Shown one piece after another: positions 1 to 64,000 of a stretch of 64,000 bases of DNA. Below the pieces are notes generated by a model. The model was given only the letters and a program-made list of their open reading frames with translations, ran no database searches and was not told the DNA's origin. The number at the start of each line of letters is the position of its first letter. Within the stretch, counting starts at the first letter, position 1. Position numbers and translations under genes: made by a program. The stretch comes from Gloeobacter kilaueensis JS1. Lineage in GTDB: Bacteria > Cyanobacteriota > Cyanobacteriia > Gloeobacterales > Gloeobacteraceae. Location: positions 3,038,001 through 3,102,000 of the forward strand of contig NC_022600.1 in NCBI RefSeq assembly GCF_000484535.1. The letters run 5' to 3'.

Positions 1-795
1 ATACAGACTGTTACAGACCTGCTTATCAATGCTGGCCTCAAGATTATTGCGGCCCTGCTCATCTTTGCGATTGGCCGGGTGCTCATCGAATTTGCCGTCA
101 GCCTGACGCGGCGCGCCCTCGACAAGCAGCGCATCGAGCCTACGCTTGTCCGCTACCTGGCTTCGGTGATCTCGGTGCTCGCCAATATTGCGCTCATCAT
201 CGCCATCTTGGGCTTCTTTGGCGTCGAGACCACCAGCTTTGCCGCCCTGTTCGCCGCTGCCGGTATCGCGATCGGGGCGGCCTGGGCAGGGCTGCTCGCC
301 AACTTTGCTGCCGGAGCCTTCATCATTGTCCTGCGGCCCTACAAGGTCGGCGATTTTATCACCGCCGGCGGGGTGACCGGTACCGTCAAAGAACTCGGCC
401 TCTTCGTCACCGCGATCGACACGCCGGACAACGTTCTGGTCTTTGTCGGCAACAACAAAATTTTCTCAGACAACATCCAGAACTTCTCCGTCAACCCCTA
501 CCGCCGCGTCGAACTGGCCGCCCAGCTCAACCACAGCGTCGATCACAACGACGCCATCGCTCGGCTCAAGCAGGGACTGGCCAATATCCCGAATGTCTTG
601 AATTCACCGGCCCCCGATGTCGAGATTCTTGAATTCAACCTCTCAGGACCGGTACTGGCCGTGCGGCCCTACACCAACAACATCCACTACTGGCAGGTGT
701 ACTTCGACACCAATCGCCTGATCCGCGAAAGCTTTGGCCAGGCGGGCTATCCCACCCCGGCCCAACACTTCGTTATCCGCAACGCCACCGGTTGA
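1..795 (+). CDS. Mechanosensitive channel of the MscS family (5' end outside window)
   Basis: C-terminal and central part of a small-conductance mechanosensitive channel, an inner-membrane pore that opens under hypo-osmotic tension. The reading frame is open from base 1, so the start lies upstream of the window. The first ~90 residues hold hydrophobic helices. The pore-helix region reads GAAWAGLLANFAAG, with the Gly/Ala packing typical of MscS TM3. It is followed by the beta domain (RPYKVGDFI, then GNNKIFSDNIQNFS) and a C-terminal alpha/beta domain. The frame ends about 80 bases before the next gene. The family assignment is firm; the physiological partner is not visible. Confidence 0.93.
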   Translation: MQTVTDLLINAGLKIIAALLIFAIGRVLIEFAVSLTRRALDKQRIEPTLVRYLASVISVLANIALIIAILGFFGVETTSFAALFAAAGIAIGAAWAGLLANFAAGAFIIVLRPYKVGDFITAGGVTGTVKELGLFVTAIDTPDNVLVFVGNNKIFSDNIQNFSVNPYRRVELAAQLNHSVDHNDAIARLKQGLANIPNVLNSPAPDVEILEFNLSGPVLAVRPYTNNIHYWQVYFDTNRLIRESFGQAGYPTPAQHFVIRNATG

Positions 796-872
796 GGCCG
801 CAAAAAAATCCAGGGTGCGCCGGGCAGAATTTGTGCTACGTTTACTTTGCCCCCTACCAAGGCCATCTACCA

Positions 873-2030
873 ATGTCGATAGCTCGGCGCATTCTCGTTC
901 CGCTCCTTGGCGGCTGTCTTTTTTTGCTGGTAGCCAACTGTTCCCTCATGGCTGCCACCCAGATGCGGCAGTTCTACAGCGACGATTTTCCGGTCAAAGT
1001 CTACATCAGTCCTTATCTTGCCGGTTCGACGGAGACCGACGAGACGAAGCGCCCGCGCGTACCTGAGGCGGCCTACAACGCTTTGCGCCAGGCGGTGCTC
1101 GATTGGGATCTCCTGATGATCAATTCGCCCGACAAGCCGCTGGATCGGACCTATACGATCGTTCTCAAACAAAAGCTCGATGTCTCCGATGCTACTCGCT
1201 TCGCTAAATTTGGTTTTTTGGTCCTCACTGACCAACCCGGCGAGGCGGACCTGTTCGTCGAAGCTAGCGACCTCAAGACGTTCGATCTCAAAGACGGCAA
1301 GGAGGCTCTTGGCTACTTCTCTGCGGTCAGAAGCTACCGGCTCGGCAAGATCGCTATGGCCATCCACCAACACCTCTCCTCGGAGTTGCGGGTGGTACTG
1401 CTGCACGAAATTGGTCACGCCCTCGGATTGGATCATGTCGCCGACGACGGCAACGAAAGTTCCTGCAACCTGATGTCACCGACCAAATATACCTGCTCGA
1501 TTGCCCTGCCCGCCTGTCGGGGCAACAGCGAGCTGTGTATCGGTATCCTCGATTCTCAAATTCGCCAGATCGAAAAAGCACTGACGAGCGAAAGACCGAT
1601 TAATTCTGAACCGGTGGCAGCAAAACCGCAGGGCACCCAAACGAGCGAGTCCCAAGCAGCGACGAAGCAGCAGGAGACAACCACGACTGCGGTTGCGATC
1701 AAAACAAAAGTAGAATCGCCCCGGCCAATCGCCACTATTCAAGATTGGATAGCCGAATTTCAGCGCAAGATCAAAGCGGTTTGGGATCCGCCGGAGGTCG
1801 AGAAGGATGCGCGGACGGTGCTGACAGTTGTGGTTGATCGCGCTGGCCACGTCGGTGAAGTTGCCGTCAAAGAAAGCGCCGGTCTCAAGTCGATCGATGA
1901 AGCCGCCATCGCTGCCGTCCACAAGGCTGGGCCTTTCGTCGCCTTGCCAGGCAGCTATAAGGAACCCGAGGTGTACATGGACTTCACTCTCGACGTTCAT
2001 GCCGGGGACGACAAACAACCGGGCCAGTAA
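873..2030 (+). CDS. Secreted matrixin-like zinc metalloprotease with TonB-type C-terminal domain
   Basis: 385 aa. The ATG at 873 is chosen because it opens a typical signal peptide (basic MSIARR, then a hydrophobic stretch ending near LMAATQ). The zinc motif HEIGHALGLDH starts at residue 178 and is followed by a Met-turn-like NLMSP, as in M10/matrixin metzincins. A Gln/Thr/Lys-rich linker (~residues 245-290) leads to a C-terminal domain of ~90 residues with VVVDRAGHVGEVAVKESAG and a DEAAIAAVHKAGPF helix. That pattern matches TonB/TolA-type C-terminal domains. The protein is therefore probably exported to the periplasm. The combination of protease and TonB-like domain in one chain is unusual. 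Protease class is seen from motifs; substrate is unknown. Confidence 0.85.
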   Translation: MSIARRILVPLLGGCLFLLVANCSLMAATQMRQFYSDDFPVKVYISPYLAGSTETDETKRPRVPEAAYNALRQAVLDWDLLMINSPDKPLDRTYTIVLKQKLDVSDATRFAKFGFLVLTDQPGEADLFVEASDLKTFDLKDGKEALGYFSAVRSYRLGKIAMAIHQHLSSELRVVLLHEIGHALGLDHVADDGNESSCNLMSPTKYTCSIALPACRGNSELCIGILDSQIRQIEKALTSERPINSEPVAAKPQGTQTSESQAATKQQETTTTAVAIKTKVESPRPIATIQDWIAEFQRKIKAVWDPPEVEKDARTVLTVVVDRAGHVGEVAVKESAGLKSIDEAAIAAVHKAGPFVALPGSYKEPEVYMDFTLDVHAGDDKQPGQ

Positions 2031-2142
2031 CACGGGCCAAAACATTTCTTTTTGCCGTTCTTCTGCGGTTCGAGCGCAGGTGGATGCGCCCGTTGTGGCA
2101 TTCTAGAAAAACTGCCCCACAGGTTCGTCGGAGAAGTTGGTG

Positions 2143-3330
2143 ATGTCCCGCCTCAGTAGTCGCGTCCGCTCCTTGACCCCCTCGCTCACCCTGGCGATTG
2201 CCGCCCGGACAAAAGCCCTCAAGGCAGGTGGCGTCGATATCTGCAATCTGAGTGCGGGTGAACCCGACTTCGACACGCCCGCGCCCATCCGCGAGGCGGC
2301 AAAGGCAGCCCTCGACCGGGGCGAGACCCGCTACGGCCCGGTGGCAGGCCAGCCGCTGCTGCGGGAGCTGATCGCCCAGAAGCTTGAGCGCGACAACGGG
2401 CTGGTCTACTCCCCCGAGCAGATCCTGGTGACCAACGGCGGCAAGCAGGCGATCTTCAACGCGGTCATGGCCCTCGTCGAGCCGGGGGACGCCGTACTCA
2501 TCCCCAGCCCCTACTGGCTGAGCTATCCAGAAATCGTCGCCCTGGCGGGCGGTACCTCCCTGTTCTTGCCCACCACCGAAGGGGCAGACTTCAAGATCAC
2601 AGCCGACCAGCTCGAAGCGGCGATTACACCGCGCACCCGGCTGCTTGTCCTCAATTCGCCCTCCAACCCGACCGGCATGGTCTACAGCCGCGCCGAACTG
2701 GAGGCGCTCGCAGCGGTGATCCTCCGCCACGACCTGCTGGTGCTCTCCGACGAGATCTACGAAAAGCTCGTCTACGACGGCACCACCCACCACAGCATCG
2801 GCAGCTTCGGCCCTGAGATTGCAGCCAGAACGATCACCGTCGGCGGCTTCAGTAAGGCTTTTGCGATGACCGGCTGGCGGCTGGGTTATCTCGCCGCACC
2901 CCCCGAGATTGTCAAAGCCGCCGCTGCGATCCAGAGCCACAGCACCTCGAACGTCGCCCTCTACTCCCAGGCCGGGGCGATCGCGGCGCTGCAGGATGAG
3001 CGGGTAGCCGGTGAGGTCCAACGGATGGTGGCCACCTTCGCCGAGCGGCGCACCGCCATGTACCGGGCGCTGAGCCGCGTCCCAGATATCACCTGCGCCG
3101 CCGCCCAGGGTGCGTTTTATCTGTTTGCCGACATCGCCGAGAGTGGCCTCGATTCGACCCGCTTCTGCGAAAAATTGCTCGAGGAAGGGCACGTCGCCGC
3201 CGTGCCGGGCATCGCCTTCGGTTCGGACGCCCATATCCGACTCTCCTACGCTGCCGACCGCACGACTATCCTGAAAGGCATCGAGCGACTGGGACAGTTC
3301 ATGGCGCAACGGCGGGCGGTGCGCCTGTAG
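2143..3330 (+). CDS. Class I/II pyridoxal-phosphate aminotransferase (aspartate aminotransferase type)
   Basis: 395 aa, the normal length for prokaryotic aspartate aminotransferases of subgroup Ib. Visible landmarks are the N-terminal LSAGEPDFDTP, the NSPSNPTG motif, the LSDEIYEKL segment that contacts the cofactor, and SKAFAMTGWRLGY holding the Schiff-base lysine and phosphate-binding Arg. A C-terminal RLSYA supplies the substrate carboxylate Arg. Cytosolic transamination between aspartate (or prephenate) and 2-oxo acids is expected. The ATG at 2143 is preferred over TTG 2137 and GTG 2140. It stands alone between the protease gene and a kinase. Exact substrate (aspartate, or aromatic/prephenate) cannot be settled from sequence alone. 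Confidence 0.93.
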   Translation: MSRLSSRVRSLTPSLTLAIAARTKALKAGGVDICNLSAGEPDFDTPAPIREAAKAALDRGETRYGPVAGQPLLRELIAQKLERDNGLVYSPEQILVTNGGKQAIFNAVMALVEPGDAVLIPSPYWLSYPEIVALAGGTSLFLPTTEGADFKITADQLEAAITPRTRLLVLNSPSNPTGMVYSRAELEALAAVILRHDLLVLSDEIYEKLVYDGTTHHSIGSFGPEIAARTITVGGFSKAFAMTGWRLGYLAAPPEIVKAAAAIQSHSTSNVALYSQAGAIAALQDERVAGEVQRMVATFAERRTAMYRALSRVPDITCAAAQGAFYLFADIAESGLDSTRFCEKLLEEGHVAAVPGIAFGSDAHIRLSYAADRTTILKGIERLGQFMAQRRAVRL

Positions 3331-3548
3331 ACGTAGCACGTTGTCCTGCTAAAGACTGTATATCTATCCCCAGGCGCAGGCCAGACACCGTATAAGTCAG
3401 CCTAAAGTCGATGCGCCGCTCTGGCCAAACCTGCTATAAATCGAGTAAGTAATTATCCTTATTGCCCTGGCACACTGATTCGCTTTTATTTGCTGTGGTT
3501 GCACTTGATCTCGATCGCCCGATCGTTTGAGAGCTTTAGAACAATCCC

Positions 3549-5246
3549 ATGGATAATACAAGTAAGACAAAGGAACAGTTGCTCAGCGAGCTACAGAAGC
3601 TCCAGTTGCACGGAACATTTCTCACCGAGGCAAGCCGGGTGCTCGCCTCCTCCCTCGATTACCGCACCACCCTGGCATCGGTTGGCCGTCTGGCTCTAAG
3701 CGGTCTGGCAGATTACTGCCTCATCGACTTGCTGGAGGGACAGAGCGTGCATCGGCTGGTGATTGCCCGCGCCAATCCGGAGCGGGGGGAGGGAGCCTGG
3801 CAGGTAGAGCGGTATTATCCCTTCGATTTGCAGGCGTCCTACGGTCCGAGCTACGCCGTGCGCACCGGCAAAGGTGAGCTGGTAAGTGAGGTCGGCCCCG
3901 ACGCGCCGGACCTGCTCGCGATGGCCGGGCTGCATTCTTACATCTGCGTGCCGCTGGTAGCCAGGGAGCGCCCCCTCGGCGCTCTGACGTTCGGCCTGGC
4001 GCAAAAAAACGGTGATCGCCACTACGACGAGTCGGATTTTAATCTGGCGGAGGAATTGGCCCGGCGGGCGGCAGTAGCGATCGACAACGCCCGGTTGTTC
4101 GCAGCGGAGGCGGAGGCACGCTCCCAGGCGGAGGTGGCCAATCGCACCAAGGACGATTTTCTGGCCACCCTCAGCCACGAGTTGCGCACCCCCCTCAACT
4201 CGATCATCGGCTACACCCAGTTGCTCAGGCGCGGCCAGCTCGATTCGGCGGCAGCCAGACGGGCTCTGGAGGCGATCGAGCGCAACGGCTGGTTGCAGAC
4301 CCAGCTCATCGACGATCTGCTCGATGCTTCGCAGATCTTGCAGGGCAGCCTCGAACTCAATCTGCGTCCGGTGCATCTGCTGCCCATCGTCCAGGAGGCG
4401 GTCGAGTCGCTCCGCTCCGCAGCCCAGCTCAAGCACATCCAGCTCGATGTGCAGCTGGAGGACGAAACCGGCCTGATTTTAGGTGAAGCGGTGCGTCTGC
4501 GCCAGGTAGTCCTCAACTTGCTCTCGAATGCGATTAAATTCACGTCGGAGGGGGGCCGCATCCAGGTCCGACTGGGGCGCGAGAACGGGAGCTGGCAACT
4601 GGTGGTGCGCGACAGTGGCATCGGCATCGATGGGCGATTCCTGCCCTACGTCTTCGAGGTTTTCCGGCAGGCGGACAGTTCGCGGCGGCGCGAGCACGGC
4701 GGGCTCGGCCTCGGCCTCGCCATCGCCCGCTACCTCGTCGAGCAGCACGGCGGCCAGATCGAGGCAGAGAGTGCCGGTCAGGGCCGGGGAGCAACTTTTA
4801 CCGTCCATCTGCCGGTGATGGCCGAACCGGCACTGGTGGTGCAGCCCAGCCGCTCCACTCCCGACAACCCCGGCCACCAGCCGCTTTCAAGGCTGCGGGT
4901 GCTGGTGATGCCCTCGATCGAGAGTGGCGACGGCGAGGCGGCCCTCTCACTGGGGTCGATGGTCCGTCAGTTGGGAGCTGAGGTGGCGACGGCGGTGACG
5001 GCGGCTGAGGCGCTCTCGCTGCTCGAACAGTTCGATCCTGACGTGCTGATTAGTCCCGTCGGCTATGCCAGGAATGACCTTTGTACGGTGATCCACAAAG
5101 TTGGTGAGCAGCGGCCTCCCCGCTGCGACCTGCAGGCTGGCGACGGCGAACAGCTGGTGCAGGCAGGCTTTGAGATTCGCACCGCTCCCGCCACACCCGA
5201 AAAGCTGGCAACGGCGATGGCAAGTCTTGCCTCCCGCCGCGCTTGA
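3549..5246 (+). CDS. GAF-domain sensor histidine kinase with degenerate receiver-like tail
   Basis: 565 aa, no membrane segment, so a cytosolic sensor. A short N-terminal coiled region is followed by a GAF domain (~20-185) and then a HisKA domain with [10 protein letters not shown], phospho-His at residue 210. The HATPase domain follows (~310-420) with N-box LLSNAIKFT and G-boxes DSGIGI and GGLGLGLA. After a Pro-rich linker the last ~115 residues resemble a receiver (LRVLVMPSIES) but lack the acidic pocket and have DVLISPVG where the phospho-Asp would be. The tail is thus probably a pseudo-receiver. No response regulator is adjacent, so the kinase is an orphan here. Confidence 0.9.
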   Translation: MDNTSKTKEQLLSELQKLQLHGTFLTEASRVLASSLDYRTTLASVGRLALSGLADYCLIDLLEGQSVHRLVIARANPERGEGAWQVERYYPFDLQASYGPSYAVRTGKGELVSEVGPDAPDLLAMAGLHSYICVPLVARERPLGALTFGLAQKNGDRHYDESDFNLAEELARRAAVAIDNARLFAAEAEARSQAEVANRTKDDFLATLSHELRTPLNSIIGYTQLLRRGQLDSAAARRALEAIERNGWLQTQLIDDLLDASQILQGSLELNLRPVHLLPIVQEAVESLRSAAQLKHIQLDVQLEDETGLILGEAVRLRQVVLNLLSNAIKFTSEGGRIQVRLGRENGSWQLVVRDSGIGIDGRFLPYVFEVFRQADSSRRREHGGLGLGLAIARYLVEQHGGQIEAESAGQGRGATFTVHLPVMAEPALVVQPSRSTPDNPGHQPLSRLRVLVMPSIESGDGEAALSLGSMVRQLGAEVATAVTAAEALSLLEQFDPDVLISPVGYARNDLCTVIHKVGEQRPPRCDLQAGDGEQLVQAGFEIRTAPATPEKLATAMASLASRRA

Positions 5247-5298
5247 GCTACCATCGAGACCGCCGGTTCGGCAGGCTGTAGCTGGAGAACAAAAATCG

Positions 5299-6291
5299 AT
5301 GATCTTAGCGGGTGACATTGGCGGCACGAATGTGCGGCTTGCCCTTTTTGAGGACAGGGGGGATCACCTTGAGACCCTGGCGGAGCAGAGCTTTCTCACC
5401 CATGCTTACGCTGGCCTCGAAGAGATCGTCGCTCTATTTTTAGACAGGCAGGGCCACAAAAAAGTGGACCAGGCCAGCTTTGGGGTGGCAGGACCGGTGA
5501 TCGACGGTCAGGTACACGCGACAAACCTGCCCTGGCTCATCGAGGCGAGCACACTCCAGAGCGCTCTGGACTTGATGGACGTGGGCCTGATCAACGATCT
5601 GGAGGCGAACGCCTACGGCATCGCCCTCCTGCGGCCATCGGATCTGGTGGTCGTCAACGCCGGTGTGCCCGGTGCCACCGGCAACGCGGCGATTATCTCA
5701 GCGGGCACCGGACTCGGCGAGGCAGGGCTCTACTGGGACGGCCATAGGCACCGGCCCTTCGCCACCGAGGGCGGCCACACCGACTTTGCTCCAGCGGGCG
5801 AGCTGCAGGTCGAACTGTTGCAGTACCTCACCGCCGAGTATGGCCGGGTGAGCTGGGAGCGGGTGCTCTCCGGGCCGGGGCTTTACAACCTCTATCGCTT
5901 CTTGCGCGACACGGGCCGGGGCAAAGAATCCGCTGCTACCCAGCAGCAACTGCGGCAGGCCGAAGACCTGCCCTCGGTGATTGGCCGCTCGGCGCTGAGC
6001 GGCAACGACCCGCTCTCCGAGCAGGCGCTGGATCTGTTCGTCGCCCTCTACGGGGCGGAGGCGGGCAACCTCGCCCTCAAGATCATGGCAAGGGGCGGCC
6101 TGTACGTGGGGGGCGGCATCGCCCCCAAGATCGTCGCAAAACTCCGCACCCCCGCCTTCCTGCAGGCGTTCGTCGCCAAAGGCCGCCTGCAACCGCTGCT
6201 GGAAGCGATGCCGCTTTCGATCATCCTCAACGACCGGACGGCCCTTCTGGGCGCAGCCCGCTACGCTCTGCTGGCCGGAGAGCAGCCGTAG
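5299..6291 (+). CDS. glk: Glucokinase
   Basis: 330 aa, the usual bacterial Glk length. The start ATG at 5299 opens MILAGDIGGTNVRLALF, the N-terminal phosphate-1 loop of the ROK/Glk ATPase fold. Further motifs are FGVAGPV, LPWLI, NDLEANAYGI (catalytic Asp), SAGTGLGEAG and ATEGGHTDFAP with the glucose-binding residues. GGGIAPKI lies near the end. The enzyme phosphorylates glucose with ATP in the cytosol and feeds glycolysis or the pentose phosphate pathway. It converges with metK, with a hairpin between them. An upstream in-frame start at 5101 would lie inside the kinase gene and is rejected. Confidence 0.95.
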   Translation: MILAGDIGGTNVRLALFEDRGDHLETLAEQSFLTHAYAGLEEIVALFLDRQGHKKVDQASFGVAGPVIDGQVHATNLPWLIEASTLQSALDLMDVGLINDLEANAYGIALLRPSDLVVVNAGVPGATGNAAIISAGTGLGEAGLYWDGHRHRPFATEGGHTDFAPAGELQVELLQYLTAEYGRVSWERVLSGPGLYNLYRFLRDTGRGKESAATQQQLRQAEDLPSVIGRSALSGNDPLSEQALDLFVALYGAEAGNLALKIMARGGLYVGGGIAPKIVAKLRTPAFLQAFVAKGRLQPLLEAMPLSIILNDRTALLGAARYALLAGEQP

Positions 6292-6318
6292 GGCAGCCGG
6301 GTGTTTAGCCCGGCTGCC
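6292..6318. terminator. Hairpin between convergent glk and metK
   Basis: Perfect 10-bp inverted repeat (6292-6301 with 6309-6318), GC-rich, 7-base loop, no clear T-run on either side. It sits exactly in the 29-base gap between two convergent stop codons, so a bidirectional terminator is likely. Confidence 0.6.
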
Positions 6319-6320
6319 TA

Positions 6321-7577
<1,257 letters not shown>

Positions 7578-7642
7578 ACAACTCCCTCCAGTGGATAGGT
7601 AGATGCGTCTCTTGGCTTGCAATCTTCGCAGTATCAGGGTGA

Positions 7643-7759
7643 TTGACTTATCTTCCGGTTCTGGTCGGAACCGCAGGAATTGGCACCTCTTCCCTCCCTT
7701 GAGGACGGTTGCCGTGGCGTCACCGGGCCTGTTCCCTACGCCTGCTCTGGATAAGTCAA
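7643..7759 (-). promoter_or_regulatory. SAM-I (S-box) riboswitch controlling metK
   Basis: Read on the minus strand from 7759 to 7643. P1 is a perfect 10-bp helix, 7750-7759 with 7643-7652 (TTGACTTATC / GATAAGTCAA). Between the strands lie the S-box signatures in order: CCAGAGCAGGCGTAGGGA, ACAGGCCCGGTGACGCC, ACGGCAACC, then GAGGTGCCAATTCCTGC and a final hairpin CGGTTCCGACCAGAACCG before P1 closes. These match the conserved core of the SAM-I aptamer. The 65 bases between P1 and the TTG start contain no hairpin plus U-run that I can see, so control may act on translation or through an alternative pairing and not a classic terminator. Confidence 0.93.
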
Positions 7760-7770
7760 GAGACTTGACT
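7754..7770. promoter_or_regulatory. Palindrome overlapping the 5' strand of riboswitch P1
   Basis: Perfect 17-base inverted repeat with 7-base arms and a 3-base loop (AGTCAAG AGA CTTGACT). Its inner arm is part of the P1 5' strand, so as RNA it would compete with P1. As DNA it could be an operator at the transcription start. A perfect TTGACA lies upstream on the minus strand (7801-7796), though the -10 after it is weak. Confidence 0.45.
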
Positions 7771-7777
7771 CAAGGTA

Positions 7778-7939
7778 TCATCGCCGTTCGCCGACTGTCA
7801 ATTGCCCACTTTCGGCCATACTGTTCCGGCTGACATCGGCGGGCAAAATGCGTGTTTCTTCACAGCCAAAGTAGTAAGATTGGGCGGCCAGGGCGAACCC
7901 GGCGATACACCAGCGCAGCCACTCTCCCAGCGCGTGCAT
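7778..7939 (-). CDS. Small ORF, 53 aa, unrecognised, upstream of the metK leader
   Basis: ATG at 7939 is preceded by GGAGAAG at a 5-7-base distance, a good ribosome site. The product begins MHALGEWLRWCIAGFALAAQ, an amphipathic or membrane-associated helix, followed by a polar tail with two Cys in all (residues 11 and 26). It lies between the ftsH terminator and the SAM riboswitch, on the same strand as metK. Its 3' end overlaps a candidate -35 for the riboswitch transcript. I do not recognise a family. The rest of the 7578-8075 gap holds only the riboswitch and terminator. Confidence 0.5.
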   Translation of the reverse strand: MHALGEWLRWCIAGFALAAQSYYFGCEETRILPADVSRNSMAESGQLTVGERR

Positions 7940-8024
7940 TCAAACTTCTCCACTCGTCTACGGGCATCATCGATCGCAGCCTGAGCCCGTAGGGACGAGG
8001 GTGTGCCAGATCGCCGGGCGGCAC

Positions 8025-8051
8025 AAAAAAGCGGGGGTATCGCTCCCCCGC
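8025..8051 (-). terminator. Rho-independent terminator after ftsH
   Basis: On the minus strand: GCGGGGG, 7-base loop, CCCCCGC (8045-8051 with 8031-8037), followed by six U (8030-8025). It lies 25 bases after the ftsH stop. Confidence 0.88.
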
Positions 8052-8075
8052 CCTGGATTTTGGTAGCAGTCAGAT

Positions 8076-9968
8076 TCAGGAACTGAGAGCCGGTACGGTC
8101 TGCTCCTTCATCGGAATTTCGACCACTTCGCTCACCAACCGGCGCAACTCGTCGCCGTCGATCGTCTCCTTTTCGAGCAGCAGATCGACGATCCGGTCCA
8201 TCAGTGAGCGGTAGCGGGTGAGCAACTCGACCGTCTCGGTGTGGCAGCGCTTGACGATGTTGCGCACCTGCTCGTCTACGAGGGCTGAAACATCTTCGGA
8301 CATATCCGAGCGCTGCATCAGGTCGCGGCCCAAAAAGACCTCGCCGCCGCCGGTGAGGGAGAGCAGGCCCAGATCGGACATGCCAAAGCGCGTCACCATC
8401 TGGCGGGCCAGATTGGAGATCTGCATCAAGTCCGAGGAAGCGCCCGTGGTCACCTCGTCGTCGCCAAAGACCACCTCCTCGGCGGCCCGACCGCCGAGAG
8501 CGCCCTTGATCCGGGCGAGAAGCTGGTTGCGGGTGATGAGCATCTGCTCCTCGGAGGGCGTGAACCAGGTGAGGCCACCGGCCCGTCCTCGGGGGATGAT
8601 CGTCACCTTCTGCACGGGATCGTGGTCGGGCAGCAGCGTGCCCACCAGGGCGTGGCCGACTTCGTGGTAGGCGATGAGCCGCTTCTTCTTGCTATCGACG
8701 AGGGGTTGCTTTTCGAGGCCGGCGATCACCCGGTCGGTGGCGTCGTCGATGTCGCGCATCGTGATTTCGTTCTGGCGACGGCGGGCGGCGAGGATGGCGG
8801 CCTCGTTGAGCAGGTTCGCCAGGTCCGCACCGGCAAAGCCGGGGGTGCGGCGGGCAATGACATCAAGGTCGATGTCGGCTGCTAATTTTTTGTTGCGGGC
8901 GTGGACTTTGAGTACCTCCAGCCGACCTGCCATGTCGGGCCGATCGACGGTGATCTGCCGATCAAAGCGGCCAGGACGCAGGATCGCCGCATCGAGCACG
9001 TCGGGGCGGTTGGTGGCGGCGATGATGATGATGCCGGTGTTGCCCTCGAAGCCGTCCATCTCGACCAGTAACTGGTTGAGGGTCTGCTCGCGCTCGTCGT
9101 TGCCGCCGCCAATACCGGCACCGCGCTGGCGGCCTACGGCGTCGATTTCGTCGATAAATACGATGCAGGGAGCGTTTTCTTTGGCTTTTTTGAACAGGTC
9201 GCGCACGCGGCTGGCACCGACGCCCACGAACATCTCGACAAATTCAGAACCAGAGATCGAGAAGAAGGGCACCCCCGCCTCACCGGCGATCGCCTTGGCG
9301 AGCAGCGTCTTGCCGGTGCCGGGAGGACCGACGAGAAGCACGCCCTTGGGAATCTTGGCCCCGACCGCCGTGAAGCGCTCGGGACGCTTGAGGAACTGGA
9401 CCACTTCCTGCAGTTCTTCTTTGGCTTCGTCGATACCGGCTACATCGTCGAATTTGACGCCGGTCTTGGCCTCCATCTGGAAGCGGGCCTTGGACTTACC
9501 GAAGTTCATCGCCTGACCGGGGCCGCTGCTGTTACTGGAGCGGCGCAGCAGCAAAAACAGTCCGCCCAACAGCAAGATCGGGAAGAACAGGTTGCCCAGG
9601 ATGCCCAAAAAAGCGCCGTTGTTGCTCGGCGGCTGGGCAGCAAAGTCTACGTTCTTGCTGCGCAGGGTGGCGTAGAGATCGTTGAGGTCCGAAAGGGGCA
9701 GATTCACCCGGAAGCGCTGCGGAGCCGTATCCGGAATGCTCGGATCGGGCAGCGTCGCAATCGCCACCCGGCCACCGTCGAGAATATCGACTTTTTCGAC
9801 CTTGCCCTGCTCGATGGCGCTGAGAAAATCGGTGTAGGCCATGGCGGCGGTCGCCGTGTTCGCTGTCTCGCCGCGCGGCGAACCGCTCGGCAGGCTCTGC
9901 CACAACAGCACCCCGATCAAAATGAGCGGGATCGCCCCCAGCAAAAGGGTCTTCCAGGAAAATTTCAT
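8076..9968 (-). CDS. ftsH: ATP-dependent zinc metalloprotease FtsH
   Basis: 630 aa, full family length. N-terminal membrane helix (residues 8-24), a periplasmic or lumenal domain, then a second membrane helix (~122-142). The AAA+ domain has Walker A GPPGTGKT ending at residue 221, a Walker [12 protein letters not shown], the second region of homology ([19 protein letters not shown]) and the pore [14 protein letters not shown]. The M41 protease site HEVGH is at 435-439. It degrades membrane and misfolded cytosolic proteins; in cyanobacteria FtsH hexamers remove damaged photosystem II D1. Cyanobacteria usually carry four paralogues and which one this is cannot be decided here. Confidence 0.97.
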
Positions 9969-10169
9969 CTGCTGCTTCCCTTAGAGTGGGTAGGATGAGT
10001 TTCTTAATCTAACTTAACTCGTTGTTCAGCATTGTTCAAGGCGCAGAAAATGGGCCGAATGAACCATTTTGAGGGGGTTGTGTCCCTTGATAGCTGAAGC
10101 GATCCCCGGCTTGCGCTACGCTTGGAAATGGTGGCGCGCAGTGGGTGCGTCGGCATTGGGATCAAGGAC

Positions 10170-10937
10170 ATGAATGTTTCAACCTCTGCTTCGGTGACAG
10201 TTTTTTTGTGCGGACACGGCAGTTCCGACCAGCGATCCCAGCGCGCCTTCGCTTCGTTAGTCGAGCGCTTTCGACGCTACTCTCATTTTCGCATCGTCTC
10301 AGGGACGCTGGAGTACGCCGAGCGGCTGCTCGACGAGCAGATCGCCATCGAGGCGGTGCCGGGAGAGCGCTTTGTGCTGCTGCCGCTGTTTCTCGCACCA
10401 GGAATGCACGTCGAGGAAGACCTCGGCGAGGCGCTGGAGCGTGCCCGCCGCAGTCATCCCCAGGTGCGTTTTTTGCGCACGCCGTCGCTGGGCGAGCACG
10501 AGTGGATGGAGACGCTTTTAAGCGAGCGCGCCCGCCAGTGGCCGGGCAAGATCGACGAGCACACGGCGGTGGTGATCCTCGCCCACGGTAGCCGGCGCGA
10601 GGAGGCGAACCGCCTGGTGCAGGATATGGCCGACGGCGTCTGGGAAAATCTGGGTGGCCCCCTCGTCACCGCCGCCTTCTGGAAAGTCCAGCCCGACCTG
10701 CGCTCGACCCTGCGCGAACTCAGCCACTCCTCGATCCGCCGCGTGTTGCTTCTGCCGTACTTCTTATTTGAAGGCAGTCTCACCGACCGGGTTGCCTGGG
10801 AAGTCGAGCGGCTCGCAGGCGAATTCACCAAACTCGACCTGCAACTGGATACAGTATTGGGACCAGACAATCGGCTGCTGCCCCTGATGCAGGATCTGGT
10901 GGAATCGTCCCTTGCTTCCGTCCTCGCCCCCGTCTAG
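10170..10937 (+). CDS. Sirohydrochlorin chelatase, two-domain CbiX/SirB type
   Basis: 255 aa. Two CbiX half-domains are visible: the first has FLCGHGSSDQRS with PLFLAPGMHVEED, and the second VVILAHGSRREEAN with LLPYFLFEGSLTDR. Each GHG/AHG His is a metal-coordination residue. It inserts Fe2+ or Co2+ into sirohydrochlorin, for siroheme or cobalamin synthesis. The ATG at 10170 is preferred to an upstream in-frame ATG at 10122 because it leads straight into the fold. Its 3' end overlaps the cobA start by 26 bases, so the two are translated together and act in consecutive steps of the same pathway. Confidence 0.9.
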   Translation: MNVSTSASVTVFLCGHGSSDQRSQRAFASLVERFRRYSHFRIVSGTLEYAERLLDEQIAIEAVPGERFVLLPLFLAPGMHVEEDLGEALERARRSHPQVRFLRTPSLGEHEWMETLLSERARQWPGKIDEHTAVVILAHGSRREEANRLVQDMADGVWENLGGPLVTAAFWKVQPDLRSTLRELSHSSIRRVLLLPYFLFEGSLTDRVAWEVERLAGEFTKLDLQLDTVLGPDNRLLPLMQDLVESSLASVLAPV

Positions 10938-11664
10938 CGCCAAAGTCTATCTCGTCGGTGCCGGTCCGGGCGATCCGGGCCTGCTCACGGTGCGGGCCAA
11001 AGCGCTCATCGAGCACTGCGACGCGGTGGTCTACGACGCGCTGGTGAGCCCGGAAGTGCTGGCACTTTTGCCTGAGCGCGCCGAGCAGCTCTACGCGGGC
11101 AAGCGCACCGGTCGCCACTCGCTCTCGCAAGAGCAGATCATCGACGCCCTCATCGATCTCAGCCACCGCCACGCAGCGGTGGTCCGCCTCAAAGGCGGCG
11201 ACCCGTTCATCTTTGGCCGGGGCGGCGAGGAGATGGCGGCCCTCCAAAAAGCGGGGATCGCCGTCGAAGTCGTCCCCGGCATCACCGCCGGGATCGCCGC
11301 TCCCGCCTTCGCTGGTATTCCGCTTACCCACCGCGACTACAGCGCTTCGGTGGCCTTTGTCACAGGCCACGAAGCGATCGAGACCTACCGGCCTGAGATC
11401 CGCTGGGGGGAACTGGCCGGGGCCGCCGAGACGCTGGTTATCTATATGGGTGTGCTTCAGATCGAAGCGATTGCCCAGAAAGTCCTCGCCTCGGGGCGCT
11501 CTCCATCTACCCCGGTCGCCCTCATCCGCTGGGGCACCACTCCCCGCCAGCAGGTGCTCACCGCCACCCTGGCCACCGTCGTCGAGCGGGTGCGGGGCAC
11601 CCACTTCGAGCCGCCCGCCGTGATCGTGATTGGCGAAGTCGCCCGCTGGGCAAAACCAGATTAG
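10912..11664 (+). CDS. cobA: Uroporphyrinogen-III C-methyltransferase
   Basis: 250 aa, the size of monofunctional SUMT enzymes. Motifs: VYLVGAGPGDPGLLTVRA at the N-terminus, VVYDALVSPE, RLKGGDPFIFGRGGEE, and EVVPGITAGIAAPAFAGIPL followed by LTHRDYS. It methylates uroporphyrinogen III at C2 and C7 with SAM to give precorrin-2, the substrate (after oxidation) of the chelatase encoded just upstream. The start is a TTG at 10912 inside the chelatase gene. No ATG or GTG is available before the first beta strand, and the overlap suggests translational coupling. Confidence 0.94.
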   Translation: MLPSSPPSSAKVYLVGAGPGDPGLLTVRAKALIEHCDAVVYDALVSPEVLALLPERAEQLYAGKRTGRHSLSQEQIIDALIDLSHRHAAVVRLKGGDPFIFGRGGEEMAALQKAGIAVEVVPGITAGIAAPAFAGIPLTHRDYSASVAFVTGHEAIETYRPEIRWGELAGAAETLVIYMGVLQIEAIAQKVLASGRSPSTPVALIRWGTTPRQQVLTATLATVVERVRGTHFEPPAVIVIGEVARWAKPD

Positions 11665-11693
11665 ACACAGCCGACCATTTGTAGTCCCCTGCC

Positions 11694-11855
11694 CTAGCGT
11701 CCGCCCAGATTGCGGCGCAGCTCCCGCCTGAGCCAGGGGGAGCTGCCTGGCATCAAGTAGCGCGGTCCTTTGCGCACAAGCAGGGCAAGATAGACCGACC
11801 AGGCAAATAAAAAGCTCCAGAGGTACGTCTGTTGATCCGTCAAAGACAAATTCAT
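11694..11855 (-). CDS. Small membrane protein, 53 aa, unknown function
   Basis: ATG at 11855 gives a 53-aa product. One hydrophobic helix (about residues 12-28, YLWSFLFAWSVYLALLV) is followed by a basic tail rich in Arg (RKGPRYLMPG, then RRELRRNLGG). The layout suggests a single-span inner-membrane protein with the positive tail in the cytosol. I do not recognise it. It converges with cobA and is followed upstream by another small gene on the same strand. Confidence 0.55.
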   Translation of the reverse strand: MNLSLTDQQTYLWSFLFAWSVYLALLVRKGPRYLMPGSSPWLRRELRRNLGGR

Positions 11856-11922
11856 GGCGACTATGCACTCCACCTGCAGACCAAAAAATTGAACAAGCGC
11901 AAAAGACTCCAACCCCCCGCCG

Positions 11923-12060
11923 CTAACTGACAACGGCAAACCAGCGGCAGAACAATTTGCCGTTCTCCTCGAACCAGCGCGCCCGCAGCGTCGATTTGGG
12001 TGTGGGAACTTGTAAGACGCTATTGCTGGTTGTGAGCCGCTCGATCGTAGTGGTCTTCAT
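11923..12060 (-). CDS. Small protein, 45 aa, unknown function
   Basis: ATG at 12060 lies 5-6 bases after AAGGAGAGG, a near-perfect ribosome site that decides this start over the longer frame from 12114. The product starts MKTTTIERLTTSNSVLQVP and has a centre with LRARWFEENGKLFCRWFAVV. That part looks like a short beta hairpin with conserved-looking Trp, Phe and Cys. It is soluble by composition. It is divergent from the large response regulator gene at 12215. No family recognised. Confidence 0.6.
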   Translation of the reverse strand: MKTTTIERLTTSNSVLQVPTPKSTLRARWFEENGKLFCRWFAVVS

Positions 12061-12214
12061 GGTGCCTCTCCTTGCTGAGTTGGGGGTAAACTGGCTGGGG
12101 AATCGGCCATGCAACGATTGCGGCCTGTGCCTTCCCCTACACCTTCGAGCCTACGGAGCAATCGGGAGAAACTGGGGAAGGAAAAAGTTGCTGTCGTTTT
12201 TCGTTTAAATCGTC

Positions 12215-14104
12215 ATGCGCATCCTACTTATCGAGGACGACGACGTACTGGCGAAGGTGCTCTCCCAGGCTCTCGCTGCCCAGCACTGGGTCGTCGATCT
12301 GGCGACGGACGGCCATTCTGGCGGCGATTACGCCCTGGGTGCTCCCTACGACTTGATCTTGATGGATGTGGGGCTGCCTGGGCTCGACGGGATTCGCCTC
12401 TGCCGCAAGCTGCGCGAGGCAGGCTGCGGAACGCCGATTTTACTGATGACAGCGCGGGATGCCCCGAGCGAGCGCATCCGGGGGCTGGACGCCGGGGCGG
12501 ACGATTATGTGAGCAAGCCCCTCGACATCGAGGAGCTGCGCGCCCGGATCCGAGCCCTGTTGCGGCGCAGCGAGGCACAGCGCTCGCCCATCCTGCAGGT
12601 AGAAAAACTGCGGCTGGACCCGCGCAGCTGTGAAGTCCATTACGGCGAGAAGGGGCTCTGTCTTACCCCCAAGGAATACAGCCTGCTGGAACTGTTGATG
12701 CGCCACCCGGAGCGCGTCTTCAGCCGGGGGGAGATCGTCGAGCACCTGTGGAGCTTCGACGACCCACCTCTAGAAGAAAGCGTCAAAGCCCACGTCAAGG
12801 GACTGCGCCAAAAATTAAAGGCAGCGGGGGCGGTGGACTGGATCGAGAACATCTACGCTCTGGGCTACCGGTTGCATCCCCACATCCAGGCGGCAGCCGC
12901 CACCGCCGCCACAGCCCAGGAGCGCTATCGCCAGGAGATGGCCGGGCTGTGGGAACGTTATCGGGATTTGATGGCTGAGCGCCAGGCGGTGCTCCAGGAA
13001 GCAGCCACTGTCCTTGTCGAGCAGGGGCAGATTCCCGAGGCTCTCCGCCAACAGGCCGCTCAGGCCGCCCACAAACTGGCGGGCACCCTCGGAATGTTCG
13101 AGCGGGACGCGGGGAGCGACCTGGCGCGGCAGGTCGAGCAGATGCTCGAAGCCAAAAAATTGGAACCCCAACTCGCTCAGCTCGTCGAGCAGTTAGGAAC
13201 TTGTATTACAGGCGATGCAGCGGCGCTTGCCCTGCCCCGTCCGGCTGCCCGGCCCAGGGGAGCTGCCGAAATTGGCGTGCTCGTCGTAGACGACGACCCG
13301 ATTTTTCTGGCCGCCCTGCCGCCGATGCTCGCCCCCTGGGGCATTTGCACGAGTACCCTTGCCGATGCGCGTCAGTTTTGGGAAGTGCTGGGCACCGTTG
13401 CGCCAGATCTGGTGATTCTCGATGTCGAGATGCCGCATCAAGATGGCATCAGCCTCTGCCGGGCGATCCGAGAAAACCCCGACTGGCAGAGCCTGCCGGT
13501 GCTGTTTTTGACCGCTCACCGCGACTGGCAGACGATTCAGCGCCTGTTCGCGGTTGGGGCGGACGATTATGTGAGTAAACCTGTGGTCGGGGCAGAACTG
13601 CTGAGCCGAATCACAAGCCGCCTGGAACGGTTGCGGCTGCTCGCCGCCTTGAGCGCAAAAGATCCGCTCAGCGGGCTTGCCAACCAGCTCCACTCCAGCC
13701 GCATCCTCGAAGCGCAGATCCACAAGGCCAGGGCAGGGCAGCCTTTCTGCCTGGCAATCCTTGCTATCGCTGGCCTGCGCCGGGTGCATCTGGCCCATGG
13801 CCACGCCGCCGGTCGTCAGATCCTCCAGCGCTGGGGCAGGCTGCTGCCTTCTACCCTGAGCGGCGATGACATTTTGGGCTACTGGGGCGAAGGGGAGTTT
13901 GTCGTCGGTCTGGCGATGCAGCGAGCCCAGGCCGAAGCACACCTGGCCCTTGCCATCAAAGCGCTGCAGTTGCAGGTGTACACCGGCGCGGATGGCGGCA
14001 CTTTCCAGGTACACTTTAGCTGCAGTATTGCCGAGTACCCCGGCGACGGCCTGAGCGTACAATCTCTATATCGCTCCGCCGCTACCAGTGTGCAGCGATC
14101 GTGA
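12215..14104 (+). CDS. Multi-domain response regulator: REC - winged helix - Hpt - REC - GGDEF-like
   Basis: 629 aa. The first receiver (1-120) has acidic pocket EDDD and phospho-Asp 51, followed by a complete OmpR/PhoB-type winged helix (~130-225, ending IYALGYRLHPH). A histidine phosphotransfer domain follows (~230-330; AAHKLAGTLG, phospho-His 286). The second receiver (~348-470) has VVDDD and phospho-Asp 403. Last is a GGDEF-fold domain (~475-625) where the signature is WGEGEF, too degenerate for diguanylate cyclase activity. The protein can thus receive, relay and output phosphate and bind DNA. Its stop overlaps the next gene's GTG by GTGA, so the PAS protein is co-translated. Confidence 0.92.
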   Translation: MRILLIEDDDVLAKVLSQALAAQHWVVDLATDGHSGGDYALGAPYDLILMDVGLPGLDGIRLCRKLREAGCGTPILLMTARDAPSERIRGLDAGADDYVSKPLDIEELRARIRALLRRSEAQRSPILQVEKLRLDPRSCEVHYGEKGLCLTPKEYSLLELLMRHPERVFSRGEIVEHLWSFDDPPLEESVKAHVKGLRQKLKAAGAVDWIENIYALGYRLHPHIQAAAATAATAQERYRQEMAGLWERYRDLMAERQAVLQEAATVLVEQGQIPEALRQQAAQAAHKLAGTLGMFERDAGSDLARQVEQMLEAKKLEPQLAQLVEQLGTCITGDAAALALPRPAARPRGAAEIGVLVVDDDPIFLAALPPMLAPWGICTSTLADARQFWEVLGTVAPDLVILDVEMPHQDGISLCRAIRENPDWQSLPVLFLTAHRDWQTIQRLFAVGADDYVSKPVVGAELLSRITSRLERLRLLAALSAKDPLSGLANQLHSSRILEAQIHKARAGQPFCLAILAIAGLRRVHLAHGHAAGRQILQRWGRLLPSTLSGDDILGYWGEGEFVVGLAMQRAQAEAHLALAIKALQLQVYTGADGGTFQVHFSCSIAEYPGDGLSVQSLYRSAATSVQRS

Positions 14105-14481
14105 GCCATCCTCCTGCGATGACGATCCTCGAGCAGATCAAACAGCGAACCGACGTGCCGGTGGTGGTTACCGACCAGCAGGGCTTTGTGACCTACGTCA
14201 ACGAACGCTTCTGCGCCGTTTTTGGCTGGAGCGCAGCGGAGATTAGAGGCCAGCTCATCACCGCAATCATCCCCGACAGCTTCCATGCCTCCCACCACCT
14301 GGGCTTTTCACGCTTTCTCACGACCCAAAAATCGACCATTCTCAACCACCCGATGCGCCTCAAAGGCGTTACCCGAGACGGCAGGCAGATCGAAGCGGAG
14401 CACCTGATTGCCGCCGAAGAGCACCAGGGCGAGTGGGTCTTTATGGCGACGCTGCGGCCCCTGCTGCCCCTCGATGGATAG
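14101..14481 (+). CDS. Single PAS-domain protein
   Basis: 126 aa, essentially one PAS domain: PVVVTDQQGFVTYVNERFCAVFG, an EIRGQ turn and the PAC-like GVTRDGRQIEAEH strand. There is no kinase or output domain, so it is probably a sensory subunit or ligand-binding partner for the kinase encoded next. GTG 14101 overlaps the upstream stop by four bases; ATG 14119 is an alternative start that would lose six residues. It sits in an operon with the hub regulator and the kinase. Confidence 0.82.
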   Translation: MSHPPAMTILEQIKQRTDVPVVVTDQQGFVTYVNERFCAVFGWSAAEIRGQLITAIIPDSFHASHHLGFSRFLTTQKSTILNHPMRLKGVTRDGRQIEAEHLIAAEEHQGEWVFMATLRPLLPLDG

Positions 14482-14490
14482 GAGCAGGCG

Positions 14491-15597
14491 GTGGGTACGG
14501 ATCTGATGGGCCTGATCGACCAGTTGCGCTCGACCCTGGGCAAGATGGAGGTCGCCCTCGGAGCGATTGCCGACGCTATCGTCTGGACCGACAAAGACTG
14601 CCACATCCAGTGGTGCAACGCCGCCTTCGACCGGCTGGTCAACTGCGAGCACATCCTGGTCTTAGGCGAAAAGCTCAATCACCTGCTGCCGCTATGGCAG
14701 GCTGGTCAGGCGGTTGCCTGTTCGGCCTATCCGGATGCGCGCATCCTCGCAGGCCGCTACGAAGGGGGCGAGTACGAACTGCAGCGCGGCGGCTGCGCCC
14801 TGGCCCTGGAGATTTCCGGCAGTTGTGTCGAGATGGCGAACGGTGAGCGCTCCGCTGTCCTGGTGATTCGGGACATGACGCCGGCAAGGCGGTTGGAGGC
14901 AGAGCGGCGGCGGCTTGAAAACGAACTGATCTCGCTGGTGAGTCACGAATTGCGCACGCCGCTCACCTCGCTTCTCGGGGCGCTGGACCTGCTCGGGACC
15001 GGGCAATTGGGAAGCCTCACTCCCCGAGGCCGACAGGTGCTCGCCATCGCCGTCACCAACACCGAACGCCTCGCCCGCCTGGTCAACGACATCCTCGATC
15101 TTGAGCGGCTGCAGGCCAACCAGTTCACGATCCAGAAGGTGCGCTGCAGCGCCGCCCGCCTGCTCGTCCAGGCCGCCGAAGCACTGCAGGCGCAAGCTGA
15201 GCAAAACGAAATTGCCCTGGTGGTCGAGTCTTGCGAGGCGGAGGTGCTCGCCGACCCGGATCGGATCTTGCAGGCGCTGATCAACCTGCTCAACAACGCG
15301 ATCAAATTTTCACCGCCCAAAGGCACGATCCGGCTTGCGGCCCACGTCCAGTCGGACCATCTGCAGATCCAGGTCCAGGATCAAGGCCGGGGCATCCCGG
15401 CTGAGAAGCTCCGGCTCATCTTCGAGCGCTTTCAGCAGGTCGATGCCTCCGACTCGCGCCAAAAAGGCGGCAGTGGCCTGGGGCTTGCCATCTGCCGCGA
15501 TATCGTCGAGCGCCACGGTGGCCGGATCTGGGTCGAGAGTGTCCCCGGCGCGGGCAGCACCTTCTACCTCACCCTGCCGCTTTTGCACTACGGCTGA
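14491..15597 (+). CDS. PAS-domain sensor histidine kinase
   Basis: 368 aa, cytosolic. An N-terminal PAS domain (~20-130, [19 protein letters not shown]) leads to HisKA with [15 protein letters not shown], phospho-His 152. The HATPase domain has [18 protein letters not shown] and [10 protein letters not shown]. The start is GTG 14491, ten bases after the PAS gene stop. It is flanked by two response regulators (12215-14104 and 15620-16042), the likely phosphoacceptors. With the Hpt domain in the hub regulator the cluster has all parts of a multistep phosphorelay. Confidence 0.92.
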
Positions 15598-15619
15598 GCT
15601 TACAGACGAGGAGGAATCG

Positions 15620-16042
15620 ATGAGCAGGTGCGTGTTGATCGTCGATGACGAGGAGGACATCCGGGCCGTCGCCCAGCTTGGCCTGGATCTGGCTGCCGGC
15701 TGGCAGGTTCTCACCGCCGCCTCCGGCAGCGAGGCGATAGCGGTTGCTAGCCGGCAGCAACCGGATGTGATCTTGCTCGATGTGATGATGCCCGACCTCG
15801 ATGGGCAGGCGACCCTCGCACGGCTGAAGGCCGACCCGGCCACCCGGACGATTCCGGTGATCTTGATGACCGCCAAAGTCCAATCGACCGATCAGCAAAA
15901 TTTTGCCGCCCTCGAAGTTGCCGCCGTCTTTACCAAGCCTTTTCGCCCGATGCAACTGGCCGCTCAGATTTGCTCCGCCCTGGGCTGGTCGTCCCCAGAA
16001 GAGATGTCCCCTTCCCCCGAGAGACCCCCGCCAGCCTGTTAA
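15620..16042 (+). CDS. Single-domain response regulator
   Basis: 140 aa receiver domain: VLIVDDEED acidic pocket, phospho-Asp 54 in ILLDVMMPDLDG, MTAK with the conserved Lys region, and FTKPFRP. The last ~20 residues are a Ser/Pro/Glu-rich tail with no output domain. ATG 15620 follows a GAGGAGG ribosome site, 22 bases after the kinase gene. It is probably a CheY-like shuttle or a phosphate sink for the adjacent kinase. Confidence 0.92.
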   Translation: MSRCVLIVDDEEDIRAVAQLGLDLAAGWQVLTAASGSEAIAVASRQQPDVILLDVMMPDLDGQATLARLKADPATRTIPVILMTAKVQSTDQQNFAALEVAAVFTKPFRPMQLAAQICSALGWSSPEEMSPSPERPPPAC

Positions 16043-16054
16043 GCTGTGAAAGCG

Positions 16055-16128
16055 CGGGATGTGGCTCAGCTTGGTAGAGCGCGGAGTTTGGGACTCTGAG
16101 GTCGCAGGTTCGAATCCTGTCATCCCGA
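16055..16128 (+). tRNA. tRNA-Pro (anticodon TGG)
   Basis: 74 bases. Acceptor CGGGATG pairs with CATCCCG (16121-16127), discriminator A. D-arm GTGGCTCAGCTTGGTAGAGC, anticodon arm CGGAG-TTTGGGA-CTCTG with anticodon TGG at 16089-16091, and T-arm with GGTTCGAATCC. No CCA is encoded. Confidence 0.97.
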
Positions 16129-16138
16129 CTGATCAAGA

Positions 16139-16348
16139 TCAATACTCTACCAGCGCTTCGCTGCCAAACAGCGCCGATAACTGCTCCCTGTCGATAAAAC
16201 CGAGGCTCCAGGCGATGATGTGCAGTTGATTGGCATCGTGCCGGTGAACGGCCAGGGTCGTGACCGTCTGGTACTGCTGGTCGCTTAAGAGATTTTGCAA
16301 TTTTAAGGCGACTGGATCCGGTGGCAACGGGGCTTTAAGGGGAGACAT
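16139..16348 (-). CDS. Hypothetical protein, 69 aa
   Basis: ATG 16348 follows GGAAGG at a short distance. The product is acidic to neutral with a Pro-rich start (MSPLKAPLPPDPVALKLQNL) and two predicted helices around QTVTTLAVHRHDANQLHIIAW and DREQLSALFG. No transmembrane segment and no cysteine motif. I do not recognise it. It ends 11 bases from tRNA-Pro on the opposite strand. Confidence 0.55.
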   Translation of the reverse strand: MSPLKAPLPPDPVALKLQNLLSDQQYQTVTTLAVHRHDANQLHIIAWSLGFIDREQLSALFGSEALVEY

Positions 16349-16561
16349 TCTACCTTCCTGCGGAGCGCGTCCTGCGTATGCTGTGAACCAGAGTAGACCG
16401 CTTTGGGCCCGCCGTCAGCCGAACAAAAGTTATAGATTTTGTCGCGTCTCCTCGACCGAAGGACAGGCAAAAGGTAGAGATAGACCGGCCCAGTGTGAAG
16501 CTGGCTTAACTCGCCAGGGAGCGCGCCTACAGAGGCGGGACTTACACCCCCGGCAACTCCG

Positions 16562-18931
16562 ATGCTTCCCAGACCCCGCCTGCTTCTCGGATTTTCTTTG
16601 ACGGCGTTTTTTGTGCTGCTGGCGGGTCTCAGCCCGCTTTTTGCCCATAAACCAGCCGCCGGTGCCGCCTGCAATGGCCCGCAGCCCCTCACCCCCGGCA
16701 GCGGCTGCCTGTTTACCCTTGGCCTCAAAGGTGACAGGGCGTTCGTGCTTCGCCACACCGATGTCAAGGCCCAGATAAGCGGCAACATTGCCCGCGTCGA
16801 AGTGCGACAGACCTTTGAAAATCCCTTCAGCGATCCCCTCGAAGCGATCTACGTCTTTCCGCTGCCGGATGAATCGGCGGTCGATGAGATGGAAATTCGC
16901 ATCGGTGAACGGGTGATCAAAGGCGACATCAAAAAGCGCGAGGAGGCCCAGAAGATCTATCAGCAGGCAAAGAACCAGGGCCGCACCGCCGGACTGTTGG
17001 AGCAGCAGCGCGACAACATCTTTACCCAGTCCCTCGCCAACATTCGCCCCGGCGAGCAAATCGAGGTCCGGATCCGCTACAGCGAGAGCGTCAAATTTGA
17101 GAAGGGCGACTACGAATTCGTCTTCCCGATGGTGGTCGGCCCGCGCTACATCCCCGGCAAAGCGATCGACGGCAGCGGTGACACCGATCGCGTACCGGAC
17201 GCCTCGACGATCCGGCCTCCGTACCTGAGATCCGAGGAGCGTTCCGGCCATGACATTGCGGTGGCCGTCACCATCGACGCCGGGGTGCCGGTGGAGACGG
17301 TGCAATCCACCTCCCATACCATCCGCGTGCAGCGCCAGGGCCGCCTGCTCGCGGTAAAACTGGCGGCGGCGGACACGATCCCCAACAAGGACTTGATCTT
17401 GCGCTACCGGGTGAGCGGGGAACGGACCCGACCGACCGTCCTTACCCAATCTGGCGATAGGGGCGGGCACTTTGCCGCCTACTTGATCCCAGCCATCCGC
17501 TATCAGCCAAACGAGATCGTGCCCAAAGATGTCGTCTTTTTGATGGACACCAGCGGTTCCCAGAGCGGCGATCCGATCGTCAAGTCACAGGAGTTGATGC
17601 GCCGCTTTATCGCCGGTCTGCACCCGCAGGACACTTTTTCGATCGTCAACTTCTCCGACACGACTGACGAGCTGGCTGCCGCTCCCCTCGCCAACACCGC
17701 CGCCAACCGCAAGCTGGCCCTCGCCTACATCGCCCGCCTGAACGCCAACGGCGGCACCGAACTGTTAAACGGCATCCGCAAGGTGCTCTCCTTTGCGGCG
17801 GCAAAGGACGGCGGGCTGCGCAGCATCGTGCTGCTCACCGACGGCTACATCGGCGACGACAAGCGGGTGATTGCCGAGGTGCAGCGCCATCTTGCCCCCG
17901 GCAACCGGCTCTACACCTTCGGTGTCGGCAGCTCCGTCAACCGCTACTTGATCGACAGGCTGGCGGAGGTGGGCCGGGGCACTGCCCGCGTCGTGCGCCA
18001 GGACGAACCGACGGCTGCCGTCGCCCAGCACTTCTTTGAGCAGATCAACAGCCCCGTCCTCACCGACGTCCAGGTGAGTTGGCAGGGCGAGGGCGCACCG
18101 CCTGAAATCTATCCCCACGCCCTGCCGGATCTGTTTGCCAACCAGCCGCTGGTGCTCTTTGGCCGCAAAGCCGACAGCCGTCCCGGTACCCTGCGGATCA
18201 CCGGCACCGCTGCCGGAGGGGTTCCCTTCAGCCAGAGCGTCGCTGTCCCCTTCCACTCCGAGCCAAACAACCCGGCCATCGCCCAACTCTGGGGCCGGGC
18301 CCGGCTCAAAGACCTCACCAATCAGATGGTCGCCGGTGACACCAAAAGCGGCGTCGAAGCTGTCACCCGCACCGCCCTCGCCTACCACCTGCTCTCGGAG
18401 TACACCGCCTTCGTCGCCGTCAGCGAAGAGGTGCGCGTCGATCCTACCGGCGAGCGCCGCACCGTCCAGGTACCGGTTCCCACCCCCGAGGGCGTCGATT
18501 ACGAGCGCTCCGGCGCAGCCGACGCAGCGGGCGGATACGCCAGGGCGCGCTTCACGCCGATAGGCTCCTTTGCCGCTCCCCCTCCCCTTGCCCGTCCCCG
18601 CACCGAGGCGGTTACCAAAGAGGCTGCTCCCCAGCCGCAGCAACCGGCAGCGGCGATCCAGGTGACGGGGGCGATCGGTCTGGACGAAGCGGCGCGTCGG
18701 GATCTCGAGGATCACTTGAAGAGCTTGAAACTGCCGGCAGGTCTGGGTAGCAAGCTTGTCTTCGAGCTGGTCGTCCAGAAGGGCCGCATCAAGCGCCTTT
18801 TACTCATCGAGCAGAACCCGGTTCTGATAGACCCCTCAGTCCTCGACAGCATCCGTGAGCAACTGACCACCTGGCTTGTCCCCAGCTCCCCTTCCCTCAC
18901 TGCCCGCGTCACCCTGCAGCTCCACAGCTGA
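16562..18931 (+). CDS. Exported VIT and von Willebrand A domain protein
   Basis: 789 aa. A hydrophobic N-terminal segment (residues 6-28) ending LFAHKP is a signal peptide or anchor. A VIT domain (~60-190; VEVRQTFENPFSDPLEAIYVFPLP) is followed by a VWA domain (~320-480) with a complete-looking MIDAS start DTSGS at residue 329. The C-terminal third has a Pro/Ala-rich linker and a ~90-residue domain containing KLVFELVVQKGRIKRLLL that recalls TonB/AgmX-type tails. Such VIT-VWA proteins resemble inter-alpha-trypsin inhibitor heavy chains; in bacteria they are cell-envelope proteins of mostly unknown role. A terminator follows directly. Confidence 0.88.
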   Translation: MLPRPRLLLGFSLTAFFVLLAGLSPLFAHKPAAGAACNGPQPLTPGSGCLFTLGLKGDRAFVLRHTDVKAQISGNIARVEVRQTFENPFSDPLEAIYVFPLPDESAVDEMEIRIGERVIKGDIKKREEAQKIYQQAKNQGRTAGLLEQQRDNIFTQSLANIRPGEQIEVRIRYSESVKFEKGDYEFVFPMVVGPRYIPGKAIDGSGDTDRVPDASTIRPPYLRSEERSGHDIAVAVTIDAGVPVETVQSTSHTIRVQRQGRLLAVKLAAADTIPNKDLILRYRVSGERTRPTVLTQSGDRGGHFAAYLIPAIRYQPNEIVPKDVVFLMDTSGSQSGDPIVKSQELMRRFIAGLHPQDTFSIVNFSDTTDELAAAPLANTAANRKLALAYIARLNANGGTELLNGIRKVLSFAAAKDGGLRSIVLLTDGYIGDDKRVIAEVQRHLAPGNRLYTFGVGSSVNRYLIDRLAEVGRGTARVVRQDEPTAAVAQHFFEQINSPVLTDVQVSWQGEGAPPEIYPHALPDLFANQPLVLFGRKADSRPGTLRITGTAAGGVPFSQSVAVPFHSEPNNPAIAQLWGRARLKDLTNQMVAGDTKSGVEAVTRTALAYHLLSEYTAFVAVSEEVRVDPTGERRTVQVPVPTPEGVDYERSGAADAAGGYARARFTPIGSFAAPPPLARPRTEAVTKEAAPQPQQPAAAIQVTGAIGLDEAARRDLEDHLKSLKLPAGLGSKLVFELVVQKGRIKRLLLIEQNPVLIDPSVLDSIREQLTTWLVPSSPSLTARVTLQLHS

Positions 18932-18955
18932 GTTCTCCTGCCGAGTCACAGCGCA

Positions 18956-18979
18956 CCGCCCCTTCCGGGGCGGTTTTTT
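18956..18979 (+). terminator. Rho-independent terminator after the VIT/VWA gene
   Basis: CCGCCCC, loop TTCC, GGGGCGG (18956-18962 with 18967-18973), then six T. It is 25 bases after the stop codon. Confidence 0.92.
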
Positions 18980-19055
18980 ATTTTCTCGAAGGGGCTGCGG
19001 CCTCCCCGGCTCAGCATGGCTGCTGTACTTTCTGGCGGGATCCCATTGCCAGGGG

Positions 19056-20354
19056 TCAGGCATCTTCATCCTCGACCTCGGGCAGGGTGCGCACGGCGAT
19101 CCGCTGGCCATCCGGCAACAGTTCCAGCTCGAAACCCTCGACCTCGACGCGCTCGCCTTCCTTGGGGGCGCGCTCGATTGCCATCTCCATCAGCCCGCGC
19201 AGGGTCAGGGCAGTGTCGCGCGGCAGCTCGACGTCGAGGACGTTGTTGACCGTGGCGATGCTGCTGAGGGCCAGAAAGATGCCGGAACCGTCCGCGAGTT
19301 TTTCGTACTCCAACTCCTCCTCGGCGTCGTACTCGTCGCGGATTTCGCCGACGATCTCTTCGAGGAGATCTTCGAGGGTGACGACCCCCGCCGTACCGCC
19401 GTACTCATCGACGACGACCACCAGATGGGTGCGCTGCTGCTGCATCTCTCGAAGCAGACTGCCCGCCGGCTTGGTATCCGGCACAAACTGCACTGGCCGG
19501 GCGATCTCGCGCACCTGCAGGCTCGCTTCCTGTTGTGGGTTGAGCGCGAGCAGATCCTTGGCGTGCAAAACCCCGATAATCGAATCGATCGTCTCGTTAA
19601 AGACCGGCAGTCGGGTGTGGCCCGAGTGGGCAACGGCGGCGCGCGCCTCCTGCACGGACGCCTCCGCTGCAATACTCACAAGCTGGACGCGGGGCACCAT
19701 CAGCGTGCGCACCGGGCGGGCGTTGAGCTGCACTGCCCCGTAGATCATCCGCCGCTCCTGCTCGCCTACGGTGCCCGACTCCTCCGCCAGGTCGATCGTG
19801 CTTTTGATCTCCGCCAGGGTGATCCCCGCTTCGGATGGGAGTTTGCGGAAGCCCAAAAGGCGAACGATGAGGTCGGTAAGCCAGCTTAAAAACTGGATGA
19901 GCGGCGCGCTCAGGCGAGCGAGCAGGTCGATCGGATAGGCGACGGCGAGGGCGACTGGCTCCGCCGCCACCAGGGCAGCGCGCTTTGGCACCAGTTCCCC
20001 CAGGACCAGGCTGATGAGCGAGACGGCAATGGTGACGACAAAAAAAGCCAGATTTTCACCCCAGGGACCGACGCGGGCCACCAGAGTGCGGGCGAGGGGA
20101 GCCGACAGCTGCACCGCCGCCGCCGCCGAGGTAAAAAAACCGGCGAAGGTGACCCCGACTTGAATGGTCGCCAGAAAGCGGGTGCTGTCGTTGCTGAGTT
20201 TTTCGACCAGCCGGGCGCGCCGGTCACCGCTATCGACGAGAATCTGCAGCCGAGCCCGGTTAATCGAGACCAGGGCAATCTCCGCTGCAGCGAAGAAGGC
20301 GTTGAGCACAATCAGCAAAAAGATGAGGCCAAGCTCGAAGGCCAGCGAGTCCAT
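19056..20354 (-). CDS. CNNM/CorC (DUF21-CBS) membrane transporter
   Basis: 432 aa. The ATG at 20354 opens MDSLAFELGLIFLLIVLNAFFAAAE, the first helix and the NAFFAAAE signature of the DUF21 (CNNM) domain, which spans ~1-190 with three or four membrane segments. Two CBS motifs follow (~205-330; MVPRVQLVSI and GVLHAKDLL), with VVDEYGGTAGVVTLEDLLEE at their end. The C-terminal CorC_HlyC domain is at ~350-430. Members are linked to Mg2+ or Co2+ efflux in other bacteria. Older annotations call it hemolysin, which is not supported by mechanism. It is next to a universal stress protein gene. Confidence 0.93.
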   Translation of the reverse strand: MDSLAFELGLIFLLIVLNAFFAAAEIALVSINRARLQILVDSGDRRARLVEKLSNDSTRFLATIQVGVTFAGFFTSAAAAVQLSAPLARTLVARVGPWGENLAFFVVTIAVSLISLVLGELVPKRAALVAAEPVALAVAYPIDLLARLSAPLIQFLSWLTDLIVRLLGFRKLPSEAGITLAEIKSTIDLAEESGTVGEQERRMIYGAVQLNARPVRTLMVPRVQLVSIAAEASVQEARAAVAHSGHTRLPVFNETIDSIIGVLHAKDLLALNPQQEASLQVREIARPVQFVPDTKPAGSLLREMQQQRTHLVVVVDEYGGTAGVVTLEDLLEEIVGEIRDEYDAEEELEYEKLADGSGIFLALSSIATVNNVLDVELPRDTALTLRGLMEMAIERAPKEGERVEVEGFELELLPDGQRIAVRTLPEVEDEDA

Positions 20355-20404
20355 CGAACACTGAGAAACGGGCTTGTCTTGATGATATCGCCCGCCGCCT
20401 GCTC

Positions 20405-21268
20405 CTATTCGGCGGTCTTTTGCAACAGTACTGGACAACTGGCGTTGGTGCGCACGTAGTCCGAGACGGAGTTGCCCAACAGCCGATCGAGATCCGGCAG
20501 GTTGCGGGCGATGGTCGGTCGCCGGTCCTGGCAGCCCAGCACGAGCAGGTCAGCGCCGTTCTCCTCCGCCAGACGGCAGATCTCAGGACCGGGGCTGCCG
20601 ACGCCGTAGAGGGTGCGGTAGTTGACGCCCTGCTGCCGGGCCACCTCGGCGGCGGTGGCGAGCAGCAGACTTTCTTCTTCGGGCTTATCGACTTTGAGCG
20701 TCTCGCCCGGATCGAGCTGGCGGGTGCGCACCCGGATGAGCAGGAGCTGGCCCCCCTCGATCTGGCGGGCCAGATCGACGGCGGTCTTGAGGGCAAACTT
20801 GGAGGCCATCGTGTCGCTGACGGCCACGGCGATCCGGCGCAGGCGGTTGACGTAAAAGCCGTCGCGCAACAGCAGCATCGGGCAGGAGGCACGCTGGAAG
20901 ACGTACTGGCTGACCGAATTTTTGAGGATGGCGACGATCGCATTCAAACCCCGCGACCCCATGAGCAGCAACGAGGCATTGGTCTCCTCGGCGACCAGGC
21001 AGACGACGTCTTTGGGATCGCCGGTGCGCAGCACCGTGCGCAGCTCATACTCGGGCGGCAGAGCCAGTTGGGCAATCGTCTTCTCAAGAATCTCCCGCCC
21101 GCGCAGCAGGCTCTCGTCGTACTTTTGAGCCGAGGGGGTGGCTTTGACGACGTGCAGGGCGGTGATGCGTGCTCCCCGGCTACCAGAAAGATCGAGCAGC
21201 GCCTTGAGCATCTGCACCGGGGCAGATGAATCCTCGACAGCCAGAAGAATATTTTTGAGTAATAACAT
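20405..21268 (-). CDS. Tandem universal stress protein (two UspA domains)
   Basis: 287 aa in two UspA folds: 1-140 (ILLAVEDSSAPV start, LLMGSRGLNAIVAILKNSVS nucleotide loop) and ~150-287 (RIAVAVSDTMAS start, LLVLGCQDRRP). The first loop keeps the GSRG part of the ATP-binding motif; the second is degenerate. Stress-linked nucleotide-binding role is expected; no direct partner is visible. It lies 50 bases upstream of the CNNM transporter on the same strand, so they may be cotranscribed. Confidence 0.92.
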   Translation of the reverse strand: MLLLKNILLAVEDSSAPVQMLKALLDLSGSRGARITALHVVKATPSAQKYDESLLRGREILEKTIAQLALPPEYELRTVLRTGDPKDVVCLVAEETNASLLLMGSRGLNAIVAILKNSVSQYVFQRASCPMLLLRDGFYVNRLRRIAVAVSDTMASKFALKTAVDLARQIEGGQLLLIRVRTRQLDPGETLKVDKPEEESLLLATAAEVARQQGVNYRTLYGVGSPGPEICRLAEENGADLLVLGCQDRRPTIARNLPDLDRLLGNSVSDYVRTNASCPVLLQKTAE

Positions 21269-21355
21269 AGGACGCCTCGAACTGCTTGATCATGCAGTGT
21301 ATAGGGGCAGGGGCGTCTGCCTTTCAGCCCAGCAACAAATTATTGCAAGCGCAAC

Positions 21356-21383
21356 AAAAAACCGCCGGTGAGACCACCAGCGG
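21356..21383 (-). terminator. Rho-independent terminator after the metallopeptidase gene
   Basis: On the minus strand: CCGCTGGTG, loop GTCT, CACCGGCGG (one U-G pair), then six U. It is 28 bases after the stop of the 21411-22088 gene and ends the fmt-peptidase unit. Confidence 0.88.
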
Positions 21384-21410
21384 CAGAGGCACTCTCCGGC
21401 GATCGCTGAA

Positions 21411-22088
21411 TTAGCGCTGATCGCGCAGCATCAATAGCTGTACCAGCTGCAACAGCGCGTAGAGCGTCGTCGCAATGTAGGTCCAGGCAGCGGCAGTGAG
21501 AACTTCGCGCGCTCCCTGGCGCTCGTCGCCCTGCAGGATGCCCAGGTGATCGACGATGGCGAGGGCGCGCTTCGAGGCGTCGAACTCGACCGGCAGCGTC
21601 ACGAGATGAAACAGCAGGGCAGCGGCGAACAGGACGATACCCAGGTTGACAAGCCAACCGCCCAGATTGAAGACCAGACCGCCCAGCACTAGCCAGGGAC
21701 CGAGACTTGCCCCAATATTGGCCACCGGCACCAGACTGGCGCGCACAAACATCGGCGCGTAACCGCCTGCATCCTGCAGGGCGTGGCCGACTTCGTGCGC
21801 CGCCACCGCCGCCGCCGCAATCGAGCCGGAGTAGTAGTTCGACTCGCTGAGGCGGACCACCTTGGCCTGGGGGTCGTAGTGATCGCTCAGCTCGCCTGGG
21901 ACCGCCTCGACTGCGACGTGGCCCAGCCCCTTGCGATCGAGGATGGCTCGGGCAACCTGGGCACCGTTCATCCCCAGCTGCGAGCGAAATTGCGACCACT
22001 TGCGGTAGGTACCCTGCACCCGCGACTGGGCCCAGAGCATCAGCACGATTCCCGGAATCAAAAGCCACCAACCGGGAGCAAGAAACAT
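21411..22088 (-). CDS. Membrane zinc metallopeptidase, YugP/DUF2318-type neutral protease
   Basis: 225 aa. An N-terminal membrane helix (5-22), then a soluble segment, and the zinc site HEVGH at residues 98-102 within AAAAVAAHEVGHALQDAGG. Two to three further membrane helices follow (about 115-165 and 185-215). This is the layout of the Zn_peptidase_2 (YugP-like) family. Substrate is unknown. It starts 17 bases after fmt and the two form a transcription unit with the terminator at 21356-21383. Confidence 0.88.
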   Translation of the reverse strand: MFLAPGWWLLIPGIVLMLWAQSRVQGTYRKWSQFRSQLGMNGAQVARAILDRKGLGHVAVEAVPGELSDHYDPQAKVVRLSESNYYSGSIAAAAVAAHEVGHALQDAGGYAPMFVRASLVPVANIGASLGPWLVLGGLVFNLGGWLVNLGIVLFAAALLFHLVTLPVEFDASKRALAIVDHLGILQGDERQGAREVLTAAAWTYIATTLYALLQLVQLLMLRDQR

Positions 22089-22105
22089 CGCCAGGCTCCT
22101 TTTTG

Positions 22106-23056
22106 CTAATCAGGGGGTGAATCTGGAAGCCCCAGGCAATCGCCAGCCTGCGTCCGGCTGCCGTTGGCGTAGTCCCAGGCGGATTGTGCTTTTTTACCTG
22201 CCGGCTGCACCTTCGTAATCAAAAGCGCACCGTCGCCGGTCTGCACCTCCAGCCCCTGTCCTTTTATTATATTAATTATTGTTCCAGGCAACAATTCTTT
22301 TGAGCCGTTATGTGTCAATCTGCTTTCGAGAATGCGTAGACGTTCTTTCCAATGGAATGTATGGGCGTAGGGGTAGAAGGCGCGGATCTGGTTGCGGATC
22401 TGGGGGGCGGCCTGCTGCCAGTCGATCCGGTAGAGCTGCTTGTCGATAAGGGGCGCGTAGGAACTCTGGCTGTCGTCCTGGACCTCGGGGATGAGCCGGT
22501 CAAATTCTCTAAGAGTCTGGATGAGCAGATCCGCCCCTATCTGAGCGAGCCGGGCCAGGAGTGCTTCGGCGGTTTCCTCCGGCTCGATCGCCACTACGGC
22601 CTTTTTGAGCATCGGCCCGGTGTCGAGTCCAGCTTCCATGCGCATGATCGTCACGCCGCTCTCACTTTCGCCCCGGTAGATCGCCCACTGCACCGGGGCG
22701 GCACCGCGATATTTGGGCAACAGCGAACCGTGGACGTTGATCGGGGCGCGGCCTGGCAGATCGAGGACGCGCTGGGGCAAAATCTGGCCGTAGGCGGCGA
22801 CGACAAAAAAGTCGGCCTGCTGCGACTCTAAGGCAGCGAGCACCTCCTCGGACTTGCGCAGGCGCTCGGGCTGAAAGACAGTAAGTCCGCGTTTTTGGGC
22901 CAGTTGCTTGACAGGCGGCGCGCTCAGGCGATTGCCCCGGCCCTGGGGGCGATCCGGCTGGGTGACGACGGCAGCCACCTCGATATCTGGCTGGGCGAGC
23001 AGGCGCTCAAGACTTGGAACAGCAAATTCGGCGGTGCCAAAAAAGACGACGCGCAC
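22106..23056 (-). CDS. fmt: Methionyl-tRNA formyltransferase
   Basis: 316 aa. The N-terminal Rossmann part begins [19 protein letters not shown], and the catalytic region has [21 protein letters not shown], with the Asn and His of the formyl-transfer site. [17 protein letters not shown] follows with the catalytic Asp. The C-terminal OB domain runs from ~210 ([14 protein letters not shown]). It formylates initiator Met-tRNA in the cytosol with 10-formyl-THF. It is divergent from rpsB and leads into the metallopeptidase gene. Confidence 0.95.
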
Positions 23057-23123
23057 AGGCTTCCTCTAAAGCAGGTACTCCAGTATCGCCCCGGTGTGCT
23101 GCTGGCCGAGGCGGGGGCTTTTT

Positions 23124-23132
23124 TGCTAGAAT
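23124..23132 (+). promoter_or_regulatory. Candidate extended -10 promoter for rpsB-tsf
   Basis: TGCTAGAAT fits the extended -10 consensus TGnTATAAT with one mismatch. It lies 93 bases before the rpsB ATG, in the divergent gap with fmt. No good -35 is seen, as expected for the extended class. Confidence 0.45.
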
Positions 23133-23224
23133 GGCGAAGTTGACTAACTCTGCACATCCTGAAATTCGGGTGCGCTTTTTGGCGTCTTTTCGGGATGGAA
23201 GCTGAACCCGATAGGAGAAAACCT

Positions 23225-24034
23225 ATGAGCGTAGTAACGCTACCGCAAATGCTGGAAGCCGGAGTCCACTTCGGCCACCAGACCCGCCGCTGGAATCCCA
23301 AGATGCGGCGCTACATCTTCACCGACCGCAACGGCATCCACATCATCGACCTCACCCAGACTGCCCACCTGCTCGACGAGGCTTACAGCTACCTGCGCGA
23401 GGCCGCCGATCAGGGCAAAAAGATTCTTTTTGTCGGCACCAAGCGCCAGGCCGCTCCGGTGATCGCCCAGGAAGCAAAGCGCTGCGGCATGTTCTGGGTC
23501 AACCAGCGCTGGCTGGGCGGAATGCTCACCAACTGGGAGACGATCCGCACTTCGGTCGATCAACTCAAAGAACTCGAGGCGATGGAGGCGAACGGCCAGT
23601 TCGACCTGCTGCCTAAAAAAGAAGCCTCGGTGCAGCGCAAGAAGCTTGAGCGCCTCACCAAGTACCTGGGTGGCCTCAAAAATATGCGCCGCAAACCCGA
23701 CATCCTGCTGGTCGTCGATCAGCGCCGCGAGCAAAACGCCGTGATGGAGGCGCGCCGCCTGAATATCCCGATCGTCTCGCTCCTCGACACCAACTGCGAT
23801 CCGGACCTGACCGATGTCGGCATTCCGGCCAACGACGATGCAATTCGCTCGATCCGGCTTATCGTCGGCAAGCTCGCCGATGCGATCTACGAGGGCCGCC
23901 ACGGCCAGCTTGAAGACTACACCGAAGAAGAACCCGTCCCCGCCGCGACTCCGGCTGTCCCCGCCGCCGAGGCAGCCGGGCCAGTAGACAAGGGCGAGGT
24001 GCTCTACTCTACCCTGCTTGACGAAGACGAATAA
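23225..24034 (+). CDS. rpsB: 30S ribosomal protein S2
   Basis: 269 aa. Signatures [18 protein letters not shown] at the start, [34 protein letters not shown] and the [23 protein letters not shown]-terminal block define S2. The tail after ~230 is Glu/Ala/Pro-rich, as in cyanobacteria. The ATG at 23225 follows AGGAGAAA. It sits 14 bases upstream of tsf in the classic rpsB-tsf operon. Confidence 0.97.
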
Positions 24035-24048
24035 GCGAGGCAACCATC

Positions 24049-24711
24049 ATGGCAGAAGTTACAGCCCAGCAGGTCAAGGAACTGCGCGACAAGACCGGGG
24101 TCGGCATCAACGACTGCAAAAAAGCGCTCGTCGAGAGCGACGGCGACACCGACAAGGCGATCGAGTTCCTGCGCAAAAAGGGGATCATGAAGGCCGGCAA
24201 GGTCAAAGACAAGGTGGCCACCGAGGGGCTGGTCGGCTCCTACATCCACACCGGTGGCCGCATCGGCGTGCTGGTGGAGGTCAACTGTCAGACCGACTTT
24301 GTTGCCAAGGGCGAAGAGTTCCAGCAACTGGTCAAAGACATCGCCATGCAGATTGCCGCCAGCCCCAACGTCGAGTACGTCGCCGCTTCTGACGTCAGCG
24401 ACGAGGTCAAAGCGCAGGAGTTGGCCCTGGAGCTGCAGCGAGAAGACCTGGCGAGCAAGCCTGAGAAGATCCGCTCTCAGATAGCGCAGGGCCGGGTAGA
24501 CAAGCTCATCAAGGAGCGGGCGCTGTTGGAGCAGCCGTTTATCAAGGACCAGAGCATCAGCGTGGGGGAGTTGGTGGACCAGAAGATAGCGAAGATAGGC
24601 GAGAACATCAAAGTGCGCCGCTTTGCCCGCTTCGTCCTGGGCGAGGGTCTTGAAAAAGATCAAAAGAGCTTTGCCGAAGAGGTGGCTGCCCAGACCGGCG
24701 GGCTGGGTTAG
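24049..24711 (+). CDS. tsf: Elongation factor Ts
   Basis: 220 aa, the shorter cyanobacterial and chloroplast form. The N-terminal UBA-like domain holds VKELRDKTGVGINDCKKAL, then the core has TEGLVGSYIHTGGRIGVLVEVNCQTDFVA with the TDFV EF-Tu contact. It exchanges GDP for GTP on EF-Tu. Cotranscribed with rpsB and followed by a strong terminator. Confidence 0.97.
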   Translation: MAEVTAQQVKELRDKTGVGINDCKKALVESDGDTDKAIEFLRKKGIMKAGKVKDKVATEGLVGSYIHTGGRIGVLVEVNCQTDFVAKGEEFQQLVKDIAMQIAASPNVEYVAASDVSDEVKAQELALELQREDLASKPEKIRSQIAQGRVDKLIKERALLEQPFIKDQSISVGELVDQKIAKIGENIKVRRFARFVLGEGLEKDQKSFAEEVAAQTGGLG

Positions 24712-24720
24712 CGCTATCTA

Positions 24721-24763
24721 AAAAAGCGAGGGGCAGGTACAATCCTGCCCCTCGCTTTTTTTA
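24721..24763. terminator. Strong terminator after rpsB-tsf, usable from both sides
   Basis: Perfect 12-bp stem GCGAGGGGCAGG / CCTGCCCCTCGC (24727-24738 with 24745-24756), loop TACAAT, six A before and seven T after. The A/T flanks allow it to serve tsf and the converging pirin gene. Confidence 0.95.
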
Positions 24764-24795
24764 TCCAGGGGATCTTGCCCGAGGACTGGGCCTGC

Positions 24796-25494
24796 TCAAG
24801 GGAGATCAAAAAGCAGCACCTCCGCCGGCTCCTTCGCCGTCAGAGTCAGGGCTCCTTCGTCGCTCAGCGCCGCACCGTCGCCAGATTTGAGCACCTGTCC
24901 GCCCAGATCCACCACTCCCCGCGCCACCTGCAACCAGCCGTGACGGCCTGCTCCAAGGGGCAGCCGGGCACTCTCACCGGCGGCGAACAATCCGGCGTAG
25001 AGCACCATGTCTTGATGTACCTTGAGGGTGCCCTCCCGGCCATCGCCCGCCACCACCGGCAGAAACCGCCCCTGCCGACTGGCCGCATCGAAGTGTTGCT
25101 GCTCGTAACTCGGGGCGATCCCGCGCACAGACGGCAAAATCCAGATCTGCAGAAGATGCACCGGTTCGCTGCGGCTCGGGTTGAACTCGCTGTGGGTCAC
25201 TCCTGTCCCGGCGCTCATGCGCTGCACGTCGCCCGGACGGATGATCGAGCCGTTGCCCATGCTGTCCTTGTGCTCGAGCGCCCCTTCGAGAATGTAGGTG
25301 ATGATCTCCATGTCGCGGTGGGGGTGGGTGCCAAAGCCGGCCCCCGGCATCACCCGATCTTCGTTGATCACCCGCAGCGCTCGAAAACCCATCTGCTTCG
25401 GATCGTAGTAGTCGGCAAAGGAGAACGTGTGCTGCGTGTCCAGCCAGCCGTGGTTGGCGTGGCCGCGCTCGTCTGCCGCCCGCAAAGTAATCAT
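24796..25494 (-). CDS. Pirin-like bicupin protein
   Basis: 232 aa. The first cupin carries GTHPHRDMEIITYILEG and THSEFNPS, giving the three-His-one-Glu iron site of the YhhW/pirin family. The second, C-terminal cupin is degenerate (VLYAGLFAAGESARL). Some members oxidise quercetin and others act as redox-sensing regulators; activity is not decided here. It lies downstream of a marR gene on the same strand. A sequence 18/22 identical to one in front of marR lies 59-80 bases before its start, so MarR control is likely. Confidence 0.92.
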   Translation of the reverse strand: MITLRAADERGHANHGWLDTQHTFSFADYYDPKQMGFRALRVINEDRVMPGAGFGTHPHRDMEIITYILEGALEHKDSMGNGSIIRPGDVQRMSAGTGVTHSEFNPSRSEPVHLLQIWILPSVRGIAPSYEQQHFDAASRQGRFLPVVAGDGREGTLKVHQDMVLYAGLFAAGESARLPLGAGRHGWLQVARGVVDLGGQVLKSGDGAALSDEGALTLTAKEPAEVLLFDLP

Positions 25495-25552
25495 CCTTCC
25501 TCCCAGAAGACCGGCAACCGCTGCCGGCGCAAATGCTTTCTAAGACCATATT

Positions 25553-25574
25553 ACATTAAATAGTTCAATATTAA
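25553..25574. promoter_or_regulatory. Candidate MarR operator in front of the pirin gene
   Basis: 22 bases with the pattern ATTGAA-N3-TTTAAT on the minus strand, 18/22 identical to the site at 26054-26075. It overlaps the marR stop codon. The surrounding ~30 bases are strikingly AT-rich for this window. Confidence 0.6.
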
Positions 25575-26044
25575 AATATCTGGTTATTGCCGTTGTCCTT
25601 CTGGGCCAGGCCGAGCTTGCGGCACAGTTGTCCCAGGGTATGCCGCTCCGCTTCGCTCAGGACGGCGAGGGCAGAGACGATCTGCTCGACATGGGGGGCA
25701 AACACCCGCTCGATCAGCTTGCGGCCCGCTTCGGTAAGATGCACGCTGATCGTTCGCCGGTCGGTGTTCGAGCGCACCCGCTCGATGAGACCGCGCTTTT
25801 GGAGGTTGTCGATGACGAGCGTCATGTTGCCGCCGCTTTTGAGGAGCTTCTGGGCAAGCTGGCTCTGGCTGAGGGGGCCGAGGTGCAGGAGCGCTTCGAG
25901 GACACCGAACTGGCTTACTGTCAGGTTGACTGCCTTGAGATGGCTGTGAACGCGATTGGCCACCGCGTCGGAGGCGCGCATCAACTTGATGTAGACGTCG
26001 AGGGCGAGGACCTGCTCGGTGCTGCCCCGGTATCTTGTGCCCAT
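25571..26044 (-). CDS. MarR-family transcriptional regulator
   Basis: 157 aa. Winged helix-turn-helix with LTVSQFGVLEALLHLGPLSQSQLAQKLLKSGGNMTLVIDNLQKRGLIER and the wing SNTDRRTISVHLTEAGRKLI (positions ~43-108). Dimerisation helices are at both ends. No conserved cysteine for thiol sensing is evident in the N-terminal helix, so a ligand sensor is possible. A palindromic operator-like sequence is 10-31 bases upstream of its start, indicating autoregulation, and a near copy precedes the pirin gene. Confidence 0.92.
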   Translation of the reverse strand: MGTRYRGSTEQVLALDVYIKLMRASDAVANRVHSHLKAVNLTVSQFGVLEALLHLGPLSQSQLAQKLLKSGGNMTLVIDNLQKRGLIERVRSNTDRRTISVHLTEAGRKLIERVFAPHVEQIVSALAVLSEAERHTLGQLCRKLGLAQKDNGNNQIF

Positions 26045-26053
26045 ATTCCTTCG

Positions 26054-26075
26054 AGATTGAACAATTCAATATTAA
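26054..26075. promoter_or_regulatory. Candidate MarR operator in front of marR
   Basis: Contains the perfect palindrome ATTGAA CAA TTCAAT (26056-26070) followed by ATTAA. It is 10-31 bases upstream of the marR ATG and shares 18 of 22 bases with the site before the pirin gene. Confidence 0.65.
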
Positions 26076-26146
26076 GCCTCCTTCTGGCGGCGGAGGGGCT
26101 GGAGGGCCGGGACTTCTTTAATAGAAACAGCGCTGAGGATGGACCG

Positions 26147-26809
26147 ATGGATACAGGGACTGTCGTCGCAGCGGAGCAAGTCCGCCAGGTCATGGAAATT
26201 CTGGCCATCACCTACAGGGGCCGGGGTTCGGTCGAGCTGGGCGAACCGTACCGGGTGCTCGTCTCGACGGTGATCTCCCAGCGCACCCGCGAAGAGCAGA
26301 CGACTGCAGTCTCTGAGCGTGTCTTTGCCCAGTACCCGGATATAGACGCCCTCGCGGCGGCGGACGAGCAGCACCTCTACCGGTTGCTTGCCGGCAGCGA
26401 GTACCGCGAGGTCAAAGCGCCCCGGCTCATCGCGATGGCAAAAATTTTGCAGCAAAAATACGCAGGCCGGGTACCCGACGACATCGACGCGCTCTTAGAA
26501 CTGCCGGGCATCGGGCGCAAGACGGCCAACTGCGTGCTCATCTACGCCTTCAACCGCGAGGCGATCTGCGTCGATACCCACATGCACAAGATCACAAACC
26601 GCCTGGGCTGGGTGCGTACCAGCAATCCAACCCAGACCGAAATTGCCCTGCAGAAGGTGATGCCGCGCGATCTGTGGGCCGGCAGCAACCGTCTTTTTTT
26701 GCAGCATGGCCGCGCTATCTGCCTGAGCGGTGCGCCGCCGCTTTGCAGCCGCTGTCCGATTCGTCCCTGGTGCGACTATGGCCAGGCCACCCGCGCTGCC
26801 AGGTATTGA
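26147..26809 (+). CDS. nth: Endonuclease III (DNA glycosylase/AP lyase)
   Basis: 220 aa. The helix-hairpin-helix LPGIGRKTAN ends with catalytic Lys125, and Asp143 follows in VDTHMHK. The C-terminal iron-sulphur cluster loop has four Cys with spacing C-x7-C-x2-C-x5-C, one residue longer in the first interval than the classic Nth. It removes oxidised pyrimidines and cuts the abasic site. ATG 26147 gives the family length; longer in-frame starts would run through marR. It is transcribed away from marR. Confidence 0.94.
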   Translation: MDTGTVVAAEQVRQVMEILAITYRGRGSVELGEPYRVLVSTVISQRTREEQTTAVSERVFAQYPDIDALAAADEQHLYRLLAGSEYREVKAPRLIAMAKILQQKYAGRVPDDIDALLELPGIGRKTANCVLIYAFNREAICVDTHMHKITNRLGWVRTSNPTQTEIALQKVMPRDLWAGSNRLFLQHGRAICLSGAPPLCSRCPIRPWCDYGQATRAARY

Positions 26810-26817
26810 GGGCGTTA

Positions 26818-27987
26818 CTAGAGTTGTCGGTAGTAGGCTACCAGCCACTCCTCGATCGCCTCGCCCATCTGGTCGAGGGCTTCGGGGCCCAGCGGCTCGT
26901 TGCAGTGGCGGGCGCTCCACTGGCAGAGGCTTAAAAGCAGCGCCCTGCGGGCGTGCTGCAGACGGCGGGAGACGGTGTACTGACCGATATTGAACTGGGA
27001 GGCCATCTGCTGCTGGGTGCTGTTGCCGCAGTAGTAGATGGCGAGCATCTGTCGCGCCTCGGGCTTGAGCTGGTCGAGGGCAGCGACGAGGGCTTGCTGC
27101 AGTTGCGACTGCAGGCTCTGGCGCACCTGCTGGCTTTCGGCAGCGTCGAGCTGGTCTAGAAGCGACTCACCCTCGTCGGCGACGAACAGATCGAGCCATT
27201 CGCCCGTCTCGCTGCCCACCAGCGGCACGTTGAGGGACGTGTGCGCCGGATAGAGGTAGCTGCGGACGATCCTGGCGCAGCGGATGAGCCAGGATTCGAT
27301 GCGGCTGGCGCTGTCAGGGGTGTTCAAGGCCAGATCGGGGCTGACCTGCTCGTTGTAGAGCCGGACAATCGCCTCGAGGATTTTGGGGCTGGGTTTTTCG
27401 AGATGGCGCGAGCCGCTCGCCTGTTTGGGGACGTAGAGGAGGGTGTAGCAGCGCAGCGCCGCCAGGTAGCGCTCGATCGTCCCGGCGGATTCGCCGTGGC
27501 CGCGCAGCGCCTGGGCGACGAGTTTCTGGCTCAAGCGCCTTAGAAGCGCCCAGTCGGTGCAGATCTCCATCACCCGCTGCTGGCGCAGGTGGCGGTTGAG
27601 GGCGTTGCTGAAGACGACCCGCGCGTAGCGGTCAAGATCGCCGTGCTCAGGCTCGAAGCCTTCGAGTACCTTGTCCACCTCGGCCATGACGATCTGAAAA
27701 CACTCAGCCAGGCTGTGCCGCCCCCAGGTGCTCGACACAAAGCGCAGCACCGACCAGTAGGCGGCTGCCTGCAAAAAGGCGCACAGGTGAGCGCGGGCAG
27801 TGCTGTCGCCCTGCTCTCGCCAGAGCCGGTGCCAGTGGCCCACCCAATCGCTGGGGGTGCTCTCGGCCTTTAAGCAGCGGTCCATGCTCCGGCGCAACCT
27901 CGGATCGCTGACCCAACCCCGGCAGCGGTCGCCCTCGAACGTCAAAAACGTTGAAAAAAGGTGGAGTGGTTCTCGACAAGCTTGCAT
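26818..27987 (-). CDS. Atypical sigma-70-like factor (cyanobacterial type)
   Basis: 389 aa from ATG 27987 (GTG 28020 would add eleven residues). The last ~110 residues contain a sigma region 4-like helix-turn-helix: STQQQMASQFNIGQYTVSRRLQHARRALL. The region before it (~60-280) is helical, with VVFSNALNRHLRQQR and ARIVRSYLYPA segments and no clear region 2.4 motif. Similar proteins are annotated as sigma-70 family in cyanobacteria, often with DUF1822-type partners; none is present here. Function as a sigma factor is inferred from region 4 only. Confidence 0.75.
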   Translation of the reverse strand: MQACREPLHLFSTFLTFEGDRCRGWVSDPRLRRSMDRCLKAESTPSDWVGHWHRLWREQGDSTARAHLCAFLQAAAYWSVLRFVSSTWGRHSLAECFQIVMAEVDKVLEGFEPEHGDLDRYARVVFSNALNRHLRQQRVMEICTDWALLRRLSQKLVAQALRGHGESAGTIERYLAALRCYTLLYVPKQASGSRHLEKPSPKILEAIVRLYNEQVSPDLALNTPDSASRIESWLIRCARIVRSYLYPAHTSLNVPLVGSETGEWLDLFVADEGESLLDQLDAAESQQVRQSLQSQLQQALVAALDQLKPEARQMLAIYYCGNSTQQQMASQFNIGQYTVSRRLQHARRALLLSLCQWSARHCNEPLGPEALDQMGEAIEEWLVAYYRQL

Positions 27988-28471
27988 GAGCCGGTGTCCC
28001 TCACAAAATCTGTTACCCACGGGCGCGAAGAAAATGATCCTTCTTCGCCCTTCTGCTGGATCAAGCGAGAAGTCGGCCAGGAACGTGTCATCTTTATGCG
28101 GAAAAAAATGGATCGAGAAAAATTTGACTGCCGCGACACATTATCGGTGGCATTCTCGCTTGATCGCTTAGAGGTGCGATTGACGATTGCTCTCGATTCG
28201 TTGCGGAGGCGTACTTTTGATAGCGGCGATGCATAAATTTGAAAGTGGCTCCTTAATGACTACTATTGAGCCACCCACCGCCCGCGACAGAGCAGCGATG
28301 CGCTGGTTTGACGCGAAGGGGCGCTCTGGGGAGGATAGGCTGAGAGCGCAGTTGCGGCTGCGTATGACCCCATCTTTTCCCTCCCCAGACACCGATGCGC
28401 TCCACCCGTGGCCTCGCCGTTTCCCTCGATGCCAGACGACTGCTCACTCCCCTCACCATCGAGGTCAGCCG
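27988..28471. other. Divergent intergenic region between two sigma-factor genes
   Basis: 484 bases. Open frames exist here on both strands but have no ribosome site or recognisable sequence. No hairpin terminator or RNA gene was seen. It presumably holds the divergent promoters of the sigma genes. Confidence 0.5.
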
Positions 28472-29044
28472 ATGACCGCGTCGAACATTACCCAGCTCCT
28501 GGCCAACTGGCGCGAAGGTGACGAGCAGGCGTTTGCCCAGCTGATGCCCCTCGTCTACGATCAGCTCCACCGGCTGGCCCGCAGCTACATCCGCAACGAA
28601 CGGCTCGATCACACCCTGCAGGCGACAGCGCTCGTCAACGAAGCTTTTTTGAAGCTCGTCGAGCAAGACCACATCGACTGGAAAAGCCGCGCCCACTTTC
28701 TGGGTTTCGCCGCCCACCTGATGCGCCATATTTTGGTCGATTATGCCCGCGCCCGCAGCACCGCCAAGCGGGGCGGCGCGCTACAGAGGGTGTCCATCGA
28801 GGCGGTGGGAGATGTCGCCGCTAAAGTCCGCGATCTCGATTTTGTCGCCCTCGACGAAGCCCTCGACGCCCTCGCCTTGATCGATGCCCAGCAGGCGCGC
28901 ATCGTCGAGATGCGGTTTTTTGGCGGCCTTACCTGCAGCGAGATCGCCGAGGTGCTGGCGATCTCGCTCTCGACGGTCAACCGCGACTGGAAATCGGCAA
29001 AAGCCTTCCTCAAACAGGAGATGAGCAAGGGGGACGAGCAATGA
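28472..29044 (+). CDS. ECF sigma factor of the kinase-associated type
   Basis: 190 aa. Region 2 is at ~15-90 (DEQAFAQLMPLVYDQLHRLARSYIR, then LVNEAFLKL and HFLGFAAHLMRHILVDYARAR), region 4 at ~130-185 (ARIVEMRFFGGLTCSEIAEVL, STVNRDWKSAKAFL). This is the PF07638/TIGR02999 subtype, known to be encoded beside Ser/Thr kinases (ECF43 group; Vibrio EcfP/PknT is the studied pair). No anti-sigma gene is present. Its stop overlaps the kinase ATG by ATGA, so both are translated together. By analogy the kinase would activate it by phosphorylation. Confidence 0.93.
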   Translation: MTASNITQLLANWREGDEQAFAQLMPLVYDQLHRLARSYIRNERLDHTLQATALVNEAFLKLVEQDHIDWKSRAHFLGFAAHLMRHILVDYARARSTAKRGGALQRVSIEAVGDVAAKVRDLDFVALDEALDALALIDAQQARIVEMRFFGGLTCSEIAEVLAISLSTVNRDWKSAKAFLKQEMSKGDEQ

Positions 29045-31494
29045 TCACCTCCGATGAGTGGCTTGAGATCCGACGGGTACTCGACCAGGCGCTCGAACTG
29101 TCGCCCGCCGATCGCCCTGCCTTTGTCGAGCGCCTCTGCGCCGATCGAGACGGCCTGCGCGATCAAGTGGAGGCGCTGATGGCTGCCTACGAGGAGGACG
29201 AGGACTTTTTGGAGACCCCGGCCTATCAGCTGGAGGGTGTGGGCAGTTGGCTGGGCGGGCACCAGCCCGGTTCCCTCGTCGGAAGGCGCATCGGCGCTTA
29301 CGAACTCAAAGAAGAAATTGGCTGGGGCGGGATGAGCACGGTCTACCTGGCCGAACGCGCCGACGGCCACTTTGAGCAGCGGGTAGCCCTCAAGCTGCTC
29401 AAACACACCAGCGGCGGCGACGTTTTATTAAAGCGCTTTCGCGCCGAGCGCCAGATTCTCGCGAGCCTCAAACACCCCAATATCGCAAGTCTCGTCGATG
29501 GGGGCGCTTCTGAGGACGGCACGCTCTACCTGGTCATGGAGTACGTCGAGGGGGTGCCCATCGATGTCTACTGCGACACCCACAACCTGACGATCAAAGA
29601 GCGGCTGCAGCTTTTTGCCGCTGTCTGCTCAGCCGTCCACTACGCCCACCAGAACCTGATCGTCCACCGCGACCTCAAGCCCGCCAACATCCTGGTCACC
29701 GGCGAAGGCGTCCCCAAATTGCTCGACTTTGGCATCGCCAAATTGCTCGCCCCCGACCTCTACGCCCAGCCTTTTAACCCGACGGTGACCCTCCTGCGGC
29801 CCATGACGCCCAACTACGCCAGTCCCGAGCAGATCAAAGGCGGGCTCATCACCACCGCCAGCGACATCTACTCGCTGGGCGTGCTGCTTTACGAACTTTT
29901 GACCGGCCACCTGCCCTTTGGTACCGCTCGCCTGCCCCACGAGGTTTTGCGCGCCGTCTGCGAGGACGATCCGCCCCTGCCCAGTGCGACGATTGGCCGC
30001 GTCGTCCAAAAGCGCAGCGGCAGCGAGACGATTACCCTCACCCCGCGCCTGGTGAGCCTGACGCGGGGCGGGCAACCCGAGAAATTGCAGCGTTCCCTCT
30101 CAGGCGACCTCGACAACATCGTGCTCAAGGCGATGAGCCGCCCGCCCGAGCGCCGCTACGCCTCCGCCCAGCAACTCGCTCAAGACATCGAGCGTCACCT
30201 CGACGGCTTACCCGTGCTGGCCCGCGAGAACACCCTCTGGTACCGCACCCGTCGCTTCGTGCGCCGCAACAAAATTGTCGTCGCCGCCGGGTGTCTTATC
30301 GGCCTGTCGCTGGTGGGCGGCATCGTTGCCACCAGCCGCGAGGCCGCCATTGCCCAGGCGGCCCAGGCCCGCGCCGAACGCCGCTTCAACGATGTCAGGC
30401 AACTGGCAAACTCGCTGATGTTTGAAATCTACGCTGGGATCGACAAATTACCCGGCGCGACACCGACCAAAAAATTACTGGTTACAAAAGCCCTCACCTA
30501 CCTCGATAACTTGTCGCAAGAAGCCGAAAACGATCTGTCATTGCAAGCTTCTTTGGCAACGGCTTATCAGCGGGTCGGAGATATTCAGGGTAATATCTAC
30601 AACCAGAATCTCGGCGATACAGCTGGTGCTCTACGCAGCCACAAACGAGCCCAAGCCATCTGGCAAAAAATTGTCGCGGCTCGGCCAGGAGATACCCAGG
30701 TAAAAGCCAATTTAGCGGCCAGTTACCTCGCTGTCGGCGACCTGCAAAAATGGACAGGTGATCGAAGTGCCGCCGCCAAAAGTTATATCAAGGCGCAACA
30801 ACTGCAGGAGGAGTTATTGCAAATAAATCCAGCGGATATTGAGGCGCTGAAAGGAAAAAAGCAATCCTACAGCCGGCTCGGTGATACACTATTTGATAAC
30901 GGCAACGGCGATCGAAAAGGTGCTCAAATTAATTACTCAAAAAGCCTGATGATCGCCGAAGCGTTGGCCAAAAAAAATCCTCAGGATCGACAATCACAGC
31001 GCGATCTTATGATTTGCTATTCTGACACTGCGGACGCAGAAAGCGATCAATCCAGAGCAGAAGTCAACTATCGGAAAGCACTGAAAATCGCTGAGAAGTT
31101 ATCCAGTACAAATTCACTAGATGCAACTGCTCGCCGCGATCTGTGGTTCAGCCACATTAAGCTCGGTGATTTTCTTCTCAAAAAAGACAGCAGTGCCTCG
31201 CAAAATCATTATCTCCAGGCTTTAAAAATCGCCAGGTTCCTCGCTGCCTCTGATCCAAAAAACGAGCAGGCGCGCACCGATTTAGCCTATACCTATCAAG
31301 GTCTGGGGGATGTAGAATTGACAACTAAGAATAGAAAGAGCGCCGGAGCTTTTTATCTCTTAGCCTTGCCTATCAGACAAACAGCAGTACAAGCAGATCC
31401 AAACAATCAATACAATCGAAAGAAGCTACAGGAGCTGTACAAACGCTTGAGTGATTCAGGTACCAAGTTTACCCCACTGCCAACAAAATCGTAG
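29041..31494 (+). CDS. Transmembrane Ser/Thr protein kinase with TPR-like sensor
   Basis: 817 aa. An N-terminal helical extension is followed by a Hanks-type kinase domain (~85-385): IGWGGMSTVYLAE glycine loop, VALKLL with Lys118, HRDLKPANIL with catalytic Asp211, DFG at 229 and PNYASPEQ activation segment. One membrane helix at ~410-430. The C-terminal ~380 residues form TPR-like repeats (VGDIQGNIYNQNLGD, AVGDLQKWTGD, YSRLGDTLFDNG), probably outside the membrane. GC falls by eye from base ~30420, so the sensor may have a different history. It shares an ATGA overlap with the ECF sigma gene; a paralogue of the sensor part is encoded downstream. Confidence 0.94.
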   Translation: MITSDEWLEIRRVLDQALELSPADRPAFVERLCADRDGLRDQVEALMAAYEEDEDFLETPAYQLEGVGSWLGGHQPGSLVGRRIGAYELKEEIGWGGMSTVYLAERADGHFEQRVALKLLKHTSGGDVLLKRFRAERQILASLKHPNIASLVDGGASEDGTLYLVMEYVEGVPIDVYCDTHNLTIKERLQLFAAVCSAVHYAHQNLIVHRDLKPANILVTGEGVPKLLDFGIAKLLAPDLYAQPFNPTVTLLRPMTPNYASPEQIKGGLITTASDIYSLGVLLYELLTGHLPFGTARLPHEVLRAVCEDDPPLPSATIGRVVQKRSGSETITLTPRLVSLTRGGQPEKLQRSLSGDLDNIVLKAMSRPPERRYASAQQLAQDIERHLDGLPVLARENTLWYRTRRFVRRNKIVVAAGCLIGLSLVGGIVATSREAAIAQAAQARAERRFNDVRQLANSLMFEIYAGIDKLPGATPTKKLLVTKALTYLDNLSQEAENDLSLQASLATAYQRVGDIQGNIYNQNLGDTAGALRSHKRAQAIWQKIVAARPGDTQVKANLAASYLAVGDLQKWTGDRSAAAKSYIKAQQLQEELLQINPADIEALKGKKQSYSRLGDTLFDNGNGDRKGAQINYSKSLMIAEALAKKNPQDRQSQRDLMICYSDTADAESDQSRAEVNYRKALKIAEKLSSTNSLDATARRDLWFSHIKLGDFLLKKDSSASQNHYLQALKIARFLAASDPKNEQARTDLAYTYQGLGDVELTTKNRKSAGAFYLLALPIRQTAVQADPNNQYNRKKLQELYKRLSDSGTKFTPLPTKS

Positions 31495-31545
31495 CAAATT
31501 GAACTGGCGTTGAGCAGGAAACCCACATTCTCAATGGAGACAACG

Positions 31546-31638
31546 ATGAAAAGTACAGTCGATCAAACGATCAAGTCGAACAAGGGCAGCGCAAACGCTA
31601 TACCCTCTGAAAACCCGCCCCGCGCGCACAGGGATTAG
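31546..31638 (+). CDS. Candidate 30-aa peptide between kinase and TPR gene
   Basis: ATG 31546 follows GGAGA at 7 bases. The product starts MKSTVDQTIKSNKGSANA and ends PPRAHRD. It is basic and Ser/Thr/Asn-rich, without a hydrophobic stretch. It lies alone in the 178-base gap. No family recognised; it may be only a chance frame or a leader peptide. Confidence 0.35.
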   Translation: MKSTVDQTIKSNKGSANAIPSENPPRAHRD

Positions 31639-31672
31639 GCCAGCTCAAGCAAACCATTGGAGGGGAATAAAG

Positions 31673-32917
31673 ATGAGTACTTTGACAGAGACGTACGAGA
31701 GCCGTCTAGCAGAATTGACGGCTCTACAAAAGCAAGCGCAGAGCTATTCAACTGCGGTTCCTGTTGCCTTAGGTCGGCAGCTGCTCAAGGCTCTACGAGC
31801 AGTCGGCGATATCGAAGGAAATCTGTACTATCCTAACTTAGGAAGGACTGGTGATGCTCTAGAAAGGTACAAAGAAGCGATTGCCACTGCCCAAAAGATT
31901 GATTCTGCAGATTTGCAGCTGGAAGATAGTCTTGAATTGGCTGCTGTCCACGATGGCGCTGGCGATCTTTTTGGTTGGACTGGCAATGTTGTCGAGAGAC
32001 TCAAGAACTACTTCAAGAGCCTGGAGATTCGCGAAAAGTTAAGCGAGGCTAACCAGGATAATCCTCAACTAAAACGGGCGTTGATGTTTAGCTATAGCCG
32101 CATCGGCGATGCCCTGGCAAATAAAGGCAAAACAGGGGCAAGCCAAAGTTATAGTCTGGCGTTACAACTTGCTAAGGAGCTAGCTCCGCCCAATACAACT
32201 GACGCGAAGGCACTGGAGGATCTGTGGATTTGCTACTTAAATATTGGCGAATCTCAGCTCGATAGTGGGGATTGCGAGCAGGCATTGAACAGTTTCAGTG
32301 AGTGCGTGAAGCTGGTCGAGCAGTATGCTCCGTCCCTGCCTTTAGACCCGGACAAATGCCGCAATTCTCTTCAGGGATGTCGCGACCTCTGGATCAGTTA
32401 CTCTAAACTCGCAGATGTGCAACTCAAGCTCAATCGTTTGGACGAAGCGCGACAGAACTACGAGCAGGCCAAGCAGATTGCCCAAGAGATTTACAATGCC
32501 AACGAGGCCAACTTTCAGGCACGCTGCGATCTGGCCAATGCCCTCGATAAGATGGGCTATTTCATGCTTGCGACTGGAGGAGTCGATGATGCTGAAACCC
32601 ATTACAACGACAGTCTGCAACATCTTCAGCAACTGGCGACTGTCGATAACACGAATATGCGCAACCGGCACAATCTGGCGCAGTTGCATATGAACCTTGC
32701 TCAAGTGCATGAGCACCGGGCGAATAGCCAGAAAATTTCGAGCAGTGAGCAAAAGCAACACTGGCAGAATGCACACTCCTGCTATAGCGCAAGTCTGGAG
32801 GTTTGGGCGAGTGGAGAGGAGGGTGGCAGCAGTTACACCGTGGCCAGGACTGCCTGTCAAAAAGTCAGGAATATTATCGAAAAACTGGAGGCTCGGGCAG
32901 GTGTGTTGGCCGGGTAA
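31673..32917 (+). CDS. TPR-like protein, paralogous to the kinase sensor domain
   Basis: 414 aa, no signal peptide or membrane helix. It is built of TPR-like units. Its N-terminal part, VGDIEGNLYYPNLG, matches VGDIQGNIYNQNLGD of the kinase, and GDLFGWTGN matches GDLQKWTGD in the same order. SYSRIGDALANKGKTGAS matches SYSRLGDTLFDNGNGDRK. The gene therefore derives from, or shares origin with, the kinase sensor but has lost kinase and anchor. It follows AGGGGAATAAAG and is probably cotranscribed with the kinase. It could compete for the same ligand or partner. Confidence 0.85.
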   Translation: MSTLTETYESRLAELTALQKQAQSYSTAVPVALGRQLLKALRAVGDIEGNLYYPNLGRTGDALERYKEAIATAQKIDSADLQLEDSLELAAVHDGAGDLFGWTGNVVERLKNYFKSLEIREKLSEANQDNPQLKRALMFSYSRIGDALANKGKTGASQSYSLALQLAKELAPPNTTDAKALEDLWICYLNIGESQLDSGDCEQALNSFSECVKLVEQYAPSLPLDPDKCRNSLQGCRDLWISYSKLADVQLKLNRLDEARQNYEQAKQIAQEIYNANEANFQARCDLANALDKMGYFMLATGGVDDAETHYNDSLQHLQQLATVDNTNMRNRHNLAQLHMNLAQVHEHRANSQKISSSEQKQHWQNAHSCYSASLEVWASGEEGGSSYTVARTACQKVRNIIEKLEARAGVLAG

Positions 32918-33112
32918 CGCCGCTGATGCCATCATTCACATCCAACGTGACAAGCCAGGAGGCTAGCAGTCGCACGGTCCTTGGGCGGGTTGGAACAAGC
33001 TAGCCCTGATGTGTCTCTCGTTGGTGTTTCAACGGGGGACGACGATTCAGGCCACAAAAATCAACCTGAAAATCTCAAGGCTTGTTCAGCAGAACAATCA
33101 ACCAACGGAGCT

Positions 33113-33475
33113 TTAGACCGCGTCGGCGATCAAGTTGCGTTCGCGGGCCAGGTCCACGAGGTCCGCCAGGCGGGCCGCTTCGGCGGCGGCGATCGAACGG
33201 CCCAGTCCGGAGAGCCGGTAGTAGCGGCGGCGCTGATCGTCGAGAGCCGGGTCGGCGCGCTCGTCGGCTTCTTCGATCCAGCCGTCGCTTAAAAGCTGCT
33301 TGATCGAGCGGTACAGGGTGCCGGGACCAAGCCTGACTGCCCCTGCTGTGCGTTCCTTGACCTCCTTGCTGATGCCGTAGCCGTGCCGGTCGCCCTCGGC
33401 CAGGGCAAGCAGAATGTGGAACACCGCCGGGCTTAACGGTAAAAAGGTCTTCAGATCAGGGGCAGCTTGGGTCAT
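33113..33475 (-). CDS. PadR-family transcriptional repressor
   Basis: 120 aa, compact PadR type. Winged helix with FHILLALAEGDRHGYGISKEVKERT, then LGPGTLYRSIKQLLSDGWIEE and the wing DDQRRRYYRLSGLG, ending in a C-terminal dimerisation helix rich in Ala and Arg. A 27-base AT-rich operator-like element lies 24 bases before its start, and a near copy lies in front of the next gene upstream, so it probably represses both itself and that small membrane protein. The 195 bases between the TPR gene and padR hold no convincing gene. Confidence 0.92.
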   Translation of the reverse strand: MTQAAPDLKTFLPLSPAVFHILLALAEGDRHGYGISKEVKERTAGAVRLGPGTLYRSIKQLLSDGWIEEADERADPALDDQRRRYYRLSGLGRSIAAAEAARLADLVDLARERNLIADAV

Positions 33476-33498
33476 GGCTCTGGCAACTTATCCGCTCT

Positions 33499-33525
33499 GG
33501 ATATATCTGTTATGGACAATGTATC
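33499..33525. promoter_or_regulatory. Candidate PadR operator in front of padR
   Basis: Starts GGATATATCTGTTATGGA and continues CAATGTATC. Over the first 22 positions it agrees at about 19 with the element at 33856-33882. It ends 24 bases before the padR start codon on its transcribed side. Confidence 0.6.
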
Positions 33526-33567
33526 GGCTTCGGGGATCCGCGTCAACCACCGGCGAGGAAGTCCTGC

Positions 33568-33816
33568 TCACCGCTGCCGAGAGACGAGGCGGGGAGCAAT
33601 CACCGTGACCTCCGGCAGCGTGTAGACGGTGGCAGTGTCACGGCGGGCGGGCCGTGCGGCAGCCGTCTGCAGGCAGGCAACGGCAATAGCAGCGACAGTG
33701 ACGCCAACGATCAGCAGGTGCAGCCACACCTCCAGCGAGGGGAAGAAGCGGCGCGGCGCAGGGACAGCTTTGAAGGTCTGTAAAGCAGGAACAGTCAGTG
33801 AAAAGGCGCGAGTCAT
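33568..33816 (-). CDS. Small membrane protein, 82 aa, probable PadR target
   Basis: ATG 33816 is placed 6-8 bases after AGGAGG, which decides it over an upstream in-frame start at 33852. One hydrophobic segment at about residues 30-50 (LHLLIVGVTVAAIAVACLQ) is followed by an Arg/Ala-rich stretch and ATVYTLPEVTVIAPRLV. The mature part is short and would be periplasmic if the helix is an anchor. No family recognised. Control by the neighbouring PadR is inferred from shared upstream sequence. Confidence 0.6.
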   Translation of the reverse strand: MTRAFSLTVPALQTFKAVPAPRRFFPSLEVWLHLLIVGVTVAAIAVACLQTAAARPARRDTATVYTLPEVTVIAPRLVSRQR

Positions 33817-33855
33817 CTGTGCCTCCTGGCAACCAGTTTCAAAAACATCCATCTC

Positions 33856-33882
33856 GGATGTATCTGATATGGATAATATCCA
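33856..33882. promoter_or_regulatory. Candidate PadR operator in front of the 82-aa membrane protein
   Basis: Starts GGATGTATCTGATATGGA and continues TAATATCCA, with GGAT/ATCC half-sites. It is about 40 bases before the start at 33816. Near copy of 33499-33525. Confidence 0.6.
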
Positions 33883-33897
33883 AAATGGATATAAACG

Positions 33898-36027
33898 TCA
33901 AGGGTCCGGTGCCAGGTTTTGTTGCCGGAAGCGGACGCTAAAGCAGCTGCCCTGGCCGGGGTTGCTGGTGACGGCGATCGAGCCGGTGTGCAATTCGACG
34001 AGCTTGCGGGTGATCGCCAGTCCCAGGCCGGTGCCGGGGATGCCCTCGGTCTGGGCGGTCTTTACCCGGTAAAAAGGTTCCCAGATGCGCTCCAAGGCCG
34101 CATCCGGGATGCCGAAGCCCTCGTCTATGACAGCGATGGCCACCCAGGGACTATCGAGGCTGAGCCGGACGCGGATCGTCTGGCTGTCCGGGCCGTACTT
34201 GAGGGCGTTGGTCAACAGATTCATAAAGATCTGATCAAAGCGCAGCGGGTCCGCCGCGATTATGAGCGGTTCTTTTGGCCAGTCTTCTGCTACCAGGCGG
34301 CTGTGCCTGGCCTCGGCCTGGGGCCGCAGTTCGGCCATCAAAGGCCGCAGGCGGGCCTGGACGCTCAACGGTTGCACCTTGAGATCGAAGGCGGGTGACT
34401 CGATGCGCGCCAGGGCAAGAAAGTCGCTCACCAGCCCCTGCACCCGCTCAGCCGACGAGAGGATCGGATCGACCATCTCCTCCAGTTCGATATCGGAACT
34501 GGGAGGACTGATCTTGAGCAACTCGGCGAAGCCCCGGATGTTGGTGAGCGGCGAGCGGATGTCGTGGGAGAGCATCCCGAGCATCTGCTGGCGCAGCCGC
34601 TCCAGCTCCAGTTGGGCAGTGATGTCCTCGATGGCACAGAGAATGCCGCCCACCTGCTCGTCTTGTGACAGAGGCACCAGCCTGAGCCGATAATCGCGCT
34701 CGCCCAGGTTCACCTGCCGCTGGCTCGGCTGGCCGCTACCCAGAGCTGCCTGGGCTTCCGCCCACTGTTCGGCGCTCAGCCAGCCTAAAGCCTGCAGTTG
34801 CTCGCCTAAAAAAGGAGTGCTGCGGTTCTCCGGAAAGAACGGCGCGCTTGCCGGGTTTTGAAAGTAGATCCGCCCGTCGCCGGTGGCTGCCACCAGGGCA
34901 GTTGCGAGCGAGTCGGTGACCGCCTGCTGGGCTTTGCGCCGCTCCCGTTGAATTTCGAGTCGGCGGGCGGTGCGCTGTTCGCCCTCGATAAGTGAGAAGC
35001 CGCCTGCCAGTATCAGAGCACCCGCTGGAGCGGCGAGCGGCAGCCAGATCGAGCTGCGCCAGAATAAAACGACCGCCAGACCCACCCAGCCGGCGGCCCA
35101 GGCGAGGGTGATCGTCAGTTGCAGCCAGCCGGGCCTGCCAGTCAGCAAAAAGCCCAGGCCGAGGGCGGACATAACGGCTACCAGGCCCGTCAGCCAGCCT
35201 GGCCAGGGTGCCAGGGCACTGTTGCCGAGCAGGTTGTCCACCACCGTCCAGTGCAGGGCAATGCCGCTTGCCTGGGTATCGAAGGGGGTGATGAGCGCGT
35301 CCACAGCAGTCGCGGTTACACCGACCAGCACGATCTGATCGGCGAAGCGGGCCGGAGCGACTTTGCCTTCGAGAACATCGATGGCGCTCACGCTGGGCAG
35401 GGAGCGGGCCGGGCCGGGCCAGTTCAGCCAGATCCGATCGGGAACGGAGGGCTGAGACAGTCCTGCCAGGCTGGCGTAGAGCCGGGCAATCACTGTTCCG
35501 AAAGTCTCTACTTCTAGATCGGATCCTGGGCTTTTGGGGACAACCAGCGCCGTTCTCAGTTGCAGATTCTCGCCAAAGATACCGGCACCGATGTCGCCGA
35601 TGCCGGCACTCACCTCAGCGAGGGGGGGCACCGGCTCCAGGCGCACACTGGTCGGGGTGCGGGCGGCGGCGAGCACCACCCGGCCCTGGCGGGCGATGGC
35701 GCGGGCCAGAAGAGCGTCCTGGGCGGTGGGTTCGCTGAAGAGCACATCGATGCCGACCACGGCGGCCCCTTCCAGCCGATCCAATAGCTGGGCAAAGCGG
35801 CGGCGGTCCCAGGGCAGGCGGCCCAGCCGGGCAATACTGCGATCGTCGATCGCCACCAGCACCAGCGGCACCGCCGACGGGCGAAAACCGCGCCACTGAA
35901 AGCGCTTCTGGAGACTCCAGTTCTCCAGCGGCGTCCACAGCCCAGCCACCAGCGCCCCTGTAGTCACTAAAGCCGCCAGTGGGCCCGCCCAGGGCCAGCT
36001 ACCCGGTGGCCAGGCCAGTCCTTTCAA
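33898..36027 (-). CDS. CHASE2-domain transmembrane histidine kinase with PAS domain
   Basis: 709 aa. Membrane helix at ~14-32, extracytoplasmic CHASE2 domain (~40-265; VAIDDRSIARLGRLPWDRR), three membrane helices (~275-350), a PAS-like domain (~370-470). HisKA follows with MLSHDIRSPLTNIRGF, phospho-His 488, and HATPase (NLLTNALKYGP, DEGFGIP, GTGLGLAIT). The start is TTG 36027, sharing TTGA with the stop of the FecR gene. CHASE2 kinases and FecR proteins are often neighbours in cyanobacteria; the FecR protein may be the extracytoplasmic partner. No response regulator is adjacent. Confidence 0.93.
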   Translation of the reverse strand: MKGLAWPPGSWPWAGPLAALVTTGALVAGLWTPLENWSLQKRFQWRGFRPSAVPLVLVAIDDRSIARLGRLPWDRRRFAQLLDRLEGAAVVGIDVLFSEPTAQDALLARAIARQGRVVLAAARTPTSVRLEPVPPLAEVSAGIGDIGAGIFGENLQLRTALVVPKSPGSDLEVETFGTVIARLYASLAGLSQPSVPDRIWLNWPGPARSLPSVSAIDVLEGKVAPARFADQIVLVGVTATAVDALITPFDTQASGIALHWTVVDNLLGNSALAPWPGWLTGLVAVMSALGLGFLLTGRPGWLQLTITLAWAAGWVGLAVVLFWRSSIWLPLAAPAGALILAGGFSLIEGEQRTARRLEIQRERRKAQQAVTDSLATALVAATGDGRIYFQNPASAPFFPENRSTPFLGEQLQALGWLSAEQWAEAQAALGSGQPSQRQVNLGERDYRLRLVPLSQDEQVGGILCAIEDITAQLELERLRQQMLGMLSHDIRSPLTNIRGFAELLKISPPSSDIELEEMVDPILSSAERVQGLVSDFLALARIESPAFDLKVQPLSVQARLRPLMAELRPQAEARHSRLVAEDWPKEPLIIAADPLRFDQIFMNLLTNALKYGPDSQTIRVRLSLDSPWVAIAVIDEGFGIPDAALERIWEPFYRVKTAQTEGIPGTGLGLAITRKLVELHTGSIAVTSNPGQGSCFSVRFRQQNLAPDP

Positions 36028-36908
36028 GGGAGCAGTACCGTCAGGTTAAACGTTCGCTGCGCTCCGAGGGCTGTCGTGATCTCCACCGGCAAAAAGCGAT
36101 CCGCCGGGAGGGGACGGACGAAGCTGAAGTTGCCCTGCAAGTCGGTATCGATCGGTTCGTTAAAAAGTCGTACCAGGTTGCCCGGATCGGTGTACGCCGA
36201 CAGGCGCACCTGGTTGTCGGCCAGTCGCTCGTAGCTGACGCGGTAGATCCGGGCGGCGGTGGGAGTGGCCACCGGCGGCTGGGGAGGTTTGCCCAGGGGA
36301 ACGAGCGATTCGAGTCCCCCCGGCAACAGGAGCGTCTGGCCCTGGGCGCTGGCGCTCACCACGCCGCTGCGCGCCGCGATCGTCGAGCGGTCCCGTCGAT
36401 CGACGGCGACACCAAAGATCGTGCCGCGCACCCCGGCCACACCGGCGGGTGTATCGATCTCCAGCTTCGAGCTTTTGCGGTTAAAGCGGCGGACGCTGAG
36501 GGCCACCTGGCCGCCCCGGACGCTGATGCGCGAGCGCTTACCGCCGTCGGGCAGCAGGTCGAGCAGCGAAAGGGTCACCGTCGTCGATTCGGAGACGCGC
36601 AGGCTGGCGATGCCGTCGTCGAAGACGAGGGTCGCTCCCGAATCAAGACCCGTTTCGATCTGATCGCCGGGGCGCACCAGCTTATCGCCCAGCACAGCGG
36701 GCCGGGCCGGCTGGTTCTTGCGGCTGTAATTGACCGTCCCCTGCAGTCTTCTGATCACAAGGTAGCGATCGGGAGCACCGGCGGGGGCGAGCAAGGGGAT
36801 CGGTGCGGCAGCGAGCGGCCCAACCGCAAGGAATACGAGCATCGCCGGGACAAGTGGCGCAAGGGCAAAAGCGTTCAATCGTCTCGTGGAAAATTGGGAT
36901 GTTCTCAA
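36024..36908 (-). CDS. Exported FecR-domain protein
   Basis: 294 aa. The start TTG 36908 overlaps the CPBP stop as TTGA and gives an ideal signal peptide: basic MRTSQFSTRRLN, hydrophobic core, and cleavage after GPLAAA. ATG 36842 would leave almost no basic end. The FecR domain (~50-180) has RPGDQIETGLDSGATLVFDDG, GGQVALSVRRFN and DTPAGVAGVRGTIFGV. The C-terminal ~100 residues are beta-rich. FecR-type domains in cyanobacteria sit in the periplasm next to CHASE2 proteins, and are not linked to iron citrate transport. Both neighbours are coupled to it by four-base overlaps. Confidence 0.9.
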   Translation of the reverse strand: MRTSQFSTRRLNAFALAPLVPAMLVFLAVGPLAAAPIPLLAPAGAPDRYLVIRRLQGTVNYSRKNQPARPAVLGDKLVRPGDQIETGLDSGATLVFDDGIASLRVSESTTVTLSLLDLLPDGGKRSRISVRGGQVALSVRRFNRKSSKLEIDTPAGVAGVRGTIFGVAVDRRDRSTIAARSGVVSASAQGQTLLLPGGLESLVPLGKPPQPPVATPTAARIYRVSYERLADNQVRLSAYTDPGNLVRLFNEPIDTDLQGNFSFVRPLPADRFLPVEITTALGAQRTFNLTVLLP

Positions 36909-37789
36909 GAATAGATCGACTCGGCAGCACTGGCATCTGGGGGGCGGGGCAGGCGGGAGACGAGAACGGCGACGGCGACGAGTAGAACGACACCAGCCAC
37001 TCCCGCTAAGGGATGGCCGATGCCCGTGAGCCACTCAGGAATACCTGGCCGGTCGTAGCGGATCAGATGCCGGGTACTGACCAGATAGTAGGTCCAGATC
37101 CAGCCCGTATGCAGCCCGACCGCCAGGCCCAGCCTGCCGCCCCCCTGAAAGCGGGCAAATGCCAGGAGCAACCCGGCGGCGAACAGGGCCGGAAACTGGG
37201 GCAGAGTGGCAAAGATGATCGCCGGAGCCTTGATAAAGTGAACGGCAGCAAACAAGAGTGCGCTCGCCATCGCCCCGGTCCAGAGGCCGGAGCGCCGGGC
37301 AAAAGTCTGCAACAAGAAGCCACGAAACAGCAATTCTTCGATAAAGCCCACCGCCAGAGCGACCACGAGCCCTTCGACGAGCGTGCCCCCCAGGGTGCTC
37401 ACCGGCTCAGGATGCCAGCTCAGCCAGCCCAGCGCCGCCTCCACCCCGAGCAAACTGCTCAGGCCGACGACGCCAATTGCCAGCCCAAGTCCAGCCAGCC
37501 GGAGATTGGTCCAATCGCGTCCCAGGCCGTACTGGGCAAGGGTCCGCCCATCGAGGCGGTGGGCAAAAATCCAGAGCACCGCCAGGATCGTCCCATAAAG
37601 AGCCACCGAGACGCCCAGCAGTTGAAAGGGAGCAAGGGTGTCGAAGGGCACCCCCGGTCGCCAGCCGGTAACAAACAACCACAGCAGCGCCCCCGGCAGC
37701 CAGAGGCCCACCAGTCCCCCCACAAAAAGGGCGACGCGCACCAGCGGATGCTCGCTGAACTTGATCAGGTTGGTCGATTCTGTAGCCAT
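36905..37789 (-). CDS. CPBP-family intramembrane metalloprotease
   Basis: 294 aa, about seven to eight hydrophobic segments. The Abi/CPBP motifs are complete: EELLFRG at 151-157 (two Glu and Arg), FAAVH with His184, and a third motif with His in GLHTGW (~residue 230). Family members are prenyl-protease (Rce1)-like and act in the membrane. First gene of a unit with FecR and CHASE2 kinase genes, both joined by TTGA overlaps. This suggests that it acts on, or with, the signal proteins, perhaps by cleaving one of them. Confidence 0.9.
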   Translation of the reverse strand: MATESTNLIKFSEHPLVRVALFVGGLVGLWLPGALLWLFVTGWRPGVPFDTLAPFQLLGVSVALYGTILAVLWIFAHRLDGRTLAQYGLGRDWTNLRLAGLGLAIGVVGLSSLLGVEAALGWLSWHPEPVSTLGGTLVEGLVVALAVGFIEELLFRGFLLQTFARRSGLWTGAMASALLFAAVHFIKAPAIIFATLPQFPALFAAGLLLAFARFQGGGRLGLAVGLHTGWIWTYYLVSTRHLIRYDRPGIPEWLTGIGHPLAGVAGVVLLVAVAVLVSRLPRPPDASAAESIYS

Positions 37790-37852
37790 GGGCCAGCCGA
37801 AACCTGGATCAAGGGTACAATCGGTGTCCGCTCTCTGCCCAGGAGTGCAACC

Positions 37853-38710
37853 GTGTCGCAGAACGCCCTCGTCTACGTGGGCTGCCAGGGCTGGCGCTAT
37901 TCGGACTGGCGTGTGGCCGCCCCGCCTGCTACTCCCTTTTACCCGAGCGGGCTGGCTGCCGCCGCCGAGCTGGCCCACTACAGCCGCACCTTCGACCTGG
38001 TCGAGGTCGATTCGACTTTTTATGCCGTTCCCCAGCCAAAGGTGGTGCGCAACTGGTCCACCCAGGTGCCCGCGCACTTTCGCTTCAGCTGCAAGCTGCC
38101 CCGCACCCTCACCCACGAGTACCGCCTGGCGCGGGGGCGATCGGTTTTGAGCGCATTTTGCGACGGTATGCGTCAGCTGGAAGCTAAACTTGCTGCCCTG
38201 CTCATCCAGTTGCCGCCGTCTTTTGGCGTGGACGAATTTGCCACCCTGGAGCGCTTTTTACCGCACCTGCCCGCCGATCTGCCCTTTGCGATCGAATTTC
38301 GAGACACCGGCTGGTACAGCGAGCGCACGGTCGAATTGTTGCGCGCCCACCGGGTTGCCCTCAGCCTCGGAGACACGCCCTGGCTGGCTACGGACTTTGC
38401 CCTGCCGCTGCTGGAGAAGCTACCCACCGACTGGCTCTACCTGCGCTTTATGGGAGCCAAAGACGGCAGCATCGAACATTTTACCCACCGCCAGCGCGAC
38501 CGCTCAGCGATTCTGCGCACCTGGGCCGGGGCAATCAAAGCGCTCATCGCCCGTCAGGTGCCCGTCTACGCTCTGCTCGACAACCACTTCGAGGGCTTCT
38601 CACCGGCGAGCGCCACCCTGCTTATCCAGGCACTGGGACTTGCGCCGCGTTCTTTTCCTGCCGACCAGCCGCAGCCGCCTGCCGGTGGCCAATTGGGCCT
38701 CGAACTCTAG
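37853..38710 (+). CDS. DUF72 family protein (YecE-like)
   Basis: 285 aa. GTG 37853 follows AGGAG by 7 bases and is followed at once by the family start VYVGCQGWRYSDW. TIM-barrel-like motifs: VEVDSTFYAVP, FRFSCKLPRTLTHE, FAIEFRDTGWYS, and the C-terminal YALLDNHFEGFSPAS. The family is conserved but its reaction is not firmly known. It is divergent from the CPBP gene and its stop overlaps the convergent tadA by four bases. Confidence 0.92.
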   Translation: MSQNALVYVGCQGWRYSDWRVAAPPATPFYPSGLAAAAELAHYSRTFDLVEVDSTFYAVPQPKVVRNWSTQVPAHFRFSCKLPRTLTHEYRLARGRSVLSAFCDGMRQLEAKLAALLIQLPPSFGVDEFATLERFLPHLPADLPFAIEFRDTGWYSERTVELLRAHRVALSLGDTPWLATDFALPLLEKLPTDWLYLRFMGAKDGSIEHFTHRQRDRSAILRTWAGAIKALIARQVPVYALLDNHFEGFSPASATLLIQALGLAPRSFPADQPQPPAGGQLGLEL

Positions 38711-39165
38711 CGCGTGCGTCTTTGCGCGAACCAGTCCGTCAGCAACTGGCAGCAGGCGGCTTCCTCGATTCCGGCAATCACTTCGAGCCTGTGAAAGCTA
38801 CCTGGGCTCTCCGGCAGGTTGTAGACCGAGGCAATCGCTCCGGCTTTTGGGTCGTCCGCGCCGTAGACCAGCCGCTCCACCCGCGCCTGCAGAAGCGCAC
38901 CGGTACACATCGCGCAGGGTTCGAGGGTGACGTAGAGCGTGCAGCCGGTGAGCCGCCAGGCACCGAGCTTCTGGCCCGCCAGGCGCATCGCTACGACCTC
39001 GGCGTGGGCCGTGGGATCACAGTCGCGCTCGCGGCGGTTGGCTCCTGCAGCAATCAGGGCACCGTCCGCCCCGACGACGAGCGCTCCCACCGGCACCTCG
39101 CCTTCTGCGCCCGCCTGCCGGGCAAGCTGGAGGGCCAGACCCATCCACTCGCTGTGGCTTTTCAT
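38707..39165 (-). CDS. tadA: tRNA-specific adenosine-34 deaminase
   Basis: 152 aa. Zinc deaminase motifs HAEVVAM (His and catalytic Glu) and TLEPCAMCTGAL (PCxxC) with the family's usual spacing; AGANRRERDCDPTAHAE is typical of TadA. It converts A34 to inosine in tRNA-Arg(ACG). Start ATG 39165 is only eight bases before the end of the tRNA-Gln gene read on the same strand. Confidence 0.94.
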   Translation of the reverse strand: MKSHSEWMGLALQLARQAGAEGEVPVGALVVGADGALIAAGANRRERDCDPTAHAEVVAMRLAGQKLGAWRLTGCTLYVTLEPCAMCTGALLQARVERLVYGADDPKAGAIASVYNLPESPGSFHRLEVIAGIEEAACCQLLTDWFAQRRTR

Positions 39166-39172
39166 CTGATAG

Positions 39173-39245
39173 CTGGGGAACTAGGACTCGAACCTAGAGA
39201 CTTCAGGGCCAGAACCTGACGTGTTGCCAATTACACCATTCCCCA
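39173..39245 (-). tRNA. tRNA-Gln (anticodon CTG)
   Basis: 73 bases on the minus strand. Acceptor TGGGGAA pairs with TTCCCCA (39174-39180), discriminator G. Anticodon arm TCAGG-TTCTGGC-CCTGA with CTG at 39212-39210; T-arm AGGTTCGAGTCCT. No encoded CCA. Confidence 0.96.
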
Positions 39246-39296
39246 ATGGCTTTCCCATGCTGGCACAGGCGCAAGGAACTAGTCAACCGGGACAGA

Positions 39297-40292
39297 TCAA
39301 GGCTGCAGGTACGAGCGCAGGGAGGCGCTGTTGTGCGGTTCGCGCAGACGGCGGATCGCCCGCGATTCGATCTGACAGACCCTTGAGCGCGACATGCCCA
39401 GCAGTTGGGCCACCTCGCCCTGGGTGTAGATGCGGCCATCTTCTAACCCGTAGCGCAACCGGACGATCCGCTCCTCGCGGGCGGGCAATTTTTTGAGCAC
39501 CTCCCTTAGCAGGCCGCCCAGGGTTTCCTGGTGGGCGAGTTCCAGTGGCCCCGGTCCACTCGCCACCAGCAGATCCGCCAGCGACAGATCGCCCTCGCTA
39601 CCCACCTGGCTTTCGAGCGAGCAGATGCGCGGGGCGCTGGTGAGCAGTTGCTGCAGATGGACAGGAGCCATCTGCAGTGCCCCGGCCAGCTCCGTCAGTT
39701 TTGGCGGGCGATCGAGGCGCAGCGCCAGGGTGCGTTCGACCCGGCGCACCCGCTGCAATTTTTCGGCGACGTTGGCCGGTAAACGGATCGGACCCGCCTG
39801 GGTGCCGATGGCGCGGGCGATGCTCTGACGGATCCACCAGAAGGCGTAGGTGGCAAAGCGCCAGCCCAAAGTTGGATCGAATTTTTCGACCGCCCGCTTC
39901 AGCCCGAGGTTGCCCTCCTGCACCAGATCGAGGAAGTGGATGCCGGATTTGTGATACTTTTTGGCGATCGTCACCACCAGCCGCAGGTTCGCCTCGATCA
40001 GCTGGCGGCGAGCGGCGAGGCCATCGGCGCAGATCTGGCGCAGCTCAAGAGAACTGATCCCGGCCAGATCGGCCCACCGCGCTTCGCTCAACGGTGCCGG
40101 CCCCTGCTTTTGCTCTGCCTGCTCTTTTGTTTTTAGTAGTTGCATATAGCGCTGCACCTGGCGGGCCAGGGCGATTTCTTCTTCGCGGCTCAGAAGCGCT
40201 ATGCGGCCAATCTCATCGAGATAGGTACCGACCGCGTCCTGGCGGTCACGGCTCTCGGGTCGGCGCGCCGGTTTGAATGCAGTTGACGACAT
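39297..40292 (-). CDS. Group 2 sigma-70 factor (RpoD-related)
   Basis: 331 aa. Region 1.2 (DAVGTYLDEIGRIALLSREEE) is followed by regions 2.1-2.4 (RQLIEANLRLVVTIAKKY, LDLVQEGNLGLKRAVEKFDP, FATYAFWWIRQSIARAI). Region 3 follows, then region 4 with YTQGEVAQLLGMSRSRVCQIESRAIRRLR. There is no long region 1.1, so it is a cyanobacterial group 2 (SigB/C/D-like) factor used under stress or circadian control. ATG 40292 follows AAGGAG; an ATG nine bases earlier is too close to that site. Confidence 0.93.
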   Translation of the reverse strand: MSSTAFKPARRPESRDRQDAVGTYLDEIGRIALLSREEEIALARQVQRYMQLLKTKEQAEQKQGPAPLSEARWADLAGISSLELRQICADGLAARRQLIEANLRLVVTIAKKYHKSGIHFLDLVQEGNLGLKRAVEKFDPTLGWRFATYAFWWIRQSIARAIGTQAGPIRLPANVAEKLQRVRRVERTLALRLDRPPKLTELAGALQMAPVHLQQLLTSAPRICSLESQVGSEGDLSLADLLVASGPGPLELAHQETLGGLLREVLKKLPAREERIVRLRYGLEDGRIYTQGEVAQLLGMSRSRVCQIESRAIRRLREPHNSASLRSYLQP

Positions 40293-40332
40293 CGCTACCA
40301 TTCTCCTTGTGCAAAATTTGGGTGCGCCGGCG

Positions 40333-41601
40333 CTAGCGGTTGGCGGCGGGTTCGGAGACATCGACGCTCGCCACCACCGACATGCCCGGCAACAGTCGGC
40401 CCTCGTAGCCCCGCGCACTGGCAGGGTCGAGCACGATCTTGACCGGCACCCGCTGGACGATCTTGGTAAAGTTGCCGGTGGCGTTGTCGGCGGGCAAGAG
40501 GGCAAACTGCGAGCCGGAGCCCGGCGAGAAGCTATCGACTCTGCCACTGAAGGTACGGCCACCGAAGGCATCCACTTTGATCTCGACCGGCTGGCCGGGC
40601 CGCATGTGGGCCAGTTGGGTCTCTTTGAAGTTGGCTACCACCCAGGGGCGCTCCTCGGCGACAGAGAGCAGCGCCTGGCCCGGCTGCACCCGCTGCCCGA
40701 CCTCTACCTTGCGGTTACCGATCCGCCCGGCAGCCGGGGCGACGAGGCGCGTATACGAAAGCCGCAGTTGGGCGTTGCGCACATTCGCCTCGGCCTGGGC
40801 GACCGCTGCCTGGGCGGCCTGGTACTGGCGGCGCTCGACCTCGGTCTGCAATCCTGTCGCCCGCGCATCCTCGATGCTGCCCCGCGACTGCACGAGCTTT
40901 GAACGGGAGTTGCTCAGATTCTGCTCGGCTTGGGCAAGGCGGGCCGTAGCCTGGCGCACCCCTTCGGCTGCCGCGTCGCGCTGGGCGACGTTGACTTGGT
41001 AGGTAGCGCGGGCGGTGTCGAGCTGCTGGCGGGCGACCACCCCTTCCTGTTCGAGCTTGATGTAGCGGTTGTAGTCGAGCTGGGCCCTGGTAAGGTTGGC
41101 CTCGGCCTGTTTGAGATTGGCCTGGGCGGCGGGAATGCCGACTTTTGCTTCGGCGACGGCGGCAGCGGCGGCGGCGATCGCTGCTTCGGAGCCCGAAAAA
41201 GAACCGGCGGCCTGGGTCGATTGGGCGGCGGCCTTGCCGGCAGAGTAGGAGACGCCGGCAAGGGCCGTCTGGGCCTGACGGCGGGCGTTGAGCAGGGCGG
41301 CACTGGCCTGGTCGAGGGCCACCTGATAGTCGCGCGGATCGAGCAACAGCAGGGTCTGTCCCGCTTTGACCAGCCGGTTGTCGTCGATGAGCAGGGCCTG
41401 CACGGTGCCCTCGATGCGGCTGGAGACTTGATGGATGTGACCGGTGAGGTAGGCGTCGTCGGTCTCCTCGTGGCCTGCGGCGTACAGCCACCAGCGGATA
41501 CCAAACACCAGCACCAGCACCAGCGCAATCGCCCCGATGGCGAAGATGAGCGGCCTGGGAAGTTTGTTCTGGCGATTGGTCGTACCGGTGGCGGCGGTCA
41601 T
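40333..41601 (-). CDS. Membrane fusion protein of an efflux pump (EmrA/HlyD type)
   Basis: 422 aa. Short cytosolic start, one membrane helix (~18-38), then ETDDAYLTGHIHQVSSRIEG, the classic EmrA biotinyl-lipoyl entry. A long coiled-coil Ala/Gln-rich hairpin (~100-280) is followed by the second lipoyl half (APAAGRIGNRKVEVGQRVQPG) and beta-barrel (PVEIKVDAFGGRTFSGRVDS). It bridges an inner-membrane pump with the outer membrane. The matching EmrB-like MFS pump is encoded at 42458 on the other strand. Confidence 0.93.
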   Translation of the reverse strand: MTAATGTTNRQNKLPRPLIFAIGAIALVLVLVFGIRWWLYAAGHEETDDAYLTGHIHQVSSRIEGTVQALLIDDNRLVKAGQTLLLLDPRDYQVALDQASAALLNARRQAQTALAGVSYSAGKAAAQSTQAAGSFSGSEAAIAAAAAAVAEAKVGIPAAQANLKQAEANLTRAQLDYNRYIKLEQEGVVARQQLDTARATYQVNVAQRDAAAEGVRQATARLAQAEQNLSNSRSKLVQSRGSIEDARATGLQTEVERRQYQAAQAAVAQAEANVRNAQLRLSYTRLVAPAAGRIGNRKVEVGQRVQPGQALLSVAEERPWVVANFKETQLAHMRPGQPVEIKVDAFGGRTFSGRVDSFSPGSGSQFALLPADNATGNFTKIVQRVPVKIVLDPASARGYEGRLLPGMSVVASVDVSEPAANR

Positions 41602-41859
41602 AGGTTGATCCTCTCCCCAAAGCCCAGGGCGGTAGCGCTGCCCAGTTTTTACCTATCTTCCAAGTTTTTGACAAAGGCTGTCATCTGACCACGCAAGATT
41701 GTGATCTTTAGCCAAGAACTTAGGTGCAGGTTCCCGCCCCGACCGACATCCAGGCTGCAGCCGGATTTAACTTCTGCTCTAAACTCCGGCAACTTCGCTG
41801 GCCACACCTCCAAAATCGCCGCACTCTAGAATGGTTTTACCGCCTGCGGACAGCCTGCG

Positions 41860-42444
41860 ATGTGGATCGCACTGTGTCTTATCGTGCTTGCGATCGCAAT
41901 TATTCCCCTGTTCATCTCCTACGAGGAGCGACGGGAAAGGGAGCACACTGCCCAGATCCTGCAGGCCGATGTCGTGATGGGAGCGGACGGTCGCCCGGCC
42001 ATCGTCGTCGCTGCAGGTGCCGACGCTCTGCGCTTTGCCCGGATCGAAGCTGTAGACGGTGAGCCGGGCCGTTACGGCGAATCGGAGTGTCACCCCCGCG
42101 AGGTGCAGTTGCCCCATCCCAGCGATATCAGCGCCGAGGTGCTGCGCATGGTCGCCCCTCTGGTGCGCATTCGCTGTCGCCTGCGGACGATCGGCGGGGC
42201 GCTGATCCAGCGGGAGAAGCAGCTTGCCGGTCCACCGTTGGCCGAAGCCCAGGATCTCAAGCGGCGGATAGAAGCAGAGATTGCACAGCTCGATGCCCGT
42301 CTGCTCGCCGCCCAGGACAACTACGAGTGCGAGCGGTGCGCCTCAGCGATCGACCTGCCGGTTCTCATCGCGCAGAGCCAGGCACTCATCGAGGCGTGGG
42401 AGTACTTCGAGCAGGCGGGTTCCAGCAGGCTTTTCGAAAAATAA
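41860..42444 (+). CDS. Membrane-anchored hypothetical protein, 194 aa
   Basis: The N-terminal helix (residues 2-19, WIALCLIVLAIAIIPLF) is followed directly by SYEERREREH, so the anchor leaves a soluble domain. That domain has a beta-rich half and a C-terminal coiled segment with EAQDLKRRIEAEIAQLDARLLAAQ. Two Cys (ECERC, about residue 163) could bind metal or form a disulphide. No known family recognised. It lies between divergent efflux genes and ends 13 bases before the MFS gene, so it is probably cotranscribed with it. Confidence 0.7.
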   Translation: MWIALCLIVLAIAIIPLFISYEERREREHTAQILQADVVMGADGRPAIVVAAGADALRFARIEAVDGEPGRYGESECHPREVQLPHPSDISAEVLRMVAPLVRIRCRLRTIGGALIQREKQLAGPPLAEAQDLKRRIEAEIAQLDARLLAAQDNYECERCASAIDLPVLIAQSQALIEAWEYFEQAGSSRLFEK

Positions 42445-42457
42445 CCGGACGAGCGAT

Positions 42458-44083
42458 GTGACGCAGACCACCCGCCCAGTACCAGCCATCGCACTTTCGA
42501 CCCCAGGCCGTCCGCCGGTAGTTGAGAGCGACTTCAATCCCTGGTGGACGGTGCTTTCGGCTGCCCTCGCCAACTTTATCTGCACGGTCGATAACCAGCT
42601 CCATAGCGTCAACCTGCGCTATCTGGCCGGTCCTCTCGGTTTTCAGCTCGACGAGGGCAGTTGGGCTGCGGCGGCCTTTATCGCAACCCAGTTGGTGGCG
42701 ATCGTGCTCACCGGTCGGCTGGTGCGGAGGCTCGGGGTGCGGTTTTTTCTAACCGGCAATGCTCTGCTCCTGACGCTCGCTTCAGTGGTGGCGATCGCTG
42801 CCCCAAACCTGCTCGTGCTATTCGTTGCCCGCGCCCTGGCGGGCTTTGCGGCGGGTAGCTTTCTGGCAATCGCCCTCAATCTGGTCATGGATCAGCTGCC
42901 GGTGACCAAGCGGCCTATCGGCTATCTGGTCTTTGGCATTCCCTCCACCCTCGCGATTCCGGTGGGCTACTTTCTGGGTGGCTGGTGCATCGAGAATGCG
43001 AGCTGGCACTGGCTGTACGTCCCGGCGGCCCTGGGCGGTGTGCTGCTCGCGGGCTTCTTCTGGTACCGCCTGAGATCTTTACCTTCTGAGCCGCCGCAAC
43101 CGTGGTGGCAGGTGGACTGGCCGGGATTGGTCGCCCTCATCGTCGCTGCCTGCACCCTGGCGACGGTTCTGCAGCGCGGTACTACCGAGAACTGGTTCGA
43201 TTCGCCCTTCATCGTCACGATTAGCTTGCTTTCGGCTTTTGCCTGGGGCTTGTTCGGCTGGTTTGAGCTACACAGCCGCCATGCGTTTATCGATCTGCGC
43301 CTTCTGGCCCGGCGCAACTTTGCTGCCAGCCAGGTGATCAACGCGATGATTGGCCTGGTGCTCTCCTACACGTTCGTCGTCACGAGCTTTCTCACCCAGA
43401 TCCACGGCTACAACTCGATTCAAATTGCCGAGGTGATTGTCTGGGCCGCCCTCGTCAACCCGCTGATGCCCGTCTTGATGAAAAAGCTCGACATGCGGGT
43501 GCTCATCGCCCTCGGGCTCGCCTGCTTCGTTCCCAGTTGCCTGATGAACGCTTATCTGAGTGCCAACGTCGCCGGTGAGCAACTCATCTGGTCGCAGGTC
43601 GTCCGGGCTTTGGGCCAGCCGCTGCTCATCATCGCCCTGTTGCGCCTGGCGATGACCGGCCTCAAAGCGAGCGAGTACGAATCCGCCGCTCAGATCTTCA
43701 ATCTGGTGCGCACCGCCGCCTCCAGCACCGCCACCGCCGCGATGGGCGGCTGGCTTGTCTGGCGCGAGCACTTTCACTCCCACGCGATCGTCGAGAACCT
43801 GGGACAGTCCTACTGGCAATCCCACCTCCAGCAGCTCGCTGCGGCCCTCGTCAGCCGGGGCAGCGAGCCGCTGGCAGCCACCAACCAGGCAACCGCTCTG
43901 CTCAAACAGATGACCAGCAACCAGGCGTACATCCTCGCCTTCGGGGATCTTTTCTGGCTGCTCGCCCTCAGCATGGCCGTAATCGTCGTTGCCCTGCTGT
44001 GGGTCCGGGGCAGCAGCACCGTTCCGACCCTCACCACCGTCGCGCCGCCAAGAGCCCGTCCTGGTGGCGGTGTGCCAGGATAA
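42458..44083 (+). CDS. MFS drug:H+ antiporter, DHA2 (EmrB/QacA) type
   Basis: 541 aa with about 14 hydrophobic segments. N-terminal [18 protein letters not shown] replaces the usual DxTIVNVALP motif C region; the pattern [14 protein letters not shown], with [24 protein letters not shown], fits motif C of the antiporters. Start GTG 42458 is chosen because upstream codons belong to the previous gene. It works with the membrane fusion protein encoded on the opposite strand. Substrate is unknown. Confidence 0.9.
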
Positions 44084-44108
44084 GGGCGTTCCACCCCAAG
44101 AGCTATCC

Positions 44109-45839
44109 ATGCTGGAATTTGACATCGCGATCGTGGGCGGCGGGCTGGCCGGTTCGCGGGCTGCCGTCGAGATTGCCCGCAGCGATCCGCGCCTCAAGGT
44201 GGCGCTCGTCTCGAAGGTGCATCCGATCCGCAGCCACTCGGTCGCCGCCCAGGGGGGCATCGCCGCTGCCCTCCAGAACGTCGATCCAAACGACGACTGG
44301 CTCACCCACGCCTTCGACACCGTCAAGGGAGCCGACTACCTGGCGGACCAGGACGCCGTGGCCGTGCTCACCCAGCAGGCTCCCCAGGTGATCATCGACC
44401 TCGAACACATGGGCGTGCTCTTCTCGCGCCTGCCGGACGGTCGCATCGCCCAGCGCCCCTTCGGCGGCCACACCAACCGCCGCACCTGCTACGCCGCCGA
44501 CAAGACCGGCCACGCCATCCTGCACGAACTGGTGAGCCGCCTTTTTCAGTACAAGGTGCCCCTCTTTGACGAGTGGTACGTCCTCAAGCTCATCGTCGAA
44601 GAAGGTGAGGCAAAGGGCCTGGTCATCTACCACATTCCGACTGGCCGCCTCGAAGTCCTGCGCGCCAAAGCCATTCTTTTTGCCACCGGCGGCTATGGCC
44701 GCGTCTTCAACACCACCTCCAACGACTACGCCTCCACCGGCGACGGGCTCTGCCTGGCGGCGATGGCCGGGATTCCGCTGCAGGACATGGAATTTGTGCA
44801 GTTCCATCCCACGGGCCTCTACCCGGTGGGCGTGCTCATCTCCGAAGCGGTGCGGGGTGAAGGCGCGTACCTCGTCAACGGCGAGGGCGAGCGCTTTATG
44901 GCCCGCTACGCCCCGAGCCGGATGGAACTTGCGCCCCGCGACATCACCAGCCGCGCCATCGCCACCGAGATCCGCGAGGGGCGCGGCGTCAACAGCCGCT
45001 ACGTCTTTCTCGACCTGCGCCACCTGGGCAAAGAAAAGATCATGGAGCGCGTGCCCTTTGCCCACGACGAGGCGCTGCGCCACCTGGGGATCGATGTCGT
45101 CTACGAGCCGATGCCCGTGCGCCCGACGGTCCATTATTCGATGGGCGGCATCCCGACCACGATCGACTGCCAGGTGCTCGTTGCCCACGACCAGCCACTG
45201 ACCGGCTTCTTTGCCGCCGGTGAGTGCGCCTGCGTCTCGGTACACGGAGCCAACCGCCTGGGCAGCAACTCGCTTCTTGAGTGCGTGGTCTTCGGAGCGC
45301 GGGCCGGTGCCACCCTCGCCCGCTACGTCCAGGAGCGCTCCCTGCCTGCAGTAGACGAACAGCGCTACCGCGCAGAAGCCGAGCGCCTGTTGCAGAAGCT
45401 GATCGACCAGCCGGGTTCTGAGCGCATCGCCACCTTGCGTGCCGACTTTCAAGACACCCTCACCGACCACTGCTCGATCTTTCGCGACGAAGCACTCCTC
45501 AGCGAAGGACTTGCTCAGGTTCAGAGACTCAAAGCCCGCTACCAGAACATCCGCCTCGACGACAGGGGCAAGCTCTACAACACCGAGATCGTCGAAGCGC
45601 TTGAGCTGCGCAGCCTGATCGAAGTGGGCGAGATCATCGTCGCGAGCGCCCTTCAGCGCCGCGAGTCGCGCGGTGCCCACTCCAGAAGCGACTATCCCGA
45701 GCGCAACGACGCCGACTACCTCAAGCACACCCTCGCCTACCATACCGCCGAGGGCGTCCACATCGAGTACCGGCCCGTCGATCTGAGCCTGCAGCAAAAA
45801 GATCCCGAGCGCTTCACCCCCCAGGCGCGCAAGTATTAA
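44109..45839 (+). CDS. sdhA: Succinate dehydrogenase/fumarate reductase flavoprotein subunit
   Basis: 576 aa. FAD-binding [19 protein letters not shown], the covalent-flavin region [15 protein letters not shown], active-site stretches [21 protein letters not shown] and [11 protein letters not shown], and [13 protein letters not shown] with the catalytic Arg/His near the C-terminal third. The C-terminal helical domain ends [14 protein letters not shown]. It oxidises succinate in the membrane-bound complex. No iron-sulphur (SdhB) gene is adjacent. ATG 44109 is 25 bases after the MFS stop. Confidence 0.94.
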
Positions 45840-45852
45840 CCAGTCCTGGTTG

Positions 45853-45870
45853 CATGGACTTTTGTTCATG
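45853..45870. promoter_or_regulatory. Candidate SOS (LexA) box upstream of dinB
   Basis: CATGGAC TTTT GTTCATG, an inverted repeat with one mismatch in the 7-base arms and a 4-base centre. It resembles the GAAC-N4-GTTC type of LexA box and lies 39 bases before the dinB ATG. The match is suggestive only. Confidence 0.5.
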
Positions 45871-45908
45871 TAACGGCTAAACTGTCGGAGAAGCTGCCCG
45901 AGCAGGCC

Positions 45909-46994
45909 ATGTCCCAGAGTGCGGTGAGAAAGGTGATCCACGTCGATATGGACGCCTTTTTTGCCTCCGTCGAGCAGCGGGACAACCCCGAGTATCGGGG
46001 CAAGCCGCTGGTCGTTGGCGGTACGCCTGCCCAGCGGGGTGCGGTGGCTGCTGCAAGCTACGAGGCCCGCCACTACGGCATCCATTCGGCCATGCCCTCG
46101 CGCATCGCCATCCAGAGATGCCGCCATCTGCTCTTTGTGCCGCCGCGCTTCGAGGTTTACCGGGCGGTCTCCCGCGAGATCCAGGCCATCTTTGCCCGCT
46201 ACACGGAACTGATGGAGCCGGTGTCCCTCGACGAGGCGTATCTGGATGTCACTGAAAACAAACCGGGGTTCCCCTCCGCCACCTGGATCGCCCAACAGAT
46301 CAAGGCCGATATTCTTGCCGAAACGGAGTTGACCGCCTCCGCCGGGGTGTCCTGCAACAAATTCTTAGCCAAGATGGCCTCGGGCATAGACAAGCCCAAT
46401 GGCCTCTACGTTCTCCTGCCTGAAATGGCGGACGCCTTTACAGCCGCACTGCCCATCGAAAAATTTCACGGCATCGGGGCAATCACCGCTCAGAAGATGC
46501 AGCGGCTGGGCATTCATACCGGAGCGGACCTCAGACAATGGCCTGTGGAGGAACTGGTGCGCCTTTTTGGCAAGAGCGGACGGTTCTACTACCAGATCTG
46601 CCGGGGAGTGGACGAGCGTGCCGTCAATCCCCATCGCGAGCGCAAGTCGATCGGGGTGGAGACGAGTTTTCTGGTGGATCTCGAGGAACCGGAAGCGGTG
46701 GTCCGGGAGCTGGAGAAGCTGGTGGTTGCCCTCAAAGAACGCGCCGATACTTACAGGGCCGTGGGACACACCCTGACGCTCAAGCTGAAGTACGCAAATT
46801 ACCGGCAGCTCAGCCGCAGCCGGACTGTAACAGCTCCGATCAAAGAGATCGAGGCAATCCGGACCATCGCCCAGGAACTCCTCGTTGCAGCAGCGATAGA
46901 CGGACAAAAAGTGCGGCTATTGGGTCTATACCTCTCGGGGCTGCAGAGCGAAGATCCTGAAGCAGAATGCGTTCAGTTAAAACTTGGTGTTTGA
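45909..46994 (+). CDS. dinB: DNA polymerase IV (Y-family)
   Basis: 361 aa. Catalytic motifs VDMDAFFASVEQ at the start and SLDEAYLDV (with the two acidic residues) define the palm. Also present are ASYEARHYGIHSAMPS, TASAGVSCNKFLAKMAS and the HhH FHGIGAITAQKMQRLGI. The little-finger domain starts near residue 240 (RKSIGVETSFLVDL). Error-prone lesion bypass. A candidate LexA box precedes it. The C-terminus lacks an obvious sliding-clamp QL(S/D)LF peptide; it ends VQLKLGV, which may serve. Confidence 0.95.
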   Translation: MSQSAVRKVIHVDMDAFFASVEQRDNPEYRGKPLVVGGTPAQRGAVAAASYEARHYGIHSAMPSRIAIQRCRHLLFVPPRFEVYRAVSREIQAIFARYTELMEPVSLDEAYLDVTENKPGFPSATWIAQQIKADILAETELTASAGVSCNKFLAKMASGIDKPNGLYVLLPEMADAFTAALPIEKFHGIGAITAQKMQRLGIHTGADLRQWPVEELVRLFGKSGRFYYQICRGVDERAVNPHRERKSIGVETSFLVDLEEPEAVVRELEKLVVALKERADTYRAVGHTLTLKLKYANYRQLSRSRTVTAPIKEIEAIRTIAQELLVAAAIDGQKVRLLGLYLSGLQSEDPEAECVQLKLGV

Positions 46995-47017
46995 TTTTGC
47001 CACGGTGAGAAGAAAAC

Positions 47018-47045
47018 GTTTCAAGCGCCCGTTGGCTATTGAAAC
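47018..47045. repeat. Single CRISPR-repeat-like palindrome
   Basis: 28 bases bounded by GTTTCAA and TTGAAAC (perfect 7-base inverted repeat), with an inner AGC...GCT pair and a GCGCCCGTTGGC centre. The ends and length match the style of cyanobacterial CRISPR repeats. Only one copy is seen in the window and no spacer array or cas gene is near, so it may also be a terminator hairpin. Confidence 0.45.
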
Positions 47046-47081
47046 CAGACACCTGAAACTACTGCACGGCCCGGAGCTGAT

Positions 47082-47966
47082 TCAGTCCGAAGGTACCTGC
47101 TGCTGAAACGTATTGAGGTCCGGAGCTTGCAGAACGGCAAGACCCAGGCGGTCCAAAATTTTGGGATCGCTAATTCCTTGTAGAGCAGTTTCTACTTCCG
47201 CAGGTACCGGCCCGAATCTGTACTCTAATTGCACCAACAGAGCTTGAATTCTTCCCCGCTGCTCAGCTTCGAGGACGATGTCCCTGGTCAACTCCTGAAA
47301 CAGCGGCGTCTGTTGCAACAAGTTCATAATTGACCTCCGTCGAAAAAACTCCACCACCGTCCGCTGGTCACGCAGTGAGGAAAGCAAGCCCGTCACTGCC
47401 AGCACTTCGTTGCGCTCCTGCAGCGATTCTAGCTCCGTCTCGATCACCTCGACGCTCGCTCGCAGCAATCCCTCTACATCCTGTCCGCGCATCAAAGGCA
47501 CCAGGGGCATCAAGCCGACCAATCCACTTGCCAGAATCGCTGCTGGGTCTTGCTCCCAAAGCCGAATGACTTCGTATTCCACCCGCAACCCGCCCTGGGC
47601 AAAGTGGTCCGGCACCCGACGGGTAGCAGCAGTATCTTGTAACAACACCAGCACCTGCTCAGGCACCTGGCCATATTTGTTGAGGACGAAAACAGCGTAG
47701 GTGGTCATGCGCACAGGTAATTCCTCGTGCAACTCCCTGCGCTGCACGAGGGTCTGAAACTCGATATGGAGAAGGCGTTGCTTGCCTTTTGCGTCTGTGT
47801 AGCGAATCAAAAAATCCGCACGGCGCTGCTGAGCGACGATGACGGAATTGAGTTCCTGCTGCCAGACAGCTTCGGAGCCTCTAAGCCAGACGAGAAAGTT
47901 TTGACTGTAGAGGGCAGCGAGGCCCTGCAGGCTGGTATCAAAGGGACGGCGCTCGGTTTTATCCAC
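47082..47966 (-). CDS. Rpn/PDDEXK-type nuclease family protein (putative transposase-like)
   Basis: 294 aa. The N-terminal nuclease core has RADFLIRY with Asp51 and HIEFQT with Glu69/Gln71, the D...ExQ active site of PD-(D/E)XK recombination-promoting nucleases (Rpn/YhgA-like). The middle is helical and the C-terminal ~60 residues (LLVQLEYRFGPVPAEVETALQGISDPKILDRLGLA) are a DUF4351-type domain. Such genes occur in many copies in cyanobacteria. Role uncertain: mobile element, DNA repair or phage defence have been proposed. Confidence 0.85.
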   Translation of the reverse strand: MDKTERRPFDTSLQGLAALYSQNFLVWLRGSEAVWQQELNSVIVAQQRRADFLIRYTDAKGKQRLLHIEFQTLVQRRELHEELPVRMTTYAVFVLNKYGQVPEQVLVLLQDTAATRRVPDHFAQGGLRVEYEVIRLWEQDPAAILASGLVGLMPLVPLMRGQDVEGLLRASVEVIETELESLQERNEVLAVTGLLSSLRDQRTVVEFFRRRSIMNLLQQTPLFQELTRDIVLEAEQRGRIQALLVQLEYRFGPVPAEVETALQGISDPKILDRLGLAVLQAPDLNTFQQQVPSD

Positions 47967-48201
47967 AAATGGGATATTGCTAATTATGCCTATTCTGCCA
48001 TGCTGTCACCCTGAAGGCCAGCTATGCTGAGGGCAAAGAGCTGCCATTTGCGACTCCAGCCGGGAGCGGTTACTCTCGCTCAAAGCATGGCGCGATTGGG
48101 TCGGCTCTGCTTCTGCTTGAGGAGTAAACAGGAGAATCTAATTGGATTTCGTGTTCGAGAAGACGGATCGCAACCTGACATCAGGTGTACAGAACGGAGG
48201 T

Positions 48202-49296
48202 ATGAAATCCCCGCTCTGGATCTGGCTTCTCTGGCTGCTGTTGCTGGTTGTAGGAGCATCACCAGCTCGATCGGACCAGATCGATACGTACATCCGCGAA
48301 CAGATGCAGCGCCAGCGGATCCCCGGCCTGTCGCTGGCGGTGATTCGCGACGGACGCATCGTTCGAGCCGGAGGATACGGGCTTGCCAATGTCGAGCTGG
48401 GTGTTCCTGCCACAGCTGAGACCGTCTACCAGTCCGGCTCGGTGGGCAAGCAGTTTACCGCCACCGTCGTCATGTTGCTGGTCGAGGAGGGCAAGCTGAG
48501 CCTCGACGGGCCCATCAGCCGCTATCTGGATGGCACGCCGCCCGCCTGGAAAGAGATCACCATCCGGCATCTGCTCACCCACACCAGCGGCATCCCGGAC
48601 TACGAGAGCAAAGGCGATCTCAGTCTCGATTACCGGCGCGACTACACCGACGACGAACTGGTCGCCCTCGCCGAAAAGACGCCCCTCGCTTTTGCCCCCG
48701 GCGAAAAGTGGTCCTACAGCAACACCGGCTACGTCCTGCTCGGGATCATCGTCAACAAAGTCTCAGGCCGCTTCTACGGCGATATTCTCCAGAATCGCGT
48801 CTTCGGGCCGCTCGGTATGAAAAGTAGCCGGATTATCAGCGACCGCGACATCGTGCTGCATCGGGCAGCCGGATATCAACTGGTGGACGGCCTGCTCAAG
48901 AACCAGGGTTACGTCTCGCCCTCGCTCAATCGCACCGCAGATGGTTCGCTCTATTTGACAGTAGGCGATCTGGCGAAGTGGGACCGGGCGCTCTACACAG
49001 ATAAAGTACTCACACGCGCGAGCCTCGAGCAGATCTGGACCCCGGTGCAGCTCAATTCAGGCCAGACCGCTCCCTACGGCTTTGGCTGGCGGCTCGCAAG
49101 CGTCGGCTCCCACCGGCTCATCGAACACAGCGGCCAGTGGCAAGGTTTTACCAGCCAGATCTCGCGCTACGTCGATGACCGGCTCACCGTCGTCGTGCTC
49201 ACCAATCTGGCCAACGCGAAACCAGAAGTGATCGCCCACACTATCGCAGGATTTTTGTTGCCTCAACTCGGGCGAGCCGCTTCCGGCGGCGAGTGA
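48202..49296 (+). CDS. Exported serine hydrolase of the beta-lactamase (class C-like) fold
   Basis: 364 aa. ATG 48202 opens a clear signal peptide (MKSPLWIWLLWLLLLVVGASP), preferred to the longer frame from 48142, although GGAGG sits only one base before it. Active-site motifs: SGSVGK with Ser80 and Lys83, YSNTGYVLLG as the Tyr-x-Asn motif, and HSGQWQGF in place of KTG. This is the pattern of penicillin-binding protein-like D-aminopeptidases and esterases (S12), not necessarily a beta-lactamase. Works in the periplasm. Convergent with the DUF4242 gene. Confidence 0.92.
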   Translation: MKSPLWIWLLWLLLLVVGASPARSDQIDTYIREQMQRQRIPGLSLAVIRDGRIVRAGGYGLANVELGVPATAETVYQSGSVGKQFTATVVMLLVEEGKLSLDGPISRYLDGTPPAWKEITIRHLLTHTSGIPDYESKGDLSLDYRRDYTDDELVALAEKTPLAFAPGEKWSYSNTGYVLLGIIVNKVSGRFYGDILQNRVFGPLGMKSSRIISDRDIVLHRAAGYQLVDGLLKNQGYVSPSLNRTADGSLYLTVGDLAKWDRALYTDKVLTRASLEQIWTPVQLNSGQTAPYGFGWRLASVGSHRLIEHSGQWQGFTSQISRYVDDRLTVVVLTNLANAKPEVIAHTIAGFLLPQLGRAASGGE

Positions 49297-49298
49297 AC

Positions 49299-49571
49299 CT
49301 ATTCGGCGGTGGTCGGATCGATGATCGTGCGAACAATTGAGACAGAATTTGCCGGAAATCCTCCCAGCTCAGCGTGTTTGCGCACCGTCGCTTCGTCCGG
49401 TGCGATATAGACGCAGTAGATCTTGTTGTCGGTGACGTAACTGTGCTCCCACTGGATCTGTGGCCCGAGCTGGCGCAGCACGTTGCACGACTGCTGAGAA
49501 ATTCCTCGCAATTCCTCCGGCGTAAATTTCCCGACACCGGCAATCTCGCGCTCGATCACAAACCTTGGCAT
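49299..49571 (-). CDS. DUF4242 (ferredoxin-like small protein)
   Basis: 90 aa, begins MPRFVIEREIAGVGKFTPEEL and contains WEHSYVTDNKIYCVYIAPDEATVRKHAELGGF, the hallmark of DUF4242/SCO4226-like proteins with a dimeric ferredoxin fold. One characterised relative binds nickel. Here the conserved HxxxGG and Cys53 are present but no function is implied by neighbours. It converges with the serine hydrolase gene. Confidence 0.9.
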   Translation of the reverse strand: MPRFVIEREIAGVGKFTPEELRGISQQSCNVLRQLGPQIQWEHSYVTDNKIYCVYIAPDEATVRKHAELGGFPANSVSIVRTIIDPTTAE

Positions 49572-49649
49572 ATGCTTCCTCCCGGCCCACTACTGAATCG
49601 TCGGACCCAACCCAACACTAGGACATGCATGACTTCGTTATGCGTCCGA

Positions 49650-51848
49650 TCACGGTTGTGTCGTCTTCGTCGGCTGGGCTCGGTCCCAGGCAAAAGCAAA
49701 GGTGTCGGCCCATTCGGCATTTTGCCGGTCGCGGGCAGAACCGAAGCCGTGGCCCGCTTCTGTATCGGCGCGGATCCAGATTGCCCTTCGATCGCCGAAG
49801 CGTTTTTGGGCAAGGGCAACGAACTTGGCGGACATCCACGGTGCGACTCGCCTGTCGTTCAGTCCGATAGTGACGAGTGTGTCGGGAATGTCGCGGGCGG
49901 TGGCAAGCATCAGGTAGCTGTCCTGGGCGGCCAGGGCAGCGAAGCCTGCGGCGGTGTCAGGATCGCCTGCCTCAGCAAACTGGTTGGCACCATTTTCGGC
50001 TGCCGCCAGCCGGGTAGGATTGAGGACCGCAACGCGGGGCACCAGGGCAGCAAACAGATCGGGGCGCTTGAGCACAGCAGGAGGCACCAATTGACCACCG
50101 GCACTGGCACCGGTGGCGACCAGGCTGCCCGGACGCGTGTAACTCGCCGATTCCAGCCGTTCGGCACAGGCGATGAAATCCGCGTGCGCGTTCGGCTTGT
50201 TGGCCGAGCGACCCGCTTCATGCCAGCTTCTCCCCCGCTCGCCCCCACCGCGCGTACCGCAGAAGGCAACCGCCCCACCATGGGCGACCCAGGCCAACAG
50301 GTAAGGGTTGTACCGGGGCGACACATTGAGTATGCCGTAGCTGCCATAGCCTGTCAGAATCGTCGGTATCGCCGTGTGCTTGCTGCTGGACGGCAACAGT
50401 ACCACCATCGGCACGCTGGTGCCGTCAGCACTCTTTGCTGCCTCGCGCACGGCAGTTATGCCCTGAGCGCCGCTCCAGGAATCGGACTGAAGGCCCACTG
50501 GCTCGATGCGACCGCCCGTTGCCCGGTAGTAGCCGACCGCTGTCGTCCAGCCATTCAGGCCGAACAGCACCGAGCGGCCATCGGCATCGGTGCGCAGGTC
50601 AGAAAGATCCGCCTCAAAAGGCAGCGCTACCTCGCGGGCCGGGCCACGCCCACCCGGCAAAAACAGCAGATGGGCAATCCCGTCCCGCTGGGCGGAGACG
50701 TAGACGCCGTCGCGAGCCGCCTCCAGATTGGTGAGCACAAGGTCGCCGCCAGCCACAATTCGTTCTGGAGTACCGAGACTGCCAGCGTTGACGTGGCGGC
50801 GTACCACGACACCGTTGGACTCCTCTTTGGTTGTCAGATAATAGAGATCATCTCCAAGGGCAGTAACGTTACCGATGCGATCGTCGTAGGTTGCCACCGG
50901 TATCCAGGCAGGCTTTTGACTGGAAAGAGCAGCGGCTCGGGTAACGAACAGGCGAAAATCAGCCCTGGCACCGGTACCAAGGCCGAGTACCAGATCGCTG
51001 GTGACAGGCTGGAGGATCAGCGGGAACTCCTGCGCTGCAAAGGGCGGGCTGCCGGTGACTCTACTACCGAGCACAAATGTGCCGGGTCCGGCGGCACCGG
51101 GCTTGAGAATAGCAGCGCGCATGTTCTGCAGAGGATCTGCGCTTTTATCCGTGCCGGTGATTCGGGTGTAGGCGATCGTGTCGGGGCCAAGCCAAGCAAC
51201 GGTGAACTCCCCCCAGATGGGGCCGAGGGGCACGCCTTTTGGCGCACCGGTCGCCACATCCAGGAAGTGGACTTCACCCACTTCTGCGCCGCCTTTGGCA
51301 ACATGAACGGCGACAGTCTGGCCATCGGGTGAAAGGCTGTAGCTGCTGATTGCCGCTACCTCGTTCGTCCCCGCTGTCGGATCGAGCAGCACCCGCTCGC
51401 GTCCCCCTTCTCGCACGACCAGCTTCGGCACACGGTCACCGGGTTCAAGGCGGCGATAGAAGAGCCGTCCCCCATCAGAGGTTACATCCGAGTAGCGCAC
51501 ACCGGCGCGTGTGGATTTTTCCAGCAGTGCAGCAAAGCTAGCGCGCTCGGGCAAAGCCGCCAAGGCAGTGGTAGCCGCATCGCTCTGGGAACGAACCCAG
51601 GCGACCATTTCCTGCTGCCGGGCCGGATCCTCCATCCACCGGTAAGGGTCGGAGATATGAATTCTGAATACCGTCTCATCAAAAGCCACGGCGGGGGCAG
51701 GAGCTTTTGAACTCACCAGCGGCGCAGCAACGGCGGGCGTCGCGCTCAATAGTGCCCAGATCAGTGCGGAACGCATTAGCATCTTCGAGAAGCCCCTGTC
51801 TTGAGGTGCGGAGGCGGAAAGGATTTTCTGCCGTGGATCTATAGTCAT
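49650..51848 (-). CDS. Prolyl oligopeptidase family serine peptidase (S9A)
   Basis: 732 aa from ATG 51848; ATG 51782 is an alternative that would start at a compact signal peptide (MLMRSALIWALLSATPAVAA). The N-terminal DPYRWMED leads to a beta-propeller (~90-420). In the catalytic domain are YGSYGILNVSPRYNP, TRGGGERGRSWHEAG, and GASAGG with Ser582. GLNDRRVAPWMSAKF supplies Asp and AGHGFG the His. Probably exported. The nucleophile elbow is GASAGG instead of the usual GGSNGG. Confidence 0.92.
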   Translation of the reverse strand: MTIDPRQKILSASAPQDRGFSKMLMRSALIWALLSATPAVAAPLVSSKAPAPAVAFDETVFRIHISDPYRWMEDPARQQEMVAWVRSQSDAATTALAALPERASFAALLEKSTRAGVRYSDVTSDGGRLFYRRLEPGDRVPKLVVREGGRERVLLDPTAGTNEVAAISSYSLSPDGQTVAVHVAKGGAEVGEVHFLDVATGAPKGVPLGPIWGEFTVAWLGPDTIAYTRITGTDKSADPLQNMRAAILKPGAAGPGTFVLGSRVTGSPPFAAQEFPLILQPVTSDLVLGLGTGARADFRLFVTRAAALSSQKPAWIPVATYDDRIGNVTALGDDLYYLTTKEESNGVVVRRHVNAGSLGTPERIVAGGDLVLTNLEAARDGVYVSAQRDGIAHLLFLPGGRGPAREVALPFEADLSDLRTDADGRSVLFGLNGWTTAVGYYRATGGRIEPVGLQSDSWSGAQGITAVREAAKSADGTSVPMVVLLPSSSKHTAIPTILTGYGSYGILNVSPRYNPYLLAWVAHGGAVAFCGTRGGGERGRSWHEAGRSANKPNAHADFIACAERLESASYTRPGSLVATGASAGGQLVPPAVLKRPDLFAALVPRVAVLNPTRLAAAENGANQFAEAGDPDTAAGFAALAAQDSYLMLATARDIPDTLVTIGLNDRRVAPWMSAKFVALAQKRFGDRRAIWIRADTEAGHGFGSARDRQNAEWADTFAFAWDRAQPTKTTQP

Positions 51849-52017
51849 AGCCTGTAGAGTTTATGCAGCCCCCTGTGTTCACACGACATAATGAGCGAAC
51901 GTGCGGCAGACCCGTTCACCGCTGCGATCCGCTTCTTGGCAAAGTGTTTTGCCTGGGTTGCAGTGATCATCTCTCCAGCGCCAGAAAACAGGCCCTGTAT
52001 TGTAGCCCTCGACAGGC

Positions 52018-53049
52018 TCAGTCTAGATCCGAAGCGTAACCGCTCTGCTCCTCGCCATCGGGCTGGTAATCGTACTCACCTGCGTCATCTGTTGAATCGG
52101 GAGTGTCACTCTGCTGGCTGTAGTCGTCCTGGCTCTGGTCGCTTCCTTGATCCTGGGCATAGTCCTGCGAATCATAGCTGTCAAAATTCTGCCCTTGATC
52201 GTAGTCTTGCGAATCGTAGCTTCCTTGGTCCTGGTTGTCGTCCTGGGGCTCGTAATCTTCTGAGGGCGATTGCTGGGAATCGTAGTTTGCCTGGCTCTGG
52301 TCGTAGTCCTGCAAGTCGGAATCTCCAAAACCTTGCCCCTGGCTATCGTCCTGCAAGTCGAAGTTGCCTTGAGCTTGAGCGTAAGTCTGGGGGTCATAAC
52401 CTCCCGGATCCTGTGAATCGTAACTTTCTAGATCCTGTAGACCTTCCTGGGCATCGTAACTGCCGAAATCCTGTCCTTGAGGGTAATTCTGGGCATCGTA
52501 ACTGCCGAAGTCCTGTTGCTGGCCATCGTAACTGTCGGGATCTTGACCCTGGCCGTAGATGGCGGCATCGCCGTAGGCACCCTCGTCGCTCGGATTGAAG
52601 CTGACCGTCTGGCCGAAGGCGGCAGTGCTGTCGAGCGCAGCGTAGGTCTGGTCGGGCATCGGGTAGTCGCCGCGCAGGTCCGGTTGCGGGGTGTTGACGA
52701 TGTCTTTTAGCTCCTGGGTCGCCTTCGCATTTTCTTTTGCGTCCTCTTGCTGTTGCCGTTGCGCTTCGAGGGCGGCAGCGTAGTCTTTTTCGGTCTGGGC
52801 GCGTTCGGCATCGGTAGGGCTGCGATAGGCCGGGGGCGGTTTGTCGATCGGAATGGTGACGGTACCGCTGGCTCCCTGGGTCGGATCGTTTGATTCGACG
52901 CCTACTTTCGTTCCGTCTTTGAACTGCACGCCACCCTGCAGTTTGTTCGCATCGTCTTGATCTTGAGCGTCAGTAACCGGATTGGGCACCTGTGGTCCAG
53001 GACGCACATCGCCTGGGGTACTGCCGCCGTAGGGCTCTGGAGATGGCAT
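52018..53049 (-). CDS. Low-complexity Gln/Asp/Tyr/Ser-rich repeat protein
   Basis: 343 aa. ATG 53049 is preceded by GAGGAAA at 6 bases. After an ordered-looking start (MPSPEPYGGSTPGDVRPGP, then VQFKDGTKVGVESNDPTQGA) and a charged helical segment (~85-125), residues ~150-343 are a repetitive tail. Its units are of the type SYDAQ, DYDQGQ and NYDSQQ, with about twenty copies. It is highly acidic and Tyr/Gln-rich, so probably disordered and prone to phase separation or fibre formation. No signal peptide. Not recognised as a known family. Confidence 0.8.
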   Translation of the reverse strand: MPSPEPYGGSTPGDVRPGPQVPNPVTDAQDQDDANKLQGGVQFKDGTKVGVESNDPTQGASGTVTIPIDKPPPAYRSPTDAERAQTEKDYAAALEAQRQQQEDAKENAKATQELKDIVNTPQPDLRGDYPMPDQTYAALDSTAAFGQTVSFNPSDEGAYGDAAIYGQGQDPDSYDGQQQDFGSYDAQNYPQGQDFGSYDAQEGLQDLESYDSQDPGGYDPQTYAQAQGNFDLQDDSQGQGFGDSDLQDYDQSQANYDSQQSPSEDYEPQDDNQDQGSYDSQDYDQGQNFDSYDSQDYAQDQGSDQSQDDYSQQSDTPDSTDDAGEYDYQPDGEEQSGYASDLD

Positions 53050-53289
53050 AAAAGATTTCCTCGCAAGAAGCGTTGAGATAGTCCACCCTGGCTGACTGTA
53101 GAGGGCGTATCTGGCTACCCCTGCGCTCAAAGCCGTGGCGGTAATCGATGAATAGGCTGCGCGCCTGAGATTATGCTCGGTTCAAAATCATAGAGTTTTA
53201 TAGATTTCAACTCTGGAATTTCTCGACTTCACTTGATGCTGACTCGGACTTACCTTGAGGCCAGTGTGGTGTAGAGAAAGGCAACCCCA

Positions 53290-54015
53290 TTGGTACGCAA
53301 ACTTGAGAAATGGCGGCTCCGGATTGGCGCTGCCCTGGTTACGCTTGGCCTGTTATTGAACGGTTATCGGCCCGCTGCCGCCCAGGAAGTACCGACGACG
53401 CTCATCGAGGACTTTCAAGGCTGGTTTCAGCTCATTACTCAGGGAACGATAAGCGGCCCCTTGAAGGGATACTTCGAGTTGCAGCCGCGCTTTCGAGACG
53501 ACATCGGTGCGCTCGATCGGATTCTGATTCGCCCGGCAGTCTACTTTAACGTCAGTCCGACAAGCACGCTCTGGTTCGGTCTGGCCATCGTGCCCGCCTT
53601 TCAAACGAACGGCACCTTTACCGAAACGCGCTTCTGGCAGCAGTTTCAGAACGTGGCAAAAGCCGGGGATCTGCTTATCACCAACCGCAGCCGCCTGGAG
53701 GAGCGGCTGGTACCTAACACCGACGGCACTTCGATCCGCCTGCGCCATCTGCTGAGGCTCGAATATCCCTTCGACGCCGCCAAACTGTGGTCGCTCATCG
53801 TCGCCGACGAGATCTTTTTCAATCTCAACGACGTGCGCAGTCTACCGGCGGGACTCGATCAAAATCGGGCCTTCGCCGGTTTTGGCAACCGGCTCACCCC
53901 CGCCCTCAAGCTGGAATTTGGCTATATGGCCAACTTCGTCAACCGCCCAGAACTGCCCGACCGCCTCAACCACAATCTGGTCGTCACCCTCCTTTACAAC
54001 TTCGACGCCCGCTGA
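53290..54015 (+). CDS. DUF2490 outer-membrane-like protein
   Basis: 241 aa from TTG 53290, the only start that includes the full signal peptide (MVRKLEKWRLRIGAALVTLGLLLNGYRPAAAQ). The rest is beta-rich with alternating aromatic residues (DFQGWFQLITQGTI, GYFELQPRFRDDIG, STLWFGLAIVPAF, NRSRLEERLVPN). It resembles a small barrel of the DUF2490 family, ending VVTLLYNFDAR with the aromatic-rich last strand. Probably an outer-membrane barrel of unknown function. Confidence 0.8.
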   Translation: MVRKLEKWRLRIGAALVTLGLLLNGYRPAAAQEVPTTLIEDFQGWFQLITQGTISGPLKGYFELQPRFRDDIGALDRILIRPAVYFNVSPTSTLWFGLAIVPAFQTNGTFTETRFWQQFQNVAKAGDLLITNRSRLEERLVPNTDGTSIRLRHLLRLEYPFDAAKLWSLIVADEIFFNLNDVRSLPAGLDQNRAFAGFGNRLTPALKLEFGYMANFVNRPELPDRLNHNLVVTLLYNFDAR

Positions 54016-54064
54016 TGGCACTCCCTGCCGTAGGCGGCAAGCATCGGTGCTAAGTTGTTAACTA

Positions 54065-54850
54065 ATGAAGGAGCCGGAGCGCTGGTATTGGGTGCTGGGA
54101 CTGGAGCCTGGAGCCTCACAGGAGGAGGTGACGCAGGCTTACAAGGATCTGGCCTTTGTCTGGCATCCCGACCGGATGCCGGTCGAAAATACCCGGCTGC
54201 AACAAAAAGCGGTCGAAAAGCTCAAAGAGATCAACCAGGCTTACGAGCAGTTGCGCGCCATCCAGGCCAACCCACCCCCGCCTGCGCCTGCCCCCCCGGA
54301 CAAAGGCTCTAGCTTCCGTCCCGTCTATCGGCCACCGGCCAGCACCCGGCCCGCCCGCTCAGCGGCGGCCCAGAGCCATACCAGCCACAGCCAGGGCCAT
54401 ACGCGCTCCCACACGAGCCACCAGCGCGAGCGCGCCGCCCCCCGCAAAGCTGAGCCTCCACCCCCGCCCCCGCCGCGCTACCGCTCTCCGGACATGAGCG
54501 GCGCGGACCTGCGCGGAGCCAACTTCAAAGAACGAGACCTCGAAGGCCGCAACTTGAGCAACGCCAACTTGAGCGGCGCGGACTTGAGCGACGCTTTTTT
54601 GCACAAGGCCAGCTTCAACGGCGCGGACCTGTCGCGGGCCAATCTTTTTCGAGCCAACCTCCTGCAGGCCGACCTGCGCAACGCGGACCTGCAGGAAGCG
54701 AATTTGCTCGGCGCAGACCTCAGCGGTGCCAATTTGAGCGGTGCCAACCTGCGCGGCGCGCAGATGACGATCGCCGATCGGTTGATGGTCAAGCTCACCG
54801 GCTCGATTCTCACCGGGGCGACGATGCCCGACGGCAAGATCCACCCGTAG
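54065..54850 (+). CDS. J-domain protein with pentapeptide repeats
   Basis: 261 aa. The J domain at ~5-68 has WHPDR (HPD) and a typical helix II/III (VEKLKEINQAYEQLRA); it would stimulate a DnaK ATPase. A Pro/Ala/Ser/His-rich linker (~70-138) leads to about 22 pentapeptide repeats of A(D/N)LxX type (~140-245), a right-handed beta helix. The HPD motif shows that J function is possible. The combination suggests a targeting domain for a DnaK in the cyanobacterial cell. Confidence 0.92.
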   Translation: MKEPERWYWVLGLEPGASQEEVTQAYKDLAFVWHPDRMPVENTRLQQKAVEKLKEINQAYEQLRAIQANPPPPAPAPPDKGSSFRPVYRPPASTRPARSAAAQSHTSHSQGHTRSHTSHQRERAAPRKAEPPPPPPPRYRSPDMSGADLRGANFKERDLEGRNLSNANLSGADLSDAFLHKASFNGADLSRANLFRANLLQADLRNADLQEANLLGADLSGANLSGANLRGAQMTIADRLMVKLTGSILTGATMPDGKIHP

Positions 54851-54851
54851 A

Positions 54852-55553
54852 TCAGGAGGAGGCGAGCAGGGGCCGACTGGGAAGCGGAGTGTGGCGCGCC
54901 TCGATGGGCCGGCCTCCCGGCAGCGGCGTCTCCGGCAGGATGTTCAAGGTACCCTTGAAGACCGGACGGTTGCCCGGCAGGTGTGTATCCGGCAGTACCT
55001 CAAGACCCAGCTTTATGACGGGCCGATCGCCCACCATGTGATCGATCTTGAGCTTGGCCTTCTCGATGGGCCTGCCATTGGGCAGCGGCGTCTCGGGCAA
55101 GATCTTGAGCGTGCCCTTGAAGACCGGGCGGTTGGTGATGGGCGGCACGTCGGTAGCGACCTGGACCGGGTTGGGATAGATTGGCCGCTCAAAGCGCTCC
55201 GCCGGCTGCGGTGGCAGGGCGAGCTTGGCCCTTTCGATGGGCCTGCCGTTGGGCAGCGGCGTCTCCGGCAAGATCTTGAGCGTGCCCTTGAAGACCGGGC
55301 GGTTGTTCGGCAGGTGCGTATCCGGCAGTACCTCAAGACCCAGCTTTATGACGGGCCGATCGCCCACCATGTGGCCAATCTTGAGCTTGGCCGCTTCGAT
55401 GGGCCGTCCACCCGGCAGCGTCGTCTCCGGCAGAATGTGGAGTTTGGCAGGGTAGATGGGCCGGCCTCCCGGCAGGGGAGCAGGTTCGTAGACAGCGAGT
55501 GAAGCAGCTTCTGCTCCCCCCTCGCCCGGCTGCGCTCCAACAACGTCACTCAT
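54852..55553 (-). CDS. RP(I/V)-motif repeat protein, 233 aa
   Basis: ATG 55553 follows GGAGG at about 9 bases. The protein is built of about ten repeats of ~23 residues with the core LPGGRPI or LPNNRPVFKGTLKILPETP. Long blocks are repeated: VGDRPVIKLGLEVLPDTHLP occurs twice, and NRPVFKGTLKILPETPLP three times, nearly identical at DNA level. No hydrophobic segment. Proteins with GGNRP(I/V)-type repeats are widespread in cyanobacteria but uncharacterised. The final stop is one base after the convergent J-domain gene. Confidence 0.8.
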   Translation of the reverse strand: MSDVVGAQPGEGGAEAASLAVYEPAPLPGGRPIYPAKLHILPETTLPGGRPIEAAKLKIGHMVGDRPVIKLGLEVLPDTHLPNNRPVFKGTLKILPETPLPNGRPIERAKLALPPQPAERFERPIYPNPVQVATDVPPITNRPVFKGTLKILPETPLPNGRPIEKAKLKIDHMVGDRPVIKLGLEVLPDTHLPGNRPVFKGTLNILPETPLPGGRPIEARHTPLPSRPLLASS

Positions 55554-55679
55554 CGCCTCTACCTCCATCAAACGGCGTCGGTCAGAACCAAAATTCTTGC
55601 AACGAAGCGTGAAGCACTTCGTCAACTTCTGTTTGGATTATAGAAGCGAATTTTACGAAAAGCGCAATCAGCAACTATT

Positions 55680-56555
55680 TCACAAGTTGTCACGGGTTTG
55701 CCGGATGGAGGGCCGATAGGTGCGCTGGTTGGTCTGGCCGCTGACCTGCAACCACCCGCTGCGGACCAGATGACTTAGATCGCGCTGGAGCGAACGGCGC
55801 GAGCAGCCAGGACAGAGCGCCTCGAAGCGCTGAATCGTCAGCTCCCCCTGCTGGGCTGCCCAGCGCAGAGCCAGCCGCTGGCGCTCGCTGAGGCCGCTAG
55901 CGGCTGGTTCATCGGCAGCCGGCATCTGGTCGTAGGGGCGGAGGTAGGCGATGAGCAGGTTTTGCAGTTCCTGGACGAGCTGAGCGCCGCGCTCGGGTGG
56001 GTTGCGCAGGGCAACGAGCAACAGGTGGTTAAAAGACTGGATAAACGTTTCGGCCACGACATCGACTTTTTTGGCCTCCAGGGCCGGGTTGCGGGCTCTG
56101 AGCAGCGCTCCGGCCCGCTGGACGAGCTGGCGGATAAAGTCCTCGTCGAAGCGCTCGAACAGTTGCGGACTGCTGTAGTAGAGCAGAAACATCACGCGCG
56201 GTGCCGGATCTTCAAAAAAACGGACGCTCATCTGAACCATCCGGGCAATCATCTGCTCAAGGGGCAACTGGGCTATCTCCGGCGACTCAAGCCGGGTGTG
56301 AAACGCTTCTACCTGCTGCTGGTGGCGCTCTTCGAGGGCAGCAAAGATCGCCCGTTTGTCCGGGAAATACTGGTAAAGCGAACCCACCGCCGTCCCCGCC
56401 CGTTCGGCGATCTGGTGCGTCGTCGCCGCTTCGTAGCCCACCTCGGCAAAGACGCGGGCAGCAGCATCGAGGATGCGCGCTACCCGCTCGTGGCCCCGCC
56501 GCTGCCGGGGAACGCGCCGCAAAGTGTGCTCCGTTTCGCCCTCAAGATTTCTCAT
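55680..56555 (-). CDS. TetR-family regulator with additional C-terminal winged helix
   Basis: 291 aa, longer than usual TetR (about 200). The N-terminal HTH (~20-68) reads ILDAAARVFAEVGYEAATTHQIAERAGTAVGSLYQYFPDKRAIF. Its ligand domain runs to ~215. The C-terminal ~70 residues (LSERQRLALRWAAQQGELTIQRFEALCPGCSRRSLQRDLSHLVRSGWL) look like a second winged helix with Cys-Pro-Gly-Cys. It is divergent from the P450 gene, with a palindrome between them, so it probably represses the P450. Confidence 0.9.
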   Translation of the reverse strand: MRNLEGETEHTLRRVPRQRRGHERVARILDAAARVFAEVGYEAATTHQIAERAGTAVGSLYQYFPDKRAIFAALEERHQQQVEAFHTRLESPEIAQLPLEQMIARMVQMSVRFFEDPAPRVMFLLYYSSPQLFERFDEDFIRQLVQRAGALLRARNPALEAKKVDVVAETFIQSFNHLLLVALRNPPERGAQLVQELQNLLIAYLRPYDQMPAADEPAASGLSERQRLALRWAAQQGELTIQRFEALCPGCSRRSLQRDLSHLVRSGWLQVSGQTNQRTYRPSIRQTRDNL

Positions 56556-56565
56556 GTCGGATTAC

Positions 56566-56593
56566 TTGACAGATGCGAATGACTCGTCATAAT
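56566..56593 (+). promoter_or_regulatory. Candidate promoter of the P450 gene
   Basis: Perfect TTGACA (56566-56571), 16-base spacer, CATAAT (56588-56593). It lies 50 bases before the P450 ATG. Confidence 0.75.
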
Positions 56594-56601
56594 TTTTTGT
56601 A

Positions 56602-56625
56602 TACGAACATTTTGTCACGTTCATA
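56602..56625. promoter_or_regulatory. Candidate TetR operator
   Basis: TACGAAC (56602-56608) and GTTCATA (56619-56625), an inverted repeat with one mismatch and 10-base centre. It lies right after the -10 of the P450 promoter, where a repressor would block transcription. Confidence 0.5.
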
Positions 56626-56643
56626 GGCATTTCAGGAGCCACG

Positions 56644-57984
56644 ATGCAAGTCGAGCAGATGCCCGGCGATCTTGGCCTGCCCGGCCTTGGTCGGCTCTGG
56701 CAGGTGGTCGCCACCGAGGGATTTGGGATGCTCAGCGACTACCGCCGCTACGGCCCGGTCTTCAAGAGCAGTTTTTTAGGCCGCCATTGCGCAGTATTGA
56801 TCGGCCCGCAGGCGAACCGGCGAGTACTTATCGAGGCGGGCGATCAACTCTCGTCCTACGAAGGTTGGGGACCGTTTACCGAGCATGTTTTCGGGCAGCC
56901 GATGATGCTGCAGGACGGCGAACGGCACCGGCGGACGCGCCGATTGATGGCACCGGCCTTTCACGGTGCGGCCATTGCCACCTACAGCCGCACGATGCAG
57001 CAGATTTTTAAGCAGGGTTTTACCAGCTGGACGGAACAGCGGAGCGTCCCTATCCACCAGGAATGTCGCAAGCTGGCGCTAGTTATCGGTATTCGATTGC
57101 TCCTGGGCGTTGAAGCTGAGGCGCAGGTGGAGCAGATCGAGCGCTGGTACAGTGCGCTTCTGGCAGGAACGACGGCGCTGTTGCGCCTGGAAGGTCCACT
57201 CACCGCCTACGGACGAGCGCGGTTCGCCCGCGAACAACTGCAGGCGCTCCTGGGCCGGATCGTCGCTGAGCGGCAGCGACGGGGTGGTCTGGAGGATTCC
57301 GCCGATGCGCTGGGGCTTTTTCTGGCGGCGGTGGACGAACAGGGTGAGCCTCTAGATAGAGCCCAGGTGGTCGATGAGCTGGTGCATCTGGTCAACGGGG
57401 CGCACTTCACGACGGCGACCGCCCTCACCTGGGCATTGGTCGAGTTGGCGGCGCGGCCAGGGTGGCGCGAGCGGCTGAGGGGAGAGTTGGAGCGCGTCAC
57501 CGGCTCAGAACCGCTCGATGTCGCCCACCTGCGTCAGCTCGTCCAGATGGGCTGGTTTTTAAAAGAGATCGAACGCTTTTATTCGCCAGCCGGAGCGATT
57601 CTTTTTCGCGGCGTGCGCCAGCCCTTTGAATTTGGGGGCTACGTCATCCCGGCAGGTTGGCTGGTGGCCGTTTCGCCCTTCGTCTCCCACCGGATGGCAG
57701 AACTATTCGCAGACCCGGACCACTTCGAGCCGGAGCGCTTTGCCCCGCCGCGCGAGGAGGACCGCCAGGATCCTCTGGCTCTAGTCGGTTTTGGAGCGGG
57801 TCCGCACGTCTGTATCGGTCGCGAGTTTGCGCTGATGGAGCTGAAGATTGCCCTGGCGATTTTGCTCAGAGACTACGACTGGACGGTGGCACCTGCGGAG
57901 CAGGCGGTCACTCCCCGGCTCTTTCCCGCTCGAACCCGAGATCGCTACCGTGCCCGCTTCGTAAAACGAACAGCTCCAAATTGA
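56644..57984 (+). CDS. Cytochrome P450 (CYP120-like)
   Basis: 446 aa. EIER (ExxR, residues 308-311), a PERF motif (FEPERF) and the heme signature FGAGPHVCIGREFAL with Cys390 are complete. The I-helix reads NGAHFTTATAL where (A/G)Gx(D/E)T(T/S) is expected, so the acidic residue is replaced by Phe while Thr-Thr remains. No N-terminal membrane anchor, so a soluble enzyme. Overall layout resembles the cyanobacterial CYP120 (retinoid-binding) group. Its TetR neighbour and promoter suggest ligand-induced expression. The redox partner is not encoded here. Confidence 0.92.
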   Translation: MQVEQMPGDLGLPGLGRLWQVVATEGFGMLSDYRRYGPVFKSSFLGRHCAVLIGPQANRRVLIEAGDQLSSYEGWGPFTEHVFGQPMMLQDGERHRRTRRLMAPAFHGAAIATYSRTMQQIFKQGFTSWTEQRSVPIHQECRKLALVIGIRLLLGVEAEAQVEQIERWYSALLAGTTALLRLEGPLTAYGRARFAREQLQALLGRIVAERQRRGGLEDSADALGLFLAAVDEQGEPLDRAQVVDELVHLVNGAHFTTATALTWALVELAARPGWRERLRGELERVTGSEPLDVAHLRQLVQMGWFLKEIERFYSPAGAILFRGVRQPFEFGGYVIPAGWLVAVSPFVSHRMAELFADPDHFEPERFAPPREEDRQDPLALVGFGAGPHVCIGREFALMELKIALAILLRDYDWTVAPAEQAVTPRLFPARTRDRYRARFVKRTAPN

Positions 57985-58008
57985 AGCAACTCACTTGGCA
58001 GAGCGGTC

Positions 58009-58188
58009 CTACTTGAGGGTGGCAAAAGCGGTTTGTCCCCGGAGCGGATTGGAGTAGTAGGTAACAAAGACTTCTGGCTTCTCGACACTCATTCCACTCC
58101 CCACGTACCCCAATGGCAAGTTCTGACTACTTTTTTGGCCAGAGGGATTGGGTACCTTCGCGGACATAATGGGAAAGCCATCTTCCAT
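58009..58188 (-). CDS. Small protein, 59 aa, unrecognised
   Basis: ATG 58188 follows TTGAGAG. The product begins MEDGFPIMSAKVPNPSGQKS and ends with PEVFVTYYSNPLRGQTAFATLK, a fold-like mix of Gly, Pro and aromatic residues. Soluble, with no cysteine. It is the only plausible gene in the 367 bases between the P450 gene and the repeat protein; the frame on the other strand (58033-58284) has a less natural composition. I do not recognise it. Confidence 0.5.
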   Translation of the reverse strand: MEDGFPIMSAKVPNPSGQKSSQNLPLGYVGSGMSVEKPEVFVTYYSNPLRGQTAFATLK

Positions 58189-58351
58189 CTCTCAAGTTGT
58201 AAGCACCGTTATGATCCTGTTCTAACGTCCACACCAACAAAAGGTAAGGTATGGGGAAAGTGGCCAATGGTGTTTGTGTCCTGACCGCTGTTTACTCATG
58301 ACCACAGCTTTAGTAAAGGATTCTTCTTTGTTCCATAATATTGGCTAGAAC

Positions 58352-60946
58352 TCAAGGCCACCATTCCGCCGCATCTAAAATCGCTTGGATAACTTCCTCG
58401 GCGGCCCGTACGTTTCCTAAGCGAAGAACGATAGGTACAGCCACAGTAAGATTACTGAGCAGGTGCCAGCGAGAAAGTTTTGAACAGTCAATAAGCCATT
58501 GCCTCCACAGTTGGTAAACTTTGCAGGGAGATACCTCAAGTTTCCCAAAACATCTTCCTGACGCCATCAGTACTTTAGCTCTATATTCTTCGTCACCAAT
58601 GCTTTGAGCAGCTTGCAGAACTGACTCGGGCAGATGAGGGGCTACTGCTGTTAGTATTTCTGCTTTATAATAATCGTTCCCAATGCTTTGAGTAGTTTGC
58701 AGAACTGGCTCAGGCAGGTGAGGAGCCACTGTTGTTAGTACTTTAGCTCTATATCTTTCGTCACCAATGCTTTGAGCAGATTGCAGAACTGACTTGGGCA
58801 GGTGAGGAGCTACTGCTTTCAGTACTTTAGCTCTATAGTAATCATTTCCAATGCTTTGAGTAGTTTGCAGAACCGACTCGGGTAGGTGAGGAGCCACTGC
58901 TGCTAGTACTTCAGCTTTATAATAATCGTTTCCAATGCTTTGAGCAGCTTGCAAAACTGGCTCAGGCAGGTGAGGAGCCGCTGCAGCTAGTACTTTAGCT
59001 CTATATTCTTCGTCACCAATGCTTTGAGCAGGTTGCAGAACTGGCTCAGGCAGGTAAGGAGCCACTGTTGTTAGTACTTTAGCTCTATATCTTTCGTCAC
59101 CAATGCTTTGAGCAGATTGCAGAACTGACTCGGGCAGGTGAGGAGCTACTGCTGTTAGTACTTCAGCCTTAGAGTATTCGTTTCCAATGCTTTGAGTAGT
59201 TTGCAGAACCGACTCGGGTAGGTAAGGAGCCACTGCTGCTAGTACTTTCACTCTATAGTAATCGTTTCCGATGCTTTGAGTAGTTTGCAGGACTGACTTG
59301 GGTAGGTAAGGAGCCACTGCTGCTAGCACTTTAGCTCTATATCTTTCGTCACCAATGCTTTGAGCAGCTTGGAGTACCTGCTGCAGTACTTGCTGTTTTT
59401 GCTTCTCGGGCAGATAAGGAGCTACTGCTGTTAGTACTTTGGCCTTGTAGCATTCGTCACCAATGCTTTGAGCAGCTTGCAGAACTGACTCGGGTAGATG
59501 GGGAGCGACTGCTTCTAGTACCTCGCTTTTGTGGCATTCGTCTCCGATGCTTTGAGCGGCTTGCAGAACTGGCTCGGGCAGGCGCGGGGCCACTACTGCT
59601 AGTACTTCAGCTTTATAATAATCGTTTCCAATGCTTTGAGCAGCTTGCAGGACTGACTCGGGCAGATAAGAAGTTACTGCTTTTAGTGCTTCAGCTTTAT
59701 AGTATTTGTTTCTAATGCTTTGAGCAGTTTGCAGAACTGACTTGGGCAGATGAGGGGCTACTGCTGTTAGTATTTCTGCTTTATATTCTTCGTCGCCAAT
59801 GCTTCGAGCAGCTTGCAGAACTGGCTCGGGCAGATGAGGAGCCACTGCTGCTAGTACTTCAGCTTTATAATAATCGTTTCCGATGCTTTGAGCAGCTTGC
59901 AGGACTGACTCGGGCAAGTGAGGAGCCACTGCTGTTAGTATTTCTGCTTTATATTCTTCGTCACCAATGCTTTGAGCAGCTTGGAGTACCTGCTGCAGTA
60001 CTTGCTGTTTTTGCTTCTCGGGTAGGTGAGGAACCGCTGCTCTCAGTACTTCAGCTTTATAGTAATCGTTTCCAATGCTTTGAGCAGCTTGCAGGACTGA
60101 CTCGGGTAGATGAGAAGTTACTGCTTTCAGTACTTTAGCTCTGTATCTTTTACTTCCAATGCTTTGAGCAGCTTGCAGGACTGACTCGGGCAAGTGAGGA
60201 GCCACTGCTGTTAGTATTTCTGCTTTATATCTTTCGTCACTAACGCTTTGAGCAGCTTGCAGAACTGGCTCGGGCAGGTAAGGAGCAACTGCTTTCAGTA
60301 CTTTAGCTCTGTATCTTTTACTTCCAATGCTTTGAGCAGCTTGCAGGACTGACTCGGGCAGATGAGGAGCCACTGCTGTTAGTATTTCTGCTTTATATTC
60401 TTCGTCACCAATGCTTTGAGCAGCTTGGAGTACCTGCTGCAGTACTTGCTGTTTTTGCTTCTCGGGCAGGTGAGGAACCGCTGCTCTCAGTACTTCAGCT
60501 TTATAGTAATCGTTTCCAATGCTTTGAGCAGCTTGCAGGACTGACTCGGGTAGATAAGGAGCCACTGCTGTTAGTATTTCTGCTTTATATCTTTCGTCAC
60601 CAACGCTTTGAGCAGTTTGCAAGACTGACTCGGGCAGGTAAGGAGCTACTGCTGTTAGTACCTCAGCTCTATAGTAATCGTTTCCAATGCTTTGAGCAAT
60701 CTGCAGAACTGGCTCGGGCAGATGAGGAGCTACTGCTGTTAGTATTTCTGCTTTATATTCTTCGTTCTCAATGCTTTGAGCAGCTTGCAGAACTGACTCG
60801 GGCAGGTAAGGAGCTACTGCTGTTAGTACCTCGGCTTTAGAGTATTCGTCACTAATGCTTTGAGCAGCTTGCAAGACTGGCTCGGGCAGATGGGGAGCTA
60901 CTGCTGCTAGTACCTCGGCTTTAGAGTATTCGTTTCTGATACTTTG
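58352..60946 (-). pseudogene. 28-residue tandem repeat protein, 5' end cut off by an IS
   Basis: About 865 residues of the original frame remain. 28 units of mostly 28 residues (84 bases) follow each other, with the consensus VLTAVAPHLPESVLQAAQSI then GNDYYKAE. Three units carry the 8-residue insertion EKQKQQVLQQ. The units look like two-helix repeats (HEAT/armadillo-like). The C-terminal cap has VAVPIVLRLGNVRAAEEV and ends EWWP. The first unit stops exactly at the left end of the IS (60947). A frame continues to GTG 61003 inside the IS, but it adds only unrelated residues. Comparable Ala-Pro-His-Leu repeats occur at C-ends of large cyanobacterial NTPase/protease proteins, which suggests that the N-terminal part was lost. 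Confidence 0.8.
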
Positions 60947-60994
60947 TGACGTGCAACCGCTAAAGTGAACCGCGTAGAATGTGAGTCTTCCAGC
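60947..60994 (+). repeat. Left terminal inverted repeat of the IS
   Basis: TGACGTGCAACCGC at its outer end, ending GAATGTGAGTCTTCCAGC. Compare 62158-62203 in reverse. Confidence 0.8.
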
Positions 60995-61017
60995 CGACAC
61001 CACTGACGAGGAAGACC

Positions 61018-61284
61018 ATGAAGAAAAGCCGTTTCACGACTGAACAGATCATTGCCATCCTGGGTGAGGGGCAGGCCGGTGCTAACGTGGCAGAGCTATG
61101 CCGCAGACACGGTATCAGCGAGCAGACCTACTATCGCTGGAAGGCCAAGTACGGTGGAATGGAAATCTCTGAAGCTCAGCGCCTGAAGGATCTCGAAGCA
61201 GAAAACCGCAAACTCAAGCAGATCGTCGCCGACCAAGCTCTCGACCTTCATGCCCTCAAGGCGGTGCTGTCAAAAAAATTCTAA
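61018..61284 (+). CDS. IS3-family transposase OrfA (helix-turn-helix)
   Basis: 88 aa. HTH_Tnp_1 domain: KKSRFTTEQIIAILGEGQAG, then VAELCRRHGISEQTYYRWKAKYGG. A leucine-zipper helix follows (RLKDLEAENRKLKQIVADQAL). The last codons TCA-AAA-AAA contain the slippery A-AAA-AAA heptamer at 61272-61278, so that the ribosome can slip back one base into orfB and make the full transposase. Confidence 0.95.
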   Translation: MKKSRFTTEQIIAILGEGQAGANVAELCRRHGISEQTYYRWKAKYGGMEISEAQRLKDLEAENRKLKQIVADQALDLHALKAVLSKKF

Positions 61285-62147
61285 CCCCAGCAGCCAAACG
61301 CCAGGCTGCCGCCTACCTGCAAGCCGACCTGCAGGTTTCCCAGAGGCGAGCCTGTCGGTTGCTGGGGTTGCACCGCTCCACCGCCCGGTTAGTCGGTCAT
61401 CGCACTGAAGATCCCGTGTTGCTAGCACGGCTGAAGCAGTTGGCTGCCGAACGTCCGCGTTATGGCTATCGACGGCTGACACTGCTGCTGAGAAGGGAAG
61501 GCAGGCTGGTCAACGCCAAGAAAATCTACCGACTGTGCACCAAGGAGGGATTGCTGGTGCGCCCAAAAAAGCGTAAACCCCGCTTCCGACCGTCTGGGAG
61601 GCCGGAAGCACCGGCTTTAGAACGCCCTAACCAGCTATGGAGCCTGGACTTTGTCGAGGATGCCCTGGCCGACGGACGCAAACTGCGGACCTTGACGATC
61701 ATCGATGTCTACAGCCGGGAGTGCCCACAAATTGAAGTCGATACCTCCCTGCCCTCAGCGCGGGTGGTGCGGGTGCTGGAAACCCTGGCGGCCCAGCGGC
61801 AGTTGCCGGAACGATTGCTGGTTGATAATGGGCCGGAGTTCGTCTGTCGAGCACTGGCGGAGTGGGCAACGCGGCGTGGGGTGCTCATCGCCTTCACTCG
61901 TCCGGGCAAGCCAACGGACAAGCCGCACATCGAGAGCTTTAATGGGAAATTTCGGGATGAATGTCTTAATGCCCACTACTTCTTGAGCGTGCCGGATGCC
62001 AGACGAATCGTCGAGGCTTGGCGGCTGGATTACAATCACTACCGTCCGCACAGTGCCCTGGCAGGAGCAACGCCGATGGAGTTTTTGCAACAGGTGAATG
62101 CCATCGCGGCTCCGCTGTCGCCGCAACGGCATCCACCTGTACGATAA
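61278..62147 (+). CDS. IS3-family transposase OrfB (DDE integrase core)
   Basis: About 289 codons in the -1 frame of orfA, entered by frameshifting at 61272-61278 (ILTPAAKRQAAAYLQADLQ). The HTH_21-like part has RPRYGYRRLTLLLRREG. The rve core has LWSLDFVEDAL (first Asp), LLVDNGPEFVC (second Asp) and KPHIESFNGKFRDECLN (Glu). The frame is intact, with no internal stop, so the element could still be active. Confidence 0.94.
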   Translation: MLTPAAKRQAAAYLQADLQVSQRRACRLLGLHRSTARLVGHRTEDPVLLARLKQLAAERPRYGYRRLTLLLRREGRLVNAKKIYRLCTKEGLLVRPKKRKPRFRPSGRPEAPALERPNQLWSLDFVEDALADGRKLRTLTIIDVYSRECPQIEVDTSLPSARVVRVLETLAAQRQLPERLLVDNGPEFVCRALAEWATRRGVLIAFTRPGKPTDKPHIESFNGKFRDECLNAHYFLSVPDARRIVEAWRLDYNHYRPHSALAGATPMEFLQQVNAIAAPLSPQRHPPVR

Positions 62148-62157
62148 GGAAAACCAA

Positions 62158-62203
62158 GCTGGAAACTCACATTCTCAGCGGATCATTATTCGGGGCCAAG
62201 TCA
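62158..62203 (-). repeat. Right terminal inverted repeat of the IS
   Basis: Read inward from 62203: TGACTTGGCCCCGAATAATG, then GAGAATGTGAGTTTCCAGC. Matches the left end with one gap and several mismatches. Confidence 0.8.
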
Positions 62204-62277
62204 AACTGAAAGCCCTACCCGAAAGTTGGCGTGAATATTTCCAGGAACAGATCCGTCGCCAGCTCCCAGCCGATTAA
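62204..62277 (+). pseudogene. 3' remnant of an unidentified gene next to the IS
   Basis: From the IS right end an open frame continues to TAA 62277. It ends LKALPESWREYFQEQIRRQL then PAD, which looks like a natural soluble C-terminus. The frame runs back into the IS, so its own start is lost. It is not part of the repeat protein, which runs the opposite way. Evidence is composition only. Confidence 0.35.
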
Positions 62278-62359
62278 ACCGATTGTAATCATGTCTACCA
62301 TTCCGACTTGACTTGCTGTAGAACAGTTCAGCTTCACCTCCACAACAAGGAGTAAATTC

Positions 62360-63229
62360 ATGACTACCTACCGCTCAGTCTCAATCGATGGTTTGGACAT
62401 CTTCTACCGTGAAGCTGGCTCCCGCAGTAACCCCACGATTCTGCTGTTACATGGCTTCCCAACTTCCTCTCATATGTTCCGCCATTTGATTCCTGCCCTG
62501 GCCGATCGCTTTCATCTTGTTGCCCCTGACTATCCAGGTTATGGCAACAGTTCAATGCCAACTGTAAATGAGTTTGACTACACGTTTGATCGCATAGCCG
62601 AGATCGTAGAGAAGTTCATCGCCGCGATCGATCTGAAAAATTACAGTCTCTATGTCATGGACTATGGCGCACCTGTTGGCTATCGTATTGCTACAAAATA
62701 TCCAGAGCGTGTACAAGCCTTGATCGTGCAAAATGGCAATGCCTACGAGGAAGGGCTGCGCGAATTCTGGGAGCCGATTAAGGCATACTGGCACGATCGC
62801 TCCTCTGAAAATGCTGACAAACTCGGACACCTTTTCACCCTGGAAGCAACGAAGTGGCAATACACTAACGGCGTTCGCAATCTAGAGAAAATCAGCCCGG
62901 ATACCTGGACTATAGATCAACTTTTCCTCGATCGCCCTGGAAACAAAGAGATTCAACTAGCTCTGTTTTATAGCTATGGCACGAATCCACCCCTATACCC
63001 GCAATGGCAAGAGTATTTCCGCCAATATCAGCCACCGACCCTGATAGTTTGGGGCAAGAACGATTACATCTTCCCTGTTGAGGGTGCCTATCCTTACCAG
63101 CGCGACCTGAAAGATGTCGAGTTGCATCTACTCGATACAGGACATTTCGCCCTGGAGGAAGAGGGAGAGACAATCGCAAACTACATCCGTCAATTTTTTG
63201 GAGCACGACTGCAGCCCATTCTTGCCTAA
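62360..63229 (+). CDS. Alpha/beta hydrolase, haloalkane dehalogenase/epoxide hydrolase-like
   Basis: 289 aa. [14 protein letters not shown] (oxyanion HG), [11 protein letters not shown], and the nucleophile elbow [11 protein letters not shown], in which Asp101 replaces Ser as in dehalogenases and epoxide hydrolases. The base His is in [14 protein letters not shown] near residue 260. GC is lower than the neighbours by eye and the gene lies beyond the IS, so transfer is likely. ATG 62360 follows CAAGGAG. Substrate is unknown. Confidence 0.9.
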
Positions 63230-63399
63230 TCAAGACTGCTTCTTGCTAATTCTATCCGCATTGTAAACTGTCGGTTGCTCATAAATCCGCTTAAGAAGCG
63301 TAGTGCATTGGCCTCCTCGGACAATACTAAATCGTCTTGTCACTTGGAAAATCTAGCTACTCTACCTTTAGATAGAAACTGGAATGGCTCGTCAGTAAA

Positions 63400-63942
63400 G
63401 TGAAGCTATGCTGCTACTATTGCAGCAGTTGTCAACTGAGAACAACCAGGGATTCTGTCAACGAAAGTACGACAAGCCGGACTGATTTTGAGCAGTCAAT
63501 TATCGTCACTGCTCCTGCAGACGGCATCTTCGCTTTTGTGAGCGATGTCAAAAATGTTCCCCAATATCTACCTACCGTCGAGAATGCGCAACCCCAGCAG
63601 GGCGAGCGAATTCGCACCGAAGGGCAGGTTGGTGAAAAGCACTTTGAATCCGACGGTCATTTTCGCGTCGATAAGGCAGCGAAGCGTTTAGAGTGGGGCT
63701 CCGACGGTGAACACGAGTATAACGGTTGGCTGGAGGTCAAAGAAAACGGTGGTTCAACATCCGAAGTAAAGGTCCACATCCACTACAAGCCCCGACCGGA
63801 GGCGATGCAACGCATGGCCGAAAAATCTCCTGGGCACAGCTTTGAATCGGCGATGGCCGAAGGCATCGGCAAGACTCTCCAATCGATCAAGAACATCTGT
63901 GAAGGCACCGGCGGCAAGGAAGAAATAGCGCCGAACCAGTAA
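63400..63942 (+). CDS. SRPBCC (START-like) family protein
   Basis: 180 aa from GTG 63400, the only in-frame start; the first ~28 residues (Cys-rich) are doubtful and the fold starts near FEQSIIVTAPADGIFAFVSDV. The helix-grip pattern is IFAFVSDVKNVPQYLPTVENA, followed by beta strands (RIRTEGQVGEKHF, RLEWGSDGEHEYNGWLEV) and a long C-terminal helix. Ligand-binding or stress-related roles are usual in the family. A terminator follows. Confidence 0.78.
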   Translation: MKLCCYYCSSCQLRTTRDSVNESTTSRTDFEQSIIVTAPADGIFAFVSDVKNVPQYLPTVENAQPQQGERIRTEGQVGEKHFESDGHFRVDKAAKRLEWGSDGEHEYNGWLEVKENGGSTSEVKVHIHYKPRPEAMQRMAEKSPGHSFESAMAEGIGKTLQSIKNICEGTGGKEEIAPNQ

Positions 63943-63960
63943 AGCCTGCTGTTTCTTGAA

Positions 63961-63993
63961 CCCTGGCCAGGTTTTTTATATGGCCAGGGTTTT
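63961..63993 (+). terminator. Rho-independent terminator after the SRPBCC gene
   Basis: CCCTGGCCA and TGGCCAGGG (63961-63969 with 63981-63989), 11-base loop, then TTTT. It is 18 bases after the stop. Confidence 0.8.
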
Positions 63994-64000
63994 CCACAAT

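Follow-up and report, generated by a model that had tools for sequence, protein, structure and literature searches.

An IS3-family insertion sequence interrupts a probable NLR-like STAND receptor gene in Gloeobacter kilaueensis JS1

In the EAD-coupled NTP-dependent conflict systems (Kaur et al. 2020, PMC7159879), the core NTPase component and an effector encoded next to it each carry a copy of a small adaptor. Such systems are described as preponderant among multicellular prokaryotes and include alpha/beta-hydrolase and STAND components. In the fungal HNWD NLRs (PMC4986451, PMC12222747) the repeats are homogenised within each gene and vary at few positions. Here I analysed a 28-residue repeat array in 64,000 nucleotides of G. 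kilaueensis JS1 (contig NC_022600.1, positions 3,038,001 to 3,102,000; hereafter the window) and found likenesses to both. As in the systems of Kaur et al. 2020 (PMC7159879), the JS1 locus has an adaptor on an NTPase and on a neighbouring gene as well as alpha/beta-hydrolase and STAND components, but the adaptor has no Pfam EAD1 score and no MoxR-vWA or GTPase core was seen at the locus. As in HNWD proteins, its repeats are homogenised within the gene with variation at few positions, but HNWD repeats are WD40 propellers whereas those of JS1 are predicted to form an alpha-alpha solenoid, and JS1 offers no evidence of allorecognition. The class of system is already known; the JS1 adaptor and repeat matched no Pfam model here. 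Probably, the array is the sensor of a ~1530-residue NLR-like STAND protein that would recruit a hydrolase effector through a shared adaptor, its gene split by an insertion sequence (IS), inverted and broken in JS1 (Table 1).

Table 1. Features of the interrupted genes and the insertion sequence. Plain coordinates are window positions; those prefixed L021, L022 or G000:C1 lie elsewhere in the JS1 genome.
Feature	Position	Strand	Remark
C-terminal half of STAND (NLR-like) protein: repeat sensor and C-terminal cap (predicted)	58352..60946	-	codon phase carries on from N-half at G000:C1 ~3798983-3801000 (+)
27 complete 28-residue alpha-alpha repeat units (predicted fold), 3 with 8-aa insertion	58604..60943	-	
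Terminal half unit and C-terminal helical cap	58352..58603	-	homologous to caps ending ...RWW of cyanobacterial NB-ARC relatives
TTTG, one copy of the STAND gene's 4-bp target duplication	60943..60946		twin flanks IS copy at G000:C1:3800997
IS3-family insertion sequence, 1257 bp, five identical genome copies	60947..62203	+	starts TGACGTG, ends CCAAGTCA
IS3 transposase first ORF (OrfA-like, 88 aa)	61018..61284	+	
IS3 transposase catalytic ORF (OrfB-like)	61359..62147	+	
AACT, one copy of the MOSC gene's 4-bp target duplication	62204..62207		twin flanks other IS copy
C-terminal end of MOSC/YiiM-like gene (...LKALPESWREYFQEQIRRQLPAD*)	62204..62277	+	N-terminal part is L022:1233-1838(-)
N-half: ~70-aa N-terminal adaptor, STAND-type NTPase, helical pre-repeat stretch	L021:10984-13026	+	
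Alpha/beta-hydrolase with C-terminal adaptor, AHSLGG nucleophile motif	L021:6350-7549	+	~3.4 kb upstream of N-half, same strand

The initial annotation described 28 repeats of 28 residues. The minus-strand translation of 58352-60946 (QSIRNEYSKAEVLAAVAPHLPEPVLQAAQ..., 864 residues) does contain 28 unit starts at an 84-bp period, but these amount to 27 complete units and a terminal half unit leading into the cap, and three units (6, 11 and 18) are lengthened by an 8-residue insertion (KQKQQVLQ), so that the array departs from a strict 28 x 28. Array and cap are intact, as had been claimed: the cap is homologous to those of relatives and its stop codon lies at 58352. At the other end the repeat sequence stops at 60946, exactly at the IS, and the program-made open reading frame extends to a GTG at 61003 inside it. 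Units share a mean pairwise identity of 66% (amino acids) and 76% (nucleotides), certain pairs being identical, and the G+C content of the array is 46-48% vs 60% for the genome. Tandem Repeats Finder scores it at up to 1920, far above chance, with periods of 84, 168, 252 and 444 bp; multi-unit blocks thus appear to have been duplicated, besides single units. A single-sequence AlphaFold2 model predicts regular helix pairs (approximately residues 5-15 and 20-27 of each unit) with a mean pLDDT of 86.8, a pTM of only 0.52 and a low-confidence cap. In Foldseek the nearest solved folds are HEAT/ARM-type superhelices, at TM-scores so low that only the class of fold is supported. The solenoid expected from structure prediction was therefore obtained, as a predicted alpha-alpha solenoid.

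Pfam matches of the array (DUF5071, DUF790, DUF302, Tctex-1, Nup49_C and CPL) reach their thresholds only when scores are summed over all repeats of the protein; no individual stretch does so, and they were rejected as repeat artefacts, as were the NCBIfam matches of the array; a RhoGAP match on the Tolypothrix homologue lies inside the repeat array and was judged spurious. Such over-threshold yet spurious whole-protein matches of repeat arrays (DUF5071, DUF790, RhoGAP) are a source of misannotation. The window also encodes a 257-aa ORF of LPGGRPIEAAKLKI-type repeats (54852-55625, minus strand), a 370-aa ORF whose C-terminal part is of low complexity and rich in YDSQ/Q/D repeats (52018-53130, minus strand) and, by inspection, a J-domain-like N-terminus fused to pentapeptide repeats (54065-54850, plus strand).

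The gene had been called beheaded, which raises the question: where is its 5' end? The boundaries of the IS were set by the five identical copies, which share query positions 11-1267 (window 60947-62203), and it belongs to the IS3 family by its transpos_IS3 match (217 bits, over the cut-off), inverted ends and 4-bp duplications. Three copies are each flanked by their own perfect duplication (ATTG, GTCG and CTCA). The window copy has TTTG on its left and AACT on its right. At the copy G000:C1:3800997-3802253, read with the IS in the same orientation, these flanks are exchanged, AACT lying left and TTTG right; I estimate the chance of both swapped pairs matching at ~1.5e-5 (1/256 squared, for random four-base strings). 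When the short flanks are joined across the empty sites, the repeat gene becomes one open frame (...SVSKHETYLVTTAALQAAQ/SIRNEYSKAEV...), and so does a MOSC/YiiM gene (...NPELLHRAAQ/LKALPESWREYFQEQIRRQLPAD*). A deletion beside the IS, which non-matching flanks might indicate, is ruled out, since the missing flanks are found at another IS copy. The IS thus does cut the gene, as first claimed, but the N-terminus is displaced by ~700 kb in the assembled genome, not lost.

The swapped duplications and in-phase junctions point to two insertions followed by recombination of inverted copies, inverting ~700 kb. An IS3-family element would have entered the first repeat of the STAND gene (4-bp target CAAA on the coding strand) and a second copy the MOSC gene; recombination between the two inverted copies would then have parted the halves of both. 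The MOSC/YiiM-like gene, cut by the partner IS copy, has the same inversion breakpoint as the repeat gene. In the N-terminal half of this MOSC gene the Pfam match to the YiiM 3-alpha domain spans positions 1-27 of 44 only, consistent with the remainder sitting in the window.

The separation might instead be an assembly error, with one IS in each gene and the assembler crossing between identical copies. All five copies are identical, and swapped duplications are exactly what a misjoin at repeats of this kind leaves behind; the JS1 culture was not axenic (PMC3806779); and GC skew and coding-strand bias along the genome (20 stretches) are too weak to bear on an inversion. However, in the assembly of the 4,724,791-bp genome, 9-kb mate pairs, which easily span a 1.26-kb repeat, linked all contigs into one scaffold and assemblers were cross-checked (PMC3806779), so I consider a misjoin unlikely. 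Inversion or misjoin, the STAND gene is interrupted by the IS.

The displaced half bears out the suggestion in the initial annotation that the missing N-terminus was an effector/STAND module as far as the STAND part goes; the putative effector is a separate hydrolase gene, not part of the same polypeptide. Walker A (APAGRGKS, residue 168) and Walker B (LLLVLDGLD, residue 254) are both intact, and the superstructure-forming C-terminal repeats of a STAND protein are present as the array, which reads on in phase from the N-half when the empty site is restored and for which a solenoid is predicted. The N-half matches the PADLOC model STAND_TPR (E=1.9e-27), its Pfam NTPase matches stay below curated cut-offs (NPHP3_N at 23.8 vs 24.8, and AAA_16), and it has no NB-ARC Pfam match at E<=0.01. 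From sequence, the intact protein reads as an adaptor (~70 aa), a STAND NTPase, a helical pre-repeat domain, ~28 alpha-alpha repeats and a C-terminal cap.

By BLASTP, the N-half aligns with a STAND protein of a congener over residues 86-543 only (58% identity) and with an ATPase from a Rhizobium plasmid over 117-630 (31%). Four NB-ARC proteins that bear the same type of repeat align solely within ~555-649, the pre-repeat domain (29-34%). The NTPase thus falls in a different STAND lineage from the NB-ARC of the proteins related through the repeats, with pre-repeat domain, repeats and cap in common. A clean chimera, in which the array moved onto a foreign NTPase, had to be softened, since the Rhizobium homologue aligns through residue 630, into the pre-repeat domain; that homologue seems to carry degenerate helical repeats of its own. 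The STAND protein of the congener, 58% identical in its NTPase, ends in a different C-terminus; sister species thus differ in their sensor module. In genome G003, two copies of another transposase gene flank the related STAND gene (L038:5433-10646), and a fragment of DUF4062 is found upstream: mobile elements have struck this NTPase lineage in a second species as well.

Matches to the repeat family were found in 17 of 386 sampled genomes of the cyanobacterial phylum (JS1 included), and also on cyanobacterial plasmids, with 5-32 units per protein by hidden-Markov extraction. Such repeats were said to cap large NTPase or protease proteins, and the relatives are indeed large NB-ARC proteins, some with trypsin-like (L079 by Pfam; L078 and L081 by near-identical N-termini) or EAD4 (L002, by Pfam) domains at the N-terminus and others with short N-termini (L003, L077 and L082, by inspection), whereas JS1 has the adaptor in this position. 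The proteins of Tolypothrix (WP_263420187.1), Calothrix (WP_035160027.1) and Leptolyngbya (WP_172410518.1) share with JS1 the repeat family (~31-34% identity over the array), the pre-repeat helical domain and the cap, but their NTPase is an NB-ARC/AP-ATPase that BLASTP does not align with that of JS1. Among the genomes sampled there was no intact copy with exactly the JS1 domain combination, and no orthologue was seen to start within the repeats, the outcome that would have spoken against a missing N-terminal domain. A scan of genome contigs by peptide patterns, probably too specific, returned no relative.

Repeat turnover, proposed from the high identity between units, is measurable as internal homogenisation. 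The nearest neighbour of each of the 27 JS1 units is another unit of the same protein, which supports concerted evolution of the array. Nearest neighbours are likewise all within the protein in Tolypothrix and in the G405 protein; in other repeat proteins, some of which have close relatives in the set, the within-protein fraction is 0.25-0.94. Codon comparison of the units gives an overall dN/dS of ~0.42, with pN > pS at unit positions 5, 6, 11, 13 and 26 among others, which, given the few synonymous sites per column, hints at positive selection but does not test for it.

The adaptor of the hydrolase gene is 49% identical over 63 aa to that of the N-half (E=1e-16), and the hydrolase matches the PADLOC model DUF626_VIII (E=1.4e-31). 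In the functional sense this is an EAD-type adaptor, one small domain being present on a core component and on a neighbouring, putative effector; Pfam EAD1 (PF19955) has no match with the 88-aa N-terminus at E<=1, nor at adaptor loci in the JS1 genome. An alignment of eight members was built, and the adaptor is likewise carried by hydrolase and STAND genes in further Gloeobacterales genomes. The hydrolase-adaptor gene itself is also found in genomes G001, G002 and G005. In the Gloeobacter modules L039 (G001) and L040 (G002, at a contig end) it is accompanied, as in JS1, by a TPR gene and by one for a small adaptor, and in L039 it stands beside an adaptor-NB-ARC-TPR gene, so that the STAND protein there carries the adaptor too. 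These modules differ from JS1 in having a TPR sensor and an NB-ARC NTPase, and the L039 genes are not IS-split. A Gloeothece plasmid protein joins the hydrolase domain (34% identity) directly to NB-ARC-WD40, and a Nostoc protein joins it (46% identity) to an AAA-like domain. Together with the shared adaptor, these direct fusions are the main evidence for the best reading of the hydrolase, as an effector encoded on a separate gene and linked to the STAND protein by the adaptor. In G002 a TIR-like domain (by inspection) lies between hydrolase and adaptor (L040:4494-6407). A glycine-rich, beta-type GGNVVGGVIVTGDGNVI-like motif recurs in the JS1 hydrolase (residues ~288-309), the N-half (residues ~84-105), the L038 STAND protein and the L040 TIR-hydrolase; common to hydrolases and STAND proteins, it is a candidate amyloid-type signalling motif.

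Could the protein be a transcription or signalling regulator of the MalT kind and not an immune receptor? STAND proteins include metabolic regulators, and a regulator that has nothing to do with phage could have this architecture. Against this, the Pfam scan found no DNA-binding domain in the N-half, the adaptor is common to the adjacent hydrolase, and relatives fuse that hydrolase to NB-ARC-WD40. Relatives also have trypsin-like or EAD4 N-termini, which are typical of conflict systems (PMC7159879). A MalT-like regulator therefore seems quite unlikely. If the module is instead immune, as analogy with STAND receptors suggests, a trigger such as a phage protein would bind to the repeat solenoid, upon which the NTPase would take ATP and oligomerise. 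The clustered N-terminal adaptors could then recruit the neighbouring alpha/beta-hydrolase via its matching C-terminal adaptor, and a membrane- or metabolite-damaging response would follow, with defence or cell death as the outcome.

In JS1 the module is probably dead. Besides the IS insertion, the TPR gene (L021:8052-9342) and the small adaptor gene (L021:7602-8023, minus strand) are each split between two frames by comparison with G001 and G002, and a further transposase separates the hydrolase gene from the N-half; sequencing errors could in principle account for the frameshifts. That the truncated ORF yields a working repeat protein in its own right, a decoy or inhibitor expressed for instance from the IS (GTG 61003), is very unlikely: the array has no stops and its frame is open across the junction into the IS, but a consensus scan found no sigma-70-like or outward promoter in the IS, other module genes are frameshifted, and the identical IS copies indicate a recent insertion, so that an intact frame needs no selection. 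A reversible inversion acting as an on/off switch of an immune gene can practically be dismissed despite the halves lying at two inverted IS copies, because re-inversion would rejoin them with the IS still in frame, so that precise excision would also be needed and inversion alone cannot restore the gene.

The locus is a clean example of two genes split in reciprocal fashion by a pair of IS copies, a pitfall for annotation pipelines, which would list unrelated truncated genes. More tentatively, the module may keep one hydrolase effector and one undescribed adaptor while swapping sensor arrays and NTPases between close species, its repeats diversifying, HNWD-like, by concerted evolution with a few fast positions. 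The adaptor and repeat families of the locus set (L021, L039, L040 and L041) can help to find further systems of this kind. An orphan repeat ORF here becomes half of a recognisable, putative immune-receptor module in a unicellular organism from among the earliest-branching cyanobacterial lineages.
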